Assembly: GCF_011682145.1 (NCBI RefSeq)
Contig: NZ_WHJH01000009.1
Coordinates: forward strand, 1 to 64,000
Source: Massilia mucilaginosa
GTDB lineage: Bacteria > Pseudomonadota > Gammaproteobacteria > Burkholderiales > Burkholderiaceae_D
Direction: 5' to 3'
DNA length: 64,000 nt
The notes below the pieces were generated by a model. It was not told where the DNA came from. It did not search any database and worked only from the letters and a program-made list of their open reading frames with translations. How positions within the stretch are numbered: position 1 is the stretch's first letter; each line of letters starts with the position of its first letter. Both the position numbers and the translations under genes were made by a program. This document shows, in pieces, positions 1 through 64,000 of this stretch.

Positions 1-198
1 CTGATTTCTCCACGCAATTCACTGCCTTGCTCGTTGATCTTTTCGTGCAGCCCGGTGCCCAACGCGCTGATTTCTCCACGCAATTCACTGCCTTGCTCGT
101 TGATTTTTTCGTGCAGCCCGGTGCCCAACGCGCTGATTTCCCCACGCAATTCAGTGCCCAGCCCGTTGATTTTTTCATGCAGCCTGGTGCCCAATGCG
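1..198. repeat. 66-bp tandem repeat inside coiled-coil gene
   Basis: Three near-identical 66-bp units begin at about 1, 67 and 133 (each opening CTGATTTC), with a fourth decayed unit to about 264. The period is 22 codons, so unit gain or loss keeps the frame. Copies 1 and 2 differ by one base or so, which suggests recent expansion. Confidence 0.9.
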
Positions 199-455
199 CT
201 GGTTTGTCCACGCATTTCGGTGCTCGATGCACCAATTCTCTCAACCAGCTCGGATCGCATTTTTCCCATATCCAGGCGCAACTCGCCCAGGTCGGCCTTG
301 GTCGCCAAAGTCGGCAAGATGGTATCGAAACGCGTTTCCAGCGCGGTGAGGCGGCGTTCGGTGCCGCCATCATGCGGCGGTCCGCCACCGCCCGCACCGG
401 GCGCACGTTTGTTATCGGGCTCCGGCGGCCCGCTTGGTACGGCATTCATGGCCAT
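1..455 (-). CDS. Coiled-coil repeat protein, 3' end beyond window
   Basis: The minus frame is open from an ATG at 455 down to position 1 with no stop, so only the first 151 codons are seen. After a Pro/Gly-rich head comes a helical stretch (RRLTALETRFDTILPTLAT), then repeats of about 22 residues of the type LGTGLHEKINEQGSELRGEISA. The heptad-like spacing of Leu and Ile suggests a coiled coil. No signal peptide is visible. Short oxalobacterial coiled-coil proteins of this look often end in a membrane helix, which would lie outside the window. In-frame ATGs occur at 455 and 449. I do not recognise a function. Confidence 0.7.
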   Translation of the reverse strand, partial: MAMNAVPSGPPEPDNKRAPGAGGGGPPHDGGTERRLTALETRFDTILPTLATKADLGELRLDMGKMRSELVERIGASSTEMRGQTSALGTRLHEKINGLGTELRGEISALGTGLHEKINEQGSELRGEISALGTGLHEKINEQGSELRGEI

Positions 456-897
456 CGACCTTCCCCGGTTGGTTCGGCACACGCCGCGCCATCAAGTGTA
501 GGCGTGTGCGATTGCCGTCATGACGCTTTTCACAGGCGCTTTGTCGTGAATCAGACAAGGGACGAACAAAGGGAACCAAATCGAAAAACAGGAAGCTCAG
601 CGCTGCGCGGGGCGGCAAAGTGGCAGGTGACCGTTGTAGTTGCTGTTGTAGTTGCTGTGGTAGTTGTTGATGCGCCGCACGCTCATTGGCCAATTGGACG
701 CGCGCTTCGGCAAGCTCATGCGGTTGATCAAGGTACATATCGCCAAAAAGAAATATCCCGATCAATCCGATGACCATGATGGCCGTCAGCCCTTTCATCA
801 GGATCCCCACCGGGTCGAAGCGCGATCGGTCCTGGTCGGCTATGGGCGCCGAAGAGCTGCACTTACATCGTTCAAACGGTGTCGGATGCGGATCCAT
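412..897 (-). CDS. Doubtful small single-span membrane protein
   Basis: An open frame of 161 codons. The first half looks protein-like: a polar head, one membrane helix (ITMVIG-like, rich in Ile/Leu/Phe, about residues 36-52), then a Gln-rich segment (QQLPQQLQQQLQR). The second half is basic, of odd composition, and runs 44 bases into the coiled-coil gene, so the true protein may end earlier or be frameshifted. A start at 798 (MKGLTAIM) has a better ribosome site than the ATG at 897. I do not recognise it, and the reading frame could be fortuitous. Confidence 0.35.
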   Translation of the reverse strand: MDPHPTPFERCKCSSSAPIADQDRSRFDPVGILMKGLTAIMVIGLIGIFLFGDMYLDQPHELAEARVQLANERAAHQQLPQQLQQQLQRSPATLPPRAALSFLFFDLVPFVRPLSDSRQSACEKRHDGNRTRLHLMARRVPNQPGKVDGHECRTKRAAGAR

Positions 898-1011
898 GCT
901 GCCATATTACGGCGCCCGGCATCCACCCGCAACGGGCGCACGATTGGCATGGGATGCGCGTTCTCCGCGCCTGCCGTTCCCGCACGCGCGGCATGCGTCG
1001 CGCCACCAGGC

Positions 1012-1404
1012 TCAGTCCGGCACGATGGCGGTCACCTCGATTTCCACCCGCGCCCGGTCCTCGATCAAGCCGGCCACCTGCACCGCCGTCATCGCCGGAA
1101 AATGCCTGCCGATCACATCGCGATACGCGGCTCCGACCTCCTTGTGCGCGCCCAGATATTCATGCTTGTCGAGCACGTACCACGTCATGCGCACGATATG
1201 CTCCGGCCGTGCGCCGGCCTCGGACAGCACATCGACCACATTCTGCAGCGCCTGCCGCACCTGTCCGGCGAAGTCATCCGTGTGGAACACGCCCTGCCCG
1301 TCCCAGCCGATCATGCCGCTCACGCACACCGTGCGTCCGCTGGCCGCCACCCCGTTCGAATAGCCGCGCGCGCGCGCCCAGCCCGGCGGTTGTAGAAATT
1401 CCAT
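1012..1404 (-). CDS. RidA/YjgF-family enamine/imine deaminase
   Basis: 130 residues, the usual RidA length. Landmarks are YSNGVAASGRTVCVSGMIG near the N terminus, ALQNVVDVLSEAGARPEHIV in the middle and VAGLIEDRARVEIEVTAIVP at the end. In canonical RidA an Arg in the late IVEIEA/VARARLP region binds the substrate carboxylate; here the nearby Arg lies in DRARVEIE. The family hydrolyses reactive enamines or imines to ketones plus ammonia. It is the last gene of the anthranilate operon, one base after the acyl-CoA dehydrogenase stop. Because that pathway makes an amino-cyclohexene (enamine) CoA ester, I infer that this protein helps remove the amino group. The fold assignment is secure, the specific role is inferred. 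Confidence 0.9.
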   Translation of the reverse strand: MEFLQPPGWARARGYSNGVAASGRTVCVSGMIGWDGQGVFHTDDFAGQVRQALQNVVDVLSEAGARPEHIVRMTWYVLDKHEYLGAHKEVGAAYRDVIGRHFPAMTAVQVAGLIEDRARVEIEVTAIVPD

Positions 1405-1405
1405 G

Positions 1406-2563
1406 CTATGCCTTCCCTTCCGGCGCCGGAGCGGCTTCGCGCAGCAGCTCGCGCGCGATGATCAATTGCTGCACCTCGGTGGCGCCCTCGTAAATGCGCA
1501 GCGCCCGGATTTCGCGGTACAGCCGCTCCACCGGATGTTCGCTGACCACGCCCATCCCACCAAACATTTGCAGCGCCGCGTCGATGACTTTCTGCGCCGT
1601 TTCGGTGGCCGTCATCTTGGCCATCGCCGCTTCCTTGGTGACCTTGCGGCCCTGGTCGCGCTGCCACGCCGCCCGATACGTCAGCAGCGCCGCCGCGTCG
1701 ATCCCGGTCGCCATCTCGGCCAGCCTGGCCTGCGTGAGCTGGAAGTCGGCCAAGGTCTGCCCGAACATCTTGCGCGTGCTGGCATGCGCGATCGCCTCGT
1801 CGAAAGCGCGCCGCGCAAAACCCAGCGCCGCCGCCGCGACCGAGGTGCGAAACACATCAAGCGTGGCCATCGCCACCTTGAAGCCCTGCCCCGCCTCGCC
1901 CAGGCGCTGCGACGCCGGCACACGGCAGCCATCGAAACGCAGGCGCGCCAGCGGATGCGGCGCGATCACCTCGATCCGTTCGGCCACGGAGAATCCCGGC
2001 GTATCGGCATCGACGATGAACGCGCTGATGCCGCGCGCGCCGGGCGCCTCGCCGGTGCGAGCAAACACCACGTAGAAGTCGGCGATGCCGCCATTTGAAA
2101 TCCAGGTCTTCTCGCCATCGAGCACATACGCGTCGCCGTCCAGCACGGCCGCACACTGCATCGCCGCCACGTCCGACCCGGCCTGCGGCTCGGACAGCGC
2201 AAACGCCGCAATCGCCTCCCCCCGCGCCACGCGCGCCAGGTAGCGATCCTTGTTGGCGGCGCTGCCGAACAGCGAAATGGCGCCCGATCCGAGGCCCTGC
2301 ATGGCGAATGCAAAGTCGGCCAGGCCATCGTGGCGCGCCAGCGTTTCGCGGATCAGGCAAATGGCGCGCGTGTCGATCGTCCCCACGGCATGATCGAGCC
2401 AGCCGCCGTCGCCCAGCTGGCGTACCAGCGTGCGGCAGGCGCCATCGACATCGCGTCCATGCGTCGGCGCCAGAGTGGCGCTGGCCCACGCATCGAGCTT
2501 TTGCTCCAGCGCGGCGTGCCTGGCGTCGAAAAAGGGCCAGTCCAGATACGTTTTGTCAGCCAT
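1406..2563 (-). CDS. Acyl-CoA dehydrogenase of anthranilate operon
   Basis: 385 residues, normal for the FAD acyl-CoA dehydrogenase family. It carries the FAD/substrate stretch [17 protein letters not shown], the [19 protein letters not shown] segment, [41 protein letters not shown] and IYEGATEVQ, whose Glu is the usual catalytic base position. It probably oxidises a cyclic or opened CoA thioester after ring reduction of 2-aminobenzoyl-CoA. The start at 2563 follows GGGAGATTGAG and lies one base after the crotonase stop, so it is translated as part of the operon. The exact substrate cannot be read from sequence. Confidence 0.92.
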
Positions 2564-2564
2564 C

Positions 2565-3419
2565 TCAATCTCCCTCGAACACAGGGCGCTGCTTGGCCAC
2601 GAAGGCGTGATAGGCGCGGTGAAAGTCGTTGGTCGCCATGCAGATGGCCTGGGCCTGCGCTTCGGCCTCGATGGCTTCGTCCACGCCCATATTCCATTCC
2701 TGCTGCAGCATTTTCTTGGTCATGCCATGCGCGAAGGTCGGCCCGGTAGCGAGCGATGCGGCCAGCGCCTGTGCGTCGGCCAGCAGCGTATCTGGTTCGC
2801 TGACGCTGTTGAAGAAGCCCCAGCGTTCGGCTTCCACGCCCGACATCGAGCGGCCCGTGTACAGCAGTTCGGCGGCGCGTCCCTGCCCGATCACGCGCGG
2901 CAGCAGCGCGCAGGCGCCCATGTCGCAACCGGCCAAACCGACCCGCGTGAACAAAAACGCCGTCTTGCTGCGCGCAGTCCCGAGCCGCATGTCCGACGAC
3001 AGCGCCAGGATCGCGCCGGCGCCCGCGCAGATGCCATCGACCGCGCTGATCACCGGCTGCGGACAGGCCCGCATCGCCTTCACCAGGTCGCCCGTCATGC
3101 GCGTGAATGCCAGCAGGCCCGGCATGTCGAGCTGCGTCAACGGCCCGATGATGTCGTGCACATCGCCGCCCGAACAAAAATTCTCGCCCGCGCCGGTGAT
3201 CACAACCGCCTTCACATCGTCGGCATAGGCCAGTGCGCGAAACAGGTCGCGCAGTTCGGCGTAGGAGTCGAAGGTGAGCGGATTTTTGCGTTCGGGGCGG
3301 TTCAGGGTCAGGGTCGCCACCGCGCCCTCGACCTCGAAACGAAAATGACTGGCCTGGTACGACGCCAGCGCGCTGCGGTTGCCGGGCAGTTGCTGCGCCT
3401 GGCCTGGGAGGTAACGCAT
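2565..3419 (-). CDS. Enoyl-CoA hydratase/isomerase (crotonase) family protein
   Basis: 284 residues from the ATG at 3419 ([10 protein letters not shown]). The frame stays open upstream but there it only mirrors the MarR gene. Crotonase features: [19 protein letters not shown], the oxyanion loop [17 protein letters not shown], and the second loop [20 protein letters not shown]. Related enzymes in Azoarcus-type 2-aminobenzoyl-CoA clusters hydrate or cleave the alicyclic CoA intermediates. It starts 8 bases after the MarR stop and ends one base before the dehydrogenase start. Substrate is inferred from context. Confidence 0.9.
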
Positions 3420-3427
3420 GGTATTCC

Positions 3428-3931
3428 TTATTGAAGATGCTGTTTCATTTGCGAGAGCAGCGCGATCAGCTGCCCTTTGTCGTCGGGCGACATATCCTTG
3501 AGCAGGTCGGCGATCCACTCCTCGTGCACCACCGCCATTTTGGCAAACGCAATGTGGCCCTCGCGCGTGAGCTTGACGCTGTAGGCGCGCCGGTCCTTCG
3601 GGTCGGGCACGCGCACCACCAGCGCCTCCTGCTCCAGCTGGTCGGTGATGCCGGTGATGTTCCCGCCGGTGACCATCATGCGCTTGGACAGTTCGCCCAT
3701 GCGCAATCCGTCCGGATGGCGCTCCAGCTGCGCCATCAAGTCGAAGCGCGGCAGGGTGATGTCGAAGGTCGTGCGCAGGCGGCTGCGGATTTCGTTCTCG
3801 ATGCGCACCGTGCACGAGAGCATGCGCAGCCACAGTTTGAGCGACTGGTGATGGTCTTGCGTCAGGCGGCTTGCCAGGTCCAGACCCGCATTGTCCTTCT
3901 CCTTGCCGTTGTCTTGATTGATCTCGTCCAT
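3428..3931 (-). CDS. MarR-family regulator of the anthranilate operon
   Basis: 167 residues with the MarR winged helix: [39 protein letters not shown] (helix-turn-helix) and the wing [21 protein letters not shown]. MarR proteins usually repress until a ligand, often an aromatic acid or its CoA ester, binds. The ATG at 3931 overlaps the monooxygenase stop by one base (TGATG), with GGAGGG just upstream, so it is coupled to the catabolic gene. The palindrome at 8008-8029 before abmG is the obvious candidate operator. A likely ligand is 2-aminobenzoyl-CoA, by analogy only. Confidence 0.92.
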
Positions 3932-6303
3932 CAGCCCTCCAGCAGCTTGGCCGCGACCTGCTGCGGGGTCAGGCCGGCACCTAGGGCGGCCAGCTGGCGT
4001 TCGCGTTCCAGGTTACGTTCCAGCTGCTGCTTGGCCGGCCGGTACGGCTTGGGCCACGCGATCGCCGAAAAGCCGATTTTGGCCGTCTCGGCCAGCGTCC
4101 ACGCCGGGTTGGCCAGGTGCGGCCGCCCCACCGCGCACAAGTCGGCGCGGCCGGCGGCGATGATGCTGTTGGCGTGATCGGCCTCGAAAATCGAGCCGAC
4201 CGCAATCGTCGGAATCTTCGCCTCGTTGCGCACGCGGTCCGCGAACGGGGTCTGGAACATGCGTCCGTACACCGGCTTTTCGCGCTTGCTGACCTGGCCC
4301 GACGAGCAGTCGATCATGTCGGCGCCGGCGTCCTTGAACAGGCGCGCGATGTGCACCGCGTCGTCGGGGGTGATGCCGCCTTCGACCCAGTCGTGCGCCG
4401 AAATGCGCACGCTGATCGGCTTGTCCACCGGCCAGGCGGCGCGCATCGCGCGGAACACCCGCAGCGGATAGCGGCAGCGGTTTTCCAGCGTGCCGCCAAA
4501 GTCGTCGTCGCGCCGGTTGGTCAGCGGCGAAATGAACGACGACAGCAGGTAGCCGTGCGCGCAGTGCAGCTCCAGCCAGTCGAAACCGGCCTCAAACGCC
4601 GCCCGCGTGGCCCGCACAAAATCGGCTTCGATGCGGTCCATGTCCGCCATCGTGGCGGCGCGCGCGGTCTGCGACACGCCCTCCAGGTACTGCTCATCGG
4701 AGGCTGCCACCAGCGGCCAGTTGCCGTTTTCCAGCGGCTGATCGATTCCATCCCACATGGCACGGGTCGATCCTTTCGGTCCCGCGTGGCCCAGTTGCAG
4801 CGCGATCTTCGCGTCCGAACTGGCATGCACGAAATCGACGATGCGCTTCCACGCCGCCGTGTGCTCCGGCGCGTACATGCCCGGACAGGCCGGGGTAATG
4901 CGCGCATCGGCCGACACGCAGGTCATCTCGGCAAACACCAGCCCTGCGCCACCCAGGGCGCGCGCGCCCAGGTGCACCAGGTGATAGTCGCCCGCCACGC
5001 CGTCAAGCGCCGAATACTGCGCCATGGGCGAAACCACAATGCGGTTTTTCAGCGTGACGCCGCGCAGCTTGAAGGGCGTGAGCATCGGCAGCACGCGCGC
5101 GCCAAGCGGCGCCTCGATGCCCGCCTGCTCGCAGGCGCGGCGCGCGATCCAGGCTTCGAAACCGGCGACGTATTCCGGGTCGCGCAGGCGCAGTTTTTCG
5201 TGCGACAGGCGCTGGCTGCGGGTCAGCATCGAGTACGCGAACTGCGGCGCTTCCATGGCGGTGTAGCGCTCCACGTTCTCGAACCATTCCATCGAATTGC
5301 GCGCCGCGCTTTGCAGCTTGAGCACCTCGACCGCGCGCACTTCCTGATAGGTGGCCAGCGCCTGCGCCGCGCCGGCGTGCGCGCCGAAGCAGCGCGCCAG
5401 TTCGATCGCGTCTTCCAGCGCCAGCTTGGTGCCCGAGCCGATCGAGTAATGCGCCGAGTGGGCGGCGTCGCCCATCAGCACCACAGGTACAGCCCCATTC
5501 CAATGCACCCACTGCCCGCACACCACGCGCGGGAAGGTGATCCACATGCTTGACCCGCGCAGGTGCGGCGAATTGGACATCAACGCATGTCCGTCCAGCT
5601 GGTCGGCGAACAGGCGTTCGCAGTAGGCAATGCTCTCTTCCTGCGTCATCCGGTCAAGGCCGGCGCGGCGCCACACCTCTTCAGGCGTCTCGACGATGAA
5701 GGTCGAGGTATCGCCATCGTACTGATAGATATGCGCCTGGAACCAGCCATGCTCCGTCTCGGTGAAGGCGAAGGTGAACGCATCGAACTTCTTGCGCGTG
5801 CCGAGCCACACAAAGCGGCAGCGGCGCGCCTCGATCTCGGGCTGGTAGGTGTCGGCGTAGCGTTTGCGGGTACGGCTGTTCAAGCCGTCCGAGGCGATCA
5901 CCAGGTCGGCGCCATACTGGGCGGCCAGCGCCTGGTCGTCCTCGACGTCGCTCTCGAACACCAGCCGCACGCCGAGTTCCTCGCAGCGCTGCTGCAAGAT
6001 GTTGAGCAGGCGCTTGCGCCCGATCCCGCAAAAGCCATGCCCGCCAGAAGTGACTTTTTCGCCCTTGAAGAAGATGTCGATATCGTCCCAGTGATTGAAC
6101 GACTGCAGGATTGCGCGCGCGGTCAGTTGGTCGGCGTTCACCAGGTTGCCCAGCGTCTGGTCGGAAAACACCACGCCCCAGCCGAAGGTGTCGTACGGGC
6201 GGTTGCGCTCGACCACGGTGATCTGGTGGGACGGGTCCTGCTTTTTCATGAGCAGGCTGAAATACAGTCCGGCGGGGCCGCCGCCGATACACACAATATT
6301 CAT
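3931..6303 (-). CDS. abmA: 2-Aminobenzoyl-CoA monooxygenase/reductase-type fusion
   Basis: 790 residues from the ATG at 6303 ([18 protein letters not shown]). The N-terminal half is an FAD aromatic hydroxylase with a GGGPAG dinucleotide fold at residues 6-11, [15 protein letters not shown] and a late [20 protein letters not shown] (FAD ribityl/phosphate motif). From about residue 405 it is an old-yellow-enzyme-type FMN reductase ([39 protein letters not shown], then AVGSIF and [16 protein letters not shown]). This fusion is the hallmark of 2-aminobenzoyl-CoA monooxygenase/reductase, which hydroxylates and partly reduces the ring. Close relatives are annotated as salicylyl-CoA 5-hydroxylase; the ligase and RidA neighbours favour anthranilate here. 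Confidence 0.9.
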
Positions 6304-6329
6304 GGGATTCGTCTTGGGTTTAGATAGCG

Positions 6330-6353
6330 CGCTAGGCGAGGCGCTAGGCGAGG
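6330..6353. repeat. 12-bp direct duplication at abmG stop
   Basis: GCGCTAGGCGAG occurs twice back to back. On the minus strand the first copy read carries the TAG stop of abmG, so the second copy lies in the 40-base gap before the monooxygenase gene. It looks like a simple slippage event without effect on either protein. Confidence 0.8.
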
Positions 6354-7972
6354 CGCAGCTTGAAGCGCTGCAGTTTGCCGGTTTCGGTACGCGGCAGTTT
6401 GTCGATGAACCTGAGCGAACGGGGATATTTGTACGGCGCGATCTGCAGCTTGACGAAATCCTGCAACTGGGTGGCCAGCGCCTCGGTCGGATCGAACCCG
6501 GGTTTGAGCACCACATGCGCCTCCACCACCTGGCCGCGTTCTTCGCACGGGCGCCCGACCACGCCGCATTCGGCCACCGCTTCATGGCGCAGCAGCACCT
6601 CTTCGACTTCGGCGCCGGCGATGTTGTAGCCGGCCGAGATGATCATGTCGTCGGTGCGCGAGCGGTAGTAAAAATAGCCGTCGGCGTCCATTTCGTAGGC
6701 GTCGCCGGTGAGGTTCCAGCCATCGCTCACATACTCCTTCTGGCGCTCGTCGGCCAGGTAGCGGCAGCCGGTCGGGCCTTTCACCGCCAGCCTGCCGATC
6801 ACGCCCGGCCCCACCTGCTGGCCGTTCGCGTCGAGAATGCAGGCCTGGTAGCCCGGCACCGGTTTGCCGGTCGCGCCGGGCCGGATCGCGTCGCCCGCGG
6901 CCGATATGAAGATGTGCAGCAGTTCGGTCGCGCCGATGCCGTCGATCATGCGCAGCCCGGTCGCGCCCTGCCACGCTTCGCGCGTGGCCAGCGGCAGCGC
7001 TTCGCCGGCCGACACCGTGCGGGTCAGGCTCGACAAATTGTAGTTGGCGGCCAGCGGCACCATCTGGCGGTAAAAGGTCGGCGCGGTAAAGCACACCGTG
7101 GCGCGGTATTTTTCGATGGCCGCCAGGAGCGTGTCGGGCGTCAGCTTTTCGAGCAGCACGCCGGCCGCGCCAACGCGCATCGGAAACAGCAGCAGTCCGC
7201 CCAGGCCGAACGTGAACGCCAGCGGCGGCGTGCCGATGAAAATATCGTCTTCGCGCGCTTGCAGCGTATGGCGCGGGAAGCAGTCGCAAATGGCCAGCAC
7301 GTCGCGGTGAAAATGCATCGTGCCCTTGGGGATGCCGGTGGTGCCCGATGTAAAACTGATCAGGCACACATCGTCGGCGGCGCTGGCGTGCGCGGCGAAT
7401 GGCACCGGGTGGCGCGCCATCATGGCCTCGACCGAGGCCGGGTTATCGGGATCGTTGAACATCACCACATGGCGCGGCAAGGCGGAGACGGCGTCGATCT
7501 CGCCGCGCAGGCTGGCCGCGCACAGCACCGCGTCCACATTGGCCTTGTCGACAATGGCGGTCAGTTCGCGCGCGCGCAGCAGCGGCATGGTGGGCACGGC
7601 GATCAGGCCGGCTTTCAACACCGCCAGCAGGCAGGCCGCCATCATCGGGTTGTTCGCCCCGCGCAGCAGCACGCGGTTGCCGGTGACCAGTCCCAGGTCG
7701 GCGCGCAGCACGTAGGCGATGCGGTCGACCCGGCGCTGCAGTTCCGCGTAGGTCCAGCTTTCGTGCTCGCCGACGATGGCGATACGCTCCCCCGCCCCGC
7801 CTTCGACGGCAGCGTCGAGCAGTTCGGCGGCGCAGTTCAGCTGCGATGGGTAGTGGAGTTCGGGCAGGTCGAATACAAACGCGGGCCATTGGCCCGGCGG
7901 CGGCAAATGTTCGCGCGCAAAGCCGTCCTGGTAGGCCGAAGCGCTCAATGGCGATGTATTCGATTGTGTCAT
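6344..7972 (-). CDS. abmG: 2-Aminobenzoate (anthranilate)-CoA ligase
   Basis: 542 residues from the ATG at 7972 ([10 protein letters not shown]), typical of benzoate/2-aminobenzoate-CoA ligases of the ANL superfamily. The AMP-binding loop [19 protein letters not shown] lies near residue 205, the [16 protein letters not shown] core near 330, [22 protein letters not shown] near 425, and the C-terminal [16 protein letters not shown] supplies the adenylation lysine. It activates anthranilate with ATP and CoA in the cytosol and opens the pathway. It is the first gene of the operon, 40 bases before the monooxygenase gene. Benzoate or salicylate remain possible alternative substrates. Confidence 0.88.
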
Positions 7973-8007
7973 GGTCGTCCCGAGAAAATATCCGTCGTTC
8001 ACCGAGA

Positions 8008-8029
8008 GATACTTTAGACCTAAACTATC
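8008..8029. promoter_or_regulatory. Probable MarR operator upstream of abmG
   Basis: An almost perfect 22-bp palindrome (GATACTTTAG, 2-bp centre, CTAAACTATC) lies 36 bp before the abmG start in the only gap ahead of this operon. Size and symmetry suit a MarR dimer, and a marR gene is in the operon. Assignment is by inference. Confidence 0.6.
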
Positions 8030-8058
8030 GCAACATCAAGCGCTTTCGCGCATCGGCG

Positions 8059-8778
8059 TCAGGAAGCTCCGCCGGTGCGTTTGAGTGCTTCGCTCTGGTG
8101 CATCGCCGAGCGCACCACTTCGGCCAGCGCCAGCTTGACCTGGGCCGCGTCGAGCGCGCCCGGCGGCAGCGATTTGAGCGTTTCGGCCGCGCCGTTCAGC
8201 CCAAGGGTGAGGCAGCCGGCGTGCAGGCGTTCGATGCGCACATGGACCGCGCCGTCGTCGCCGCGTTCGAGCAGGTCGGCGATGTCGGTGCCAGCCAGCG
8301 CCACCTGCGACTGCAGTCCACCCAGGTAGACCATCAGGCGTTCGGCCCCGATCCCGAGGCGCAGCAGGGTCGCCTGCGGTTTTTCGGCGCGCGGCGCCAC
8401 CGCGATCGGATCACGCCCGGTCAGGCCGGCCATGTGCTCGCGCACCTGCTCGCCCTGGAACGGCTTGACGATGTAGCCCGACACGCCAAGGCCGCTGGCC
8501 TGGTCGACCGTATCGCGGTCGGTGGCCGACGAGACCAGCACGAACGGCATGGTGCCCAGGGCGCCGTCGGCGCGCACGCGCTGCAGCAGGTCCATGCCCG
8601 ACAGGCGCGGCATGCGCAGGTCGCAGAAGCAGATCGCCGGGCGCAAGCCGTTCTCAAGCTGGTCCCAGGCGTCGGCGCCGTCTTCCGCTTCGAGGATTTC
8701 GAACTTACCGCAGGAGTCGATCAGGTGCATCAGCACCATGCGCGATACGATGTCGTCATCCACCACCAGAACCTTCAT
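8059..8778 (-). CDS. Response regulator, REC plus unusual C-terminal domain
   Basis: 239 residues from the ATG at 8778 (MKVLVVDDD), which follows GGAGGTGGCC. The REC domain has the DDD acidic cluster, phospho-acceptor Asp in CFCDLRMPRLSG, SSATD (Ser/Thr switch) and YIVKPFQ. The C-terminal 100 residues are not a DNA-binding domain I know. They include RIERLHAGCLTLGLNGAAE, matched by RIDSVHTGCMTLGL in the regulator at 13847-14569. The gene stands 137 bp downstream of the hybrid kinase on the same strand, so the pair of regulators bracket it. It probably receives phosphate from that kinase and acts through protein contacts. Confidence 0.88.
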   Translation of the reverse strand: MKVLVVDDDIVSRMVLMHLIDSCGKFEILEAEDGADAWDQLENGLRPAICFCDLRMPRLSGMDLLQRVRADGALGTMPFVLVSSATDRDTVDQASGLGVSGYIVKPFQGEQVREHMAGLTGRDPIAVAPRAEKPQATLLRLGIGAERLMVYLGGLQSQVALAGTDIADLLERGDDGAVHVRIERLHAGCLTLGLNGAAETLKSLPPGALDAAQVKLALAEVVRSAMHQSEALKRTGGAS

Positions 8779-8881
8779 TTGGCCACCTCCGTACGCAGCA
8801 ACGCCGCAAAACATCCTTCTCCAGCCTATCCCAATAGCTTATACGCCAATACTACAGCATATGCATAGCGGGTTAGCTCCT

Positions 8882-8923
8882 GGCCGGTCAGGCACGGCCG
8901 GTCAGGCACGGCCGGTCAGGCAT
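8882..8923. repeat. Three 14-bp tandem copies at kinase stop
   Basis: GGCCGGTCAGGCAC occurs three times in a row (the last copy ends CAT). The kinase stop codon lies inside one copy, so the following copies present further TGA triplets downstream. Looks like slippage, with no evident role. Confidence 0.85.
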
Positions 8924-11900
8924 GGTCATATGCGGACAGCAGTTCGCGCAGACGCGGCATGGCCGCGGCGATGGCGTCCCAGCGGCGCGCGTCGGCCGCT
9001 TCTTCCATCTCGCCCGACAACTGGTGCAGTTCGGTCGCTTCCAGGTACGACGAGCTGCCCTTGAAACCGTGCAGCAGGCGCCCCGCCGTCTCGGCATCGT
9101 GCATCACGATGGCCTCTTCCAGCTCGGCGCGGCGGCCCGGCAGGTCGCTGGCAAAGGCGGCCCGCATGCGCGCCTTCAGGTCGCTGGCGCGGCGCCCGGC
9201 GTTGTGCGCGGCCGGTCCCGCCAGCGGCGCCGGACCGGTGTCGACGCCGAACATGGCGTCCAGCTCCGAGGTGCTCGGCGGGCGTTCCACGCGCGGCTGC
9301 GGCATCGGCGCCAGACTGATGCCGCGCTGGAGCTGGCGTTCGATGGCGCGGCTCAGGTGATGATGCAGGGCCGCTTCGTCGATCGGCTTGGTCAGGAAAT
9401 CGTCCATGCCGCAGGCGAGGTAGCGGCTGCGGTCTTCCTCGCTGGCGTTGGCGGTCAGTGCCACGATCATCAGCTCCTGGTCGCGCACCGGCGCTTCCGG
9501 CGGGCCGCCGGCGCGGATCAGGCGCGTGGCGGACGCGCCGTCCATCTCGGGCATGCGCCCGTCCATCAGAATCAGGTCGTAGCGGGTGCGCGCGCACGCC
9601 GCCACCGCCAGCAGGCCATTGTCGGCGATATCGACCTTGTGCCCCAGGTCTTCGAGCATCATGCGGATGATGATCTGGTTGGTCGGGAAGTCTTCCGCGC
9701 ACAGCACTTTCAGGCGGTGGCTGTGCGGCTCGCGCGGCACGTGCGGCACCATCGGCGGCGCCACGCCGTCGGCCAGCGGCAGCAGCACGCTGAAGGTGCT
9801 GCCCACGCCTTCGGTGCTGTCGACGCTGATCGAGCCGCCCATCAGATCGACCAGCTGGCGGCAGATCGCCAGTCCCAGCCCGGTGCCGCCGTAGCGCCGC
9901 GTGGTGGTGCTGTCGGCCTGTTCGAACTTCTGGAACAGCCGCTCCAGCGCGTCCGGCGCGATGCCGATGCCGCTGTCGCTGACCGAAAAACGGATGGTGT
10001 TGACGCCCGCGGCGCTGCCGGCGCCCGGCGCCACCCGTTCGACCGCGAGCCGCACCGCGCCGTTGTTGGTGAACTTGAAGGCATTGCCGACCAGGTTGAC
10101 CAGCACCTGGCGCAGGCGGGTCGGGTCGCCCACCACGAAGCGCGGCAGGTCGTCGGCCAGCGCCACGTTGAAGCCCACGCTCTGCGCGGCGGCCTGCTCC
10201 TCGAACAGGCTGACCACGTTTTCGACGGCGGCGGTGAGCGCGAAGTCGATGTTCTCGATGGTGAGTTTACCCGCCTCGATCTTTGAAAAATCGAGCAGGT
10301 CGTTGATGATGGTCAGCAGCGACTGGGCGTTGGCCTGCCCGCGCAGGATCTGCTCGCGCGTGCTTTCCTGCAGTTGGCCGTCGCGCAGCGCAAACCCCAG
10401 CATGCCGATCACGCCGGCCAGCGGCGTGCGCATTTCGTGGCTCATATTGGCCAGGAATTCCGACTTCTGGCGCGTGGCGTCTTCGGCCTTCTGCTTGGCC
10501 AGGCGCAGGCGCTCGTCGTTTTCCTTGAGCGCTTCGTTGGCCTGCGCCAGTTCGACTGTGTTCAGGCGCACCTGGCGTTCCTGCTCGACCAGGCGGGCCT
10601 GGGTTTCTTCCAGTTCGCGGTAGGCGCGCGCATTATCGAGCGCCACCGCCGCGTGCGCGGCCAGTGTCTTGAGCATGTCGAGGTGCACGCGGTGATACGC
10701 GTTCACTTCCACGCTCTGCACGCACAGCACGCCCATCATGCGTTCCTTGACGATCAAGGGCACGTACATCATCGCCACCGGCAGCGAGCGCGGGCTGCCG
10801 TCGACCCGCAGCGGCGGGATCGGCACCGCGCTCTGCTCGGCGTCCAGGTAGCGCACGTATTCGACATCGAGGTTGTTGATGAACACTTCGCGCCGGTGCT
10901 TCAGGCACCACACCGCGAACTGGTGCGGGTCGTCCAGCGGGCGCGTATAGAACTGGCTGCGCACGCCCTGGTCCATCGCGAACGGGAATTCGATCACGCC
11001 GGCGTCCTCGCGATAAAAGCCGATGCCGAAGATGCGCGCATCCATCAGATGGTGCACGTGGCGGTACACGGTGCTCATGATGGTTTCCATGTCGAGCGTG
11101 GCGGTCAGCTCGCGCCCGATTTCCGACAGCACCGAGATGTTCCGGTGCGCCAGCTCCACGTTCTCTTTCTGGCGCTCGACTTCTTCCTTCTGGCGTTCGG
11201 CGTCGAAGCGGCGCTGCTCGGCCTCGGCGCGCTGGTTGTCGGCGTCCAGCCGCTGCGCTTCCAGTTCGCGCTTCTGCCGTTCCAGCAGGCGGTTCTGCTG
11301 CTCGACTTCGACCGTGCGCGCGCCGACCTGGGTTTCCAGCAGGTCCTTCTGGCGCCGCAGTCCCGACAGGCGCGCGCGGTAGGCCCAGTAGGCGCTGCCC
11401 AGCACCAGCAGCACCGACAGGGTGCGGAACCACCAGGTCTTCCACAGCGGCGGCAGGATCGTGATGACCATGCTGGCGCTGTCGTCGCTCCACACGCCAT
11501 CCTTGTTGGCGGCGCGCACGCGGAAGGTGTAGGTGCCCGGATCGAGGTTGGTGTAGGTGGCGAAGCGGCGCGTCGCGTCGGTGTTGACCCAGTTCTGGTC
11601 GAAGCCCTCCAGCCGGTACGAAAACAGGTTGCGCTGCGGCGCGGCGTAATGCAGGGCCGAGAATTCGAGCGAGAACACCGAGTCGGCCGCGCCCAGGGTG
11701 ACCGCGCGGGTCGACTCGATCGGTCCCTTGAACAGGCCGGGACGCGCCAGTGCGGCCGGCTTGTTGAAGATCTGAAAACCCGTGATGACCGCGCGCGGGG
11801 CGATCAGGTTGTCGCTGATGGCCTTGGGATTGAAGGCGGTGACGCCATTGAAACCGCCGAAATACATGGTGCCGTCCGGCGCGCGCAGGGCCGCGCCGTC

Positions 11901-13850
11901 GAAATAGGCGCCTTCGATTGTGCCGTCGCCGGCGCTGTAGTTGCGGAAAATGCCGGTGAGCGGATCGAAACGCGAGATGCCGGTATTGGTGCTGATCCAC
12001 AGCTTGCCGTCTTCATCCTCCAGGATGGCGGCAATCGCGTCGTCGGCCAGGCCATCGGCCACCGTGTAGCGGCGGAAGGTGACCGCGCCGCCGGCGCCCG
12101 GGCTGATCGTCATCTTGTTCAAGCCGGCCGCCGTGCCGACCCACAGCGCGCCCTTCTTGTCCTGGTGCAGATAGTGCACTTCGTCGTGACTGAGGCTGGC
12201 CGGGTTGGCCGGGTCGTGCCGGAAGTGGCGGAATTTTCCGGTGGCGCGGTCGAGCATGTCGAGACCGTCGAAGGTGCCGATCCAGAGCTGGCCGCGGCGG
12301 TCTTCGAGCAGCGGGCGCACCACGTTGTCGGCCAGGCTGGAACTGTCGGCCGCGTCGTGGCGGTAGGTGACGACGGCGCGCGTGGCCGGGTCGAGCCGGT
12401 GCAGGCCGCCGCGCGAAGCGATCCACATGATGCCGGCGCGGTCGGACAGCATGCCGCGGATATGGTTGCGGTCCGGGTCGCCCTCGGCGAACGACTGGCG
12501 CGTGAAATTGCCGCTGGCCGGATCAAACTGCGCCACGCCCGAATGGCTGCCTATCCACAGCATGCCATCCTTGTCGTGCGCCAGCGCGCTGGCCGGAATG
12601 CCGGCCAGGCTGTTCGGATTATCCGGGTCGTGCCGGTACAGGCGCGCCTGGCCGCTCTCGGGGTCGAGCCGGTTCAAGCCGCTGTTCGCGCCCAGCCACA
12701 GGTCGCCTTCGGGGGCGGCGGCGATCGCGCGCACCTTGTTGTCGGACAGGGTATCGGGAATTTCGGCATGCCGCGCAATGCGCGCGAAGCCGCCGCTGTT
12801 CAAGTCGACCCGGCTCACGCCGGCGTACCAGGTGCCGACCCAGAAGGTGCCGACGCGGTCGCGGTACATGGCCGAAATCTGGTTGTCGGCCACACTGTGC
12901 TTGTCGCCCGGCAGATGGCGGTAGTTGGCGAAGCGGCGCGTGTCCGGCTGCCAGCGATACAGGCCGTCGGTATGGCTGCCGACCCACAGGTTGCGGTCCT
13001 GGTCCTGATACAGGGTGGTGATGTAGCCCGAGCGCAGGCCGTCCGGCGCGCCCAGGCGGCGCCGTTGCGCGGCGGGACTGCCGATCTTCCAGCTTTCCAG
13101 CCCACCCAGGCTGCCGATCCACAGGGTCTGGCCGGCGTCGACCAGCAAGGCCTGCACCATATTGTTCTTGTGGTCCAGGCCAGGGGCCGGATGGTGCTCG
13201 AAGGCGCGCGCGCCTACCGCCAGGCTGTCCACCCCGGACGAAGTGCCGACCCACACGCGCCCGCCCTTGTCGACCGCCAGCGCGTTGACCTGGTCGTCGG
13301 CCAGGCTGCCCTCGTCGCCGGGCACGTGGTGCCAGACCTTGAAGCGGCCGCTGACCATGTCGACATGCTGCAGGCCGTCGCTGGTGCCCACCCACAGGCC
13401 CTGGCGGCCGTCGCCGGCGATGGCGCGCACGTGCCGGTTGCCGTTGCCGCGCTTGACCGGTTCGTCCGGCGCGTAATGGATGAAGGTCTGGGTGGCCGGG
13501 TCGAAGCGGTCAAGCCCGCCGTCGGTGCCGATCCACAGGCGCCCGCTCTGGTCCACGTGCAGCACGCGCACCCAGTTGTTGACCAGGCTGCGCGGATTGC
13601 TGACCACATTGCGGTAGGTGGTGACGCGGTAGCCGTCGAAGCGCGACAGGCCGGCCTGGCTGCCGAACCACATGAAGCCGTCGGCGTCCTGCGCCACCGC
13701 CAGCACCGATTCCTGGGCCAGGCCCTGTTCCACGCTCAGGTGCTCGAAACGCAGGGTGCGCGCGGGCGCGGCCTGGCTGCCCGCGAACGGCAGGCAGCAC
13801 AGCACGAGAAGCACCGCGCACAGCGCGCGCAGGCGGCGGATCGGGTTCAG
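8916..13850 (-). CDS. Giant hybrid histidine kinase (propeller-Y_Y_Y-GAF-HK-REC-Hpt)
   Basis: About 1644 residues. Order: signal peptide; two-component propeller repeats (residues about 30-700, many units like GLWVGTSDGLQHVD); Y_Y_Y module (YRLEGFDQNWVNTDATRRFA, about 745); one membrane helix (about 800-825); coiled coil; GAF-like domain (about 900-1060); HisKA with H-box EFLANMSHEMRTPLAGVIG (His near 1137); HATPase (NLVGNAFKFTNNG and GGTGLGLAICRQLVDLMGG); REC (phospho-Asp in LILMDGRMPEMDG near 1427); Hpt (LLHGFKGSSS near 1596). A full phosphorelay is therefore in one chain, with the propeller presumably sensing a periplasmic ligand, as in polysaccharide-sensing relatives. Start: no ATG fits. 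A CTG at 13850 gives NPIRRLRALCAVLLVLCCLP, a proper signal peptide, with AAGGAG 7 bases upstream and a CTGA overlap with the previous stop. A GTG at 13814 is the alternative but lacks the basic n-region. Confidence 0.93.
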   Translation of the reverse strand: MNPIRRLRALCAVLLVLCCLPFAGSQAAPARTLRFEHLSVEQGLAQESVLAVAQDADGFMWFGSQAGLSRFDGYRVTTYRNVVSNPRSLVNNWVRVLHVDQSGRLWIGTDGGLDRFDPATQTFIHYAPDEPVKRGNGNRHVRAIAGDGRQGLWVGTSDGLQHVDMVSGRFKVWHHVPGDEGSLADDQVNALAVDKGGRVWVGTSSGVDSLAVGARAFEHHPAPGLDHKNNMVQALLVDAGQTLWIGSLGGLESWKIGSPAAQRRRLGAPDGLRSGYITTLYQDQDRNLWVGSHTDGLYRWQPDTRRFANYRHLPGDKHSVADNQISAMYRDRVGTFWVGTWYAGVSRVDLNSGGFARIARHAEIPDTLSDNKVRAIAAAPEGDLWLGANSGLNRLDPESGQARLYRHDPDNPNSLAGIPASALAHDKDGMLWIGSHSGVAQFDPASGNFTRQSFAEGDPDRNHIRGMLSDRAGIMWIASRGGLHRLDPATRAVVTYRHDAADSSSLADNVVRPLLEDRRGQLWIGTFDGLDMLDRATGKFRHFRHDPANPASLSHDEVHYLHQDKKGALWVGTAAGLNKMTISPGAGGAVTFRRYTVADGLADDAIAAILEDEDGKLWISTNTGISRFDPLTGIFRNYSAGDGTIEGAYFDGAALRAPDGTMYFGGFNGVTAFNPKAISDNLIAPRAVITGFQIFNKPAALARPGLFKGPIESTRAVTLGAADSVFSLEFSALHYAAPQRNLFSYRLEGFDQNWVNTDATRRFATYTNLDPGTYTFRVRAANKDGVWSDDSASMVITILPPLWKTWWFRTLSVLLVLGSAYWAYRARLSGLRRQKDLLETQVGARTVEVEQQNRLLERQKRELEAQRLDADNQRAEAEQRRFDAERQKEEVERQKENVELAHRNISVLSEIGRELTATLDMETIMSTVYRHVHHLMDARIFGIGFYREDAGVIEFPFAMDQGVRSQFYTRPLDDPHQFAVWCLKHRREVFINNLDVEYVRYLDAEQSAVPIPPLRVDGSPRSLPVAMMYVPLIVKERMMGVLCVQSVEVNAYHRVHLDMLKTLAAHAAVALDNARAYRELEETQARLVEQERQVRLNTVELAQANEALKENDERLRLAKQKAEDATRQKSEFLANMSHEMRTPLAGVIGMLGFALRDGQLQESTREQILRGQANAQSLLTIINDLLDFSKIEAGKLTIENIDFALTAAVENVVSLFEEQAAAQSVGFNVALADDLPRFVVGDPTRLRQVLVNLVGNAFKFTNNGAVRLAVERVAPGAGSAAGVNTIRFSVSDSGIGIAPDALERLFQKFEQADSTTTRRYGGTGLGLAICRQLVDLMGGSISVDSTEGVGSTFSVLLPLADGVAPPMVPHVPREPHSHRLKVLCAEDFPTNQIIIRMMLEDLGHKVDIADNGLLAVAACARTRYDLILMDGRMPEMDGASATRLIRAGGPPEAPVRDQELMIVALTANASEEDRSRYLACGMDDFLTKPIDEAALHHHLSRAIERQLQRGISLAPMPQPRVERPPSTSELDAMFGVDTGPAPLAGPAAHNAGRRASDLKARMRAAFASDLPGRRAELEEAIVMHDAETAGRLLHGFKGSSSYLEATELHQLSGEMEEAADARRWDAIAAAMPRLRELLSAYDHA

Positions 13851-14569
13851 GCAAGCGCTCCTTCGTCGGGCATGCCGGCGCGCAGGCGGTTCAGCTGGCG
13901 CCGCACCGACTCGCTCACTTCGCCGAGCACCATGGCCACGGTGCGCGCGTCGGGCAGGCCGCGGCGCGCGCTATCGAGCTGCGAGGCCACGTGCCACAGG
14001 CCCAGCGTCATGCAGCCGGTGTGCACCGAATCGATGCGCAGGCGGGCGTCGGCGCCCTCCCCGGCGTCGAGCAGCGCGACGATGGCGGGCCGTCCGGCCA
14101 GCAACTGCTCGCCAAACGCGGCCAGGTAGGCGGCCAGCCGGTCCGGCCCGATGTTCAGGCGGCGCATGGTGGTGGCCGGGTCTTCGGCCAGCTTGTCGAG
14201 CGTGATGCGGAAGATTTTCTCCAGGTGCGCGCGCGCTTCGGCCGCGTGCAGCGGTTTGAGGATGTAGCCGACCGCGCCCAGGGTCACCGCCTGCAGCACG
14301 GTGTCGCGGTCGGAGGCCGACGACACCAGCACGAACGGCACCTGGGCCAGCGCCGGCTCGGCCTTCATGCGTTCGAGCAGCGCGATGCCCGACATTTTCG
14401 GCATGCGCACGTCGCAAAACACGATCACCGGATGCAGGCCCGCTGCCAGCAGGTCCCAGGCGGCGGCGCCGTCTTCGGCTTCGACCAGGTCGAAAATGCC
14501 GTACACCGACAGCAGGTCCATCAGCGCTATGCGCGAGACGACGTCGTCGTCGACAATCAGTGCTTTCAT
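13847..14569 (-). CDS. Response regulator, REC plus same C-terminal domain
   Basis: 240 residues from the ATG at 14569 (MKALIVDDD), which has GGAG six bases upstream; an earlier in-frame ATG at 14581 is less well placed. REC features: DDD cluster, phospho-Asp in VFCDVRMPKMSG, SSASD and YILKPLH. The C-terminal part shares the HxGCxTLGL signature and length with the regulator at 8059-8778, so the two arose by duplication. Its TGA overlaps the proposed CTG start of the kinase, which implies translational coupling and a stable partner ratio. No DNA-binding domain is visible. Confidence 0.88.
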   Translation of the reverse strand: MKALIVDDDVVSRIALMDLLSVYGIFDLVEAEDGAAAWDLLAAGLHPVIVFCDVRMPKMSGIALLERMKAEPALAQVPFVLVSSASDRDTVLQAVTLGAVGYILKPLHAAEARAHLEKIFRITLDKLAEDPATTMRRLNIGPDRLAAYLAAFGEQLLAGRPAIVALLDAGEGADARLRIDSVHTGCMTLGLWHVASQLDSARRGLPDARTVAMVLGEVSESVRRQLNRLRAGMPDEGALA

Positions 14570-14605
14570 GAGGTTCTCCATGGCGGTGGGCTGCATCGAC
14601 AAGGC

Positions 14606-15775
14606 TCAGGAGCCAAAAAAGGCCAGTACGTCGGCGCGGCGCGCGTGCGTGTCGCGCTGGCCGAGCTGGATCAGTTCGCAGGTGTAGCTCGATTCGAACA
14701 GCAGGTACGAGGCCAGCGCCGAGCCGCGCGCTTCGGTCGCGCCGATCCCCGAGAGCATGGTGCGGATCGGAGCCGGCAGGCTGGCCGTGTGGCGGCTGGC
14801 GATCACGTCGAGCCGTTCGGAGGGCGCGATCACCAGCAGTTCCACCGGCTTCAAAGGCATCTTGCTGCGGTACTCCTCCGGCAGCAGCGACAGGGTCAGG
14901 TTGATGCGGTTCAGGCGCTCGATGTCGACCGCCAGGCTGTCGAGAAAAATCGAGGACATGGCGTGGCCGGCGATCTGCGCCAGGCTCGGATAGCGCGCCT
15001 GGCCGGGCGTGTCGCGGGTCGGCTCGGTCAGGCGCCCGGCGCCCACCACCAGCACCTTCGAGGCCCCCAGGTGGATCGCCGGCGAGATCGGCGCCAGCTG
15101 GCGCATCGAGCCGTCGCCGCAAAACTCGCGGTGACTGCCCAGGTACAGCGGCACGGCCGGGAAGATGAAGGGGATCGCCGACGAGGCCAGCAAATGTTCG
15201 ACCCCGATCTGGTCCTGCAGGGCGATGCGCTGCATGCGCACCCACGGCGCGATGTCGGCGGCGGTCTGGTAAAAGGTGATGTGGTTGCCGGCGGTGTAGG
15301 ACGAGGCGGTCACCGCCAGCGCATGCAGCAGGCCGTCGGACATGGCCGCGTCCAAGCGCGGCAGGTCCAGCATGCGGTGCAAGAGCCCTACCAGCGGGGT
15401 GTTGTCGAGCAGCGAGGCCGGCGGCGCGGCGCGCCATTTGCGCAGCAGCCAGCCGAACGAGAGCAGCGAGAGCCAGCGCGCGCCCGAGCGCAGCACGCCC
15501 AGCGAATCGGCCCGGTAGACCTGTTCGACGCGGAAGTTCTCCCACACGTCGAGCAGCTTTTGCACGCCCTCGCCGAAGTTATCGGCGCGGCAGGCCAGGG
15601 CCACGGCGTTGATCGCGCCGGCCGAGGTGCCGCAGATGATATCGAAGGGATTGCGCGCAGGGCGCCAGCCGGCCTCCCACAATATTTGCGAGATCGCCTG
15701 CAGCACCCCCACCTGATAGGCGGCGCGCGCGCCACCGCCGGTGAGGATCAAGCCCGTTTTTGGTTCCGTTTCCAT
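14606..15775 (-). CDS. Patatin-like phospholipase
   Basis: 389 residues. Patatin features in order: glycine-rich oxyanion motif [17 protein letters not shown] near the N terminus, nucleophile GTSAGA (Ser near residue 52), and the catalytic Asp in FCGDGSMRQ (near residue 220). No signal peptide, so a cytosolic or membrane-associated acyl hydrolase is likely. It starts the run of minus-strand genes that continues, 36 bases on, into the response regulator and hybrid kinase, so it may be co-transcribed with them. Natural lipid substrate unknown. Confidence 0.92.
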
Positions 15776-15857
15776 CCGCCAAGCGTATCAGGGTCTGCCC
15801 GCCTTGCGGGAGAAACTTAAGGCCTGTACACTTTTTACAATAGCTTGACTTTCCCTC

Positions 15858-17633
15858 TCAGTCGCCCTTGGCCACGCCTTCGCGGCGCGGATCGGCCCCG
15901 CCGAACCACCACGGCTCGCCGTGGATCAGGATGCGCTGCACGCCATGCAGGCCGGAGGTCATCTCGTAGCTGCGCAGGGTGTGGCCGCGCGCCTTGAGTT
16001 CCTCTTGCACGGCCGGGCTGAAACGCCCGGCTTCCAGTTCGGTCGGGCCATTGCGGCTGCCGAAGTTGGGCAGGCTGATGGCCTGCTGCACGTTCAGGCC
16101 CCAGTCGAGCGTGCCGACCAGGGTCTTGGCCACGTAGTTGATGATGGCCGGCCCGCCGGGCGAACCGACCGCCAGCACCAGTTTGCCGCTCTGGCGGTCG
16201 AACACCACCGTCGGCGACATGGCGCTGCGCGGGCGTTTGCCGGCCTGCACCCGGTTCGCCACCGGGCCGCTGGCATCGGCCGAATCGAAGGAGAAATCGG
16301 TGAGCTGGTTGTTGAGGATGAAGCCGCCCACCATCTGGCGCGACCCGAACGCGTCTTCCACCGTGGTCGTCATGGACAGGCCGGCGCCCTTGCCGTCAAC
16401 CACCACGAAGTGCGAGGTGGACGCGGTTTCGATGGCGTTGTCCAGCCCCCATGCCACTTCCATGCCCGGCGGCGTGCCGGCTTTGGCCGTGCCCATCGAC
16501 TTGTCGCCGATCAGGGCGGCGCGCTGGCGCAGATAGGTCTTGTCGATCAGGCTCGGAATGCCGCGCCCCGGCAGCGGCACGAAATCGGTGTCGGCCGCGT
16601 AGCGGTTACGGTCGGCGTAGGCCAGGCGGCCCGCTTCGGTAAACAGGTGCACCGCTTCAAGCCCCAGCACGCCGTTCACCGGCGCGTAGGCGCGCATGTC
16701 CTTCGTTTCGAGCATGCCGAGCATCTGCGCCACGGCGATCCCGCCCGACGATGGCGGCGGCATGCCGCACACCGTGTAGGCGCGGTAGTCGCTGCAGACC
16801 GGCACGCGCACCTTGGGCTGGTAGCCGGCGATGTCCGCCGCCGTCAACAGGCCCGGATTGGTCGGATGGCCCGCCACCTTGGCCGCGATGTCCCTGGCGA
16901 TGCGGCCCTTGTAGAAGGCGTCGGCGCCGCCGGCGGCGATGGCGCGCAGGGTGCTCGCCAGCGCCGGGTTGCGCAGCACATGGCCGATCGGCCAGGGCTT
17001 GCCATCCTTGTCATAGAAGTAGGCGGCGGCCACCGGGTCCTTGCGCAGGTGCTGGTCGAACATCAGCATGCCGTTCAGGCGCTGGCTGACCGCGAAACCC
17101 TGGTCGGCCATGGCAATGGCCGGCGCGAACAGGGCCTTCCAGGGCAGCTTGCCGTGCTGGCGGTGCGCCATTTCGAGCATGCGCAGCACGCCCGGCGCGC
17201 CGACCGAGCGGCCGCCCACCACGCCGGCGCTGCGCGAGACCGGCGTGCCGTCCTTGTTCTGGAACAGGTGCTCGTCGGCGGCGGCGGGCGCGGTTTCGCG
17301 GCCATCGAAGGCTTGCACGTTCTTGCCGTCGTAATGCATCAAAAAGGCGCCGCCGCCAATGCCGGACGATTGCGGCTCGACCAGGGTCAGCATCAACTGG
17401 GTGGCGATCGCCGCGTCGATCGCGCTGCCGCCCTTGCGCAAAATCTGGTAGCCGGCGTCCACCGCCAGCGGATTGGCGGCGGCGACCATGAATTTCTTGG
17501 CGGCCCAGCCGGATTTGTCGGCGTAGCCGGTGTGGATTTCGGGGGCGTCGGCCGGGCGCACGGCGGCATCCTGGGCGAACACGGGGGCGCTGAACACGAG
17601 CAGCGCGAAAGGAAGGCACTTCAACCTGAGCAT
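15858..17633 (-). CDS. ggt: Gamma-glutamyltransferase, periplasmic
   Basis: 591 residues from the ATG at 17633 (GGAGAATCC before it), usual family length. A signal peptide ends near PVFAQDA. The enzyme is made as one chain and self-cleaves before a catalytic Thr, which I place in ETASTSHFVVVDG; the following GLSMTTTVEDAFGSRQ, RPRSAMSPTVVF and GSPGGPAIINYV are the expected small-subunit motifs. The N-terminal part has NPLAVDAGYQILRKGGSAIDAA and SSGIGGGAF. It hydrolyses or transfers the gamma-glutamyl group of glutathione and related peptides in the periplasm. It is flanked by unrelated genes and seems to be a single transcription unit. Confidence 0.95.
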   Translation of the reverse strand: MLRLKCLPFALLVFSAPVFAQDAAVRPADAPEIHTGYADKSGWAAKKFMVAAANPLAVDAGYQILRKGGSAIDAAIATQLMLTLVEPQSSGIGGGAFLMHYDGKNVQAFDGRETAPAAADEHLFQNKDGTPVSRSAGVVGGRSVGAPGVLRMLEMAHRQHGKLPWKALFAPAIAMADQGFAVSQRLNGMLMFDQHLRKDPVAAAYFYDKDGKPWPIGHVLRNPALASTLRAIAAGGADAFYKGRIARDIAAKVAGHPTNPGLLTAADIAGYQPKVRVPVCSDYRAYTVCGMPPPSSGGIAVAQMLGMLETKDMRAYAPVNGVLGLEAVHLFTEAGRLAYADRNRYAADTDFVPLPGRGIPSLIDKTYLRQRAALIGDKSMGTAKAGTPPGMEVAWGLDNAIETASTSHFVVVDGKGAGLSMTTTVEDAFGSRQMVGGFILNNQLTDFSFDSADASGPVANRVQAGKRPRSAMSPTVVFDRQSGKLVLAVGSPGGPAIINYVAKTLVGTLDWGLNVQQAISLPNFGSRNGPTELEAGRFSPAVQEELKARGHTLRSYEMTSGLHGVQRILIHGEPWWFGGADPRREGVAKGD

Positions 17634-17708
17634 GGATTCTCCAATGAGAAACGCGCGACTCCTGCACTGGAGCCGCGCGTCCGATCCCGCTATCGTACAG
17701 TAAATGAC

Positions 17709-18467
17709 TTACTTGGGTTGCATGCGGATCGCCCCGTCAAGACGGATGGTTTCGCCATTGAGCATGGTGTTTTCGATGATCGCACGGGCCAGGTGCGCGT
17801 ATTCGGCGGGACGGCCGAGACGCTGCGGGAAAGGTACCATGTTGCCGAGGGCGCCGCGCACTTCTTCCGGCATCCCCATCAGCATCGGGGTTTCGAAAAT
17901 GCCCGGGGCGATGGTCATCACGCGCACGCCGCTGCGGGCCAGGTCGCGCGCCATCGGCAGGGTCATGCCGGCCACCGCCGCCTTGGACGAGCCGTACGCC
18001 GCCTGGCCGATCTGGCCGTCGAAGGCCGCGACCGAGGCGGTATTGATGATGATGCCGCGTTCGCCCGAATCCATCGCTTCGGTCTTGCCCATGGCGTCAG
18101 CGGCCAGGCGCGCCATATTGAAGGTGCCGACCAGGTTGATGTTGACGGTGCGCTGGAACACTTCCAGCGGATGCGGGCCGTCCTTGCCCACGGTCTTGAC
18201 CGCGGGCGCGACGCCGGCGCAGTTGACCAGGCCACGCAGGGTGCCCATGGCGAGCGCGGCGGCGACGACGGCCTGGCCGTCGGCCTCGGAAGTGACGTCG
18301 CACTTGACGAACTTGCCCTTCAGTTCAGCAGCCAGCGCTTCGCCCGCCTCGACCTGCACGTCGGCCAGCACCACTTTGCCGCCCGCTTCGGTGATCATGC
18401 GCGCCGTCGCCGCGCCCAAGCCCGATGCGCCGCCCGTGATGATGAATACATTGTCCTGAATTTGCAT
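17709..18467 (-). CDS. HSD10-like short-chain dehydrogenase (3-hydroxyacyl-CoA type)
   Basis: 252 residues, a classical SDR: TGGASGLG cofactor loop at residues 11-18, acidic LADVQ after beta-2 (NAD preference), NCAG, catalytic Ser in INTASVAAF, and YGSSK (Tyr and Lys). The tail PQRLGRPAEYAHLARAIIEN resembles type II 3-hydroxyacyl-CoA / 2-methyl-3-hydroxybutyryl-CoA dehydrogenases (HSD10 group), which act in isoleucine and short branched acyl breakdown. The start at 18467 follows AGAGGACACC. A perfect palindrome lies just upstream at 18495-18516. Role in branched-chain amino-acid or fatty-acid use is inferred. Confidence 0.9.
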   Translation of the reverse strand: MQIQDNVFIITGGASGLGAATARMITEAGGKVVLADVQVEAGEALAAELKGKFVKCDVTSEADGQAVVAAALAMGTLRGLVNCAGVAPAVKTVGKDGPHPLEVFQRTVNINLVGTFNMARLAADAMGKTEAMDSGERGIIINTASVAAFDGQIGQAAYGSSKAAVAGMTLPMARDLARSGVRVMTIAPGIFETPMLMGMPEEVRGALGNMVPFPQRLGRPAEYAHLARAIIENTMLNGETIRLDGAIRMQPK

Positions 18468-18494
18468 GGTGTCCTCTTTCTCTTATCGGTTCTT

Positions 18495-18516
18495 TTGACG
18501 TTTACGTAAACGTCAA
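18495..18516. promoter_or_regulatory. 22-bp perfect palindrome, probable operator
   Basis: TTGACGTTTAC followed by its exact reverse complement, 28 bp before the HSD10-like gene. The core resembles, from memory, operators of LiuR (MerR family) regulators of branched-chain amino-acid genes, which contain TTTACGTAAA-like cores. The TTGACG could also double as a -35 box. The binding protein is not in the window. Confidence 0.65.
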
Positions 18517-18565
18517 TTAACCGGATTGTAGCGAACTTTTCCAGGAAAACACCAGTCGCGCCGCA

Positions 18566-19000
18566 TTAAAAGCACTGAATTACACCGCCGTTGTTGGTGC
18601 ATGAGCGCCCTTGCGGGCCGATCACACTGTTGCCGGCCGCGCCGTTGTAGCGGGTGCCGTTGACGTCGGTGCAGCCGCCGGCGTCGCAGCGGCTGATCAC
18701 GGCCGGCGGCGGCGCGATCGGCGCCGGGACGGCCATGGATGGCGCCGGCTGCGGGCTCACCGGCAGCGCCGGCTGCGCGCTCAGGCGCGGGCCGTAGGCG
18801 GGCATGCCGTCGACGATCTGCTGCACGGCGCGGCGTTTGGGCGGCGGTTTTTTGGGCGGCACGGGCTTGGCCGGTTCGGGCCTGGCCCGGGCATGTTTGG
18901 CTGGCGCGTCAGGCGCGGCCGGCACACCATCCTTGTGCGCCACCGCGTCGCCTGCGGCCAGGGACGCCGCCAGCAACACGGCAATTTTCAGCATGATCAT
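18566..19000 (-). CDS. Small secreted Pro-rich protein
   Basis: 144 residues from the ATG at 19000, which has GAGG seven bases upstream. A signal peptide (MLKIAVLLAASLAAGDAVA) is followed by a Lys/Pro/Arg-rich segment (KPVPPKKPPPKRR), a Pro/Ala/Ser-rich linker and a short C-terminal module with four Cys (CDAGGCTDVNGTRYNG ... SCTNNGGVIQCF). The Cys spacing suggests two disulphides, and DsbA is encoded elsewhere in the window. I know no function; similar tails occur in uncharacterised betaproteobacterial secreted proteins. Confidence 0.75.
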   Translation of the reverse strand: MIMLKIAVLLAASLAAGDAVAHKDGVPAAPDAPAKHARARPEPAKPVPPKKPPPKRRAVQQIVDGMPAYGPRLSAQPALPVSPQPAPSMAVPAPIAPPPAVISRCDAGGCTDVNGTRYNGAAGNSVIGPQGRSCTNNGGVIQCF

Positions 19001-19140
19001 GATGTCACCTCGCATGAGGTTGATTGATACGGCCAGCCTACCATTTTTGACAGGATCATGCCGCCAGCGGGACCTACCGATCTGGATGAAATAGAATCAT
19101 CTATTTACATATATACAAGTTTAATTGTAGACTAAAGGCA

Positions 19141-19408
19141 ACTTCGCACCTGTGCAACGGCCTGGCCATCCACTACCGCCAGATCAAGGCCGACCCTGCA
19201 ACCATCTTGTCGCTGCATCGCAAGGGCCTCGCCGCCAGCGCATTCACCGAGCATTATCAGGGCGTGGTGAACTGCCACCGCGACAGCCGCGACTACCCGG
19301 CCCTGATCGACAGCGGCGTCCGCTGGCGCGCAGCGCGCGGCGATCCTGGAACGCATCGGCGAATGCGAGGACCTGCGGCGCGCAGTCAAGCCCTGGTGGA
19401 AAATCTGG
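19141..19408 (+). pseudogene. Broken 3' remnant of the 748-residue helical protein gene
   Basis: The frame at 19141 reads LCNGLAIHYRQIKADPATIL then SLHRKGLAASAFTEHYQGV, closely matching LCNNLAIYYRYDKSDAAAAL and LHHKGIVSSPFSEHYQGV in the gene at 19541-21787. The match stops near 19329. After a jump of frame, QRAAILERIGECEDLRRAVK and PWWKIW match the extreme C terminus of the same protein (QRTAILANLEDCKRLQREAK, PWWKLW). About 150 codons are therefore deleted with a frameshift, the 5' part is missing, and the frame runs on past the old stop. No intact start is present. Confidence 0.85.
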
Positions 19409-19540
19409 TCATGGCGGCACGCCGGCGCGCCCGGAAAAACAGCGCCTATGTACATCAAAGCAATCTTTCCTATTGCTCAAAAGTGTTATTAAGACGATAA
19501 TTGACAGTTCATTTTTGAGCGCACAACCAGCATCCCACCC

Positions 19541-21787
19541 ATGAATATTTTAAGCGCCAGCCAGCTCGACGCCTACCTCGACCAGACCGAAGCCGCCCTC
19601 GAACAGCAGATCGAGGCCGAGCTCGACCCCGAATTGATCGGGGCCGGCCTGAAAACCGCGCTGGAAAGCCAGCACTTCCATGCCGACACCATGAACGGCG
19701 TGCACCGCCTGTTCCGCCTGTGGATGAACGCGGTCGACCCGGCGGCCGCGCTACGCCTGCTCGACGGCGACGGCCGCGCGGCGCTGGCCGCTCTGCCGGA
19801 TGCCGAACGGGATGCATGGGAGGTCAGCGTGGCCCTCTGGCGCGTAGAAGCGCGCATCGCGCAGGGCGATGCCGGCGCCATGCAGGCCGCCTTCGACGCC
19901 GCGCTGGCGCTGCTGGTGTCGTTACCGGACTGCCTCGCTTACAACCGGGCCTGGGCGTATCTGGACGAAGAGAGCGCGCTGAACGCGGCGCACGGCGCCA
20001 CGCGCCGCTGCGCCGAAGCGCGCAACGCCTTGCAGCGCGCCGACCCTGAGCGCGCAGCGTACCGCGCCTGGGACGATGCGCATCTGGCGATCCGCCAGGC
20101 GCAAAGCTTCGCGATGGAGGGCGACGCGGCGCTGGCGCGACAGGCGGGCGAACGCGCCATCGGCATCCTGGCCGGGGCGGCGGCGGACCAGGATCTCGAC
20201 CACAACGACTGGCTGCGCGCCGGCCATGCGCTGGCGTGGGTCATGCCCGACGCGATCGACGGCATCGCGGCGCAGGTGCGCGCGCACATCCCGGCGACCA
20301 CCGTGTTTTTCGCGCGCCGCGATATCGATGTGCGCATCGCCCGCCTCGAGGCACGCGCCCTGCACCAGCAAGGCGCGCTCGACCAGGCGCTGGAAAAACT
20401 GGCCCTGGGCCGTGTCGCCCTGCTCGCCGACGACGGCGACCACGTCGGCGTGCAAATGCTCGACTGGCTGCTGGAAGCGGGACGGCACGACGCGGCGGCG
20501 CGCCTGGCCTTCGAATCGGTCTTGCACGAACGCCAGGTGTCGGCGCCGCATGCGGCCGGCGCGGCGATGCGCGCCGCCGCCGACGGCACGACGCACCAGC
20601 CATACTGGCATCTGGCGCTGGCCTGCGCCGCCATGGCCGACGCCACCGCCGAGGTGCGCGGCAACGAAGACGAGGCCAGCTTCATCGGCCGCCATCTGGC
20701 GCTGGCGCGCGCCCAGGGCGGCGCGCACCCGGCCGCCGACGCGGTCGAAGCACTGTGGCTGATCGCATCGGCGCAAGACTACCAGCGCGCCTTGCCATTG
20801 CTGGAATCCGCGGCGCGCGACCCGTCGCTGATGCAATCGCAAGTCGTCTTCAAGCTGATCGTGGCGCGCATGCGCGTGCACGGCCCCGAGGCGGCGCTGG
20901 CCATGCCATTCATGCCGGCGTCGAACGGCCTGTCCTGCTACAACGTCGCCGTGCGGCTCGCATCCCAACTCGACGAAGTGCTGCCCAAGGACATGGCGGC
21001 GCCGGAAGAACCGGTCAAGGCGCTCTCCGCGCGCTACTACGAGACCGGCCTGGCCTGCTTCGAAGCGTTTGTCGCCAGCGGCAGGGGCCATCCGGGCGAC
21101 GGCGACGCACACTCCTACTCGATGCTGTGCAATAACCTGGCCATCTACTACCGCTACGACAAATCCGATGCCGCCGCCGCGCTGGCCCTGCACCACAAAG
21201 GCATCGTCTCGAGCCCGTTCTCGGAACACTATCAGGGCGTGCTGAATTGCCACCGGAAGCTAGGCAACGACAGCGCCGTGGTCGACAGCGCCGAGCAGCT
21301 GTGGCACTTCTCGGCGGACCACGGCTACAGCCGGCACGATCCGGCCAACTACATCGACGATACCGCCGCCGCCCTGCACCGCCTCGGACGCGACACCGAC
21401 ATCGCCATCTGGCTGCAGCGCCTGGACGACTGGTGGACCAGCGTCGACGACGGCGAGCGCGCGCAGTACCGGAGCCGCTACACGCGCGCGCTGGTATCGG
21501 TGCTGTACTACATGGCGCAGACGCAGCCGGACGACGCCAGCCTGCGCCTGGAAAGCGTGCTGCCGTCGGTGCCGGAGGCCGGTTCTCCCTATACCAGCCG
21601 CATCGCGGCCGACGCGCTGTGCAAACTGGGCCAGTTCGAACGCGCGCAAGCGATGTACCGGGATGGCCTGCGCTATATCGAGTCGGGCGACGCCTGGCAT
21701 GAGTCGCAGCGCACGGCGATCCTCGCGAACCTCGAGGATTGCAAGCGCCTGCAGCGCGAGGCCAAGCCGTGGTGGAAGCTCTGGTAG
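19541..21787 (+). CDS. Large helical (TPR-like) protein of unknown function
   Basis: 748 residues, Ala/Leu-rich and helical throughout, without signal peptide or membrane helix, so cytosolic. Helix pairs such as LEARALHQQGALDQALEKLA resemble degenerate TPR-type repeats, but I cannot assign a Pfam family with certainty. Head (LDAYLDQTEAALEQQIEAEL) and tail (FERAQAMYRDGLRYIESGDA ... PWWKLW) recur in the mini-gene that follows one base later; the middle is related to the protein at 24946-26505. First of six tightly packed genes. No strong ribosome site precedes the ATG at 19541. Perhaps a scaffold or adaptor. Confidence 0.85.
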   Translation: MNILSASQLDAYLDQTEAALEQQIEAELDPELIGAGLKTALESQHFHADTMNGVHRLFRLWMNAVDPAAALRLLDGDGRAALAALPDAERDAWEVSVALWRVEARIAQGDAGAMQAAFDAALALLVSLPDCLAYNRAWAYLDEESALNAAHGATRRCAEARNALQRADPERAAYRAWDDAHLAIRQAQSFAMEGDAALARQAGERAIGILAGAAADQDLDHNDWLRAGHALAWVMPDAIDGIAAQVRAHIPATTVFFARRDIDVRIARLEARALHQQGALDQALEKLALGRVALLADDGDHVGVQMLDWLLEAGRHDAAARLAFESVLHERQVSAPHAAGAAMRAAADGTTHQPYWHLALACAAMADATAEVRGNEDEASFIGRHLALARAQGGAHPAADAVEALWLIASAQDYQRALPLLESAARDPSLMQSQVVFKLIVARMRVHGPEAALAMPFMPASNGLSCYNVAVRLASQLDEVLPKDMAAPEEPVKALSARYYETGLACFEAFVASGRGHPGDGDAHSYSMLCNNLAIYYRYDKSDAAAALALHHKGIVSSPFSEHYQGVLNCHRKLGNDSAVVDSAEQLWHFSADHGYSRHDPANYIDDTAAALHRLGRDTDIAIWLQRLDDWWTSVDDGERAQYRSRYTRALVSVLYYMAQTQPDDASLRLESVLPSVPEAGSPYTSRIAADALCKLGQFERAQAMYRDGLRYIESGDAWHESQRTAILANLEDCKRLQREAKPWWKLW

Positions 21788-21788
21788 C

Positions 21789-22163
21789 ATGAATAGCGCA
21801 CCCGTTATCGTCAGCGGCAGCCGGCTCGACGCCTGGCTCGACCAGGCCGAAGCCGCCTTCCAGCAGCGGATCGAGGCCGGCATCGACAGGGAGCTGATCG
21901 CCGCCTCCCTGAAAACGTCGCTGGAAAGCCAGCACTTCCATGCCGACACCATGGAGGGCGTACGCCGCCTGTCGCGCCGCATGGCCGCCGGCACCTTGCT
22001 CAGCGCAGGCCAGGTCGAACGCGCGCAAGCGATGTACGAGGATGGACTGCGTTACGTCAAGCCGGGCCAGCCCTGGCATGCGTTGCAGCACAAGGCGATC
22101 CGCGAGGGCCTGGAAGAATGCCAGCGCCTGCGGGACGTGGCCCCGCTGTGGCGGAAGCGCTGA
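21789..22163 (+). CDS. Mini-copy of the 748-residue protein (head joined to tail)
   Basis: 124 residues. Residues 1-60 (SRLDAWLDQAEAAFQQRIEA ... SLESQHFHADTMEGVRRLSR) match the first 60 residues of the preceding protein, and the rest (QVERAQAMYEDGLRYVKPGQ ... LEECQRLRDVAPLWRKR) match its last 50. The frame is kept across the junction, so this is either an internal deletion of a full-length duplicate or a selected minimal form. It starts one base after the TAG of the first gene and ends two bases before the next ATG. Function unknown. Confidence 0.8.
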   Translation: MNSAPVIVSGSRLDAWLDQAEAAFQQRIEAGIDRELIAASLKTSLESQHFHADTMEGVRRLSRRMAAGTLLSAGQVERAQAMYEDGLRYVKPGQPWHALQHKAIREGLEECQRLRDVAPLWRKR

Positions 22164-22165
22164 CA

Positions 22166-23260
22166 ATGGCGGCAATCCAGTCCGGCAAAAGCGCTTACGG
22201 CGCGCGCGACGTGGTCAATGCCCCGGCGCTCAAGGACGCCATCGTCCGCCGCAGCGCGCAGCGCGGCGACGCGCCCGACGTGGCCGAGTGGCTGGCCAAC
22301 CACTTCTTCCGCTACGCGGTCGGCAACCTGGACGCGCCCGAACCGGCGCTGGTGCGCATTGCGTCGAGCGAGCAGGCGCGCGCCCTGTTCGCACCCGCCG
22401 CCGTGCCGCCATGGGTGACAGCGCGCCTGGGCAAGGACGCGGGCGGGGCCATGTGGTGGGTCGCGCCCGCCGGCCCCGAACTGCTCGCGACGGAAGCGAA
22501 GCTGGTCGAATTCTTGGGTGCGCGCCAGGGCACCGCGCTCGACGGCAAGCTACAGCGCATCAACTGCCGCCAGGCGCTGGCGCTGTGGAGCGCCGAACAC
22601 GCCGCGTTCGAAGCGAAGAGCGCGGCCGGCTGGCGCGAACATCAGCCGGGGGCGGTCGCCACGCGCTGGCAGGGCGAGGCCGGCAGCGTGCTCGAACTGC
22701 TGCCATCAAGCCCGCTGCTACGCGCGGAGATGGCGTTCGAAAGCCAGGCGATGCGCCATTGCCTGGGCCAGTTCAGCGACCGGCGCGCCCTGAGCGGCGG
22801 CTACGGCGAGCATTACGCGGCGGCCTGCGAAGCGGGCCGGATGCGCCTGTTCAGCTACCGCGGCGGCAACGGCCATGCGCATATCACCATCAGCGCCCAC
22901 GTGGCCGACGACGGCCGCCTGCGCTTCGACCAGATCAAGGGCAAGCTCAATCGTCCGCCGGTGGAGCGTTTTCACAGTGAGCTGCTGGCGTTTTTGCGCA
23001 GTGTCGACAGCGACGTCCACACGCCGCCGGACGCGCTCGCGATGGGCATGGTGCGCCTGCCCTCGGGCTGGGCCATGGTGGACGATGCCAGCGGGGAGGC
23101 CGACCAGCTGTTCGTGGCCCGGCACTTCCCCGCCCTGTTCGCGCGCCTGCAAGCGCCGTCGGTGCTGGCCCAGTGGATCGCCGCCGCGCGCGCGCCCGAG
23201 CAGTTGCAGGGTCTCGCGCTGGATCCGGGTGTGGCGCACGCGGTAAGGAGCGCGCAATGA
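22166..23260 (+). CDS. PcfJ-like domain protein
   Basis: 364 residues, no signal peptide. The central part (about residues 185-275) has the PcfJ-like pattern: AFESQAMRHCLGQF, then YGEHYAAACEAGRMRLFSYR, HAHITISAHV and FDQIKGKLNRPPVERFHSEL. PcfJ-like proteins are known from mobile elements and many bacterial genomes but their biochemistry is unclear; the conserved His-Cys and the Gly-rich strand suggest an enzymatic or binding pocket. The N-terminal 180 residues are helical and unassigned. The TGA overlaps the next ATG (ATGA at 23257-23260), implying translational coupling. Family assignment is by eye. Confidence 0.8.
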   Translation: MAAIQSGKSAYGARDVVNAPALKDAIVRRSAQRGDAPDVAEWLANHFFRYAVGNLDAPEPALVRIASSEQARALFAPAAVPPWVTARLGKDAGGAMWWVAPAGPELLATEAKLVEFLGARQGTALDGKLQRINCRQALALWSAEHAAFEAKSAAGWREHQPGAVATRWQGEAGSVLELLPSSPLLRAEMAFESQAMRHCLGQFSDRRALSGGYGEHYAAACEAGRMRLFSYRGGNGHAHITISAHVADDGRLRFDQIKGKLNRPPVERFHSELLAFLRSVDSDVHTPPDALAMGMVRLPSGWAMVDDASGEADQLFVARHFPALFARLQAPSVLAQWIAAARAPEQLQGLALDPGVAHAVRSAQ

Positions 23261-23949
23261 TCACGCTGGCCATCATCGGCGTGTTCGGGTGGATGATCTA
23301 CGCCGGAGTCGAACGTCTGCTCAAAAGCCGTCCGCCCAAAAAACCCGGCAGCGCCAAGCTGCGCTACAAGTTCGACGCGCGCCAGAACCGCGCGCTGGCG
23401 CTGGCACACCCGGTTGCGCAGGCACGCGACTTGGCCGCCTTCGCCAATCCCAAAGCGCCGGGGCTCACGCCGCAACAGGCGCAAGCCCTGCGCGCCAGCC
23501 TGCTGCATATCCTCGGCCTGCGCGCCAACATCGACGACGACGCCATCCGCGCCGCACTGCCCGACCTGTTGCGGCGGCAGTGGTTCCGCATCGACCTTGA
23601 GCGCCTGCGCCCCGAGGACGATGCGCGCGCGGCGATGGCGTTCGCCTCGGCGCGGGTGGCCTTTGCGGTGCGCAGCGCGACCTTGCTCGGCTGGCTCGAT
23701 CCAGCGCTGCAATGGGAGGTGCTGTACCAGAACGCGCAGCGCGCCAGCGATTGCTTCGGCAGTTGGCGCGAGTTCGGCGCGGCGCTCGCGCGCGGGCGCC
23801 AGCAATGGATCGCCGGCGCGCGCGCCGACAGCCTTGGCGTGGCTTTCGACGAGGCCAGGCTCGCGCAGTGGCTGGGCACCCGCGGCCACCCGTGGCGCAG
23901 CATGGCGTGGCACGGCCAGGTATTGTTCGCGGCGCCGGCCACGCCATGA
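23257..23949 (+). CDS. DUF1266 protein with N-terminal membrane anchor
   Basis: 230 residues. A single hydrophobic segment at residues 2-17 (TLAIIGVFGWMIYAGVE) should anchor it in the inner membrane. The C-terminal half carries the DUF1266 pattern: ARVAFAVRSATLLGWLD, then FGSWREFGAALARGRQQW. DUF1266 proteins include E. coli YbeR and YbeU, which sit beside Sel1-repeat genes; here too a Sel1-bearing gene follows, overlapping by ATGA. Function of the family is unknown. The spacing shows it belongs to the same operon as the PcfJ-like gene. Confidence 0.82.
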   Translation: MITLAIIGVFGWMIYAGVERLLKSRPPKKPGSAKLRYKFDARQNRALALAHPVAQARDLAAFANPKAPGLTPQQAQALRASLLHILGLRANIDDDAIRAALPDLLRRQWFRIDLERLRPEDDARAAMAFASARVAFAVRSATLLGWLDPALQWEVLYQNAQRASDCFGSWREFGAALARGRQQWIAGARADSLGVAFDEARLAQWLGTRGHPWRSMAWHGQVLFAAPATP

Positions 23950-24935
23950 ACATCCGTTACAACCCGATGAAATGCACCGGCTGCGCGCAGGAGTTTGCGT
24001 TTCCGGCGATAGCGCGCTCGTACACCGATTTGCCGGATGCGGGCGGATGCGGCGGCGCTCATTTCAGCCAGATGCTGCTGCTGCCGGTGTGGTGCCATGC
24101 ATGCGAGGGTGCGTCATGGGTCGAGCGCATTCCCGGCGTTCGCGAGTTCGATACGGCCGCCGGCTTACGGCGCATGCCCGGACGCATCGCCTGCGAGGGC
24201 ATCGTTGACGACCTGCTGGAGATCGAGGAGGCCGATTTTCGCTGGCTGTACGACCATCTGCGGCATCGCAAGGCGCCCCCCAAATGCCTGGTGTGCGCCA
24301 GCACCCGCTTTACCGCGATCGACGCCGGGCAGCGCGAAACGTCCATTGTGCACGAGGCATGCTGGAACAGCCCGATCGAGTTTTGCGGCTTCTCGATCGG
24401 CAGCGGTGGGGTGCGTGCCGGAAGGCGCTCCTACGCAGGTTTGTTCCACGATGCCGAGGGTAATGTCGTATGGGCTGAACTATGTATGCACGATCTTTTC
24501 ACGGGCCGGCTTCACGCGATGTTGCACGCCAGGCGCCAGGATCCCGATCACGCCGCGCTTGCTGCCCTCATTGGCCTGATCACCAATTGGGCCACTGACG
24601 AAGCGCTGGCGATGCTGGCGCCGCTGGTTGCGGCGAACAGCCCCGCCGCCTTGGGGCTGCTGGGCGCGCTGCATTACGTGGGTGACGGCGTAGCGCACAG
24701 CGGCCTTGAGGCGGCAGCCTTGCTGGAAAAAGCCAAATCCCTCGGCGACGCCTGCGCGGCGCACAACCTGGCGTCCCTGTACGCCACCGGTGCGCCAGGC
24801 GTCGCCCAGGACATTCCGCGCGCACGCCAGTTGTTCGGCGAAGCCCGCGCCATGGGCGGCCAGTACGAGTGCGACGACTTCTATGCGCAAGACGACTTTA
24901 GCGTGGCGAACCGCACCTTTTATCATCCAAGCTGA
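23946..24935 (+). CDS. Cys-pair (zinc-ribbon-like) and Sel1-repeat protein
   Basis: 329 residues. Three Cys pairs in the N-terminal third (C10/C13, C50/C53, C114/C117) look like metal-binding knuckles. Residues about 235-315 form two Sel1-like repeats (SPAALGLLGALHYVGDGVAH; ACAAHNLASLYATGAPGVAQ). Sel1 repeats are helical binding surfaces, often in stress or secretion-related proteins. No signal peptide. It overlaps the DUF1266 stop by four bases and ends 10 bases before the next ATG. Role unknown; possibly a scaffold for the other operon products. Confidence 0.82.
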   Translation: MNIRYNPMKCTGCAQEFAFPAIARSYTDLPDAGGCGGAHFSQMLLLPVWCHACEGASWVERIPGVREFDTAAGLRRMPGRIACEGIVDDLLEIEEADFRWLYDHLRHRKAPPKCLVCASTRFTAIDAGQRETSIVHEACWNSPIEFCGFSIGSGGVRAGRRSYAGLFHDAEGNVVWAELCMHDLFTGRLHAMLHARRQDPDHAALAALIGLITNWATDEALAMLAPLVAANSPAALGLLGALHYVGDGVAHSGLEAAALLEKAKSLGDACAAHNLASLYATGAPGVAQDIPRARQLFGEARAMGGQYECDDFYAQDDFSVANRTFYHPS

Positions 24936-24945
24936 TTCCGACACC

Positions 24946-26505
24946 ATGACCAGTCATCCCGATGCGAGCAGCGCCAGCCAGCCTGACGCTTTCCTCGACC
25001 AGACCGACGCCGCGCTCGAAGCAGCCGTCGATGCGCTCACGCGCACGCCCCGGCAGCCCGGCGTGGACGCGCGCTGGCAGCAGTTGATCGACCGAAGCGG
25101 CGACGCCGGCGCGTTTGCGCTGCAGCGCCGCTGCCTGGACGCGCAGTACGCGCTGCGCCTGGCCGACCCGGAGCGCGCCGGCTATCGCGCCTGGGACCAG
25201 GCGCAACTGGCCATCCTGCGCGGGCGCAGCCATCTGCGCGAGGGCGACAGCGGGCAGGCGCATGCCGAGGGGACCACGGCGCTGCACCGGATGCTCGATG
25301 ACGGCGGCACGCTATCCTTCAACGACTGCCTGGCGCTGGCGCGCGACCTGGCGCGCCTGGTACCGGAGCGCATGGGCTTCGTGGCCGCGCATATCCGCGC
25401 GCTGCGGCCGGCCGGCATGGCGCCGGCCAACCGGCGCGATCTCGAGATCCGCATCGCGCGGCTCGAAGCGAACGCGCAGTTCCGGCTCGGCCGGCTCGAT
25501 CTTGCCATCGCCCGGGCACGCGAAGGCCGCTACGGCACCTATACCGACAGCGACGACAATGCCAGCGCCGTGCTGCTCGACTGGCTGATGGAAGCCGGTC
25601 TTACCGACGACGCGGCGGCGCTGGCGTTCGAGTCGGCCTTCAACGAACGCCCTGTCTCGTCCGGGCGCGCCTGTGCGCTGGCGCGGGAGCAGCTTGATCT
25701 CGGCAGCTCGCGCAACCCGTACTGGCCGCTGACGCTGGCCTATGCCGCCGGCCCCGACACGCAGGACGGGTACCTGCAACTGGCGCGCGAACGCGCTCCC
25801 GGCCACCGCGCCATCGACGCGGCGCAAGGCCTGCGGCTGTTGTCGCAGCAGGATACCGCGCGCGCCCTGCCCTTGCTGGAAGCGGCGGTGCGCGACCCGG
25901 CGCTGGCCAATTCGGATGTGGTGCCGAAGCTCTGGCTGTGCCGCATGCGCGTGCACGGCGTGGCGCAGGCGCTGGCCATGCCCTTCATCGACTCGCCCAG
26001 CGCCGCCTGGTGCTACGGCATCGCCATGGCGCTGATGGAAGCGACGCGGCAGCAGTTGCCTGAGCACGAGAGCTGGCCGGGCGACGCCGTCGCGGCGCTG
26101 GCCACGCGCTACGACGAACAGGCGCTGGTGCTGTTCGAGCGCTTCTTCGAGACCGGCAGCGGCATGTTCCGCGATGCGCACATCCGTCTGTACGCCATCC
26201 TGTGCTGCAAGCTGGCGAACCGTTACCGGGCGCTCGACCCGTTTGATGCGCGCATCCCGGTGCTGCACGAAAAAGGACTGGCGGTGATCCCGTTCGGGGA
26301 GCAGCACGAGGGCCTGCTGCAATACCGTCTCGACGCCGCCGACAGCGCCGGCATCGTCGACGCGGCGCAGCGCCTGTGGGACTTCGCCGGCAGCCATCCC
26401 TCGCCCGATCACCGCCCGGCCGGCTATATCGGACGTGTGGTCGACGCCCTGCTCGCGCTCGGCCGCGACGGCGAGGCCGAGCGCTGGCGCGCGCGCCTGG
26501 AGTAA
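24946..26505 (+). CDS. Second large helical protein, relative of 19541 gene
   Basis: 519 residues. Clear relation to the 748-residue protein: FLDQTDAALEAAVDAL at the start, DPERAGYRAWDQAQLAI, LDWLMEAGLTDDAAALAFES, ALPLLEAAVRDPALANSDVV and ALAMPFI all have counterparts there in the same order. It lacks the PWWKLW-type tail and ends with a short Arg-rich helix. Helical, cytosolic, no catalytic motif seen. Last gene of the six-gene operon. Function unknown; conservation of two diverged copies in one operon suggests they assemble together. Confidence 0.85.
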   Translation: MTSHPDASSASQPDAFLDQTDAALEAAVDALTRTPRQPGVDARWQQLIDRSGDAGAFALQRRCLDAQYALRLADPERAGYRAWDQAQLAILRGRSHLREGDSGQAHAEGTTALHRMLDDGGTLSFNDCLALARDLARLVPERMGFVAAHIRALRPAGMAPANRRDLEIRIARLEANAQFRLGRLDLAIARAREGRYGTYTDSDDNASAVLLDWLMEAGLTDDAAALAFESAFNERPVSSGRACALAREQLDLGSSRNPYWPLTLAYAAGPDTQDGYLQLARERAPGHRAIDAAQGLRLLSQQDTARALPLLEAAVRDPALANSDVVPKLWLCRMRVHGVAQALAMPFIDSPSAAWCYGIAMALMEATRQQLPEHESWPGDAVAALATRYDEQALVLFERFFETGSGMFRDAHIRLYAILCCKLANRYRALDPFDARIPVLHEKGLAVIPFGEQHEGLLQYRLDAADSAGIVDAAQRLWDFAGSHPSPDHRPAGYIGRVVDALLALGRDGEAERWRARLE

Positions 26506-26556
26506 GCGCTTGGTCAGTTTCCTGCGGTACTATTCACGCATAAAAAGGAGACAGCC

Positions 26557-27855
26557 ATGCAAACCCCGCACCAGCTTTACCAGCAAAAACTCACCACGCC
26601 CTTTGATGCCCTGCGCCTCGTGCGCGACGGCGACATGATCGTCGTGCCGACCGGCGTGGGCGAGCCACCCGCCCTGCTGACCGCTCTGTCAGACCAGCGC
26701 CAGCAATTCCACGACGTGAAAGTGGCGCAGATCCTGGCCATGCGCAAATTCGGCTACTTCGACCAGGACACGGCGCATCACGTGCGCCATGCCTCGCTGT
26801 TTTTCGGCGGCGCCTCGCGTGCGTCCGGCCAGGGCGGCTGGTGCGACTTCATCCCGAACTACTTTTCCGAGCTCCCGGGCCTGTTCGAACAGGGCCTCAC
26901 GCCCGCCGACGTGGTCTTCGCCATGGCCTCGCCGATGAATGAACATGGCTTCTTTTCACTGAGCCTGGCGGTCGACTACACCATGGCGGCCATCGCCAAG
27001 GCGCGCGCGGTGGTCCTCGAAGTCAATCCCAACGTGCCGTTCGCGCACGGCCAGTGCCACGTGCATGTGTCGCAGGTGACGGCGCTGGTCGAAAGCTTCG
27101 ATCCGATCCTGGAAGTGGGCCTGCCGAAGATTGGCGCGGTGCAGGAAGCGATCGGCAAGTACGTGGCCGACATGATCGACGACGGTTCGACCCTGCAGAT
27201 CGGCTACGGCGGCATTCCGGACGCGGTGGTGATGCAGCTGACCTCCAAGCACGACCTGGGCATCCACACGGAGATGATCGGCGACGGCATCCTGACCCTG
27301 ATCGAGGCGGGCGCGGTCACCAACCGCAAGAAGACCTTCATGCCGGGCAAGATGGTGGCGACCTTCGCGCTCGGCTCGCAAAAACTGTACAAGTTCCTGC
27401 ACCACAATCCGATGATCGAGATGCATCCGTCGAACTTCACCAACGACCCTTACCTGGCGGCGCAAAACGACAAGCTGATGACGATCAACGCGACCTTGCA
27501 GATCGACCTGCTGGGCCAGTGCGGCTCGGAGAGCATCGCCCACCTGCCCTATTCCGGCACCGGCGGCCAGGTCGACTTCGTGCGCGCCGGGAACCGTTCG
27601 CGCGGCGGCAAGTCGTTCATCGTGCTGCCGTCGACGGCCAAGGACAACACCATCTCGCGCATCGTGTCCACGCTCACGCCGGGCACGCACGCCACCACCA
27701 GCAAGAACGACATCAATTATGTGGTGACCGAGTATGGCGTGGCGCAGTTGCGCGGCAAGTCGGCCAAGCAGCGCGCGCAGGCGCTGATCGCGATCGCCCA
27801 TCCGGACTTCCGCGCGTCGCTGCGCGAGGAAGCGGACCGGATGTGCGTGCTGTAA
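26557..27855 (+). CDS. Acetyl-CoA hydrolase/transferase (class I CoA-transferase)
   Basis: 432 residues, typical for 4-hydroxybutyrate/butyrate-type CoA-transferases. Motifs: VPTGVGEPPALLTAL, AMASPMNEHGFFSL, the glycine loop QIGYGGIPDAVV, the region EMIGDGILTLIEAG holding the catalytic Glu, and ATTSKNDINYVVTEYGVAQLRGKSA late in the chain. It moves CoA between acetyl-CoA and a short organic acid. A good ribosome site (AAGGAG) precedes the ATG. It is 51 bases after the accessory operon but looks functionally separate. Substrate cannot be read from the sequence. Confidence 0.9.
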   Translation: MQTPHQLYQQKLTTPFDALRLVRDGDMIVVPTGVGEPPALLTALSDQRQQFHDVKVAQILAMRKFGYFDQDTAHHVRHASLFFGGASRASGQGGWCDFIPNYFSELPGLFEQGLTPADVVFAMASPMNEHGFFSLSLAVDYTMAAIAKARAVVLEVNPNVPFAHGQCHVHVSQVTALVESFDPILEVGLPKIGAVQEAIGKYVADMIDDGSTLQIGYGGIPDAVVMQLTSKHDLGIHTEMIGDGILTLIEAGAVTNRKKTFMPGKMVATFALGSQKLYKFLHHNPMIEMHPSNFTNDPYLAAQNDKLMTINATLQIDLLGQCGSESIAHLPYSGTGGQVDFVRAGNRSRGGKSFIVLPSTAKDNTISRIVSTLTPGTHATTSKNDINYVVTEYGVAQLRGKSAKQRAQALIAIAHPDFRASLREEADRMCVL

Positions 27856-27868
27856 GGGACCGGCCGGC

Positions 27869-28597
27869 TCAGGCAGGCCGGCGGCGGCGGCGCGCCAGGC
27901 CGATGACCGCCAGGCCGGCCAGCAGCATGGCGTAGGTTTCCGGCTCCGGCACGGCCGAGGTATAGATGGTCAGGGTCGGGTTCAGAAATTGCATCGTGGC
28001 CAGGGGGTTGATTTGCGCGCCCATACCGCCATCCGGATGCCCGGGCAGGTAGTAGGGCCAGGCAGAAACGGTCACCATATTCCACATCGACAAACTGACC
28101 TCGCCCGTCAGCGACAGCGGCGTGCTGGCCAGCACAAACGGGATCTTGCCGTGGAGCATGTCGTACTTGACGTGCGTGCTGGCGACCGTGCCGGTGGCCG
28201 GCGTGTAGGCGATCAGGTCCACTTCCATCGCGTTCTCGGTATGGCCGTCGGCAGGCTGGCCACCCGGCTCGGTGATCGCGCCGAGATCGCCGAAAGCGGT
28301 GCCGGACACCGAAAACCCGGTCATCCGGTAGCCGGGACGCAAGGTGACGGTAAAATTGCCGCCGTAGCCATCGCCGTTATCGCCGAAGGTGCTGGAGGTC
28401 TTGAGCGTTGTTGCGGCATCGGTCAGGCTGATCCGGGTAACGCCGTTGACGTCCGATGCGATGACATCGGACGCGTAGGCCCATTCATTTTGTATCGAAA
28501 AACGGGAAGCGTCGAGCTTGATCGGCCCTTGGGCAAGTACGGGAGCGCTGGCAAGCGCGAGTGCGAACAGTGCGGCATGGGGCAAGTAAAAAGTCAT
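27869..28597 (-). CDS. PEP-CTERM sorting-signal protein
   Basis: 242 residues: signal peptide (ALFALALASAPVLAQ), a beta-rich body, and a C-terminal PEP-CTERM signal: AVPEPETYAMLLAGLAVIGL then RRRRRP. Such proteins are cut by an exosortase and sent to the surface or matrix; no exosortase gene lies in this window. Its ATG overlaps the TGA of the preceding related gene (TGATG at 28595-28599), so the two are co-translated. Body resembles the neighbour at 28597-29379 (FSIQNEW against FSIVNQW, NGVTRI in both). Function unknown. Confidence 0.9.
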   Translation of the reverse strand: MTFYLPHAALFALALASAPVLAQGPIKLDASRFSIQNEWAYASDVIASDVNGVTRISLTDAATTLKTSSTFGDNGDGYGGNFTVTLRPGYRMTGFSVSGTAFGDLGAITEPGGQPADGHTENAMEVDLIAYTPATGTVASTHVKYDMLHGKIPFVLASTPLSLTGEVSLSMWNMVTVSAWPYYLPGHPDGGMGAQINPLATMQFLNPTLTIYTSAVPEPETYAMLLAGLAVIGLARRRRRPA

Positions 28598-29379
28598 CAG
28601 GTTCTTTCGGTGAGCGCTACATTAACGTATTGACAAGGCCTATCATACTGGCAATCTTGCATATTGCCCAAGCTTTTGCGCAGCGCGACCGATCCCACCA
28701 CACCTAGCCCCGCCACCAGCATGGCCCACGCCTCCGCTTCGGGCACCGCCATGGTGTAGATCGTGAACACCGGGTTGACGACGCGCAGGCTGGCGAAGGA
28801 ATCGATGCCGGACGGATCCTGCGGCGTCTCTGACGGGTAGGCCGAGACCAGGACCATGCCTTGCAGCGACAGGTTGAAATCGGTGGTCAGGGACAAGCCT
28901 TCGCTCGACATGGTGAGCGGGACGGCGCCGTCGAGCATGTCGACGCGCTGGGTATGCTCGCCATACAGAATGCCGTACGGGCGCGAACCGGCGCTGAACT
29001 CGATATTGCCGGAGTTGTAGGCGAAGCCATTGCCGGGCGTGCCATCCGGGTTGGGCGCTACCTTGAGCGTGCCTTCGAAGGTGCCGGAAAACGACAATCC
29101 GGTGACCCGGTAGCCGCTGTGCACGGTGACTTCGAACAGGCCGCCGTAGAAATTTCCTTCCGAATAGCGCGAGGTGGTGACGAACAGGTCGCTGGCGGCG
29201 GCAACGAGGCCGATGCGGGTAACGCCATTGGCGTCCGACAGCAGCATATCGGCCGCATCGCCCCATTGGTTCACTATGGAAAAGGCGGCGGTATCGATGC
29301 GCGCCGGGGTTTGCGCACTGGCGGAAACGGCGGAAAGAGCAAGCGCTGCCAGCATGAGCAGCCGTGTCGTCATGTTCAT
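28597..29379 (-). CDS. PEP-CTERM-like protein with altered signal
   Basis: 260 residues: signal peptide (LLMLAALALSAVSASAQ), beta-rich body and a degenerate sorting signal AVPEAEAWAMLVAGLGVVG followed by one basic cluster (LRK) and then about 25 extra residues (SLGNMQDCQYDRPCQYVNVA...). The PEP is replaced by PEA and the extension is not seen in normal members, so sorting may be lost. The extension ends exactly at the TGATG overlap with the next gene. A paralogue of that next gene. Function unknown. Confidence 0.82.
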   Translation of the reverse strand: MNMTTRLLMLAALALSAVSASAQTPARIDTAAFSIVNQWGDAADMLLSDANGVTRIGLVAAASDLFVTTSRYSEGNFYGGLFEVTVHSGYRVTGLSFSGTFEGTLKVAPNPDGTPGNGFAYNSGNIEFSAGSRPYGILYGEHTQRVDMLDGAVPLTMSSEGLSLTTDFNLSLQGMVLVSAYPSETPQDPSGIDSFASLRVVNPVFTIYTMAVPEAEAWAMLVAGLGVVGSVALRKSLGNMQDCQYDRPCQYVNVALTERT

Positions 29380-29570
29380 CGTTCATCCTTCGGGTCAGTG
29401 GGAAGCGGCCTGACAACTGGCCGGGACGCATCGTCCTGGCGGAAAAGGAATGAATGAGCGTCAAGGACGACGAACAGAAATAGTACGTTGAGCTTGCAAA
29501 ACAAACATCGTTTTGCCGATGATTTTTTGCAAGCGTGGCGCTAAAGCGTCGGCTTTGCGCCACCACGACA

Positions 29571-29606
29571 GCCAGGCCGTCCACTCGGGCGAGCGGACGG
29601 CCTGGC
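29571..29606. terminator. Strong 12-bp-stem hairpin after lipoprotein gene
   Basis: GCCAGGCCGTCC pairs perfectly with GGACGGCCTGGC across a 12-base loop, 4 bases past the lipoprotein stop at 29611. No T-run follows on either strand, so it may slow transcription or protect mRNA ends rather than terminate on its own. Confidence 0.5.
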
Positions 29607-29610
29607 CGTG

Positions 29611-30966
29611 TTATTGCAGCACCAGCTTGAGCACGCGGCCGTTGCCGCTCACGTACAGCGCGCCGGCGGCGTCCGTCGCCAGGCCGGCCGGCTGGGTGAC
29701 CCAGGCGGCGCTCTTGAAGCGGGCATCGCTGCCGTTCGGATCGGCCGCGACGGTGACCTTGCCGTCCGGCGCGATCTTGCCGATGGCATGGACAGGCCAG
29801 GTGCTCGGGCGGCCGCTGAACGGCTCGGTGGCGAAATACAGATTGCCGCCGGCGTCGAGCGCGATGGCTTTGATGAAGGCCTGGTCGGTACCCACCAGGG
29901 TGGTGGCGACGCCGTTGGCATCGACCTTGCGGATGCCCCGGTCCAGCACGTACAGATTGCCATTCTTGTCGACCGCGATGCCGGTGATGGCGGGGCTGAC
30001 GGAGTGGCCGCCCGTACTTTCAAACACGATCGTCACCTTGCCATCCGGAGCAATTTTACGCACGATGGCGCGTTTGAAACAGGAGCTGCACTCCGGCTCG
30101 CCGGGACGCGTCACTTCGCTGGCGACGTACAGGTTGCCGCCAGCGTCGCTGGTCATGGCGGTATATACCGGCGGCGCGATGCCAGGACCTTCCGGGTCGC
30201 CCCGCGTGGCCCCGAGCACAAGCGGACTGATCACGTTATCGGCAGCAATCTTCAGCACGAAGATGGAGGCCGCCTCGGTGTCACTGTCGGTGACGTAGGT
30301 AATGCCGTTCGGGCCGGCCGCGATGTCGCGCGGGAACTGCAGCGCCGGGGTGGTTTTCGGGCCGGCGATCGGGGTGCTGACCACGCCGGCAGGCGTGATC
30401 TTGCGCACCGACTTGTTCTGGGTATCGACCAGCAGCAGGTTGCCAGCGCCATCGCCGGCAATCGCACCAGCCGAGAGAAAGTAAGCTTGCTTGCCGACGC
30501 CATCAAGCTGGGCGCGGCCCGGGACAATCGCGCCGCCGGCCAGCACGCGCGCGCCGATGCCTTCGACCTGCAGGGCCACGGCATCGCTGGTGACGGTGGC
30601 GGCCTGGTTACGCACGGCGACGCTGAACACGTCGCCGCTGTCGGCCAGGGTGGCCGCCGTCGTGGTGTAGGTGGCGCTGGTGGCGCCCGCAATCTCGACG
30701 CCGTTGCGCCACCATTGGTAACTCAGCGTGCCCGAGCCGCTGGCCGCCACCGAAAAGGTGGCTGGCTCGCCGGCCTGCACCGATTGCGTCTTCGGCTGGA
30801 CACTGATCGCCGCCGCCGTCGCCGGCAGTGACGCGAGCATCGGGTCGGGCTGCTTGACCGGCGTCGTGCTGTCGTCGCCGCCGCCGCAGGCGCTGATGCC
30901 AGCCAGGCAAAGCAAGCCGCTGGCAAGGGCGCCGCCGCGGATGAAACGGGTTGTCAAATTTTTCAT
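29611..30966 (-). CDS. Lipoprotein with Ig-like and NHL-type propeller
   Basis: 451 residues. A lipobox (LCLAGISAC, Cys at about 27) with Gly-Gly-Gly-Asp after it marks a lipoprotein. Residues about 52-135 form an Ig-like domain (QSVQAGEPATFSVAASG, LSYQWWRNGVEI, LADSGDVFSVAV). The rest is a propeller of NHL-like blades (GAIAGDGAGNLLLVDTQNKS, ITGIAVDKNGNLYVLDRG, AGLATDAAGALYVSGNGRV). Probably an outer-membrane binding protein facing the periplasm or surface. Single gene. Ligand unknown. Confidence 0.85.
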   Translation of the reverse strand: MKNLTTRFIRGGALASGLLCLAGISACGGGDDSTTPVKQPDPMLASLPATAAAISVQPKTQSVQAGEPATFSVAASGSGTLSYQWWRNGVEIAGATSATYTTTAATLADSGDVFSVAVRNQAATVTSDAVALQVEGIGARVLAGGAIVPGRAQLDGVGKQAYFLSAGAIAGDGAGNLLLVDTQNKSVRKITPAGVVSTPIAGPKTTPALQFPRDIAAGPNGITYVTDSDTEAASIFVLKIAADNVISPLVLGATRGDPEGPGIAPPVYTAMTSDAGGNLYVASEVTRPGEPECSSCFKRAIVRKIAPDGKVTIVFESTGGHSVSPAITGIAVDKNGNLYVLDRGIRKVDANGVATTLVGTDQAFIKAIALDAGGNLYFATEPFSGRPSTWPVHAIGKIAPDGKVTVAADPNGSDARFKSAAWVTQPAGLATDAAGALYVSGNGRVLKLVLQ

Positions 30967-31083
30967 CGCTTCGTTCCTTCAGACTTGGAAATATTGGTAA
31001 AGAAGGAACATTACGATGTTTACAAATTTGAAACCAGTAATCAATTGTCACAGAAAAATTACATGTGAACACATGCCAAGCGC

Positions 31084-33228
31084 TCAGCGGGCGGGTGCCG
31101 CAAGCAGGGTGGCCGGCATGGCCTGAACCACCGGACCCGGCACCACCGTATTGACGGGCGGATGGGCCGGCGGCACCGTCACCGCGATCCAGCCGGTCAC
31201 CGGCAGCAGCGGCACCAGCAGCAGCGCGACGATGTTGATGATCTTGATCAAAGGATTGACGGCGGGACCGGCGGTGTCCTTGTACGGGTCGCCCACGGTG
31301 TCGCCGGTGACGGCGGCCTTGTGCGCTTCCGACCCCTTGCCGCCGAAGTGGCCGTCTTCGATGTATTTCTTGGCGTTGTCCCAGGCGCCGCCGCCGGTGG
31401 TCATGGAAATGGCGACGAACAGGCCGGTGACGATGGTGCCCATCAGCAGCCCGCCCAGCGCGGCCGGCCCCAGCAGCATGCCGACCACCACCGGCACCAC
31501 CACCGGCAGCAGCGAGGGCAGGATCATTTCGCGGATGGCCGAGGCGGTCAGCATGTCGACCGCCTTGTCGTATTCCGGCTTGCCGGTGCCGTCCATGATG
31601 CCCTTGATGTCGCGGAACTGGCGCCGCACCTCGACCACCACGGCGCCGGCGGCGCGCCCCACCGCTTCCATCGCCATGGCCCCGAACAGGTAGGGAATCA
31701 GGCCGCCGATGAACAGGCCGACGATCACCATCGGGTTCGACAGGTCGAACGAGACCTGCTTGCCGACCGATTCGAGGGCGTGGGTGTAGTCGGCGAACAG
31801 CACCAGCGCGGCCAGCCCGGCCGAACCGATGGCGTAACCCTTGGTGACGGCCTTGGTGGTGTTGCCGACCGCGTCCAGCGGGTCGGTAATGGCGCGCACC
31901 GATTCGGGCATGCCCGACATTTCGGCGATGCCGCCGGCGTTATCGGTAATCGGCCCGTAGGCGTCGAGCGCGACGATGATGCCGGCCATCGACAGCATGG
32001 AGGTGGCGGCAATCGCGATGCCGTACAGCTGCCCCATCTGGTAGGAGGCCAGGATTGCCGCGCACACGGCCAGCACCGGGTAGGCGGTCGATTTCATCGA
32101 CACCCCGAGGCCGGCGATGATGTTGGTGCCGTGCCCGGTGGTGGAGGCTTCGGCGATGTGCTTGACCGGCTTGAAGTCGGTGCCGGTGTAGTACTCGGTG
32201 ATGTAGACCATCAGGCCGGTGAGGACGATGCCGACCAGGGCGCAGCCCATCATCTTCATGCGCATGGCGTCGTCGCCCCAGACCATCCAGGTCACGCCGG
32301 CGAAGCCGATCAGCGACAGGCCGGCGGCCCACCACAGGCCGGTGTACAGTGCCGACATGATTTTCTTGCCCGGCTTGGCCTTGACCAGCGAGCAGCCGAC
32401 AATCGAGCCAATGATCGACACCGCCCCCAGCAGCAGCGGATAGATCACCGCTTCGCCGCCCGGGGTGGCCATCATGAGCGCGCCCAGCAGCATGGTGGCG
32501 ATCAGGGTGACGACGTAGGTTTCGAACAGGTCGGCGGCCATGCCGGCGCAGTCGCCGACGTTGTCGCCGACGTTATCGGCGATCACGGCCGGGTTGCGCG
32601 GATCGTCTTCGGGAATGCCGGCTTCGACCTTGCCGACCAGGTCGGCGCCGACGTCGGCGCCCTTGGTGAAGATGCCGCCGCCGAGGCGCGCGAAAATGGA
32701 AATGAGCGAAGCGCCGAAGGCCAGCCCGATGAGCGGCTTGATGACGTCATGCTGGGTGGCGCTGCCACCGGCCGCCTGGGCAGTGAGCATCCAGTAGAAC
32801 AGGGTCACGCCGAGCAGGCCGAGGCCAACCACCAGCATGCCGGTGATCGCGCCGCCCTTGAAGGCGACGTCGAGCGCTTCGTTCATGCCTTTTGTGGCGG
32901 CCTGCGCGGTGCGCACATTGGCGCGCACCGAGACGTTCATGCCGATGAAGCCGCACGCGCCGGAGAGCACCGCGCCGATCAGGAAGCCGAGCGCGGTGTT
33001 GAGGTCGAGCAGGACGCCGATGGCGATGAGCAGCACCACGCCGACCATGGCGATGGTGCGGTACTGGCGCCCGAGATAGGCGGCGGCGCCTTCCTGGATG
33101 GCCTGGGCGATGCCCTGCATGCGGGCGTTGCCCGGGTCCTGGCGCAGAATCCAGCTGCGCGTGACCAATCCGTAAACCACGGCAATGACGCCGCACACAA
33201 CTGCAAAGACAAGAAATCTTGCTGTCAT
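31084..33228 (-). CDS. hppA: K+-independent H+-translocating pyrophosphatase
   Basis: 714 residues from the ATG at 33228 (GAGGGGACGAT before it); the frame is open further upstream but only as non-coding run-on. About 15-16 membrane helices. Pyrophosphate site: [21 protein letters not shown], then [21 protein letters not shown], and late [20 protein letters not shown]. The motif GNTTKA (Lys rather than Ala) marks the potassium-independent, proton-pumping class, as in Rhodospirillum. It couples pyrophosphate hydrolysis to proton export across the inner membrane. No partner genes are required. Confidence 0.95.
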
Positions 33229-33426
33229 ATCGTCCCCTCGCTTTTTTATCAAGTAACACAACAACACATTCGAAAGACCGCTCCAACCACATGTGTGAAA
33301 GAGATGGGCCAACCTTACTGCGTACTGCAAAACCTTGAGTACAAAAAAATCCGGGAACGCCGGCCGCGGAGCGCGGCCAGGCAGGACAAACCATGGGTGC
33401 TTCGACGGCCGCAGGGCGCGGCCATC

Positions 33427-33449
33427 AAAAAAGCGGACCGAAGTCCGCT
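33427..33449 (-). terminator. Intrinsic terminator after adk
   Basis: Read on the minus strand, AGCGGAC-TTCG-GTCCGCT forms a 7-bp stem with a stable TTCG loop, followed by TTTTTT, 19 bases past the adk stop. A textbook Rho-independent terminator. Confidence 0.9.
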
Positions 33450-33467
33450 CTTGTGTTCTCGCTACAT

Positions 33468-34259
<792 letters not shown>

Positions 34260-34311
34260 CTATGCGTCGGTTACGGATGAGAACCGGCATGCATGCTGCG
34301 CCGTAGCAAAG

Positions 34312-35064
34312 CTAACTCGCATAATGCCGGCGCACCCGTTCAAGATCATCGGGGGTGTCGACGCCGGCCGCCGGTGCGCTGCTTGTGACATGCACGGCGA
34401 TGGGGAAACCGTGCCACAGCACGCGCAACTGCTCAAGTGCTTCGACCGCTTCGAGCGGCGCCGGTTCCAGGGTCGGATAGGTTTGCAGGAAGGCATTCGT
34501 GTACGCGTACAGGCCGATATGGCGCAGCGCAACATAGGCCGCCGGCAGACTGTCCTTCGACTGCGCAAAGCCGTCGCGGTGCCACGGAATGGTGGCACGC
34601 GAAAAATACATGGCGCGGCCAAGCTTGTCGAGCACCACCTTGACCACGTTCGGATTGAAGGCGTCGGCGGCCTCGTGCAGCGGATGGGCGCAGGTGGCCA
34701 TCGGCACCTCAGGCCCGACCAGGGCCGCGCTGGCGGCCAGCAGGGCCGGGTCGATCAGCGGCTCGTCGCCCTGCAGGTTGACCACCACCGCGTCCGGCGC
34801 CAGGTTCAGGGTGCGCGCCACTTCGGCGATGCGGTCGGTGCCGGACGGATGGTCGGCTGAGGTCATGCACACCTCCACCCCGTGCGCGCGGCAGGCGGCG
34901 GCGATGGCCTCATGGTCGGTGGCCACGATAATGCGCGCGGCACCCGAGGCGGCCGCGCGTTCGGCCACGCGCACCACCATCGGTTTGCCGCCCAGGTCGG
35001 CCAGCGGTTTGTCCGGCAGCCGGGTCGACGCCATGCGCGCCGGGATGATGACGATGAAACCCAT
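34312..35064 (-). CDS. kdsB: CMP-KDO synthetase
   Basis: 250 residues. N-terminal nucleotide loop [23 protein letters not shown], then [24 protein letters not shown] and [10 protein letters not shown], all standard for 3-deoxy-manno-octulosonate cytidylyltransferase. It activates KDO with CTP for lipid A-core assembly in the cytosol. It starts 3 bases after the Trm112-like stop; the order lpxK, Trm112-like, kdsB is the usual betaproteobacterial envelope block. Confidence 0.97.
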
Positions 35065-35067
35065 CGC

Positions 35068-35238
35068 TTACAGCGCTTCGATCTTGCGCGCCTGGTCGGC
35101 CCACATGATCGGAATGCCGTCGCGGATCGGAAACGCCAGGCGGTCGCCGCGGCAGATCAGTTCCTGGGCCTTTTTGTCCAGTTCGAGCGGGCCCTTGCAT
35201 ACGGGGCAGACCAGGATATCAAGCAGTCGAGCATCCAC
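35068..35238 (-). CDS. Trm112-family zinc-ribbon protein (YcaR-like)
   Basis: 56 residues from a GTG at 35238 ([20 protein letters not shown]), with GGAG seven bases upstream and the expected family N terminus; a longer ATG-led frame would be atypical. One CPVC pair is seen, and [12 protein letters not shown] is the family signature. It overlaps the lpxK 3' end by 20 bases. Trm112 proteins in eukaryotes activate methyltransferases; the bacterial role is not settled, but the gene is conserved between lpxK and kdsB. Confidence 0.9.
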
Positions 35239-36253
35239 GACATTTCTCCACAATTTGTTGGGCCAGCACGCTATCAAGCTGCGCCGTCACCGGTACGACC
35301 CACAGTCTCGGGTCGTTTTTGAGATTTTCAATTTGCGCACATTTTACTGCATCCTTCTCGGTGATCAGGATGATGTCCGCGTCGACAGCGGCAAAAGGCA
35401 GGTCGAGGAAATCGTGATGGTCCGGAAGCGGCAGTTCGACGAGCTCCAGGCCGGCGCCGCGCAACAAGGTGAAGAAGCGCTGCGGATTGCCGATGCCGCA
35501 GGCGGCGACGATGCGCCGGCCGCGCAGGCTTGAGAGCGGCACGCGCTCGCCCGGACGCGCCAGCGGTTCGGCGAACTCGCCGGCCAGCTGCATGCGGAAC
35601 GGCGCGCCGCCGACCGCCTGGCGCAAGGCCGGCGTCAGTTCGGGCGCGTTGACGATGGTGAAGTCGCGCCGGCGCGAGGGCGCTTCGCGCAGGGGGCCGG
35701 CCGGCAGCAGCCAGCCGTTGCCGGCACCGCGTCCGTCGAACAGCATGATTTCGATATCTCGCTGCAAGGCGTAGTGCTGCAAGCCGTCGTCGGTGAGGAT
35801 CACGTCGACCTGCGGGTGAGCGGCCAGCAAGGCGCGTCCGGCGGCGCCACGGTCGCGCCCCACCACCACCGGGCAGCCGGTGCGGCGCGCGATCAGCAGC
35901 GGCTCGTCGCCGACCTCGCGCGCGGGGGCGTCGGGCGTGACCTGGCGCGCAGCGCTGTCGCTGCCGCCGTGCCCGCGCGAGATGATGCCGGGATTGAAAC
36001 CGGCCGCGCGCAAAGCCTCGGCCAGCCAGATCGTGAGCGGCGTCTTGCCGGTGCCGCCGATAAAAATATTGCCGACCACGATAACCGGCACCGGCAGCCG
36101 GGTCGACTTCAGAAGCCCGGCCCGGAACAGCAGCGCACGCAGGCCGCTGAGGGCGCGAAACAGCAGGGAGAGCGGCCACAGCGCGCACGCAAGCGCGCCG
36201 CGCCGCAGCCAGGCGCGCGTGAGGGTCGTTTCGAGGGAGGAGGAGGAGGACAC
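35219..36253 (-). CDS. lpxK: Tetraacyldisaccharide 4'-kinase
   Basis: 344 residues. After one N-terminal membrane-near helix ([20 protein letters not shown]) comes the P-loop [13 protein letters not shown] (about residues 62-74), then [32 protein letters not shown] and GIGNPQRFF, all LpxK features. It phosphorylates the lipid A disaccharide at the inner face of the inner membrane. The start is a GTG at 36253 with a weak ribosome site, so the exact start is uncertain by a few codons. Downstream coupling to the Trm112-like gene through a 20-base overlap. Confidence 0.95.
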
Positions 36254-36306
36254 GAGGTGGCAGGCAGGGGGCGGCAGGCGAATCGCTTCGCCTGCGCTGT
36301 GTGAGC

Positions 36307-36753
36307 TTACTTCTTCTCGCCGGTCTGGGCGGCGAAGGTCAGCTTGTCGTAGCCTGCCATGCGCGCCGCTTCCATCACGTTGATGACCATCTGGTGCATC
36401 GCGAACTGGTCGGCGTTGATGACCACGACCGGGCTCTTGTCGCCGCTGGCCGCCGCCTGGCCGGCTGTGGCAGCCGCTTTCAGGTCGGACGCCAGGTTGG
36501 CCACGTTGGAAAACGAGACCGGCTGGTTGTTGATCGTGTAGTTACCCTTGGCATCGACCGTGACGTTCAGTTCGAACGGCTTTTCCAGCGCCTTTTCGGC
36601 GTCGGCGGTCGGCAAGGTAATCTTCAACTCGGTAAACTTGCTGTAGGTGGTCGTGACCATCAGGAAAATCAGCACCACCAGCAGCACATCGATGAAGGGG
36701 ATCAGGTTGATCTCTGGATCTTCACGTTTCTGGCCGCGGCGAAAATTCATCAT
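36307..36753 (-). CDS. exbD: ExbD/TolR-type biopolymer transport protein
   Basis: 148 residues, one membrane helix (NLIPFIDVLLVVLIFLMVTT) that contains the Asp used for proton coupling, then a periplasmic domain ending EAARMAGYDKLTFAA. Two ATGs abut (36753 and 36750); the stop of the preceding gene overlaps them. With ExbB it forms the motor that energises TonB or TolA; no tonB or tol gene follows, so this is one of the stand-alone pairs common next to lpxK. Confidence 0.93.
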   Translation of the reverse strand: MMNFRRGQKREDPEINLIPFIDVLLVVLIFLMVTTTYSKFTELKITLPTADAEKALEKPFELNVTVDAKGNYTINNQPVSFSNVANLASDLKAAATAGQAAASGDKSPVVVINADQFAMHQMVINVMEAARMAGYDKLTFAAQTGEKK

Positions 36754-37355
36754 TTGCGGGCACCGTGCACGATGTCGACGAATTTGACTGCCTGCATTTC
36801 CATGTCGATGATGAAGCTGTCGACCAGGGCGCGGAAGTGGCGATAGGCAATCAGGGCCGGCATGGCAATGGCGATACCGAAGGCGGTGTTGTAGAGCGCG
36901 ACCGAAATACCGTGAGCCAGCTGGGCCGGATTGGCGCCGGTCGAGTTGGTCGAGCCGAAAATCTCGATCATGCCGATCACCGTGCCGAACAGACCCATCA
37001 GCGGGGCCAGCGAAGCGATGGTACCAAGCGTGGTCAGGAAGCGTTCCAGCACGTGGGCCACGCCGCGGCCGGCTTCTTCGATCGATTCTTTCATCACCTC
37101 GCGCGGCGCATCGACATTGCGCAGGGCGGCGGCAAGCACGACGCCGAGCGGGGAGTTCTTTTCCAGCGAGTCGACCACGTCCTTGGTGATTTTGCCGTTG
37201 TGATAGACGCGCACCACTTCATCGAGCAATTGCGGTGGCAGGATTTTGGCGCGGCGCAGATAAATAATGCGCTCGACGATCAAGGCCAAGGCCACCAGGG
37301 AGGCGATCAGCAATGGTATGACAGGCAAACCTGCAGCTTGAAGAATGGGCAGCAA
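36750..37355 (-). CDS. exbB: ExbB/TolQ/MotA-type proton channel protein
   Basis: 201 residues with three membrane helices (IPLLIASLVALALIVERIIY; TIASLAPLMGLFGTVIGMIE; GISVALYNTAFGIAIAMPAL), the classical ExbB pattern. The start is a TTG at 37355 with AGGAG six bases upstream; no ATG fits the family N terminus. First gene of the exbB-exbD run, overlapping exbD. Transcription must start in the repeat-rich gap to the right. Confidence 0.93.
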   Translation of the reverse strand: MLPILQAAGLPVIPLLIASLVALALIVERIIYLRRAKILPPQLLDEVVRVYHNGKITKDVVDSLEKNSPLGVVLAAALRNVDAPREVMKESIEEAGRGVAHVLERFLTTLGTIASLAPLMGLFGTVIGMIEIFGSTNSTGANPAQLAHGISVALYNTAFGIAIAMPALIAYRHFRALVDSFIIDMEMQAVKFVDIVHGARK

Positions 37356-37435
37356 AACAAACTCCTGAGTGAATGATAATTCTTGATAAGAACGAACCCC
37401 GGCAATGTAACGTGTTGCCCGTCACTCGGCAAGTC

Positions 37436-38200
37436 CACTTCTGCACACCTTCTGTGGATAAGATTGTGCGCAAGCAGGCCCAAGCGTCCTGATGTCCTTG
37501 ATTTTAAAGGTAAAGTTTGCCATGCGTAAAAACTAAGCATGTGGAAAATTAAAAATTGCATCGATGTTCTGAACAAAAACTGTGGATAAGATTGTTAGCA
37601 ATACCGGGGGTGGGTAGTCAAGTGCCTGATTCGAAAGGGAAAAAGATTCAAGCGTAAAAACAAGGCAGGCTGGGACTACAATCTTCTGCACATCTTTTGT
37701 GGATAAGATTGTGAGCAAAGCCGCCGTTTTCGCACTAACTCTTTGCTTTCATTGAAGAAAATGACTGTGCACAATAATGATGCAAGCGGGGATAAAGCCC
37801 GTTGCGGGCGCCCAAAACGGGCTTGCGGGTGCCCATTTTCGGGTTTGCGGGATGCGGTGGACAAGTCCAGGCGTTCTGCACACCTTTTGTGGACAACATT
37901 GTGAGCAAGCCGCTTAACTCGGCATTAAGTCATTGATTTCAAATAGTAAAACGGTCGTGCTTAAATTGCAGGCAGGGTCGGCGCGGAGGCTGCGCGCCGG
38001 ACAAACCCGGCAGTTCTGCACAGCTTCTGTGGACAAGATTGTGTGCAATGTCGTTTGCAAGCGCGCAAGTACTTGATTACAAAAGGATTACAACCCGGTG
38101 CGCAAGTTTGAGGCAGGCCGCTTTCTGTCGGTACGGCAAAACTTCCACACAATTTCTGTGGATAACTTTGTGAGCAACTCCCGCCGGGATCGTCAAAGTG
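37436..38200. repeat. Degenerate tandem array with six DnaA-box-like sites
   Basis: This gene-free gap (37356-38361) holds imperfect units of about 117-190 bp. Each has a core like TTCTGCACACCTTCTGTGGA followed by TAAGATTGTGAGCAA, and a second block like AAGTGCTTGATTTNAAAG. The core contains TGTGGATAA (TTATCCACA reversed, the E. coli DnaA-box consensus) at 37453, 37581, 37698 and 38157, and TGTGGACAA at 37888 and 38028; a weaker TGTGGACAG is at 38334. All point the same way. Small minus-strand frames across it only echo the repeat. Confidence 0.88.
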
Positions 38201-38361
38201 CTTGATTTAACAGGCTTTTCGGGCATTGCACTGAAAACCGGCAGCTCGGCTTTTTCTTTTAAAATCATCGACTTAGAAAAAACTCTTGTTGTTTTTGGCG
38301 AAATGTGACATAAGCATGACCGCCTCAACCTTCTGTGGACAGTTATTCCGGAACTCTTCCC

Positions 38362-39735
38362 ATGCAAAACGATTTCGACCAAGATCCGCCGTTTTTTGCG
38401 CCGCCGCAGGCGCCGCCGGTGCTGACCGTCACCGCGCTCAATGCCCAGGTGGCGCGCCTGCTGGAGCGCTCCTTTCCGCTGACCTGGATCAGCGGTGAAG
38501 TGTCCAATTTCACCAAGGCCAGTTCCGGCCACTGGTATTTCACGCTCAAGGACGACGCGGCCCAGGTGCGCGCGGTGATGTTCCGCGGCCGCGCCCAGTA
38601 CGCCGGCTTCATCCCGCGCGAAGGCGACAAGGTCGAGGTGCGCGCCCTGGTGACCCTGTACGGCGCGCGCGGCGACTACCAGATCAATGTCGAGGCGATC
38701 CGGCGCGCCGGCGTGGGGGCGCTGTACGAAGCTTTCCTGCGCCTGAAAGACAAGCTCGGCGCGCAGGGCCTGTTCGACCAGGAGCGCAAGCGTCCCCTGC
38801 CCTTGTTCACGCGCAGCGTCGGTATCGTCACCAGCCCGCAGGCGGCGGCGCTGCGCGATATCCTGTCGGCGCTCAAGCGCCGCGCACCGCATGTGCGCAT
38901 CGTGCTCTACCCGGCTCCGGTGCAGGGCCAGGGCGCGGCCGAACGGATTGCCGGTGCGATTCAGACAGCTTCGCGCCGCGCCGAGGTCGATGTGCTGCTG
39001 GTATGCCGGGGCGGCGGCTCGATCGAAGACTTGTGGAGTTTTAACGAAGAAGTGGTGGCGCACGCGATCGCCAACTGCGGCATGCCGGTCATCGCCGGGG
39101 TCGGCCACGAGACCGATTTCACCATTGCCGACTTTGCCGCCGACCTGCGCGCGGCCACCCCGACCGCCGCCGCCGAACTGGCGGCCACCCCGCGCGCGGA
39201 CTGGCTCGCCTCGCTGTCGGCCGATGCCGGCGACCTGCGGCGCGCCATGCGCCACACCCTGAACGAAGCGCACCAGAGCCTGGACAACTGGCAGCGCCGC
39301 CTGCTCAGCCCGTCGGCGCGCATCGGCCATCAGCGCCTCGCACTGGTGGCGCTGTCGACCGCGATGACGCACGCGCTGCGCGCCCCGGTGCAGCGCCAGG
39401 GCTATTTGCTGGCGCAGTTGCGCGCGCGCTGGGCCAGCCATCGGCCCGATGTGCGCGCCCTGCGCAGCGAGATTTCCTCGCAGCAGCGCCGGTACGCCAG
39501 CGCCCTGGCCAACCAGCTCGGCCAGAAACGCGATGCGCTCGGCGCGCTGGCGTTTCAACTCGAACTATTGAACCCGCAGCGCACGCTCGAACGCGGCTAC
39601 GCCATCGTGCGCGACGCCAAGGGCGCGGTGCTGCGTTCGCCGGCGCAAATCAAGCCGGGCCAGCCGCTCACGGTGCGCCTGGCCGAGGGCAGCGCCGAGC
39701 TCGGCGTGGCCAGCGTCCAGCCCCGGCTGGAGTGA
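38362..39735 (+). CDS. xseA: Exodeoxyribonuclease VII large subunit
   Basis: 457 residues from the ATG at 38362 ([10 protein letters not shown]). N-terminal OB fold ([40 protein letters not shown]) then the catalytic core with [51 protein letters not shown] and [13 protein letters not shown], and a long C-terminal coiled coil. With XseB it degrades single-stranded DNA in both directions; xseB is not adjacent. It is transcribed away from the DnaA-box array. Confidence 0.97.
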
Positions 39736-39869
39736 ACACCACAGGCCGCGCGGTCCGCAGGGCAAGCCGGCTTGCCGGCGCGAAGCAAATAAGCAACGAA
39801 CGCGCATCCGAATTACAATAAGCACCGGTTCAGAATCATTGACGCTTTTCCAAACAAAAAGGACACATC

Positions 39870-40448
39870 ATGGAACACACACTGCCGCCTCTGCCGTATG
39901 AAATGGACGCCCTGGCTCCCCACATTTCGAAAGAAACGCTGGAATACCACTACGGCAAGCATCATCAGACCTATGTGACCAACCTGAACAACCTGATCAA
40001 GGGTACCGAGTTCGAGAACCTGTCGCTCGAAGAGATCATCAAGACGTCCTCCGGCGGCGTGTTCAACAACGCAGCCCAGGTGTGGAACCACACCTTCTAC
40101 TGGAACGGCATGAAGCCGAACGGTGGCGGCGCGCCAAGCGGCAAAGTGGCCGACGCGATCGACGCCAAATGGGGTTCGTTCGACAAATTCAAGGAAGAAT
40201 TCACCAAGTCCTGCCTCGGCAACTTCGGTTCGGGCTGGACCTGGCTGGTGCAAAAAGCCGACGGCGGCGTCGACATCGTCAACACCTCGAACGCCGCCTG
40301 CCCGTTGTGCACCGGCGACAAGCCGCTGCTGACCTGCGACGTCTGGGAGCACGCCTACTACATCGACTACCGCAACGCCCGCGCCAAGTATGTCGAGTCC
40401 TTCTGGGGCCTGGTCAACTGGGACTTCGTCGCGCAAAACGCGGCCTGA
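39870..40448 (+). CDS. sodB: Iron superoxide dismutase
   Basis: 192 residues, Fe-type: metal ligands His27 ([11 protein letters not shown]), His in [10 protein letters not shown], then Asp and His in [21 protein letters not shown] and the [20 protein letters not shown] stretch are typical of Fe rather than Mn forms. It removes superoxide in the cytosol. A ribosome site AAAAAGGAC precedes the ATG. A terminator follows at 40494-40527, so it is a single unit. Confidence 0.96.
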
Positions 40449-40453
40449 TTGAA

Positions 40454-40480
40454 GGCAGGCGCGCCCAGCGCGCGCCTGCC
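40454..40480. terminator. Hairpin immediately after sodB
   Basis: GGCAGGCGCG and CGCGCCTGCC form a perfect 10-bp stem 6 bases past the sodB stop, without a T-run. It probably protects the sodB message end, with true termination at the next hairpin. Confidence 0.5.
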
Positions 40481-40493
40481 GCCCCTTCCGAAA

Positions 40494-40527
40494 AGAAGCC
40501 TCTGCGCCAGCACAGGCTTCTTTTTTT
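40494..40527 (+). terminator. Intrinsic terminator of sodB
   Basis: AGAAGCCT, a 12-base loop, AGGCTTCT and then a run of T make a typical Rho-independent terminator between sodB and the next gene. Confidence 0.88.
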
Positions 40528-40552
40528 ATGCCAACGATCACAAGGACTTTCC

Positions 40553-41101
40553 ATGCAGGCACCCGACTTGCTCCCCATCGAAGACCAGCTGTTTGCCCTG
40601 TCGGTGGAATCGATCCGCCAATTCGCCGCGGAACACCAGGACGAGAGTTTCTATGGCTTCGGCATCGACTGCATGGCCGACATGGGCATGTTCCTGCTGT
40701 GCTTTAACAGCGAGGCTGCCTTTGCCGGCACCGCCAGGGAATATATCGAGCGCTTCCAGTACAGCGCGGCCCAGCTGGCGGAATTGAAAACCAATTTCGG
40801 CGACTGGAAATACCAGGATTTCAACCAGGAGCAGCCGCACTGGGATCCGGGCTGGGATACGTACCGCGAGGCGATCAGCGATTATCTGACCGATGACGAT
40901 ATTGATATCGACGAGGCCAACGCCTATGTTGAACAGTTAATGCGCTGCGTGTGCCGCGTTTTGGTGCGCATCGAACGATCCGGCATACTCGAACGCACCA
41001 GAATGGACCGCGGATTCACCACGGCGGTGATGGACCATGATGAAACTCTCCAAGAAGCAACAGTTCGATTAAATAGTGTCCGCGCGGAATTTAATGACTG
41101 A
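40553..41101 (+). CDS. DUF4303-like protein
   Basis: 182 residues from the ATG at 40553, acidic, no signal peptide or membrane helix. The start FYGFGIDCMADMGMFLLCFN followed by NSEAAFAGTAREY and the WKYQDF...WDPGWDTYRE stretch resembles DUF4303 proteins, a family seen among suspected toxin-immunity and stress genes but without known activity. Family match is by eye. It stands alone between the sodB terminator and a secreted protein gene. Confidence 0.78.
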   Translation: MQAPDLLPIEDQLFALSVESIRQFAAEHQDESFYGFGIDCMADMGMFLLCFNSEAAFAGTAREYIERFQYSAAQLAELKTNFGDWKYQDFNQEQPHWDPGWDTYREAISDYLTDDDIDIDEANAYVEQLMRCVCRVLVRIERSGILERTRMDRGFTTAVMDHDETLQEATVRLNSVRAEFND

Positions 41102-41342
41102 TTGCATTTAGGACACTTCACCAGGCTTTCGTCAGGCGATCATTGAATTTGACCGCATCATCCAAGGCATTTTTCTTAAAATGACGAATGTTACCCCTGT
41201 TTACCAGTGTTGCTTTTCATGCACACAAATGTCCGTAGATCAGTCATAATGTTCGGCAACACGGCTGACTTAGCCCTTCCGAACGATGACGGCGTACCCG
41301 CGCTTTTGATAGGAAAGTGACTTGAGAAGAATGGACGGTGAC

Positions 41343-41936
41343 ATGAATACCCCACACAAAGCCTGCTTGTTGCGCACGCGTCGTTCACGCCCGGGTTTTC
41401 CTGCATTGTCCGGACGTTCCATGGCCATGCTGGCCTTCCCCGCCGCCTTGATGCTGAGCGGCGCGGTGCAGGCCCAGGCGGTCAATGCGGCGACTGCCGC
41501 CGTCTTCTCGAAACCGGCCATGATCGGCTTGCAATTGTCGATCAAGGCCGGCGCCAAACAGGGCAAAGTCACGCCGGAACAGTTGAAATGCGTGCAGGGA
41601 CTCGATCCGGCCAGTTTTGACGAGGTATTCAAACAATTGCTGGTGTCGAATCTCGACAGCAAGGAATTGATGCGCACCCAATCCTTCATGGCCAAGTCGG
41701 TCGGCAAGAAATTCGCCAAGCACGGTTATCTGGGCGTGTTCGCCGCCGCCGGCGAGCCGCTGCCGGAAGCGCTGCCGCGCTTTACCGAAGATGAAATGGT
41801 GGACTACGAACAGTTCCGCACCAGTTCGGCGGGTGAAAAACTGGTGACCAATAAAGTGCTGGATGCGCCGGCCGCGCGCACGATCCTCAACGAACGCATC
41901 GAAAAGGTACTGGAAGTCTGCGTTCCCCAGCAGTAA
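41343..41936 (+). CDS. Secreted protein of unknown function
   Basis: About 197 residues from the ATG at 41343; starts at 41331 (ATG) or 41322 (TTG) are also possible. A long N region with several Arg is followed by a signal helix AMLAFPAALMLSGAVQAQA. The mature part is helical with two Cys (KCVQGL and VCVPQQ) that could pair, and FTEDEMVDYEQFRTSSAGEK resembles the DUF2059-type region of periplasmic proteins. Lies 101 bp before rstA. Function unknown. Confidence 0.8.
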   Translation: MNTPHKACLLRTRRSRPGFPALSGRSMAMLAFPAALMLSGAVQAQAVNAATAAVFSKPAMIGLQLSIKAGAKQGKVTPEQLKCVQGLDPASFDEVFKQLLVSNLDSKELMRTQSFMAKSVGKKFAKHGYLGVFAAAGEPLPEALPRFTEDEMVDYEQFRTSSAGEKLVTNKVLDAPAARTILNERIEKVLEVCVPQQ

Positions 41937-42005
41937 GCCAGCCAAGTGTCGTCAAAGTGTAGCAAATTGTCCGCAGCGGCCTGCAACTGCCATTTTTCGT
42001 AGTAG

Positions 42006-42034
42006 CTCTTATACAATGGGCGGCTAGGAGAAAA
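42006..42034 (+). promoter_or_regulatory. Probable -10 box and ribosome site of rstA
   Basis: GCTCTTATACAATG is followed 14 bases on by GGAGAA and then the rstA ATG. The identical 14-mer, at the same distance from AAGGAGAA, precedes the rstB leader at 50957. No clear -35 box is seen, as expected for an activator-dependent promoter; autoregulation is plausible. Confidence 0.5.
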
Positions 42035-42037
42035 TTC

Positions 42038-42727
42038 ATGTTTCGAGTCATGCTGGTGGAGGACGATGCGCGCCTGGCGCAATTGGTCATGGAGTACCTG
42101 GCCGGGTACGAATTTACGGTCGACCTGGTCACGCGTGGCGATGCCGCGCTCGAACGTTTCAAGGCGCTCACGCCGGATGTGGTCATTCTCGACCTGATGC
42201 TGCCGGGCCTCGACGGCATGGTGGTGTGCCGCCAGATCCGCGAACTGAGCGAAACCCCGATCCTGATCCTCACCGCGCGCGAAGATTCCTACGACGAAGT
42301 GTCGGTGCTGGAACAGGGCGCGGACGATTTCGTCAACAAGCCGGTCCAGCCGCGCGTGCTGCTGGCGCGCCTGCGCGCCCTGCTGCGGCGGGCCCAGGGC
42401 AAGGTCGGCAACGCCGATCCGGCGGCGCTCGAATTCGGCGCCCTGTCGATCATCGCCAGCGACCGCGTGGTGACGTGGCGCGGCGAGCATTGCCTGCTCA
42501 GCAATACCGAATACAAGCTGCTGCTGGTGCTGGCCGAATCGGCCGGGCGCGTGCTCTCGCGCGACGCCCTGCTGAAAAAAATGCGCGGCATCGAATTCGA
42601 CGGGCTCGACCGAAGCATCGACAACTGCATCTCCAAGCTGCGCCGCAAGTTCGACGACGTCGACTCCGAAAAGATCAAGACCGTGTGGGGCGAAGGCTAC
42701 CTGTTTTCGCCCTCGGCCTGGGCTTGA
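42038..42727 (+). CDS. rstA: OmpR-family response regulator, RstA-like
   Basis: 229 residues. REC domain with EDD acidic pocket, phospho-Asp in VILDLMLPGLDG, LTARED switch and VNKPVQP; then a winged-helix Trans_reg_C domain (LSNTEYKLLLVLAESAGRVL, RSIDNCISKLRRKF, IKTVWGEGYLF). It resembles E. coli RstA more than OmpR or PhoB. The matching RstB-like kinase lies at 51194-52492, 8.4 kb downstream instead of next door. The start has TAGGAGAAAATTC upstream. Confidence 0.88.
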   Translation: MFRVMLVEDDARLAQLVMEYLAGYEFTVDLVTRGDAALERFKALTPDVVILDLMLPGLDGMVVCRQIRELSETPILILTAREDSYDEVSVLEQGADDFVNKPVQPRVLLARLRALLRRAQGKVGNADPAALEFGALSIIASDRVVTWRGEHCLLSNTEYKLLLVLAESAGRVLSRDALLKKMRGIEFDGLDRSIDNCISKLRRKFDDVDSEKIKTVWGEGYLFSPSAWA

Positions 42728-42765
42728 CGGCTTGCGCTTGCGCGCCGCGACGCGCAAGCCGCGGA

Positions 42766-44067
<1,302 letters not shown>

Positions 44068-44200
44068 GGACAATCTCTCAAGAACACGCGCGAGCCGCAA
44101 GCCCTCACATGGAAACATTAATCTAAAACAAATATTGCGTACGCGAATAGTAAACGCTTACCCTGCAGCCGTCCACGCCCGCGCGCCCCGGCCTGCCATG

Positions 44201-45538
44201 TCAGCGGTACAGCGACATCTGTTCGACAAACTCGACCGGCTCGTCGCTGCGCGCAAGCACCACGAAGCGCACCGGGTTGGTCAGGCTGGCCGTCGTGATG
44301 CCGCGGCTATACCGGCCCGGGGCGGATTCGATCACGGTCACGCGCAGCTTGCCGCCGACGCTGTCGACGCCGCCGATCTCCAGGCCGTAGCCGCCGGACG
44401 GCTTGCCGCCTGCAAAAGCGGCCACCACCATCTGCTTGCTGAAGTCGATCTCCGGCAGGGCGGCGGCCTGGATGTGCTGCTTCCACAAGGCCGCCCAGGC
44501 TTGCGCATCCTTGATCACCAGCCGCTGCCGGTTCCCGTAGGTCTGGGCGTCGTCCTGCTCCAGCGTGCGGAACGCCACGGCTTGCGGCGCGACCTGGGTG
44601 AACGTCACCGGCACGTCGATGCGGTCGACCACGACCAGCTGCATCGGGGTATTGATGGCGAGGGTGCAGGCAGTGCCGGCCGGGACAGTGTCTTGTCCAT
44701 ATTCGACCACCAGCCCGGCGCCGGCGCTGCGCACGGCGCGGATGCCGAACTGGCCGCAGGCGCTGGTGCCGCCGCCGAACACGGCGATGACCATCTCGGT
44801 CTCGAAATTGACCGGACTGCTGTCCATGCCGACCGGCCCGGTCCAGACCGAGGCCAGCGTCGTGGCGTCGCGGATCACTTGCTGGCGCGCGCCCTGGACC
44901 CCGGAGTTGGGGTTCTGCGCCAGCGAGTAGAACGGCAGGCGGCTGCCCTCCTTCGGCAGGAAACGGATTTCCTCCAGTAGCGTGCCTTCATACGCGACTG
45001 TGCCGCGCCGCTGCATGTACACCATTTTTTCCACCAGCGGCTGCAAGGCCGGATCGGTACAGCCGCGCTTGATGTGGCTGCGCATGTCGTCCATGGTAAG
45101 CGAACACAGCTTCACATCGGCCGTTGCGCCATACAGGACGTATTGCTCGGTGGTGCTGGCGCAATCCCCTTCCGCCGCCGAGAACACGTATTTTTTGTCG
45201 GCCACAAACAGGCGGTTCGCATACTGGCCGCACGCGCTTTGACGGGCGCGCTGCACGAAAGGCTCGACGGTGATCCCCGCCACCACGCGTTCGGGCTTGA
45301 GTGCCTCGCCAGGCAGCGATATCACGATGTCGGGCATCGGCGGCGAAATGACTATCTCGACCGGCTGCGACATGACCGGCGGCAGCGGGGCCGGGTTGCC
45401 GGGCTGCGGCAGCGGGGCCTCGACTGGCGGCGGCGCCGGCGTGGCGGCCGGTGCCGGATCGCTGCCGCCGCCGCAGGCGGCGAGCAGCATGGCACTGGCC
45501 AGAGGGACGGCGAAACGCAGGTAGTTTGCTTGGGTCAT
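44201..45538 (-). CDS. Lipoprotein with two PrcB-like domains (copy 2)
   Basis: 445 residues. Lipobox AMLLAAC, then a Pro/Ala-rich linker without the strict Pro-Thr repeat, then the Cys-rich segment (ARQSACGQYANRLFVADKKY) and two domains: QVIRDATTLASVWTGP ... FETEMVIAVFGGG, and LVIKDAQAWAALWKQHI ... FSKQMVVAAFAGG, closing with LARSDEPVEFVEQM. The second domain fits the PrcB-type pattern best (GGYGLEIGGVDSVGGKLRVT). Secreted, lipid-anchored. Paralogue of the neighbours; function unknown. Confidence 0.85.
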   Translation of the reverse strand: MTQANYLRFAVPLASAMLLAACGGGSDPAPAATPAPPPVEAPLPQPGNPAPLPPVMSQPVEIVISPPMPDIVISLPGEALKPERVVAGITVEPFVQRARQSACGQYANRLFVADKKYVFSAAEGDCASTTEQYVLYGATADVKLCSLTMDDMRSHIKRGCTDPALQPLVEKMVYMQRRGTVAYEGTLLEEIRFLPKEGSRLPFYSLAQNPNSGVQGARQQVIRDATTLASVWTGPVGMDSSPVNFETEMVIAVFGGGTSACGQFGIRAVRSAGAGLVVEYGQDTVPAGTACTLAINTPMQLVVVDRIDVPVTFTQVAPQAVAFRTLEQDDAQTYGNRQRLVIKDAQAWAALWKQHIQAAALPEIDFSKQMVVAAFAGGKPSGGYGLEIGGVDSVGGKLRVTVIESAPGRYSRGITTASLTNPVRFVVLARSDEPVEFVEQMSLYR

Positions 45539-45706
45539 GGAATTGTCTCAAGATAGCGGGCGCGTCGAACGCCCCATGATGGAAAGATTGATTAATTTAA
45601 AATGTTGCCTAAATTAATAGTAACCCTTCCACAATGGACCATGTGTGCCCGGCCTGTGGGGAAATTGTCTCCAGATGTAGCAAGGCGCGGGCGCGTCGCG
45701 TGGGCC

Positions 45707-46408
45707 TTACTCGAGCAGCGGCGCGATCACCAGCGGCGCGCTCTGCGTCACCAGCTGACCCTTGTCGGCGTGGTCGCCGAAGCGATAGTTGACGACCCGG
45801 AAGCCGTCATTGTTGTCGTCGCCGAAGGTGGCGCCGTCGGCCACCGCCAGCAGGGCCACGTCGCCGCTGCCGTTGCGCAGCCTGACCACCGGATCGGTGC
45901 CCTTGCGCTGGTAGCTCAGGCGCACGCCGCTGCAGCGCTTGGTGCGCGCCGAGGAATCGACGTGGCGCAGGTAAATCAGCGCCTGCTCGCAGGCGGCGCG
46001 CAGGTCGCTCGTTTCGTACACGCCGTCCGAGCGCACCACGATCGAGACGCGCGCGCGGAACACGTACTGGCTCACGTTGCTGGTCAAGGTCAGGGTGGCG
46101 TTATCGTCGTAGGCGGCTTTGAGCAGGGGAAAGACGGCGCGCCCGGTCGGGTCCAGCGGCAGGCTCAGGCTGCTGGCCTTGCTGAGCAAGCTCAGTTGCA
46201 GCCCGGTGCCCAGCACGCCCTTCTCTTTCAACATCACCTGTAGATGGTTCTGCAAGAAATTCTTGGGCCTGCCGTATTTTTCGAACACCACCATCGCGCG
46301 GTAGGCATCGCGATAGCTGAGCCACTCCCCGGCCGCATCATCGGCCGTGGCGCCGCCTGCCGTCAACAGCAAGGCAAGCAGAGCGGAAACGTGGCGAACG
46401 AATGGCAT
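45707..46408 (-). CDS. Periplasmic protein paired with MipA (copy A)
   Basis: 233 residues from the ATG at 46408, two bases after the MipA-like stop. A signal peptide (ALLALLLTAGGATA) precedes EWLSYRDAYRAMVVFEKYGR, which is nearly identical in the partner copy at 47831. The mature protein is beta-rich with two Cys that could pair (RAACEQALIY, KRCSGVRLSY). I know no family. Gene order and strict pairing with a MipA/OmpV gene, twice in a row, suggest the two products act together in the envelope. Confidence 0.82.
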   Translation of the reverse strand: MPFVRHVSALLALLLTAGGATADDAAGEWLSYRDAYRAMVVFEKYGRPKNFLQNHLQVMLKEKGVLGTGLQLSLLSKASSLSLPLDPTGRAVFPLLKAAYDDNATLTLTSNVSQYVFRARVSIVVRSDGVYETSDLRAACEQALIYLRHVDSSARTKRCSGVRLSYQRKGTDPVVRLRNGSGDVALLAVADGATFGDDNNDGFRVVNYRFGDHADKGQLVTQSAPLVIAPLLE

Positions 46409-46410
46409 GA

Positions 46411-47334
46411 TCAGAATCGGTAAGCAAGTCCGGTGGACACAGTGATATTGTTGGCGCGCTCGACCAGCGGGCTGCGCCGCGCGTCGCCCTGCAGGCGCGC
46501 CGCGCGCGCGCCGCTGCTGATCATCCATCCCGGCGACAGCGCCCAGTTCCAGCGCGCGCTGACGGCCACGTCGCGCAGCCCGCCGCCGGGTGCGTACGGC
46601 ATGTTGCCGCTGTTCATGGTGTCACGCAAGCTTACCCCGAAATAACTTTGGTTGTAGCTGCGGTTGACCATGGTCAAGTCGGCCGCCAGCGACACACTAT
46701 GGTGCGGCGCGAGCGAGCGGGTCACATGCTGCAAGCCCACGGTCCAGCTGGCGCCATGGCGGTCGCGCCCCGAGCCTGCCAGCAAGTTGTTGGTCACACG
46801 CAAAGTCGGCGTCAGATAATAGTTGAAAAACACCCCACCCTGCAGGCGCGCACCGATGGCTTCGGTGCCGGCCAGGCGGTTGCCGCTGCGCTGCCCGGCC
46901 AGCGGCGCCTTCTCATCGACCGCGGGCGGCGCCACGCTCGGACGGGTCGGCGTGCCACCGGCCGGGGTGGCCGGCTTGTTCTGCGTACCCGACAGGTCCA
47001 GGCTGCCGAGCGGCACGCCTATCGCGTCGTAGCTGCCCTCATGGCTGCGGCGCGCCAGCACGGCCAGCATCGGACCGTATTCGAGCACGGGATTGGACGA
47101 CAGATGCAGTCCCGCACTCATGCCCGAGATGAATACCCCGTTGCTCCACTGAACTTGCACCAGCGGCAAGGCGGTGACCCGGTGCTCGCCCGACCCCTGG
47201 TAGCGCGGGGCCGAGACGGCGCCGAGCCCGACATACATGTCGCTGCTGCCATCCGGCATCGGATTGCTGGCGGGAGTCTGGGCCCAGGCGGCGGGAACTG
47301 CGCCGGCCAGGGCAAGGGCAAAAAGGGTTCTCAT
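46411..47334 (-). CDS. MipA/OmpV-family outer-membrane protein (copy A)
   Basis: 307 residues from the ATG at 47334 (MRTLFALALAGAVPAAWAQ, a signal peptide). The body shows MipA/OmpV features: MYVGLGAVSAPRYQGSGEHR near the N terminus, amphipathic strands and a terminal aromatic (TVSTGLAYRF). MipA in E. coli scaffolds murein enzymes; OmpV types act as porins or adhesins. A stretch with Pro/Lys/Thr (about 130-165) is a likely loop. It heads the pair with the periplasmic protein at 45707. Earlier frame extension lacks a signal peptide and was not used. Confidence 0.88.
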   Translation of the reverse strand: MRTLFALALAGAVPAAWAQTPASNPMPDGSSDMYVGLGAVSAPRYQGSGEHRVTALPLVQVQWSNGVFISGMSAGLHLSSNPVLEYGPMLAVLARRSHEGSYDAIGVPLGSLDLSGTQNKPATPAGGTPTRPSVAPPAVDEKAPLAGQRSGNRLAGTEAIGARLQGGVFFNYYLTPTLRVTNNLLAGSGRDRHGASWTVGLQHVTRSLAPHHSVSLAADLTMVNRSYNQSYFGVSLRDTMNSGNMPYAPGGGLRDVAVSARWNWALSPGWMISSGARAARLQGDARRSPLVERANNITVSTGLAYRF

Positions 47335-47508
47335 GAATATCGCCGAAAAGATGATCAGCCGCCATTTTACGGCCTGCCGCCAACATCGCCGAAATTGCTG
47401 AGTTTTCGTCAAGGCCGCACGCGCCTGCGTGCGCGTGGCGGCATCCCACGATGCGCCGATGGCGGGCGCCTTCGCGCGGCCCGCTGCATCGCCATCATGC
47501 TGGTACTA

Positions 47509-47665
47509 AGAGCCTGTCTCAGCAGATCGGAGTCGCTGCTGGCGCGCCTGGAAAGCGGGGGCGGCGTTGTTCGTCGTTGCATGGGGAGCCATGCGGCCTC
47601 CGCACGCCTTGCCCGCGCTTGCCATGCATCACCATCAGCTTCCCCCGATCTACTGAGACAGACTC
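47509..47665. mobile_element. 157-bp MITE-like inverted-repeat element
   Basis: Ends of 22 bp (AGAGCCTGTCTCAG plus CAGATCGG at the left) are inverted at the right with 20 of 22 matches. Inside is GC-rich, non-coding DNA. No clear target duplication is visible. It lies in the 496-bp gap between the two MipA pairs. The rest of that gap holds only a terminator on the minus strand and nothing else I recognise. Confidence 0.7.
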
Positions 47666-47672
47666 TGGGAAT

Positions 47673-47705
47673 AAAAAAAGCCCACGACACCGGAGCATCG
47701 AGGGC
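47673..47705 (-). terminator. Terminator of second MipA pair
   Basis: On the minus strand GCCCTCGA, a 10-base loop, TCGTGGGC (one mismatch) and seven T form an intrinsic terminator about 130 bases past the stop at 47831. Confidence 0.75.
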
Positions 47706-47830
47706 GAACGGAAAACCCGATGCGCATAGCTTAGATGCTAACGGTTTCCCTTTCCGCCTCGACATGTCTGGCAATTGTCGTAAATGTGTATTCGACATCG
47801 TCGCGCCATCCGGCCGCGCCGTCCGGCCCG

Positions 47831-48532
47831 CTACTCGATGAGCGGCGCGATCGCCAGCGGCGAGCTGGCCGCGAGCAGCTGGCCGGCGCTGGCGTGGTCG
47901 TCGAAGCGATAATTGACGACGCGGTAAGCGCCATGCTCGTCGCCGGGAAAGGCCGCGCCCAGCGCCACCGGCAACAGCGCCGGCTGCCCGTTGCCGCGCA
48001 CGCGCAACTGAGGCGCCGGCCCCTCGGCCGGATACACGAAGCGCACGCCGACACAGGCGCTGCCGCGCGCGCTGGTGCCGATGTAGCGCTGGTAGTCGAG
48101 CGCCTGGGCGCAGGCGGCGCGCAGCTCGGCGCTGTCGTACACGCCATCGGTGTGCGGCACAATCGAGACGCGCGCGCGGAAACTGACCGGCCCGGCTCCG
48201 CCATCGATCAGCAGCGGCGCGTTCTCGTCGAAGGCGGCCTTGAGCACCGGAAACACCGCGCGCCCGATGGCATCGAGCGGCAGGCGCACGGTGCTCCCCT
48301 TGAGCTGCAAGCTCAGCTGTATCGTGTCGGGCAGCGCGCCCTTGCGCGCCGGCACCAACTGGATCTGGTTCTGCAAATAGTTTTTCGGACGGCCATATTT
48401 TTCGAAGACGATCATGGCCCGGTAGGCATCGCGGTAACTGAGCCATTCCGTGCCGGCGGCGCGCGTGCTGGCGCTACCGGCCGCGGACAGCAGCGCGAGC
48501 AGCAAGGCGAGGTGGCGTGGCGCGTTCATCAT
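47831..48532 (-). CDS. Periplasmic protein paired with MipA (copy B)
   Basis: 233 residues, same length and layout as the copy at 45707: signal peptide (LALLLALLSAAGSAS) then EWLSYRDAYRAMIVFEKYGR, RPKNYLQNQIQL, FRARVSIVPHTDGVYDSAEL and a similar end (SPLAIAPLIE against APLVIAPLLE). Two Cys (RAACAQALDY, SACVGVRFVY). Two ATGs abut at 48532 and 48529, and the first overlaps the MipA stop. Same uncertainty about function. Confidence 0.82.
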   Translation of the reverse strand: MMNAPRHLALLLALLSAAGSASTRAAGTEWLSYRDAYRAMIVFEKYGRPKNYLQNQIQLVPARKGALPDTIQLSLQLKGSTVRLPLDAIGRAVFPVLKAAFDENAPLLIDGGAGPVSFRARVSIVPHTDGVYDSAELRAACAQALDYQRYIGTSARGSACVGVRFVYPAEGPAPQLRVRGNGQPALLPVALGAAFPGDEHGAYRVVNYRFDDHASAGQLLAASSPLAIAPLIE

Positions 48533-49422
48533 CAGAACCGGTAAGCGAGCGCGGTGGACACGAGAAAACCGGTGGGACGCTCCACCAGCGGGCTTTTGCG
48601 CGCGTCGCCAAGCACGCGGGTTGCTTGCACGTTATTGATCAGCAGCCAGGACGGCGTCAGTGACCAGTGCCAGCGCACCCCGGCGCTGGCGCCGTTCAGG
48701 CCGGCACCGGGCGCATACGCGCGGTTGCCGCTACGCACCGACTCGTCTTGCGTGACGCCGAAAAAACTGCTGTTGTAGCTGCGGTTGACCACGCTCACGC
48801 CGGCCGCCAGCGCCACCCGGTGATGCGGCGACGACTGCTCCATCACGCGCTGGATGCCCAGGTTCCAGATGACGCCGTCGGAGCCCTTGCCGGCCCCGGC
48901 AAGCACGTTGTTGGTCAGTCGCACATTCGGACTGAGATAGACATTGACGAAAGCGCCCATCTGCAGGCGCGTGTCGATCACATCCATGCCGGACAGGCGG
49001 TTGGGACCGGCGCTACGCGTGTTCTTGCCGGGCTGGTTCAGCGGCTCGCCGCCCTCCGGCGACAGCGACGAGGTGTTCACGATCATCGAATTGAGCGATG
49101 CGCCGCCCAGCGACGCGCCATTGCCCGATTCGCTGCGCCGGGCCTGGACCGCCAGCAGCGGCCCGAATTCGAGCGAGGGCTGGTCCGACAGATGAATTCC
49201 GGCATTCATGCCAGAAACAAAGACACCATTGCTCCACTCGCCCTGCAGCACCGGCACCGCCATGCGGCGCGGGCGGCGCGCGCCGTCGTAGGCCGGGGCC
49301 GAGACGAAGCCGAGCCCGACGTACATGTCGCGGCTGCCGTCCGGCATCGGATTGACTGCCGGGGTGCGGGCATGGACGGGCGCGCAAGCGGCGCCGAGCA
49401 GGATGGTCAACAGGATTTTCAT
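48532..49422 (-). CDS. MipA/OmpV-family outer-membrane protein (copy B)
   Basis: 296 residues, signal peptide (ILLTILLGAACAPVHA), then NPMPDGSRDMYVGLGFVSAP, which is shared almost exactly with copy A, and the same terminal strand VSTALAYRF. Strands and loops follow the MipA/OmpV barrel. Heads a two-gene unit with the periplasmic protein at 47831. Divergence from copy A is large in the loops, so the duplication is not recent. Confidence 0.88.
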   Translation of the reverse strand: MKILLTILLGAACAPVHARTPAVNPMPDGSRDMYVGLGFVSAPAYDGARRPRRMAVPVLQGEWSNGVFVSGMNAGIHLSDQPSLEFGPLLAVQARRSESGNGASLGGASLNSMIVNTSSLSPEGGEPLNQPGKNTRSAGPNRLSGMDVIDTRLQMGAFVNVYLSPNVRLTNNVLAGAGKGSDGVIWNLGIQRVMEQSSPHHRVALAAGVSVVNRSYNSSFFGVTQDESVRSGNRAYAPGAGLNGASAGVRWHWSLTPSWLLINNVQATRVLGDARKSPLVERPTGFLVSTALAYRF

Positions 49423-49478
49423 ACATGGCCCGATGCCGGCGGCACGCTTGCGCGCGCCGCCAGGGTGCGGAAACCGCC

Positions 49479-50801
49479 TTACTTTTCCAGGTACTTGGAT
49501 TGGGACGAAAACTCGACCGTGTCATCGGTACGCGCCAGCTTGACCAGGTGCGCGGGATGGGTAAACGCCTGCGAACACGCGGCCGCGAATGTCGGCCCCG
49601 GCGACCAGTTCACGCTGGCCACATGCAGCTTGCCGCCCGCGCGGTAGACGCTCTCGATCCTGGCGTAGTGGCAGCCGTTGTAGCCACCCCTGCCGAAGAC
49701 GGCGACCACCATGTCCTTGTTGAAATCGATCGCCGGCGGTGCTTCAGGTCCATTCGCTGTCTTCCATACACTGGCCAGGGTGGCGGCATCCTTGATCACG
49801 ACGTTGCGCAGAGCCACGGAGTTGGAATAGTCCGTCACGTAGACCTCGGTAAACGGCACTTCCTGGGTCGTGATCTTGATGAAGTCGACCGGGTTATCGA
49901 CGCGCGGCACCACAATCATCTGCATCGGGTTGGCGACGACGGCGATGCACGGCATGGCCGGATCAGGGTCCTTGCGCTCGTAAGCGATCACCAGGCGGTC
50001 GTTGACGGCGGTGGCGCTGCGCACGCCGAAGCTGGCGCAGGCCGAGTCATTGCCGCCGAACAAAGCGATCACCATCTCGGTCGTGAAGTCGACCTTGGGA
50101 GCGGCTGGGGCCGGAATACGGATCGCGCTGTGCTCGGCCCACAGGGCATCGAACGCGGCCTGGTCGCGCACGACCACGTTGCGCGCAGTGGCGATGCCGG
50201 AGAAGCGGTCGCTGGCGATGGTCTTGAAATCCACGGCATTTCCATTCGCTGGGAGGAATTGAATTTCTTCAGCCACATGGTCGGGGCCGAGGCCACCGGC
50301 AAGTTGCCTGTTATCGGCCTTGCCGACCATCTGTTGGAACAAGGGCAGCATGGCCGGGTCCGCGCATTCCGTCTTGGGGCCGGCAATGGTCGACGTCATG
50401 CTGCAAAGTTTCGTGTTGGAAGCCAGGCTGGACAGTTCCATGCGGCAAGTATTGTCCGGGCAATCGCCCCACTGGTACGACAACACATTCTTCTTGTCGA
50501 TCAGGAAGAGCTGATTGGACACGTTGGCGCACGTGGCGGTCTGGGCGCGCTTGATGAACTGCGCTATCCCGGGCACCGGTTCCGGCGTCGGCGTCGGCGT
50601 TGGCGTTGGCGTCGGCGTTGGCGTTGGCGTCGGCGTTGGCGTTGGCGTTGGCGTCGGCGTCGGCGTCGGCGTCGGGGTCACGACGATATCCGGCTGGGTT
50701 TGCGGTGGGGTGGGCGTGCTGTCGCCACCGCCGCCGCAGCCACCGAGCGCCATGGCGCCGGCCAGCGGGAGACAGGATAAAACGCGAATCAAAACAGACA
50801 T
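49479..50801 (-). CDS. Lipoprotein: Pro-Thr linker and two PrcB-like domains (copy 3)
   Basis: 440 residues from the ATG at 50801 (AAGGA six bases upstream). Lipobox AMALGGC, Pro-Thr linker from about residue 40 to 70, then the Cys-rich segment ([20 protein letters not shown]) and two domains: [17 protein letters not shown] ... [12 protein letters not shown] and [17 protein letters not shown] ... [12 protein letters not shown]. Same architecture as the lipoproteins at 42766 and 44201. It is read towards rstA and ends 57 bases after the MipA start. Function unknown. Confidence 0.85.
50583..50678. repeat. Hexanucleotide repeat coding a Pro-Thr linker
   Basis: About 16 copies of GGCGTC / GGCGTT, read as Thr-Pro codons on the minus strand. 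The hexamer differs from that of copy 1 (GGGGTC), so the tracts expanded independently. Confidence 0.9.
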
Positions 50802-50956
50802 GGCGAATCCTTTCGAAGAAGTTTGCGAGACCCGCCAGGTCGAACACGACGGGCAGACCGAATACGAGTAAGCACATAATAGCGACAAGCGCGCCACAAT
50901 TCCGCCAACATCTGTCCCCCATTTGTCACTTTTTTGTAATACCGCGATCCGCGCCG

Positions 50957-50980
50957 CTCTTATACAATGCTGCGCAAGGA
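50957..50980 (+). promoter_or_regulatory. Probable promoter of rstB leader, twin of rstA promoter
   Basis: GCTCTTATACAATG then, 14 bases on, AAGGAGAA. This repeats the sequence and spacing ahead of rstA at 42006. It suggests that rstA and rstB are expressed in step although separated. Confidence 0.5.
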
Positions 50981-50992
50981 GAAGCGATAGCT

Positions 50993-51037
50993 ATGGCAAC
51001 AGTTCTTGAACACCGTTGTGGCGGGAGACGCCCATGA
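50993..51037 (+). CDS. 14-codon leader reading frame before rstB
   Basis: MATVLEHRCGGRRP, with AAGGAGAA 12-19 bases upstream of the ATG. Its TGA overlaps the next ATG (ATGA at 51034-51037). Too short to judge as a peptide gene; its likely importance is to bring ribosomes to the next start. Confidence 0.4.
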   Translation: MATVLEHRCGGRRP

Positions 51038-51117
51038 ACCGCTGCTTCTTCGTACCGGCACTGCCGTCGATCACAATGGCGAACGTTGCCCTCCATCATT
51101 GCGGGAAACGCGCATGA
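51034..51117 (+). CDS. 27-codon leader reading frame 1 (rstB-start copy)
   Basis: MNRCFFVPALPSITMANVAL then HHCGKRA and TGA. It begins like RstB itself (MNRIFF) because it is a copy of that gene start. GCGGGAGA lies upstream. Its TGA overlaps the next ATG. Hydrophobic, so if made it might enter the membrane. Confidence 0.5.
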   Translation: MNRCFFVPALPSITMANVALHHCGKRA

Positions 51118-51197
51118 ACCGCTGCTTCTTCGTGCCGGCAATGCCGTCGATCACGCTGGCGAGCGTTGCCCTTCATCGTGGCGGGACGCGCGCGTGA
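51114..51197 (+). CDS. 27-codon leader reading frame 2 (rstB-start copy)
   Basis: MNRCFFVPAMPSITLASVAL then HRGGTRA and TGA. 22 of 27 residues match leader frame 1. Its TGA overlaps the GTG of rstB (GTGA at 51194-51197), so translation of rstB should depend on ribosomes ending here. Confidence 0.5.
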   Translation: MNRCFFVPAMPSITLASVALHRGGTRA

Positions 51198-52492
51198 ACC
51201 GCATCTTTTTCCGCTTCTTCGTGCTGGTGATGCTGTCGATCACGGTCGCGACCTTCTTCATCTATGTCGCCATCAGCCGCCTGTTTGGCGACCCGCTGGA
51301 CGATATCGCGCGGCGCCAGGCGGCGGCCCAGATTTTCCTGCTAGAACAATATATCGACAAAGCCCCGGCCGACGAGTGGCTGGTGCGCCTGAACAAGGTG
51401 CGCGAAGTGTCCGACGTCAAGCTCGACCTGGTGCCGCTGGCCAGCGCCCGTGCCGCGCTGCCGGCCAAGCAGCACGCCGCGCTCGACCGTGGCGAACTGG
51501 TGCTCGACACCGCCCACAAAGCCTTCTACCGCCGGGTCGACCTGCATGGCGAAAGCTATATCGGCAGCGCCGAAGAAGTCATCCACGCGCAGGAATTGCC
51601 GATCGACATCGGCCTGGCGCTGGAGATGGAAGCGGTGCGCTACGTGATCGTGGCGCTGTTCCTGCTGGTGCCGGCCGCGCTGTGGTCGCGCTCGCACTGG
51701 CTGGGGCTGCAGGCGCTCTCGCGCGTGGCCGACGAGGTCGGCGCCGGCCAGCTGGCGGCGCGCGCCGTCTTCAAGCCGCGCGCCAGCATCTATCCGCTGG
51801 CCGAGCGCTTCAACCACATGGCCGGGCGCATCGAAGACTTGCTCGACGCCCAGAAAAACCTGCTCCATTCCGTCTCGCACGAACTGCGCACGCCGATTGC
51901 GCGGCTGGAATTCGCGCTCGAACTGCTGCGCTCGGCAGCGGGCGATCCGGCGCTGGAAACGCGCATCGCGGCGATGGAAGGCGACGTGGCCGAGCTGAAC
52001 GGCCTGGTCAATGAACTGCTCAGCATGATCCGGCTCGACAGCCGCCAGGCGCTGCAACAGGCCGACTTTGAACTGGCGCCCGCGCTGCTGGGCTGCGTGG
52101 ACGCGCTCGACCCGCTCGCGGCCCAGCCGCAGGTGCGGCTCGACGGCGCGCTGGGCAGCATGAGCGGCGACCGGCGCCTGCTGGTGCGGGCGGTCGGCAA
52201 CCTGCTCAGGAATGCGCAAAAGTACGGCAACGGCCGCATCGCGCTGTCGGCGCGCCGCACGGACGGGGTGGAAATCGTGGTGGAAGACGACGGGCCCGGC
52301 ATTCCCGAGGGGGAACGCGGCAAGGTGTTCGAGCCGTTCTACCGGATCGACCGCAGCCGCGACCGCAGCACGGGCGGCTTCGGACTGGGCTTGTCGATTG
52401 CGCAGAAGGCCGTGGCGCTGCATGGCGGCACCATTGCGGTGGAGCAGTCGGAGATGGGTGGCGCGCGCTTTGTGATCGCCTTGCCGGTCTAA
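51194..52492 (+). CDS. rstB: Sensor histidine kinase, RstB-like
   Basis: 432 residues from the GTG at 51194 (MNRIFFRFFVLVMLSI), equal in length to E. coli RstB. Membrane helix 1 at residues 4-24, periplasmic part to about 150, helix 2 (VIVALFLLVPAALWS), HAMP, H-box LLHSVSHELRTPIARLEF (His near 236), N-box LLRNAQKYGNG, and GPGIPEGERGKVFEPFYR with GGFGLGLSIAQKAV. It should phosphorylate the RstA-like regulator. Initiation at GTG, with coupling to upstream mini-frames, predicts low and controlled synthesis. Confidence 0.88.
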   Translation: MNRIFFRFFVLVMLSITVATFFIYVAISRLFGDPLDDIARRQAAAQIFLLEQYIDKAPADEWLVRLNKVREVSDVKLDLVPLASARAALPAKQHAALDRGELVLDTAHKAFYRRVDLHGESYIGSAEEVIHAQELPIDIGLALEMEAVRYVIVALFLLVPAALWSRSHWLGLQALSRVADEVGAGQLAARAVFKPRASIYPLAERFNHMAGRIEDLLDAQKNLLHSVSHELRTPIARLEFALELLRSAAGDPALETRIAAMEGDVAELNGLVNELLSMIRLDSRQALQQADFELAPALLGCVDALDPLAAQPQVRLDGALGSMSGDRRLLVRAVGNLLRNAQKYGNGRIALSARRTDGVEIVVEDDGPGIPEGERGKVFEPFYRIDRSRDRSTGGFGLGLSIAQKAVALHGGTIAVEQSEMGGARFVIALPV

Positions 52493-52513
52493 GAGCCTAT
52501 CTCGGTAGGCTCT
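52492..52513. repeat. Short hairpin related to the MITE-like ends
   Basis: AGAGCCTA, six bases, TAGGCTCT directly at the rstB stop. The first seven bases equal the end of the 157-bp element at 47509, so this may be a solo remnant. It could also act as a terminator although no T-run follows. Confidence 0.5.
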
Positions 52514-52569
52514 ACGCTCCAAACGTCGACGCCGCCGGCACCGTCAATGACGGACCCGGCGGCGCGGGA

Positions 52570-52884
52570 TTACTTCTGCTCCGGCCTCAGATGGGTGATC
52601 CCATACCAGAGATGCTGCCACCAATGCTCGCGCGAGCTGACCACCTGCAGGCAGCGCATGTCGATCTCGCCCTTGAACACCGGATCGGCGCACTGCTTGG
52701 TCATCAGGGCGTGGCGCTGGTTTTCGGCATTGACGATGGCGATGGCGAACCACACCACCACGCTGCACAGCACCACGACCAGGCTCCATGCCAGCTGGTT
52801 GATCCAGCTGCGCTCGAACAAATCCTCCTCTACCGGGCGCGAGCCGTCGTAGATTTTGATGAGTTTTTCTTCAGGATCGCTCAT
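52570..52884 (-). CDS. Small inner-membrane protein before... after dsbA gene pair
   Basis: 104 residues with one clear membrane helix (LAWSLVVVLCSVVVWFAIAI, about residues 31-50) and two Cys in the outer half (KQCADPVF, MRCLQVV). It is read first: its ATG at 52884 overlaps the dsbA TGA (ATGA), so it is translated after dsbA on the same message. The two Cys could be a DsbA substrate pair. No family recognised. Confidence 0.72.
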   Translation of the reverse strand: MSDPEEKLIKIYDGSRPVEEDLFERSWINQLAWSLVVVLCSVVVWFAIAIVNAENQRHALMTKQCADPVFKGEIDMRCLQVVSSREHWWQHLWYGITHLRPEQK

Positions 52885-53597
52885 TTGCCGGCAGGTTTGG
52901 CAACGGGTTTTGCGGGAGCGGGCGCAGCGGCGCCAGCCTTGTCTTTTTGCGCCTTGGCCACCAGCGCGTCAAGCGTTTGCTGGACCGCCGGGTATACCGT
53001 CGCATTGTTCAGGCCAGGATTGGCGCCGCCGATGGCCGATGGCGAAGTCAGGAAACGACCGTCGATCACCAGCGAAGGGGCGCCGTCGATCTTGTAGTTG
53101 CGCATGACCTGCTCGGCGCCTTTGAGTTTGGTCAGCACCCCGAACGAGTTCCAGTATTCCATGAACTTGGCCTTGTCGATGCCCTGCTTCGGCACCCACT
53201 CGAGAATGGCGTCATCCTTGTTCAGGCGCAGGCGCTCGACGTGGAAGGCACGGAACACTTTCGGATTCATTTCTTCGGACTTGCCCATCGCTTCGAGCGT
53301 CAGGTGCAGGTGCGCCTCGGGATCGCTCGGACCGGAGACCGGGAAGTGCACGCGGCGGAACACGATGTTGTCGCCCTGCTTTTTCACCCAGTCGGCCAGG
53401 TGCGGCTCGAGCGCGTTGCAGGCCGGGCAGTGATACATGAAAAATTCGATGACTTCCACTTTTTTACCGACGGTTTTGGTCGGCTGCGGGCTCGCCAGCG
53501 TGACATATTCGGCGCCATCTTTAGGATCGGCGGGCGACGCGAACGCCGTGGTGGCGACCAGGCTGGCGACAGCGAGAGCAATACGCAGGAAACGCAT
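52881..53597 (-). CDS. dsbA: Thiol:disulphide interchange protein DsbA
   Basis: 238 residues. Signal peptide (ALAVASLVATTAFA), thioredoxin fold with active site YHCPAC (about residues 55-60), inserted helical domain and the cis-Pro loop GAPSLVIDGRFL. It forms disulphides in periplasmic proteins, which fits the many Cys-bearing exported proteins here. The C terminus is an Ala/Pro/Lys-rich tail longer than in E. coli DsbA. Its stop overlaps the next small gene by ATGA. Confidence 0.93.
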   Translation of the reverse strand: MRFLRIALAVASLVATTAFASPADPKDGAEYVTLASPQPTKTVGKKVEVIEFFMYHCPACNALEPHLADWVKKQGDNIVFRRVHFPVSGPSDPEAHLHLTLEAMGKSEEMNPKVFRAFHVERLRLNKDDAILEWVPKQGIDKAKFMEYWNSFGVLTKLKGAEQVMRNYKIDGAPSLVIDGRFLTSPSAIGGANPGLNNATVYPAVQQTLDALVAKAQKDKAGAAAPAPAKPVAKPAGK

Positions 53598-53751
53598 AAA
53601 TATCCTTCATGTTTAAGTTGAGACGACGTTCGCGAGATTACCACTTTTTGCGGCAGGTCCCGGGCCAAGGTCCAGCATTTTACATTGCGTTGCAAATGCC
53701 GTCCGGGTTAGCCATGCCGCCGACACAGCTCATACCCCCGTAAACGCGCGC

Positions 53752-54642
53752 CTACCTGCGGCGTTGACGCGCCAGCTCGAGTTTTTCGCACAGGATGGCG
53801 GCGCCCTGCGCCAGGCGTGGCCCGGGCCGGGTCAGCAATTCGCCATCGAGCGTGAACAAATTGCCATTGCGCACCGCCAACAGGGTCTTGTACGACGCCC
53901 ACATCGCCAGCCCGGCGTCCGACGGGTCGTACGGCACGCTCCCGACGATCGCTTCCGGATTGGCCTGCAACACCGCCTCGATGCCGACCGAGGGCGCCTT
54001 GACCGCCAGCGCGGCGAAAATATTCTCGCCGCCGCACAGGCGGATCGCGTCGCTCGCCACCTGCTGGCCGTTGAGCGTGTACAGCGGCTTGTCCCAGACC
54101 TGATAGAACACCTTGACCGGGGAGCGCTTGCCGTAGCGCGCGCCCAGCGCCGCGATATCGGCCCGGAACGCGGCCGCCGCCGCCCGCGCTTGCGCCTCGG
54201 TGCCGAGCAGCTGGCCGAAACGCAGCAGGCTGTCGGCCACCTGGTCCATGCGCGCCGGTTCGCTGTAGAACATCGGGATGCCGAGCTGGCGCAACTGCTC
54301 CAGCTGGCGCGCCGTGTTCCCGCTCTGCCAGACCACCAGCAGGTCGGGTTTCAGCGCCAGCAGGCGTTCGATATCGATCTGGCTGTTGTCGCCGACCAGA
54401 GGAATCGTCTTGGCGGCAGGCGGATAATCGCTGTAGCTCATCGCCCCGACGATGCGCGCACCGCCCCCGGCCGCGAACAGCAGCTCGGTGACGTGCGGCG
54501 CCATCGAGACGATGCGCCTGGCCGGCGCCGCGAGCGCCACGCGGCGCCCGGCGTCGTCGACCACCATCACCGGGGCGGCGCCGGCAAGGCCGGCCCACAG
54601 GGCCAGCGCGGCCAGCGAGGCCAGTAACAGGCGCTGGCGCAT
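53752..54642 (-). CDS. btuF: Cobalamin-binding ABC substrate protein
   Basis: 296 residues from the ATG at 54642, which overlaps the btuB stop by one base (TGATG). Signal peptide (LLLASLAALALWAGLAG), then RRIVSMAPHVTELLFAAGGG, VVWQSGNTARQLEQLRQLGI and CGGENIFAAL, typical of BtuF-type class III binding proteins. It carries vitamin B12 from BtuB to an inner-membrane transporter. btuC and btuD do not follow. The riboswitch at 56725-56860 controls both genes. Confidence 0.92.
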   Translation of the reverse strand: MRQRLLLASLAALALWAGLAGAAPVMVVDDAGRRVALAAPARRIVSMAPHVTELLFAAGGGARIVGAMSYSDYPPAAKTIPLVGDNSQIDIERLLALKPDLLVVWQSGNTARQLEQLRQLGIPMFYSEPARMDQVADSLLRFGQLLGTEAQARAAAAAFRADIAALGARYGKRSPVKVFYQVWDKPLYTLNGQQVASDAIRLCGGENIFAALAVKAPSVGIEAVLQANPEAIVGSVPYDPSDAGLAMWASYKTLLAVRNGNLFTLDGELLTRPGPRLAQGAAILCEKLELARQRRR

Positions 54643-56642
54643 CAGAAGTCGTAGCGCGCCGAGACCTTCACCTGGCGTCCGTCGGCCGGATAGATACCGC
54701 TGTTGCAGCCGAAAGCGTTGCTGGTGTAGCGCTTGTCGGCCAGGTTCAGGCCGGCCACCGCGAATTCCCAGGCACCCATCTGGCGCGCATAACGCGCATC
54801 GAAGGTGGTGGCCGACGAGATGCGCACGCCGCAGGTGTTGGCGAAATCGGCGCCGAAGCGCTGCTTGCCGGCCCACTGGGCGCCAATGTCGGCGCTGTGG
54901 CCATTGCCCGGCACCCAGGCCAGGCGCGCCGAGACCACGTTCTTCGGCACCAGCACCATCTCGCTGCCGGCGTTGCGCCCTTCGGTAAAGCGCGCCCGCA
55001 CGTACTGCCAGTTGCCGCTCACACGCCAGTCGCGCGCGATGCTGGCATGCAGGTCGACTTCCACGCCCTTGCGCTGGGTCGGATCGAGGTTGGTGTTGGC
55101 GCCGTAACCGCCGTTCGCGCCCGGATCGTAGAAGATCTCGTTGCGCAGCTGGTGGCGGAACATGCGCGCGGTCGCGCCCAGGCTCGGGGTGCCGTAGACC
55201 AGGCCCAGCTCCAGGTCGCGCGAGGTTTGCGGCGCCAGCAGGCCGGGCGAGGAACGGTAGCCGTTTTCGTCGACGTTGGCCACGCGGTAGCTGCGTCCGG
55301 CCTTGGCGTACAGGTTCACGCCCGGCATGACATCGACACTGCCCTGCACTTCCCATGCGTTGAGGGTCTGCTTGCTGTCGTAGGGCGCGGCGAAGGCGAG
55401 CGTATCGGTCGCGTCTTTCTCGAAGCGCTCGCGGCGCGCACCGACCGCCACGCGCGCCTTGTTGGCGCCGCCGAAGGTGAGTTCGTCGCGCAGGTACAGC
55501 GCTTTCGATTTTTGCGCCGCATCGGCGTTCGAGTAATCCGAATCGGTCACGCGCGTCCATTTGACCAGGTCGACGCCGGCCACCAGTTCGTTGAGCATGC
55601 CGCCCATCGGCGCCAGATAGCGCACACGCGGAGAAAACTGCGTCTGCACGCTCTCGTAGCTGGACTTCGATACCACGCGCCCCATGTCGGGCGTGTAGTA
55701 GACATAGGTCGACCGGGCGCTGCGCTCGCGGCGCGACAGCTCGGCGGCCAGGTCGACCGCACCGATGCGCTGCTCGGCAAACGCGGTCACGCGCTCCGAG
55801 TCGAGCGCGCCGACATCTTCCGAGGTGCTTTCATCGCGCGGAGTGTGGCGGAACTGCCAGGCGCTCAGGGCGCCCGGCAGCTCGGACTCCTGGCGCGCAC
55901 GGTCGTAACGCACGCCGATGCGGCCGCCCTGGTAAGCCCACTGGGCGCCGCCGCTGAAGGTATCGAGTTCGAAAGCGTTGTGGTCGCGGTAGTTGTCGGT
56001 GCGCGCGCTGCCGACCGAAGCGTCGAGTGCGAAGCCGTTCCACGACTGCGCCAGCGCGGCGCGCAGGTCGCGCAGGCCGAACTGGCCGGCTTCGGCGCGC
56101 AGCATGCCGCGCCGGCCGTTCGCTTGCGGACGTTTGGTGACGATGTGGATCACGCCGCCGGTGGCGCCTTCGCCATACAGCACGCTGGCGCCGCCGCGAA
56201 TGATCTCGATGCGTTCGACCGTCTCGATTGGAATCGACGACAGCGCCGCATTGCTCAATTCACTCTCGGAAATGCGCACGCCGTCGAGCGTGACAACCAT
56301 GTTCTGGCTGCTGTTGGTGCCGAAGCCGCGCATGTCGAGGCTGAAATCGGGCGAGCCGTCCAGGCTCTGGCGGCCGTACACGCCGCCGACCTTGCGGATC
56401 GCCTGGTTGACGTCGGCCGCGCCGGCGCGGCGGATCTCGTCGGCGCTGATGACGGTGGCGCCGATCGGAGCGAGCGCCGGGTCGCTGGCGAAACGCGCGC
56501 CGGTGATGGTCACTTCAGGAAGGGCCTGGGCCGCCAGCTCGGCGCTTGACGCGAAACCTGAGGCGAAACACAGGGACAGGGCGGAAACCAGCGCGAGCGG
56601 CCTGGCGGAGAGCGCGCGGCGCGGCGATACTGCAAAAATCAT
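54642..56642 (-). CDS. btuB: TonB-dependent cobalamin receptor
   Basis: 666 residues. Signal peptide, then a plug domain with a TonB-box-like LPEVTITGAR region and RRAGAADVNQAIRKVGGVYG, IEIIRGGASVLYGEGATGGV, and a 22-strand barrel ending VKVSARYDF (terminal Phe). TonB-dependent uptake of B12 across the outer membrane fits the riboswitch upstream and btuF downstream. ExbB/ExbD in this window could energise it, though no tonB gene is seen. Confidence 0.92.
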   Translation of the reverse strand: MIFAVSPRRALSARPLALVSALSLCFASGFASSAELAAQALPEVTITGARFASDPALAPIGATVISADEIRRAGAADVNQAIRKVGGVYGRQSLDGSPDFSLDMRGFGTNSSQNMVVTLDGVRISESELSNAALSSIPIETVERIEIIRGGASVLYGEGATGGVIHIVTKRPQANGRRGMLRAEAGQFGLRDLRAALAQSWNGFALDASVGSARTDNYRDHNAFELDTFSGGAQWAYQGGRIGVRYDRARQESELPGALSAWQFRHTPRDESTSEDVGALDSERVTAFAEQRIGAVDLAAELSRRERSARSTYVYYTPDMGRVVSKSSYESVQTQFSPRVRYLAPMGGMLNELVAGVDLVKWTRVTDSDYSNADAAQKSKALYLRDELTFGGANKARVAVGARRERFEKDATDTLAFAAPYDSKQTLNAWEVQGSVDVMPGVNLYAKAGRSYRVANVDENGYRSSPGLLAPQTSRDLELGLVYGTPSLGATARMFRHQLRNEIFYDPGANGGYGANTNLDPTQRKGVEVDLHASIARDWRVSGNWQYVRARFTEGRNAGSEMVLVPKNVVSARLAWVPGNGHSADIGAQWAGKQRFGADFANTCGVRISSATTFDARYARQMGAWEFAVAGLNLADKRYTSNAFGCNSGIYPADGRQVKVSARYDF

Positions 56643-56724
56643 GATGTCGTCTTCAGAAAATGAGTCCTGGCCTGCGTCCCCGCAAGCCGGATTGCACGGA
56701 CCGGTGCGCGCTGCGCGGCATCGT

Positions 56725-56860
56725 GTCCACCTGTTTTGGCCGGTATCCGGGCTGGCAAGGCCGTGAGGCGCTTGCAGTACCGTTGCGGGGGCAGCACACC
56801 TGGATCGAATCCTGTGTTTCCCGTTTAACTGCCGGCGTGAAGACGCGGGCGGGCACCAAA
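56725..56860 (-). promoter_or_regulatory. Cobalamin riboswitch before btuB
   Basis: On the minus strand: GGGAAACACAGG, then GTGTGCTGCCCCCGCAAC (CCCGCAAC at 56782-56789), then a stem, and a B12-box-like GCCAGCCCGGATACCGGCC (56738-56756). These are the conserved parts of the cobalamin aptamer in the right order. A GC-rich segment between it and the btuB ATG can form the expression platform. B12 should shut off btuB-btuF. Confidence 0.9.
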
Positions 56861-57007
56861 ACTGCGGCCATTATAATCGCAGTCGCCATCCGGGCCGCTC
56901 CCCGTGTCCACTCGCGTAGCGCCGCGGCGGCTGTTGTGGCATGCTGTGCGCCTTGCCGGCTGCCGGCCCCTATCGACTGTCAGCGCCCCGGCGGCGCAGG
57001 AGAATGC

Positions 57008-59071
57008 ATGCAAGAGCGAACCCGAACCATGGCCCTCAGGGCGCTGCTGGTCGCCGCAGCCGCCATGGCCGGCGCCGAGCTGCTGGCGCAGGCCGACATC
57101 ACCATCACGCCGATTCCGGAACCTGCGACCGAGATCGATATCGGCTTTGCCCTGCCCTCGGCAAGCGCGGTGAGCGTGCCGAGCGCACCGGACGCGTGGG
57201 GCGGCCCGCGCAGCGGCAGCGAGGCGACCCTGTCGGACCGCGTGGTCGACTACCGCATCGAAGCGACGCTCGACCCGGTCAAGCATACGGTCGACGGCAG
57301 GCAGACCCTCACCTGGCGCAACCGCAGCGGCCAGACCGTGCGCAGCATCTACCTGCATCTGTACATGAACGCCTTCAAGGACGCGGGCAGCACCTACTTC
57401 ACCGAGCAGCGCGCGGCCGGCTACCGCGCCCGTATCGCGCCCGGCGAATGGGGCCATATCGCGCTGCGCAGCGTGACCCAGGGCGGGGCCAAAGTCGGCT
57501 GGTCCTTCGTCCAACCGGACGGCGGCCCGGCCACCGACCAGACGGTGGTGCGCTTCGACCTGCCGGCCCCGGTGGCGGCGGGCGCCTCGACCAGCATCGA
57601 CATCGCCTTCCTGACCCAGCTGCCGCGCGTGGTCGCCAGCACCGGCTACTTCGGCAGCTTTCACCTGGTGGGCCAGTGGTTCCCCAAGATCGGGGTGCTG
57701 GAGCTGCCGGGCGAACGCGGGGCCACGCGGGCGCGCTGGAACGTGCACGAGTACCACCACGAGACCGAGTTCTACGCCGACTTCGGCCGCTTCGACGTCA
57801 AGCTCAGCGCGCCCAAGGGCTACACGGTGGGCGCCACCGGCGAACTGCAAGGCACGCCGGTCGAACGCGGCGGCATGCTGACCCACCACTACGTGCAGGG
57901 CGACGTCCACGATTTCGCCTGGACCGCCGACCAGCGCACCGCGCCGCCGCTGCGCGCCACCTGGAGCGCGCCGGACGGAGCGCAGGTACAGCTGTCGGTG
58001 CTGTTCCCGCCCGACCGCGCGGCGAGCGCCGCCCCGGCCCTGAAAGCGGCCACCGACGCGCTGAGCTATTTTTCGAAGACGCTCGGGCCGTATCCGTACA
58101 AGACGCTCACCATCGTGGTCCCGCCGCTCAATGCCGACAACGCGGGCGGGATGGAATACCCGACTTTCATCACCGTCACCGGCCATGAGAAGGTGGTACC
58201 GAAGACGGCGGACGCCTTCGATCTCGATCTGGTCACCATCCACGAGGTGGGGCACAGCTACTTCTACGGCATCCTGGCCTCCAACGAAGTCGAAGAACCG
58301 CTGCTCGACGAAGGCGTGAACGAATACTGGAACCAGCGCATGCTGCGCGACACCGGACGCAAGACGTATCGCGGCCCGCCGCTGCTGGCAAAGCTGGGGA
58401 TCGCGCCCGGCTTCGAGAGCTTCGACGTCGAACGCCACGAGGCCGCGCCCGGCGAAGCGGCCGATCCGCTGGGGCAGAACGCCCATATGCGTGTGAAGGG
58501 CATCGGGCCGGTGTACGTGCGCGGCGCCACCATGCTGCGCGACCTGGAACAGCGCATCGGCAAGGAGGCGACCGAGCGCGCCTTCAAGGAATACTACAAA
58601 CGCTGGAAGTTCCGCCATCCAAGCACCGCCGACCTGCGCGACACGCTGGCCGAAGTGAGCGGCCAGCGCGCCGCCGTGCATGCCGCGTTCGCGCAGCAGG
58701 TGTACGGCACGGCCAGCGTGGACGACCGTATCGCGCGTTTATCGAGCGAGCCCGAGGCCGGCGCCTGGCGCACCAGCGTCCACTTGCAGCGGCGCGGCGC
58801 GGCGGTTGCGCAAAGCCTGCTCGTCAAATTCGCCGACGGCAGCAGCGAGACGGTGCTGTGGGACGACCAGAAGAAGATGCGCACCTTCAGCTGGGTCAGG
58901 CCGGCCAGGGCGGTATCGGCCGAACTCGATCCGAAGCGCCAGCACTACCTGGACGCCAGCAAACTCGATGACAGCCGCACGCTCGCCCCGGACGGCAGCG
59001 CCTCGCGCCGCTGGACGGGCGAGCTGGCCGCGTTTTTCAACATTCTCTTTTCCCTGATTGCGACCGTGTGA
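57008..59071 (+). CDS. M1-family zinc metallopeptidase
   Basis: 687 residues from the ATG at 57008 (AGGAG five bases upstream). A signal peptide (LRALLVAAAAMAGAELLAQA) is likely. The gluzincin site is HEVGHSYFYGILASNEVEEP with the third ligand 18 residues on in LLDEGVNEYW; the upstream NAGGMEYPTF is the GXMEN-like exopeptidase segment. Overlaps the following membrane-protein gene by one base (TGATG). Similar pairs of M1 peptidase and ABC-type membrane protein occur in Xanthomonadales and Burkholderiales. Peptide substrate unknown. Confidence 0.92.
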   Translation: MQERTRTMALRALLVAAAAMAGAELLAQADITITPIPEPATEIDIGFALPSASAVSVPSAPDAWGGPRSGSEATLSDRVVDYRIEATLDPVKHTVDGRQTLTWRNRSGQTVRSIYLHLYMNAFKDAGSTYFTEQRAAGYRARIAPGEWGHIALRSVTQGGAKVGWSFVQPDGGPATDQTVVRFDLPAPVAAGASTSIDIAFLTQLPRVVASTGYFGSFHLVGQWFPKIGVLELPGERGATRARWNVHEYHHETEFYADFGRFDVKLSAPKGYTVGATGELQGTPVERGGMLTHHYVQGDVHDFAWTADQRTAPPLRATWSAPDGAQVQLSVLFPPDRAASAAPALKAATDALSYFSKTLGPYPYKTLTIVVPPLNADNAGGMEYPTFITVTGHEKVVPKTADAFDLDLVTIHEVGHSYFYGILASNEVEEPLLDEGVNEYWNQRMLRDTGRKTYRGPPLLAKLGIAPGFESFDVERHEAAPGEAADPLGQNAHMRVKGIGPVYVRGATMLRDLEQRIGKEATERAFKEYYKRWKFRHPSTADLRDTLAEVSGQRAAVHAAFAQQVYGTASVDDRIARLSSEPEAGAWRTSVHLQRRGAAVAQSLLVKFADGSSETVLWDDQKKMRTFSWVRPARAVSAELDPKRQHYLDASKLDDSRTLAPDGSASRRWTGELAAFFNILFSLIATV

Positions 59072-59982
59072 TGAACCAGACGCCCGCCTTTTCGATGGCT
59101 TGCGTGCCGCGCGCCGCGCGCGCCGCGCTGCAATGGCGCCTGCTGCTGCTGTGGGCCTTGTGGATGCTGGTGCCGACCCTGATCCTGGCGCTGCCGGCCT
59201 GGCAGCTGCTGTCCGCGAACCTCGACTACTCGGTGCACGCGCAGGCACTGGCGCGCGCGCTCGACATGACCGCGATCGGCGACCTGCTGGACCTCCAGGA
59301 GCGCAAGCAGGGAACCTTCATCCAGGCCGGCGCGCTCGCGCTCACGGCCACGCTGCTCATCTCGCCCATGCTCTCGGGGATGGCGGCGACGGCGGCGCGC
59401 GCACAGCAGGCGCCCGGCTTCGCGGCGCTGCTGCGCGGCGGCGCCGGCTACTACTGGCCCATGCTGCGCATGCTGGCAATGGGCGCGCTGCCGCTCGGCC
59501 TGGCCTATATGATCGGTAACGCCGCCAGCGGGGCGGCATCGGCCTACCTCACCACCGTCACCGCCGCCGGCGATGCGGCGCTGCCGATGGCGCTCGCGCA
59601 GGTGCTCATGGTGCTGCTGATGGGGCTTGTCGCCGCTTCGCTCGACGCCGGCCGCGCGTTCCTGGCGGCCGATCCGGGCAAACGCTCGGCCTGGTCGGCC
59701 TGGCTGTCGGGCTGCGCGCTGCTGGCGCGGCATCCGCTGGCCGCGCTGGGCGGCTACATCGTCATCAGCATCGCAGGGCTCGTGCTGGCCGCCCTGCTGT
59801 CGCTGGCGCGCGCCAACACGGCGGGCGTCGATGCGATGGAATTTGCGGGGGCGCTGCTGCTAACCCAGGCGGTGGTGGTCACCATCGGCTGGATGCGCAG
59901 CGCGCGCCTGTTTGCGCTCGTCGAGCTGGCGCAGGCGGACAGCTTGATAAAGCCCGCAAGCGCCCCTATATTGAATGGATAA
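59071..59982 (+). CDS. Polytopic membrane protein, partner of M1 peptidase
   Basis: 303 residues with about six membrane helices (LLLWALWMLVPTLILALPAW; LALTATLLISPMLSGMAATA; ALGGYIVISIAGLVLAALLS and others). The ATG overlaps the peptidase TGA, so the two are co-translated. No ATP-binding or transport motif is visible; it may be a DUF-type membrane anchor or exporter half. Function inferred only from the pairing. Confidence 0.78.
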   Translation: MNQTPAFSMACVPRAARAALQWRLLLLWALWMLVPTLILALPAWQLLSANLDYSVHAQALARALDMTAIGDLLDLQERKQGTFIQAGALALTATLLISPMLSGMAATAARAQQAPGFAALLRGGAGYYWPMLRMLAMGALPLGLAYMIGNAASGAASAYLTTVTAAGDAALPMALAQVLMVLLMGLVAASLDAGRAFLAADPGKRSAWSAWLSGCALLARHPLAALGGYIVISIAGLVLAALLSLARANTAGVDAMEFAGALLLTQAVVVTIGWMRSARLFALVELAQADSLIKPASAPILNG

Positions 59983-60003
59983 GCCATCGTCCGGAGCCCC
60001 GCC

Positions 60004-60822
60004 ATGAACCATCGCCTGCCAACCTATTTCGTCTCGCACGGCGGCGGTCCGTGGCCGTTCATGAAGGAACAATACGGCGACACCTACGCCGTGCTGGAAG
60101 CGTCGCTGGTCGACATCCGGCGCCAGATCGGCGGCGTCAAGCCGGCCGCGGTGCTGGTCGTTTCAGGCCACTGGGAAGAACAGGAGCTGATGCTCTCATC
60201 TAGCTCGCAGCCGCCGATGATCTACGATTACGGCGGCTTTCCGGCGCATACCTACCAGATCAAGTATCCGGCGCCCGGATCGCCGCAGCTGGCCCAGCGC
60301 GCCGCCGATTTGCTGGCGGCTGCCGGGCATGAGGTCTCGCTCGATCCGCAGCGCGGTTTTGACCACGGCACGTTTTCGATGCTGTATCCGGTGTATCCGC
60401 AAGCCGACGTGCCGGTGGTGCAGCTCTCGCTCAAGCACGGCTTCGATCCGCTCACGCACGTGAAGATCGGGCGCGCGCTGGCGCCATTGCGCGACGAGGG
60501 CGTGCTCATTATCGGCAGTGGCCTGAGCTACCATAACCTGCGCCAGTTCGGTCCCGAAGGCAGGCTGGCGTCGCACCAGTTCGACGACTGGCTGCAGATG
60601 GTTCTCAAGCTGCCGCCGTCGGAGCGCACCACCGCCCTGCTGCACTGGGGCCAGGCGCCGTATGCGCGCAATGCCCACCCGCGCGAAGAACACCTGCTGC
60701 CCCTGATGGTGGCGCTGGGCGCGGCCGAAGCGGAGGATGCGGCATGCGTGTATCACGAAGACGAATTTTTCGGCCACCTGGCGGTGTCGAGTTTCCGCTT
60801 CGGCGAACCGGTGGCGGCGTAA
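60004..60822 (+). CDS. DODA-type extradiol dioxygenase (LigB fold)
   Basis: 272 residues. Class III ring-cleaving features: SHGGGPWPF (metal His near 12), VVSGHWEE (His near 57), RGFDHGTFSMLYPVYPQ (acid-base His near 116), IGSGLSYHN (His near 177). Close in type to YgiD of E. coli and plant 4,5-DOPA dioxygenase. It opens catechol rings in the cytosol. A single gene; natural substrate not evident, and it is far from the anthranilate operon, whose pathway does not use a catechol. Confidence 0.9.
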   Translation: MNHRLPTYFVSHGGGPWPFMKEQYGDTYAVLEASLVDIRRQIGGVKPAAVLVVSGHWEEQELMLSSSSQPPMIYDYGGFPAHTYQIKYPAPGSPQLAQRAADLLAAAGHEVSLDPQRGFDHGTFSMLYPVYPQADVPVVQLSLKHGFDPLTHVKIGRALAPLRDEGVLIIGSGLSYHNLRQFGPEGRLASHQFDDWLQMVLKLPPSERTTALLHWGQAPYARNAHPREEHLLPLMVALGAAEAEDAACVYHEDEFFGHLAVSSFRFGEPVAA

Positions 60823-60849
60823 CAGCGCCACCGGCTTGGCCGGGCCGGG

Positions 60850-61896
60850 TCAGAACTGGTTGCTGCCCTTGACGACCAGGCCACCCTGCGGCTCGGGCAG
60901 CGTTTGCATCAGCGTGGCGCCGCCAAGACCGGTGATCCGCACCTGCATCGGGCCGGGCGCAATCGCGGTCGGATAGACGAAGTAGTTGTATTCCTCGCGC
61001 TTGACGGCGATCCAGCTGGCGCTGCCGTTCGGGCGGATTTCCAGCTTCGTGATCGGCAGGCGGTGGTTGAGCACCTGGATGCCCTGCCAGTAGATGGTGC
61101 TGCCTTCCTTGTAGCGGTAGCTGACCGTTCCGGTGGTCTCGCCCGCCACCACGTACCAGCTGATCGGCACCCTGCCCGCGATTTTGTCGGCCACTTTGAC
61201 GAAGGCTTGCTCGCTCAGGTCGATGTCGCCCGGTTTGCACTCGGGGCAGCGGTCGGTGATTTTCACCGTGACCTTGCCTTTGGGCCCGGTGACGACAACG
61301 TACTGGCCGCACGCCGCGCTGTTGGCGTAATCGGCCTGGTTCATGGCGGCGACCATCAGGTTGTTCGGGCTGGCGTCGTAGCTGCAATTGCCCTCGCCCG
61401 TTGCGCCGTAAAACGTGCCTTCGCCTTTGTAGGTGGGTGAAAGGGCGCCGGTTGTCGGCGTTGGCGTTGGCGTTGGCGTCGGTGTTGGCGGCGGTGTTGG
61501 TGTTGGTGTCGGTGTCGGCGTCGGCGTCGGCGTTGGCGTCGGCGTTGGCGTCGGTGTCACCGCATCCGTCGCGCAAAATCCTGCCGCTTCCATCGTCGAC
61601 TTGCCGGCGATGGTTTTGTTCCAATCGAGCCCGCCGGTGAAGACGATCGCGCCGCCGGACTGCTTGCCCACCGCATTCCATAACGACGTTACCGTGCCGC
61701 GCACAGGCAGCGAGCCGCTCCACTGCACCGCCTCCGCATTCGGATTGACTACCTTGACGATGGCGCAGTAACCGCCCGCCCATGGATTGTTGACGACGTA
61801 GGTCAGCGACACCGGCGTTGCCGCCTGGGCGGCGCCGGCGAACAGGCTGGCGACGAGGGTTTGACAGATGAGGGTGGGACGCGGCGTGAATCGCAT
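60850..61896 (-). CDS. Secreted CBM2-like plus expansin-like protein
   Basis: 348 residues from the ATG at 61896 (GGAG five bases upstream). Signal peptide, then a CBM2-like domain (VSLTYVVNNPWAGGYCAIVK, SGSLPVRGTVTSLWN, GLDWNKTIAG), a Pro-Thr linker, then a bacterial expansin: GTFYGATGEGNCSYDA, LMVAAMNQADYANSAACGQY, KITDRCPECKPGDIDLSEQA and the D2 part WQGIQVLNHRLPITKLEIR with EYNYFVYP. Expansins loosen cellulose without hydrolysis, so the CBM should target plant cell walls. Consistent with a plant-associated or soil organism. Confidence 0.9.
   Translation of the reverse strand: MRFTPRPTLICQTLVASLFAGAAQAATPVSLTYVVNNPWAGGYCAIVKVVNPNAEAVQWSGSLPVRGTVTSLWNAVGKQSGGAIVFTGGLDWNKTIAGKSTMEAAGFCATDAVTPTPTPTPTPTPTPTPTPTPTPPPTPTPTPTPTPTTGALSPTYKGEGTFYGATGEGNCSYDASPNNLMVAAMNQADYANSAACGQYVVVTGPKGKVTVKITDRCPECKPGDIDLSEQAFVKVADKIAGRVPISWYVVAGETTGTVSYRYKEGSTIYWQGIQVLNHRLPITKLEIRPNGSASWIAVKREEYNYFVYPTAIAPGPMQVRITGLGGATLMQTLPEPQGGLVVKGSNQF
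61455..61557. repeat. Hexanucleotide repeat coding a Pro-Thr linker in the expansin
   Basis: About 17 imperfect copies of GGCGTT / GGTGTT / GGCGTC, read as Thr-Pro codons on the minus strand. A third independent tract of the same kind as those at 43881 and 50583. Confidence 0.9.
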
Positions 61897-62080
61897 TCGG
61901 ACTCCATTTCGGTTGATGTGATCGGTTTCCGCCAGGGCTGGCGCGGGCAAGCGACGAGTTCATCAACCGGGAATCCGGTGCTCCGGACACCTTCAGTCAA
62001 CCATCAGCCGCTCTGAAATCGTTTGCACGATCCATGCATTAGGCTTGATAGTTGAACAGAAGTCAATTTTTTCCGCCGGT

Positions 62081-62632
62081 TCAGCGGTTCTGGTAGTCGT
62101 CGAAGCGCTCGTAGAGGTCTTCGAGGATGTCATCCTGGTCCATTTTCGTGCCGTTGACGGGGAGCAGGCCGGGCGTCATGAAGCTGATCATCTTCTTTTT
62201 CCCGATCATGCTGATATTGCCGCCGAAATAGGTGAGGAAAAAGACGGCTTTCCATCCGCGTCCGGCCTGTTTTACCGGTGCCTCGGGTTTCAGATGCAGC
62301 ACGATATTGAGAATATCGCCGGGAATGGTTGGAAACGGATTGCCCGCCGAGATTTTATCGACATCGCTGAACGGCACAAACAGGCCGGTCTCATACGCGA
62401 CGCCGTCGTCGCTTACCGTGAGCACAGTGCGCTTGCCGTTCATGGTTAAATGAAAAAACACCGTCGCGAACATATACACGGCACAAAACAACATGAACGC
62501 GCCGAGGCCCACGCTGATCTGTTTGACGAAGGAGAAGATGCCGATGACGCCAACCGCGGCGCCCATCACAATGGCCCAGTAGCCGTATGATTTGGTATCG
62601 GTGTAAGCAATCGGTGGACGTGCTTGATTCAT
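62081..62632 (-). CDS. Small two-helix membrane protein (copy 1)
   Basis: 183 residues. RPPIAYTDTKSYGYW at the start, then two membrane helices (AIVMGAAVGVIGIFSFV; GLGAFMLFCAVYMFATVFFH) and a cytosolic PH-like beta domain (VLTVSDDGVAYETGLFVPFS, VDKISAGNPFPTIPGDILNI). Closely matched in order by the protein at 62841. No family recognised with certainty; the layout resembles bPH-type membrane proteins. Confidence 0.78.
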   Translation of the reverse strand: MNQARPPIAYTDTKSYGYWAIVMGAAVGVIGIFSFVKQISVGLGAFMLFCAVYMFATVFFHLTMNGKRTVLTVSDDGVAYETGLFVPFSDVDKISAGNPFPTIPGDILNIVLHLKPEAPVKQAGRGWKAVFFLTYFGGNISMIGKKKMISFMTPGLLPVNGTKMDQDDILEDLYERFDDYQNR

Positions 62633-62840
62633 AAAGGCCTCAATAAAAATGAAGCGCAGTATAGCATTCAGAGCAACAAAAAGTATTTCATCCGAATTAC
62701 ACCGCCGTCGCGAACGCGATGTGATTCGCGATATATACGGGGATGTAGCTACATAATCGGCATCAGCCCCGGATAGTCAAATCACACAGTCAGGAAGTAA
62801 ATACGCAAATCCTATTTGCCCGCTTATTCCGACGCGCCGT

Positions 62841-63389
62841 TCAGCGCTGTTGAAAAGCCTCCAGGCGGGCGAACAATTCCTCGCCGACCTGCTCGTCGTT
62901 CTGCTTCTTGCCGCCCCAAATGCGCAAACCCGGCGTCATGAAGCAAAACATCTTGCGCTTGCCGACGAAACTGATATTGCCGTACACGTTCGATAACATG
63001 AAGGACCTGCGCACGCTGCGTCCACCCTGTTTGACCTGCACATCCGGCCGGACATAGAAGATAATCGACAGGCACTGCACCGGCATCTGGCCGAATTGAT
63101 CCATGACGGTGATATTCTCGACATCGCGAAAAGCCACCACGGTGCCGTCGGCAAAGCTGACGCCTTCGTCGCCGACTGTCATCGAGGCGCTCTTGCCATT
63201 GCTCGCAAACTGGCAAAGGCACATGACGCCTGCCCATCCGCCGAGTAGCAGAAAAAACGCCGCGATGCCCTTCTCGCCCTGATTGAGTGCCATGACGCCG
63301 AAGACGATCATGAGCGGGGCCGACACGAGCAATATCCACGCAAGCTGCCTGGTATCGGTATAAACGGTCGGGGGACGCGATGCGTGCAT
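62841..63389 (-). CDS. Small two-helix membrane protein (copy 2)
   Basis: 182 residues from the ATG at 63389 (GGAG six bases upstream). SRPPTVYTDTRQLAW, two helices (ILLVSAPLMIVFGVMALN; IAAFFLLLGGWAGVMCLCQF) and the same beta domain (SMTVGDEGVSFADGTVVAFR, VENITVMDQFGQMPVQCLSI), ending FCFMTPGLRIWGGKKQNDEQ against MISFMTPGLLPVNGTKMDQD in copy 1. A tandem duplicate, diverged. Function unknown. The 208-bp gap between the copies shows nothing I recognise. Confidence 0.78.
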   Translation of the reverse strand: MHASRPPTVYTDTRQLAWILLVSAPLMIVFGVMALNQGEKGIAAFFLLLGGWAGVMCLCQFASNGKSASMTVGDEGVSFADGTVVAFRDVENITVMDQFGQMPVQCLSIIFYVRPDVQVKQGGRSVRRSFMLSNVYGNISFVGKRKMFCFMTPGLRIWGGKKQNDEQVGEELFARLEAFQQR

Positions 63390-63495
63390 GTCACACTCCA
63401 TTCAAAGGGACATGAAGTATAACATGTTGGCAAATGGGAAATATTATTGAGCAATAGCCGCCGGGATGCCATCGGCGGCATCCCTGTGCCCGTCC

Positions 63496-64000
63496 TCAGG
63501 TGCCGCGTTTGCCGCGTGCCGAATTGGCGGCTTTCTCGGCGGCGATGGCCGCTGCCTTTGCGGCCTTGGCGGCCATCTCGGCCGCGTGCTGGGCCATGCG
63601 CACGGCGCGCGTTTCCGGCGTTTCGAGGCTGATCCGACCGAGCGCGCCGGTGCGGTAATCCTGCAGGAAGATATGCGAGGCTTTTTCGAAATCGAGGTCG
63701 CCGCCCTTCTGGCGGTAGCCGCGCCGCGCCGCCACGCCTTCGACCACGGCGATGCCGTCCATGCCCTCGGTCTTGAAGCCATAGCGCGCACTCAAGAGCG
63801 CCGGGTAGCGCGCCAGCAGTTCGTCGGCCAGGAACACCGCCACTTCATCTTCGATGAGGGCGTTCGAGCCGATGGCGTGGCTGGCGGCGAGCATCAGGCC
63901 ATCGCTGGCGAGCGCGATCTTCGGCCACAGCATGCCGGGGGTGTCGACCAGGATGATGTTCTTGCCGAGGTAAAGCTTCTGCTGCATCTTGGTCACGGCC
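63496..64000 (-). CDS. YlqF/RbgA-type ribosome-assembly GTPase, 5' end beyond window
   Basis: The last 167 codons only. It holds the G3 motif VDTPGMLWPKI and the C-terminal helical part (IGSNALIEDEVAVFLADELL; FLQDYRTGALGRISLETPET), ending in an Ala/Lys/Arg tail. The circularly permuted G4, G5 and G1 motifs lie outside the window. Proteins of this group help late 50S assembly. The frame is still open at 64000. Confidence 0.9.
   Translation of the reverse strand, partial: AVTKMQQKLYLGKNIILVDTPGMLWPKIALASDGLMLAASHAIGSNALIEDEVAVFLADELLARYPALLSARYGFKTEGMDGIAVVEGVAARRGYRQKGGDLDFEKASHIFLQDYRTGALGRISLETPETRAVRMAQHAAEMAAKAAKAAAIAAEKAANSARGKRGT

Follow-up and report, generated by a model that had tools for sequence, protein, structure and literature searches.

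In Pseudomonas putida, translation of the sensor kinase gene cbrA depends on translation of an overlapping short ORF, cbrX, whose peptide sequence is irrelevant, according to the accessible part of the report (PMC6591292). In Escherichia coli, the stop of the iraD leader ORF overlaps the start of the gene that it regulates, and the available portion of that study describes the coupling as demonstrated (PMC5574718). Since these two cases show it experimentally, as far as the accessible text of both goes, such a device can work. For ATGA-type overlapping gene pairs translated by termination-reinitiation, the open part of a further publication gives 13 of 14 tested pairs as strictly coupled (PMC6728339), and the mycobacterial MIRUs, described from a two-component operon, are in the accessible text short repeats with an ORF that is coupled to a gene by a 4-nt overlap (PMC12548453).

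The window analysed here, the whole 64,000-nt stretch from Massilia mucilaginosa, contains an RstB-like sensor kinase gene reached through a chain of very short ORFs (Table 1). That overlapping frames of 14, 27 and 27 codons, with the junctions ATGA, ATGA and GTGA, lead into this gene had been pointed out in a first-pass annotation and can be read directly in the sequence. The name rstB used there is upheld as the best family match: the highest-scoring NCBIfam model of the kinase is RstB (NF007898 equivalog), but at 251.6 bits against a cut-off of 478 the score stays below the equivalog level. The RstA-like regulator that was scanned, taken from a related locus and not from the window, is likewise below the RstA cut-off (204.6 vs 330). 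A longer kinase of 468 aa, reaching back at its N-terminus to an in-frame TTG at 51086, was rejected, the open frame of the six nearest relatives being 436-440 aa. The explanation that we consider likely for the locus as a whole, judging from comparison of sequences, is that mini-ORF 1 is a coupling ORF in the slot once held by rstA and that its junction with the kinase was later duplicated.

Table 1. Features between the regulator and the kinase, with positions in the window.
Feature	Position	Strand	Remarks
rstA leader	42006..42031	+	-10/SD layout same as in the mini-ORF leader
RstA-like response regulator	42038..42727	+	229 aa; kinase 8.5 kb downstream
Minus-strand cassette (lipoproteins, two MipA genes and partners)	42766..50801	-	separates rstA from the kinase
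Direct-repeat box TTGTC-N5-TTTGTA	50923..50938	+	probable site of an RstA-type regulator; putative function
-10 element TATACAAT	50961..50968	+	predicted from sequence
Shine-Dalgarno AAGGAG of mini-ORF 1	50976..50981	+	read in the sequence
Mini-ORF 1	50993..51037	+	ATG 50993 to TGA 51037, 14 codons; conserved, probable coupling ORF in the slot of rstA
Mini-ORF 2	51034..51117	+	ATG to TGA, 27 codons; derived from unit copy 1 (80 bp, 51034-51113)
Mini-ORF 3	51114..51197	+	ATG to TGA, 27 codons; derived from unit copy 2 (80 bp, 51114-51193); its stop and the kinase GTG overlap
RstB-like sensor histidine kinase	51194..52492	+	GTG start, 432 aa; HAMP, HisKA, HATPase_c

The comparison drew on a family set of 294 genomes, 90 of which have the kinase at E 1e-80. 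Two of these, in which the kinase N-terminus is missing or masked, were excluded, leaving 88 genomes; the kinase tree holds 82, six having no full kinase in the set used. Directly upstream of the kinase start, 23 of the 88 have the regulator and 49 a mini-ORF, a further 13 have a probable leaderless kinase, and three have none of these. Where rstA and rstB lie apart (65 genomes), the counts are 47 mini-ORFs with two more recognized by eye, 13 leaderless kinases and three genomes with neither. The total of 49 is made up of 45 found by a scan, the chains of this strain and of M. aquatica, and the two picked up by eye, one with a weak start and the other with a stop 1 nt before the kinase start. 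The scan was blind to frame and considered all ATGs within 130 nt that either follow a strong Shine-Dalgarno (SD) sequence or are spaced from a -10 element as in a leaderless start. It returned an ORF ending at kinase position +1 in 45 genomes, this strain and M. aquatica not counted, and only five other ATGs qualified, one of them being the first member of the M. aquatica chain. The mini-ORF is a short ORF with a start of its own whose stop overlaps or abuts the start downstream. Because the second codon of the kinase begins with A, an overlapping TGA alone comes cheaply; the informative feature is a start codon in that frame that has a Shine-Dalgarno sequence or promoter and is followed by no stop before the overlap.

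Mini-ORFs come in nine lengths between 8 and 20 codons (in three genomes two starts qualified, and one was picked by hand for this count). On the kinase tree, we count 16 changes of length, every one a multiple of three, some of which may be in-frame start shifts and not indels. This bears on whether the kinase initiates independently at its GTG, the frames upstream being incidental. The start is preceded by a moderate SD pairing (-5.3 kcal/mol in this strain and up to -9.8 kcal/mol in relatives), because of which it could initiate by itself, but the frame and the overlap have been kept through all 16 length changes, and we regard independent initiation as unlikely. What is kept is seemingly not the peptide, because codon positions 1/2/3 received 21/26/14 substitutions in 10 disjoint close pairs, small numbers without any excess at the third position. 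We found no conservation of the peptide beyond close kin among the first mini-ORFs of the relatives, and by this comparison, on the same small numbers, the peptide sequence appears irrelevant. An SD-led short ORF just after a promoter stands in the usual position of a sensing leader peptide, an attenuator whose codons or product would regulate rstB; a lack of conservation outside close kin and substitutions that spare neither codon position 1 nor 2 are hard to reconcile with such a role, which we consider very improbable.

Four genomes have a mini-ORF that appears to be leaderless itself. In the 13 genomes of the leaderless-kinase class (11 in group g56 and two elsewhere), the kinase start lies 6-8 nt after a -10 element and has no SD sequence; because of this spacing the kinase mRNA is probably leaderless, and this probably represents an alternative solution after the operon was split. 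The three split genomes that have neither a mini-ORF nor a leaderless kinase count against the coupling explanation as a whole. The kinase starts with GTG in 44 of the 49 mini-ORF genomes versus 1 of the 13 leaderless and 1 of the 23 operon genomes. We rejected this as an independent sign of coupling: the link to the mini-ORF class fails once kinship is allowed for, and because the tree offers only three independent pairs (p 0.25-1), the association is a pattern and not a proof.

A regulator with RstA as its best family match is directly upstream of the kinase in 19 loci, where its end lies within 137 nt of rstB and a 4-nt ATGA overlap is found in 8; it is 932-3613 nt upstream on the same strand in 39 split loci (0.9-3.6 kb), and farther still in the window. 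Outside the family, 27 genomes had a match, giving 18 loci, of which one with a partial match was left out; as the regulator is directly upstream in all 17 loci examined, the operon is the ancestral state (the outgroup tree has 16 loci, one having been dropped for a misplaced kinase start). In all 40 split loci viewed, this window included, the partner of MipA lies on the minus strand between rstA and the kinase; MipA itself does so in 37 of the 40, often with a lipoprotein gene as well. In the operon loci, MipA is divergent and upstream of rstA in 14 of 19, in the opposite orientation in one, and not within view in four. Because the promoter of the split kinase thus has the neighbor of the operon rstA promoter, the mini-ORF occupies the slot of rstA. 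The direct-repeat box agrees in its distribution: in the strict form TTGTC-N5-[AT]TTGTA, sought within 300 nt upstream for all gene classes, it is present at 16 of 19 operon rstA genes and 58 of 65 split kinases; the split rstA genes have it in 1 case of 45 and the operon kinases in none of 23. In these sequences, the strict box follows the slot. The form TTGTCNNNNNTTTGTA has three matches in the whole genome; the two beyond the box itself led nowhere.

Repeats are found at other points in the window. From 45707 to 49422 two MipA genes stand in a row, each beside a copy of the same partner, whose family is unassigned; these pairs are a local duplication within the cassette between rstA and the kinase. 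Hexanucleotide arrays are seen at 43882-43977, 50583-50679 and 61454-61554, the first two of which fall in lipoprotein-like ORFs of the minus strand and code for Thr-Pro repeats there. At the window edge (1-218), a 66-bp unit is repeated 3.3 times in tandem.

The leader of rstA and that of the mini-ORF resemble each other. The pattern CTTATACAAT-N4-14-AGGAGA has only two matches in the 7.7-Mb genome, one before rstA and one at 50959 before the mini-ORF, and of the 26 matches to a looser form in 17 genus genomes, 25 are at rstA or kinase leaders (six rstA leaders were checked). The sister-genome leaders that match the leader of mini-ORF 1 have SD pairings of -7.8 to -8.3 kcal/mol. A layout confined to these two leaders, together with neighbors and a strict box that are the same as at the ancestral rstA promoter, speaks against an origin of the mini-ORF outside rstA, whether anew or from a second promoter, with the likeness of the leaders arising by convergence on the same regulator and ribosome. 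Such an origin would fit mini-ORFs in which no rstA codons are recognizable by eye, a likeness that is restricted to the -10 element and the SD sequence, and alignments of the two leaders that score above every one of 200 shuffles in 13 of 27 genomes and are no better than chance in about 10, a number that includes each of the five g48 genomes tested. We take it as a serious possibility but one well short of an even chance.

Under the preferred reading of a coupling mini-ORF in the rstA slot, rstA would have moved beyond the divergent MipA/lipoprotein cassette, and its promoter, ribosome-binding site and stop-start junction would have stayed with rstB in the form of the mini-ORF. The kinase would thereby have kept a coupled translation, the mini-ORF replacing the coupling of rstB to rstA. 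This very short upstream ORF would bring the ribosome to the overlapping kinase start, and a ribosome ending the mini-ORF would reinitiate on the kinase. The features that the comparison shows across the genomes are the promoter, a strong SD sequence or leaderless start, the frame, the overlap and the slot, the peptide being free to vary. The first-pass annotation had proposed that the kinase is coupled by termination-reinitiation through the entire chain. The comparison supports this well for the 14-codon frame, the counterpart of which sits on the kinase start in 45 other genomes, but the support does not extend to the 27-codon frames, which relatives for the most part lack and which may be neutral. 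In predicted foldings of 41 leaders, the start region of the mini-ORF is more open than in shuffles (0.557 vs 0.442) and the kinase start slightly more closed (unpaired 0.345 vs 0.401 in shuffles); these values speak weakly for coupling, and we rejected the idea that RNA structure strongly occludes the kinase start, for which the latter difference argues but weakly.

The 27-codon frames belong to a tandem array at 51019-51202 with a period of 80 (TRF), the direct repeats falling at 51018/51098/51178. They had been taken for copies of the kinase start; they are indeed 80-bp tandem copies, but hybrid ones, in which the kinase start is fused to a segment that resembles the tail of mini-ORF 1. In the kinase-start part of each copy, 9 nt have been deleted, GTG has become ATG, and two leucines have become prolines. 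An assembly artefact was rejected: copies 1 and 2 are not an assembly duplicate because they differ at 10 of 80 bases, and M. aquatica carries a copy in its own assembly. There is one copy in M. aquatica and there are two in this strain, and these are the only 2 of the 294 family genomes with the unit; the two strains are sisters on the kinase tree (support 100/93). The five sister genomes next to the pair have no 80-bp copy and only mini-ORF 1, of 14 codons (16 in one), which ends on the kinase GTG. We also rejected a dispersed or mobile repeat: the unit is at one locus in its own genome, and a search with the copy's 26-base head at up to 2 mismatches gave no match elsewhere in the 294 family genomes. 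The 27-codon frames are a recent, local and lineage-specific duplication. The chain stays closed because the unit length of 80 is 2 mod 3; a length other than 2 mod 3 would have broken it. A suggestion that the short peptides insert in the membrane found no support, the best 19-residue hydropathy being 1.12 and 1.19 here (1.62 for the M. aquatica copy) versus 2.54 for the kinase helix of origin. The two leucine-to-proline changes count further against it, as do the first mini-ORFs of the relatives, which bear no sign of peptide conservation.

The junction was probably duplicated in the lineage shared by this strain and M. aquatica, with each copy beginning on the stop before it and running onto the start that follows. 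If the copies act as mini-ORF 1 probably does, the kinase would need two termination-reinitiation events in M. aquatica and three in this strain, or else new initiations of low strength, and the extra steps would probably lower its level. We see an even chance, however, that mini-ORF 1 alone couples and that the two 80-bp copies arose by a neutral tandem duplication whose chain was closed by chance, with no regulatory role. A closed chain requires nothing beyond the unit length just given, the copies are confined to the two sister genomes, and in simulations with 5-19 substitutions, 76-94% of random runs leave a 27-codon frame open; because most runs keep the frame open, the open chain is weak evidence and no proof of selection. 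Less expected of neutral copies is that ATG opens both copies here and that of M. aquatica, in contrast to the GTG of the kinase and the sisters, and that copy 2 and the M. aquatica copy are identical over their first 33 bases and differ at 17 of the remaining 47, in genomes whose kinases are 95.8% identical. Three copy sequences do not suffice to demonstrate selection on the copies. The contrast between head and tail sits at 51114-51193 here and at 1421-1500 of the M. aquatica locus (L003).

A bolder version of the preferred reading would see in the mini-ORF a hollowed-out rstA, of which the promoter, ribosome-binding site, start and stop-start junction have been kept by selection in some 50 species to translate rstB while the body of the gene was lost from the slot, and in the 80-bp junction of this Massilia a MIRU-like coupling repeat, newly born from a host start codon, that is multiplying as a dial on the kinase level. 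We offer this tentatively, placing it a little below even.

Operon splitting has mostly been discussed as a matter of transcription; the present comparison suggests that translation of the kinase, too, had to be provided for. After the split, most lineages would have kept a mini-ORF in the place of the lost gene, and others would have made the kinase mRNA leaderless. With some 60 natural solutions for one kinase, the idea is directly testable, and the zero, one or two extra steps in close relatives form a natural series for reinitiation per step. The tandem copies could also serve as a model for how MIRU-like coupling repeats begin.

Coupling by a short ORF is already known. Among titles and the opening parts of abstracts on coupling, kinase uORFs, rstB, operon splitting and MIRUs, mostly of papers outside subscription, we found no report of the arrangement described here; what appears new is the family-wide replacement of a displaced operon gene by a mini-ORF, with leaderless kinases as the alternative, together with the tandem multiplication of that mini-ORF. 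In engineered bicistronic designs and short nonsense ORF boosters, a meaningless short upstream ORF is said to deliver ribosomes, and these differ from the mini-ORF in being engineered. The 80-bp unit has an ORF with 4-nt overlaps at both unit ends in the manner of the MIRUs, whose units measure about 77-101 bp and whose original paper is reportedly that of Supply et al. 1997, but it has no interspersed copies at several loci. Among natural systems, cbrX-cbrA is alike in having a short ORF that overlaps the start of a sensor kinase; according to the accessible part of the report, cbrX has 58 codons, a peptide conserved in Pseudomonas and Azotobacter, and a 17-nt overlap (PMC6591292), whereas the ORF here has 8-20 codons, an unconserved peptide, a 4-nt overlap and the slot of a displaced regulator gene. 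The iraD leader differs in that its target is an antiadapter and its control is by CsrA, as given in the available portion of the study (PMC5574718). The ATGA-type pairs are, in the open part of the publication, full genes (PMC6728339), whereas here the upstream partner is a mini-ORF, with three in series in this strain. Finally, the MIRUs are interspersed and appear mobile in the text available (PMC12548453), whereas the 80-bp unit occurs at this locus only and derives from the start of the host gene itself.
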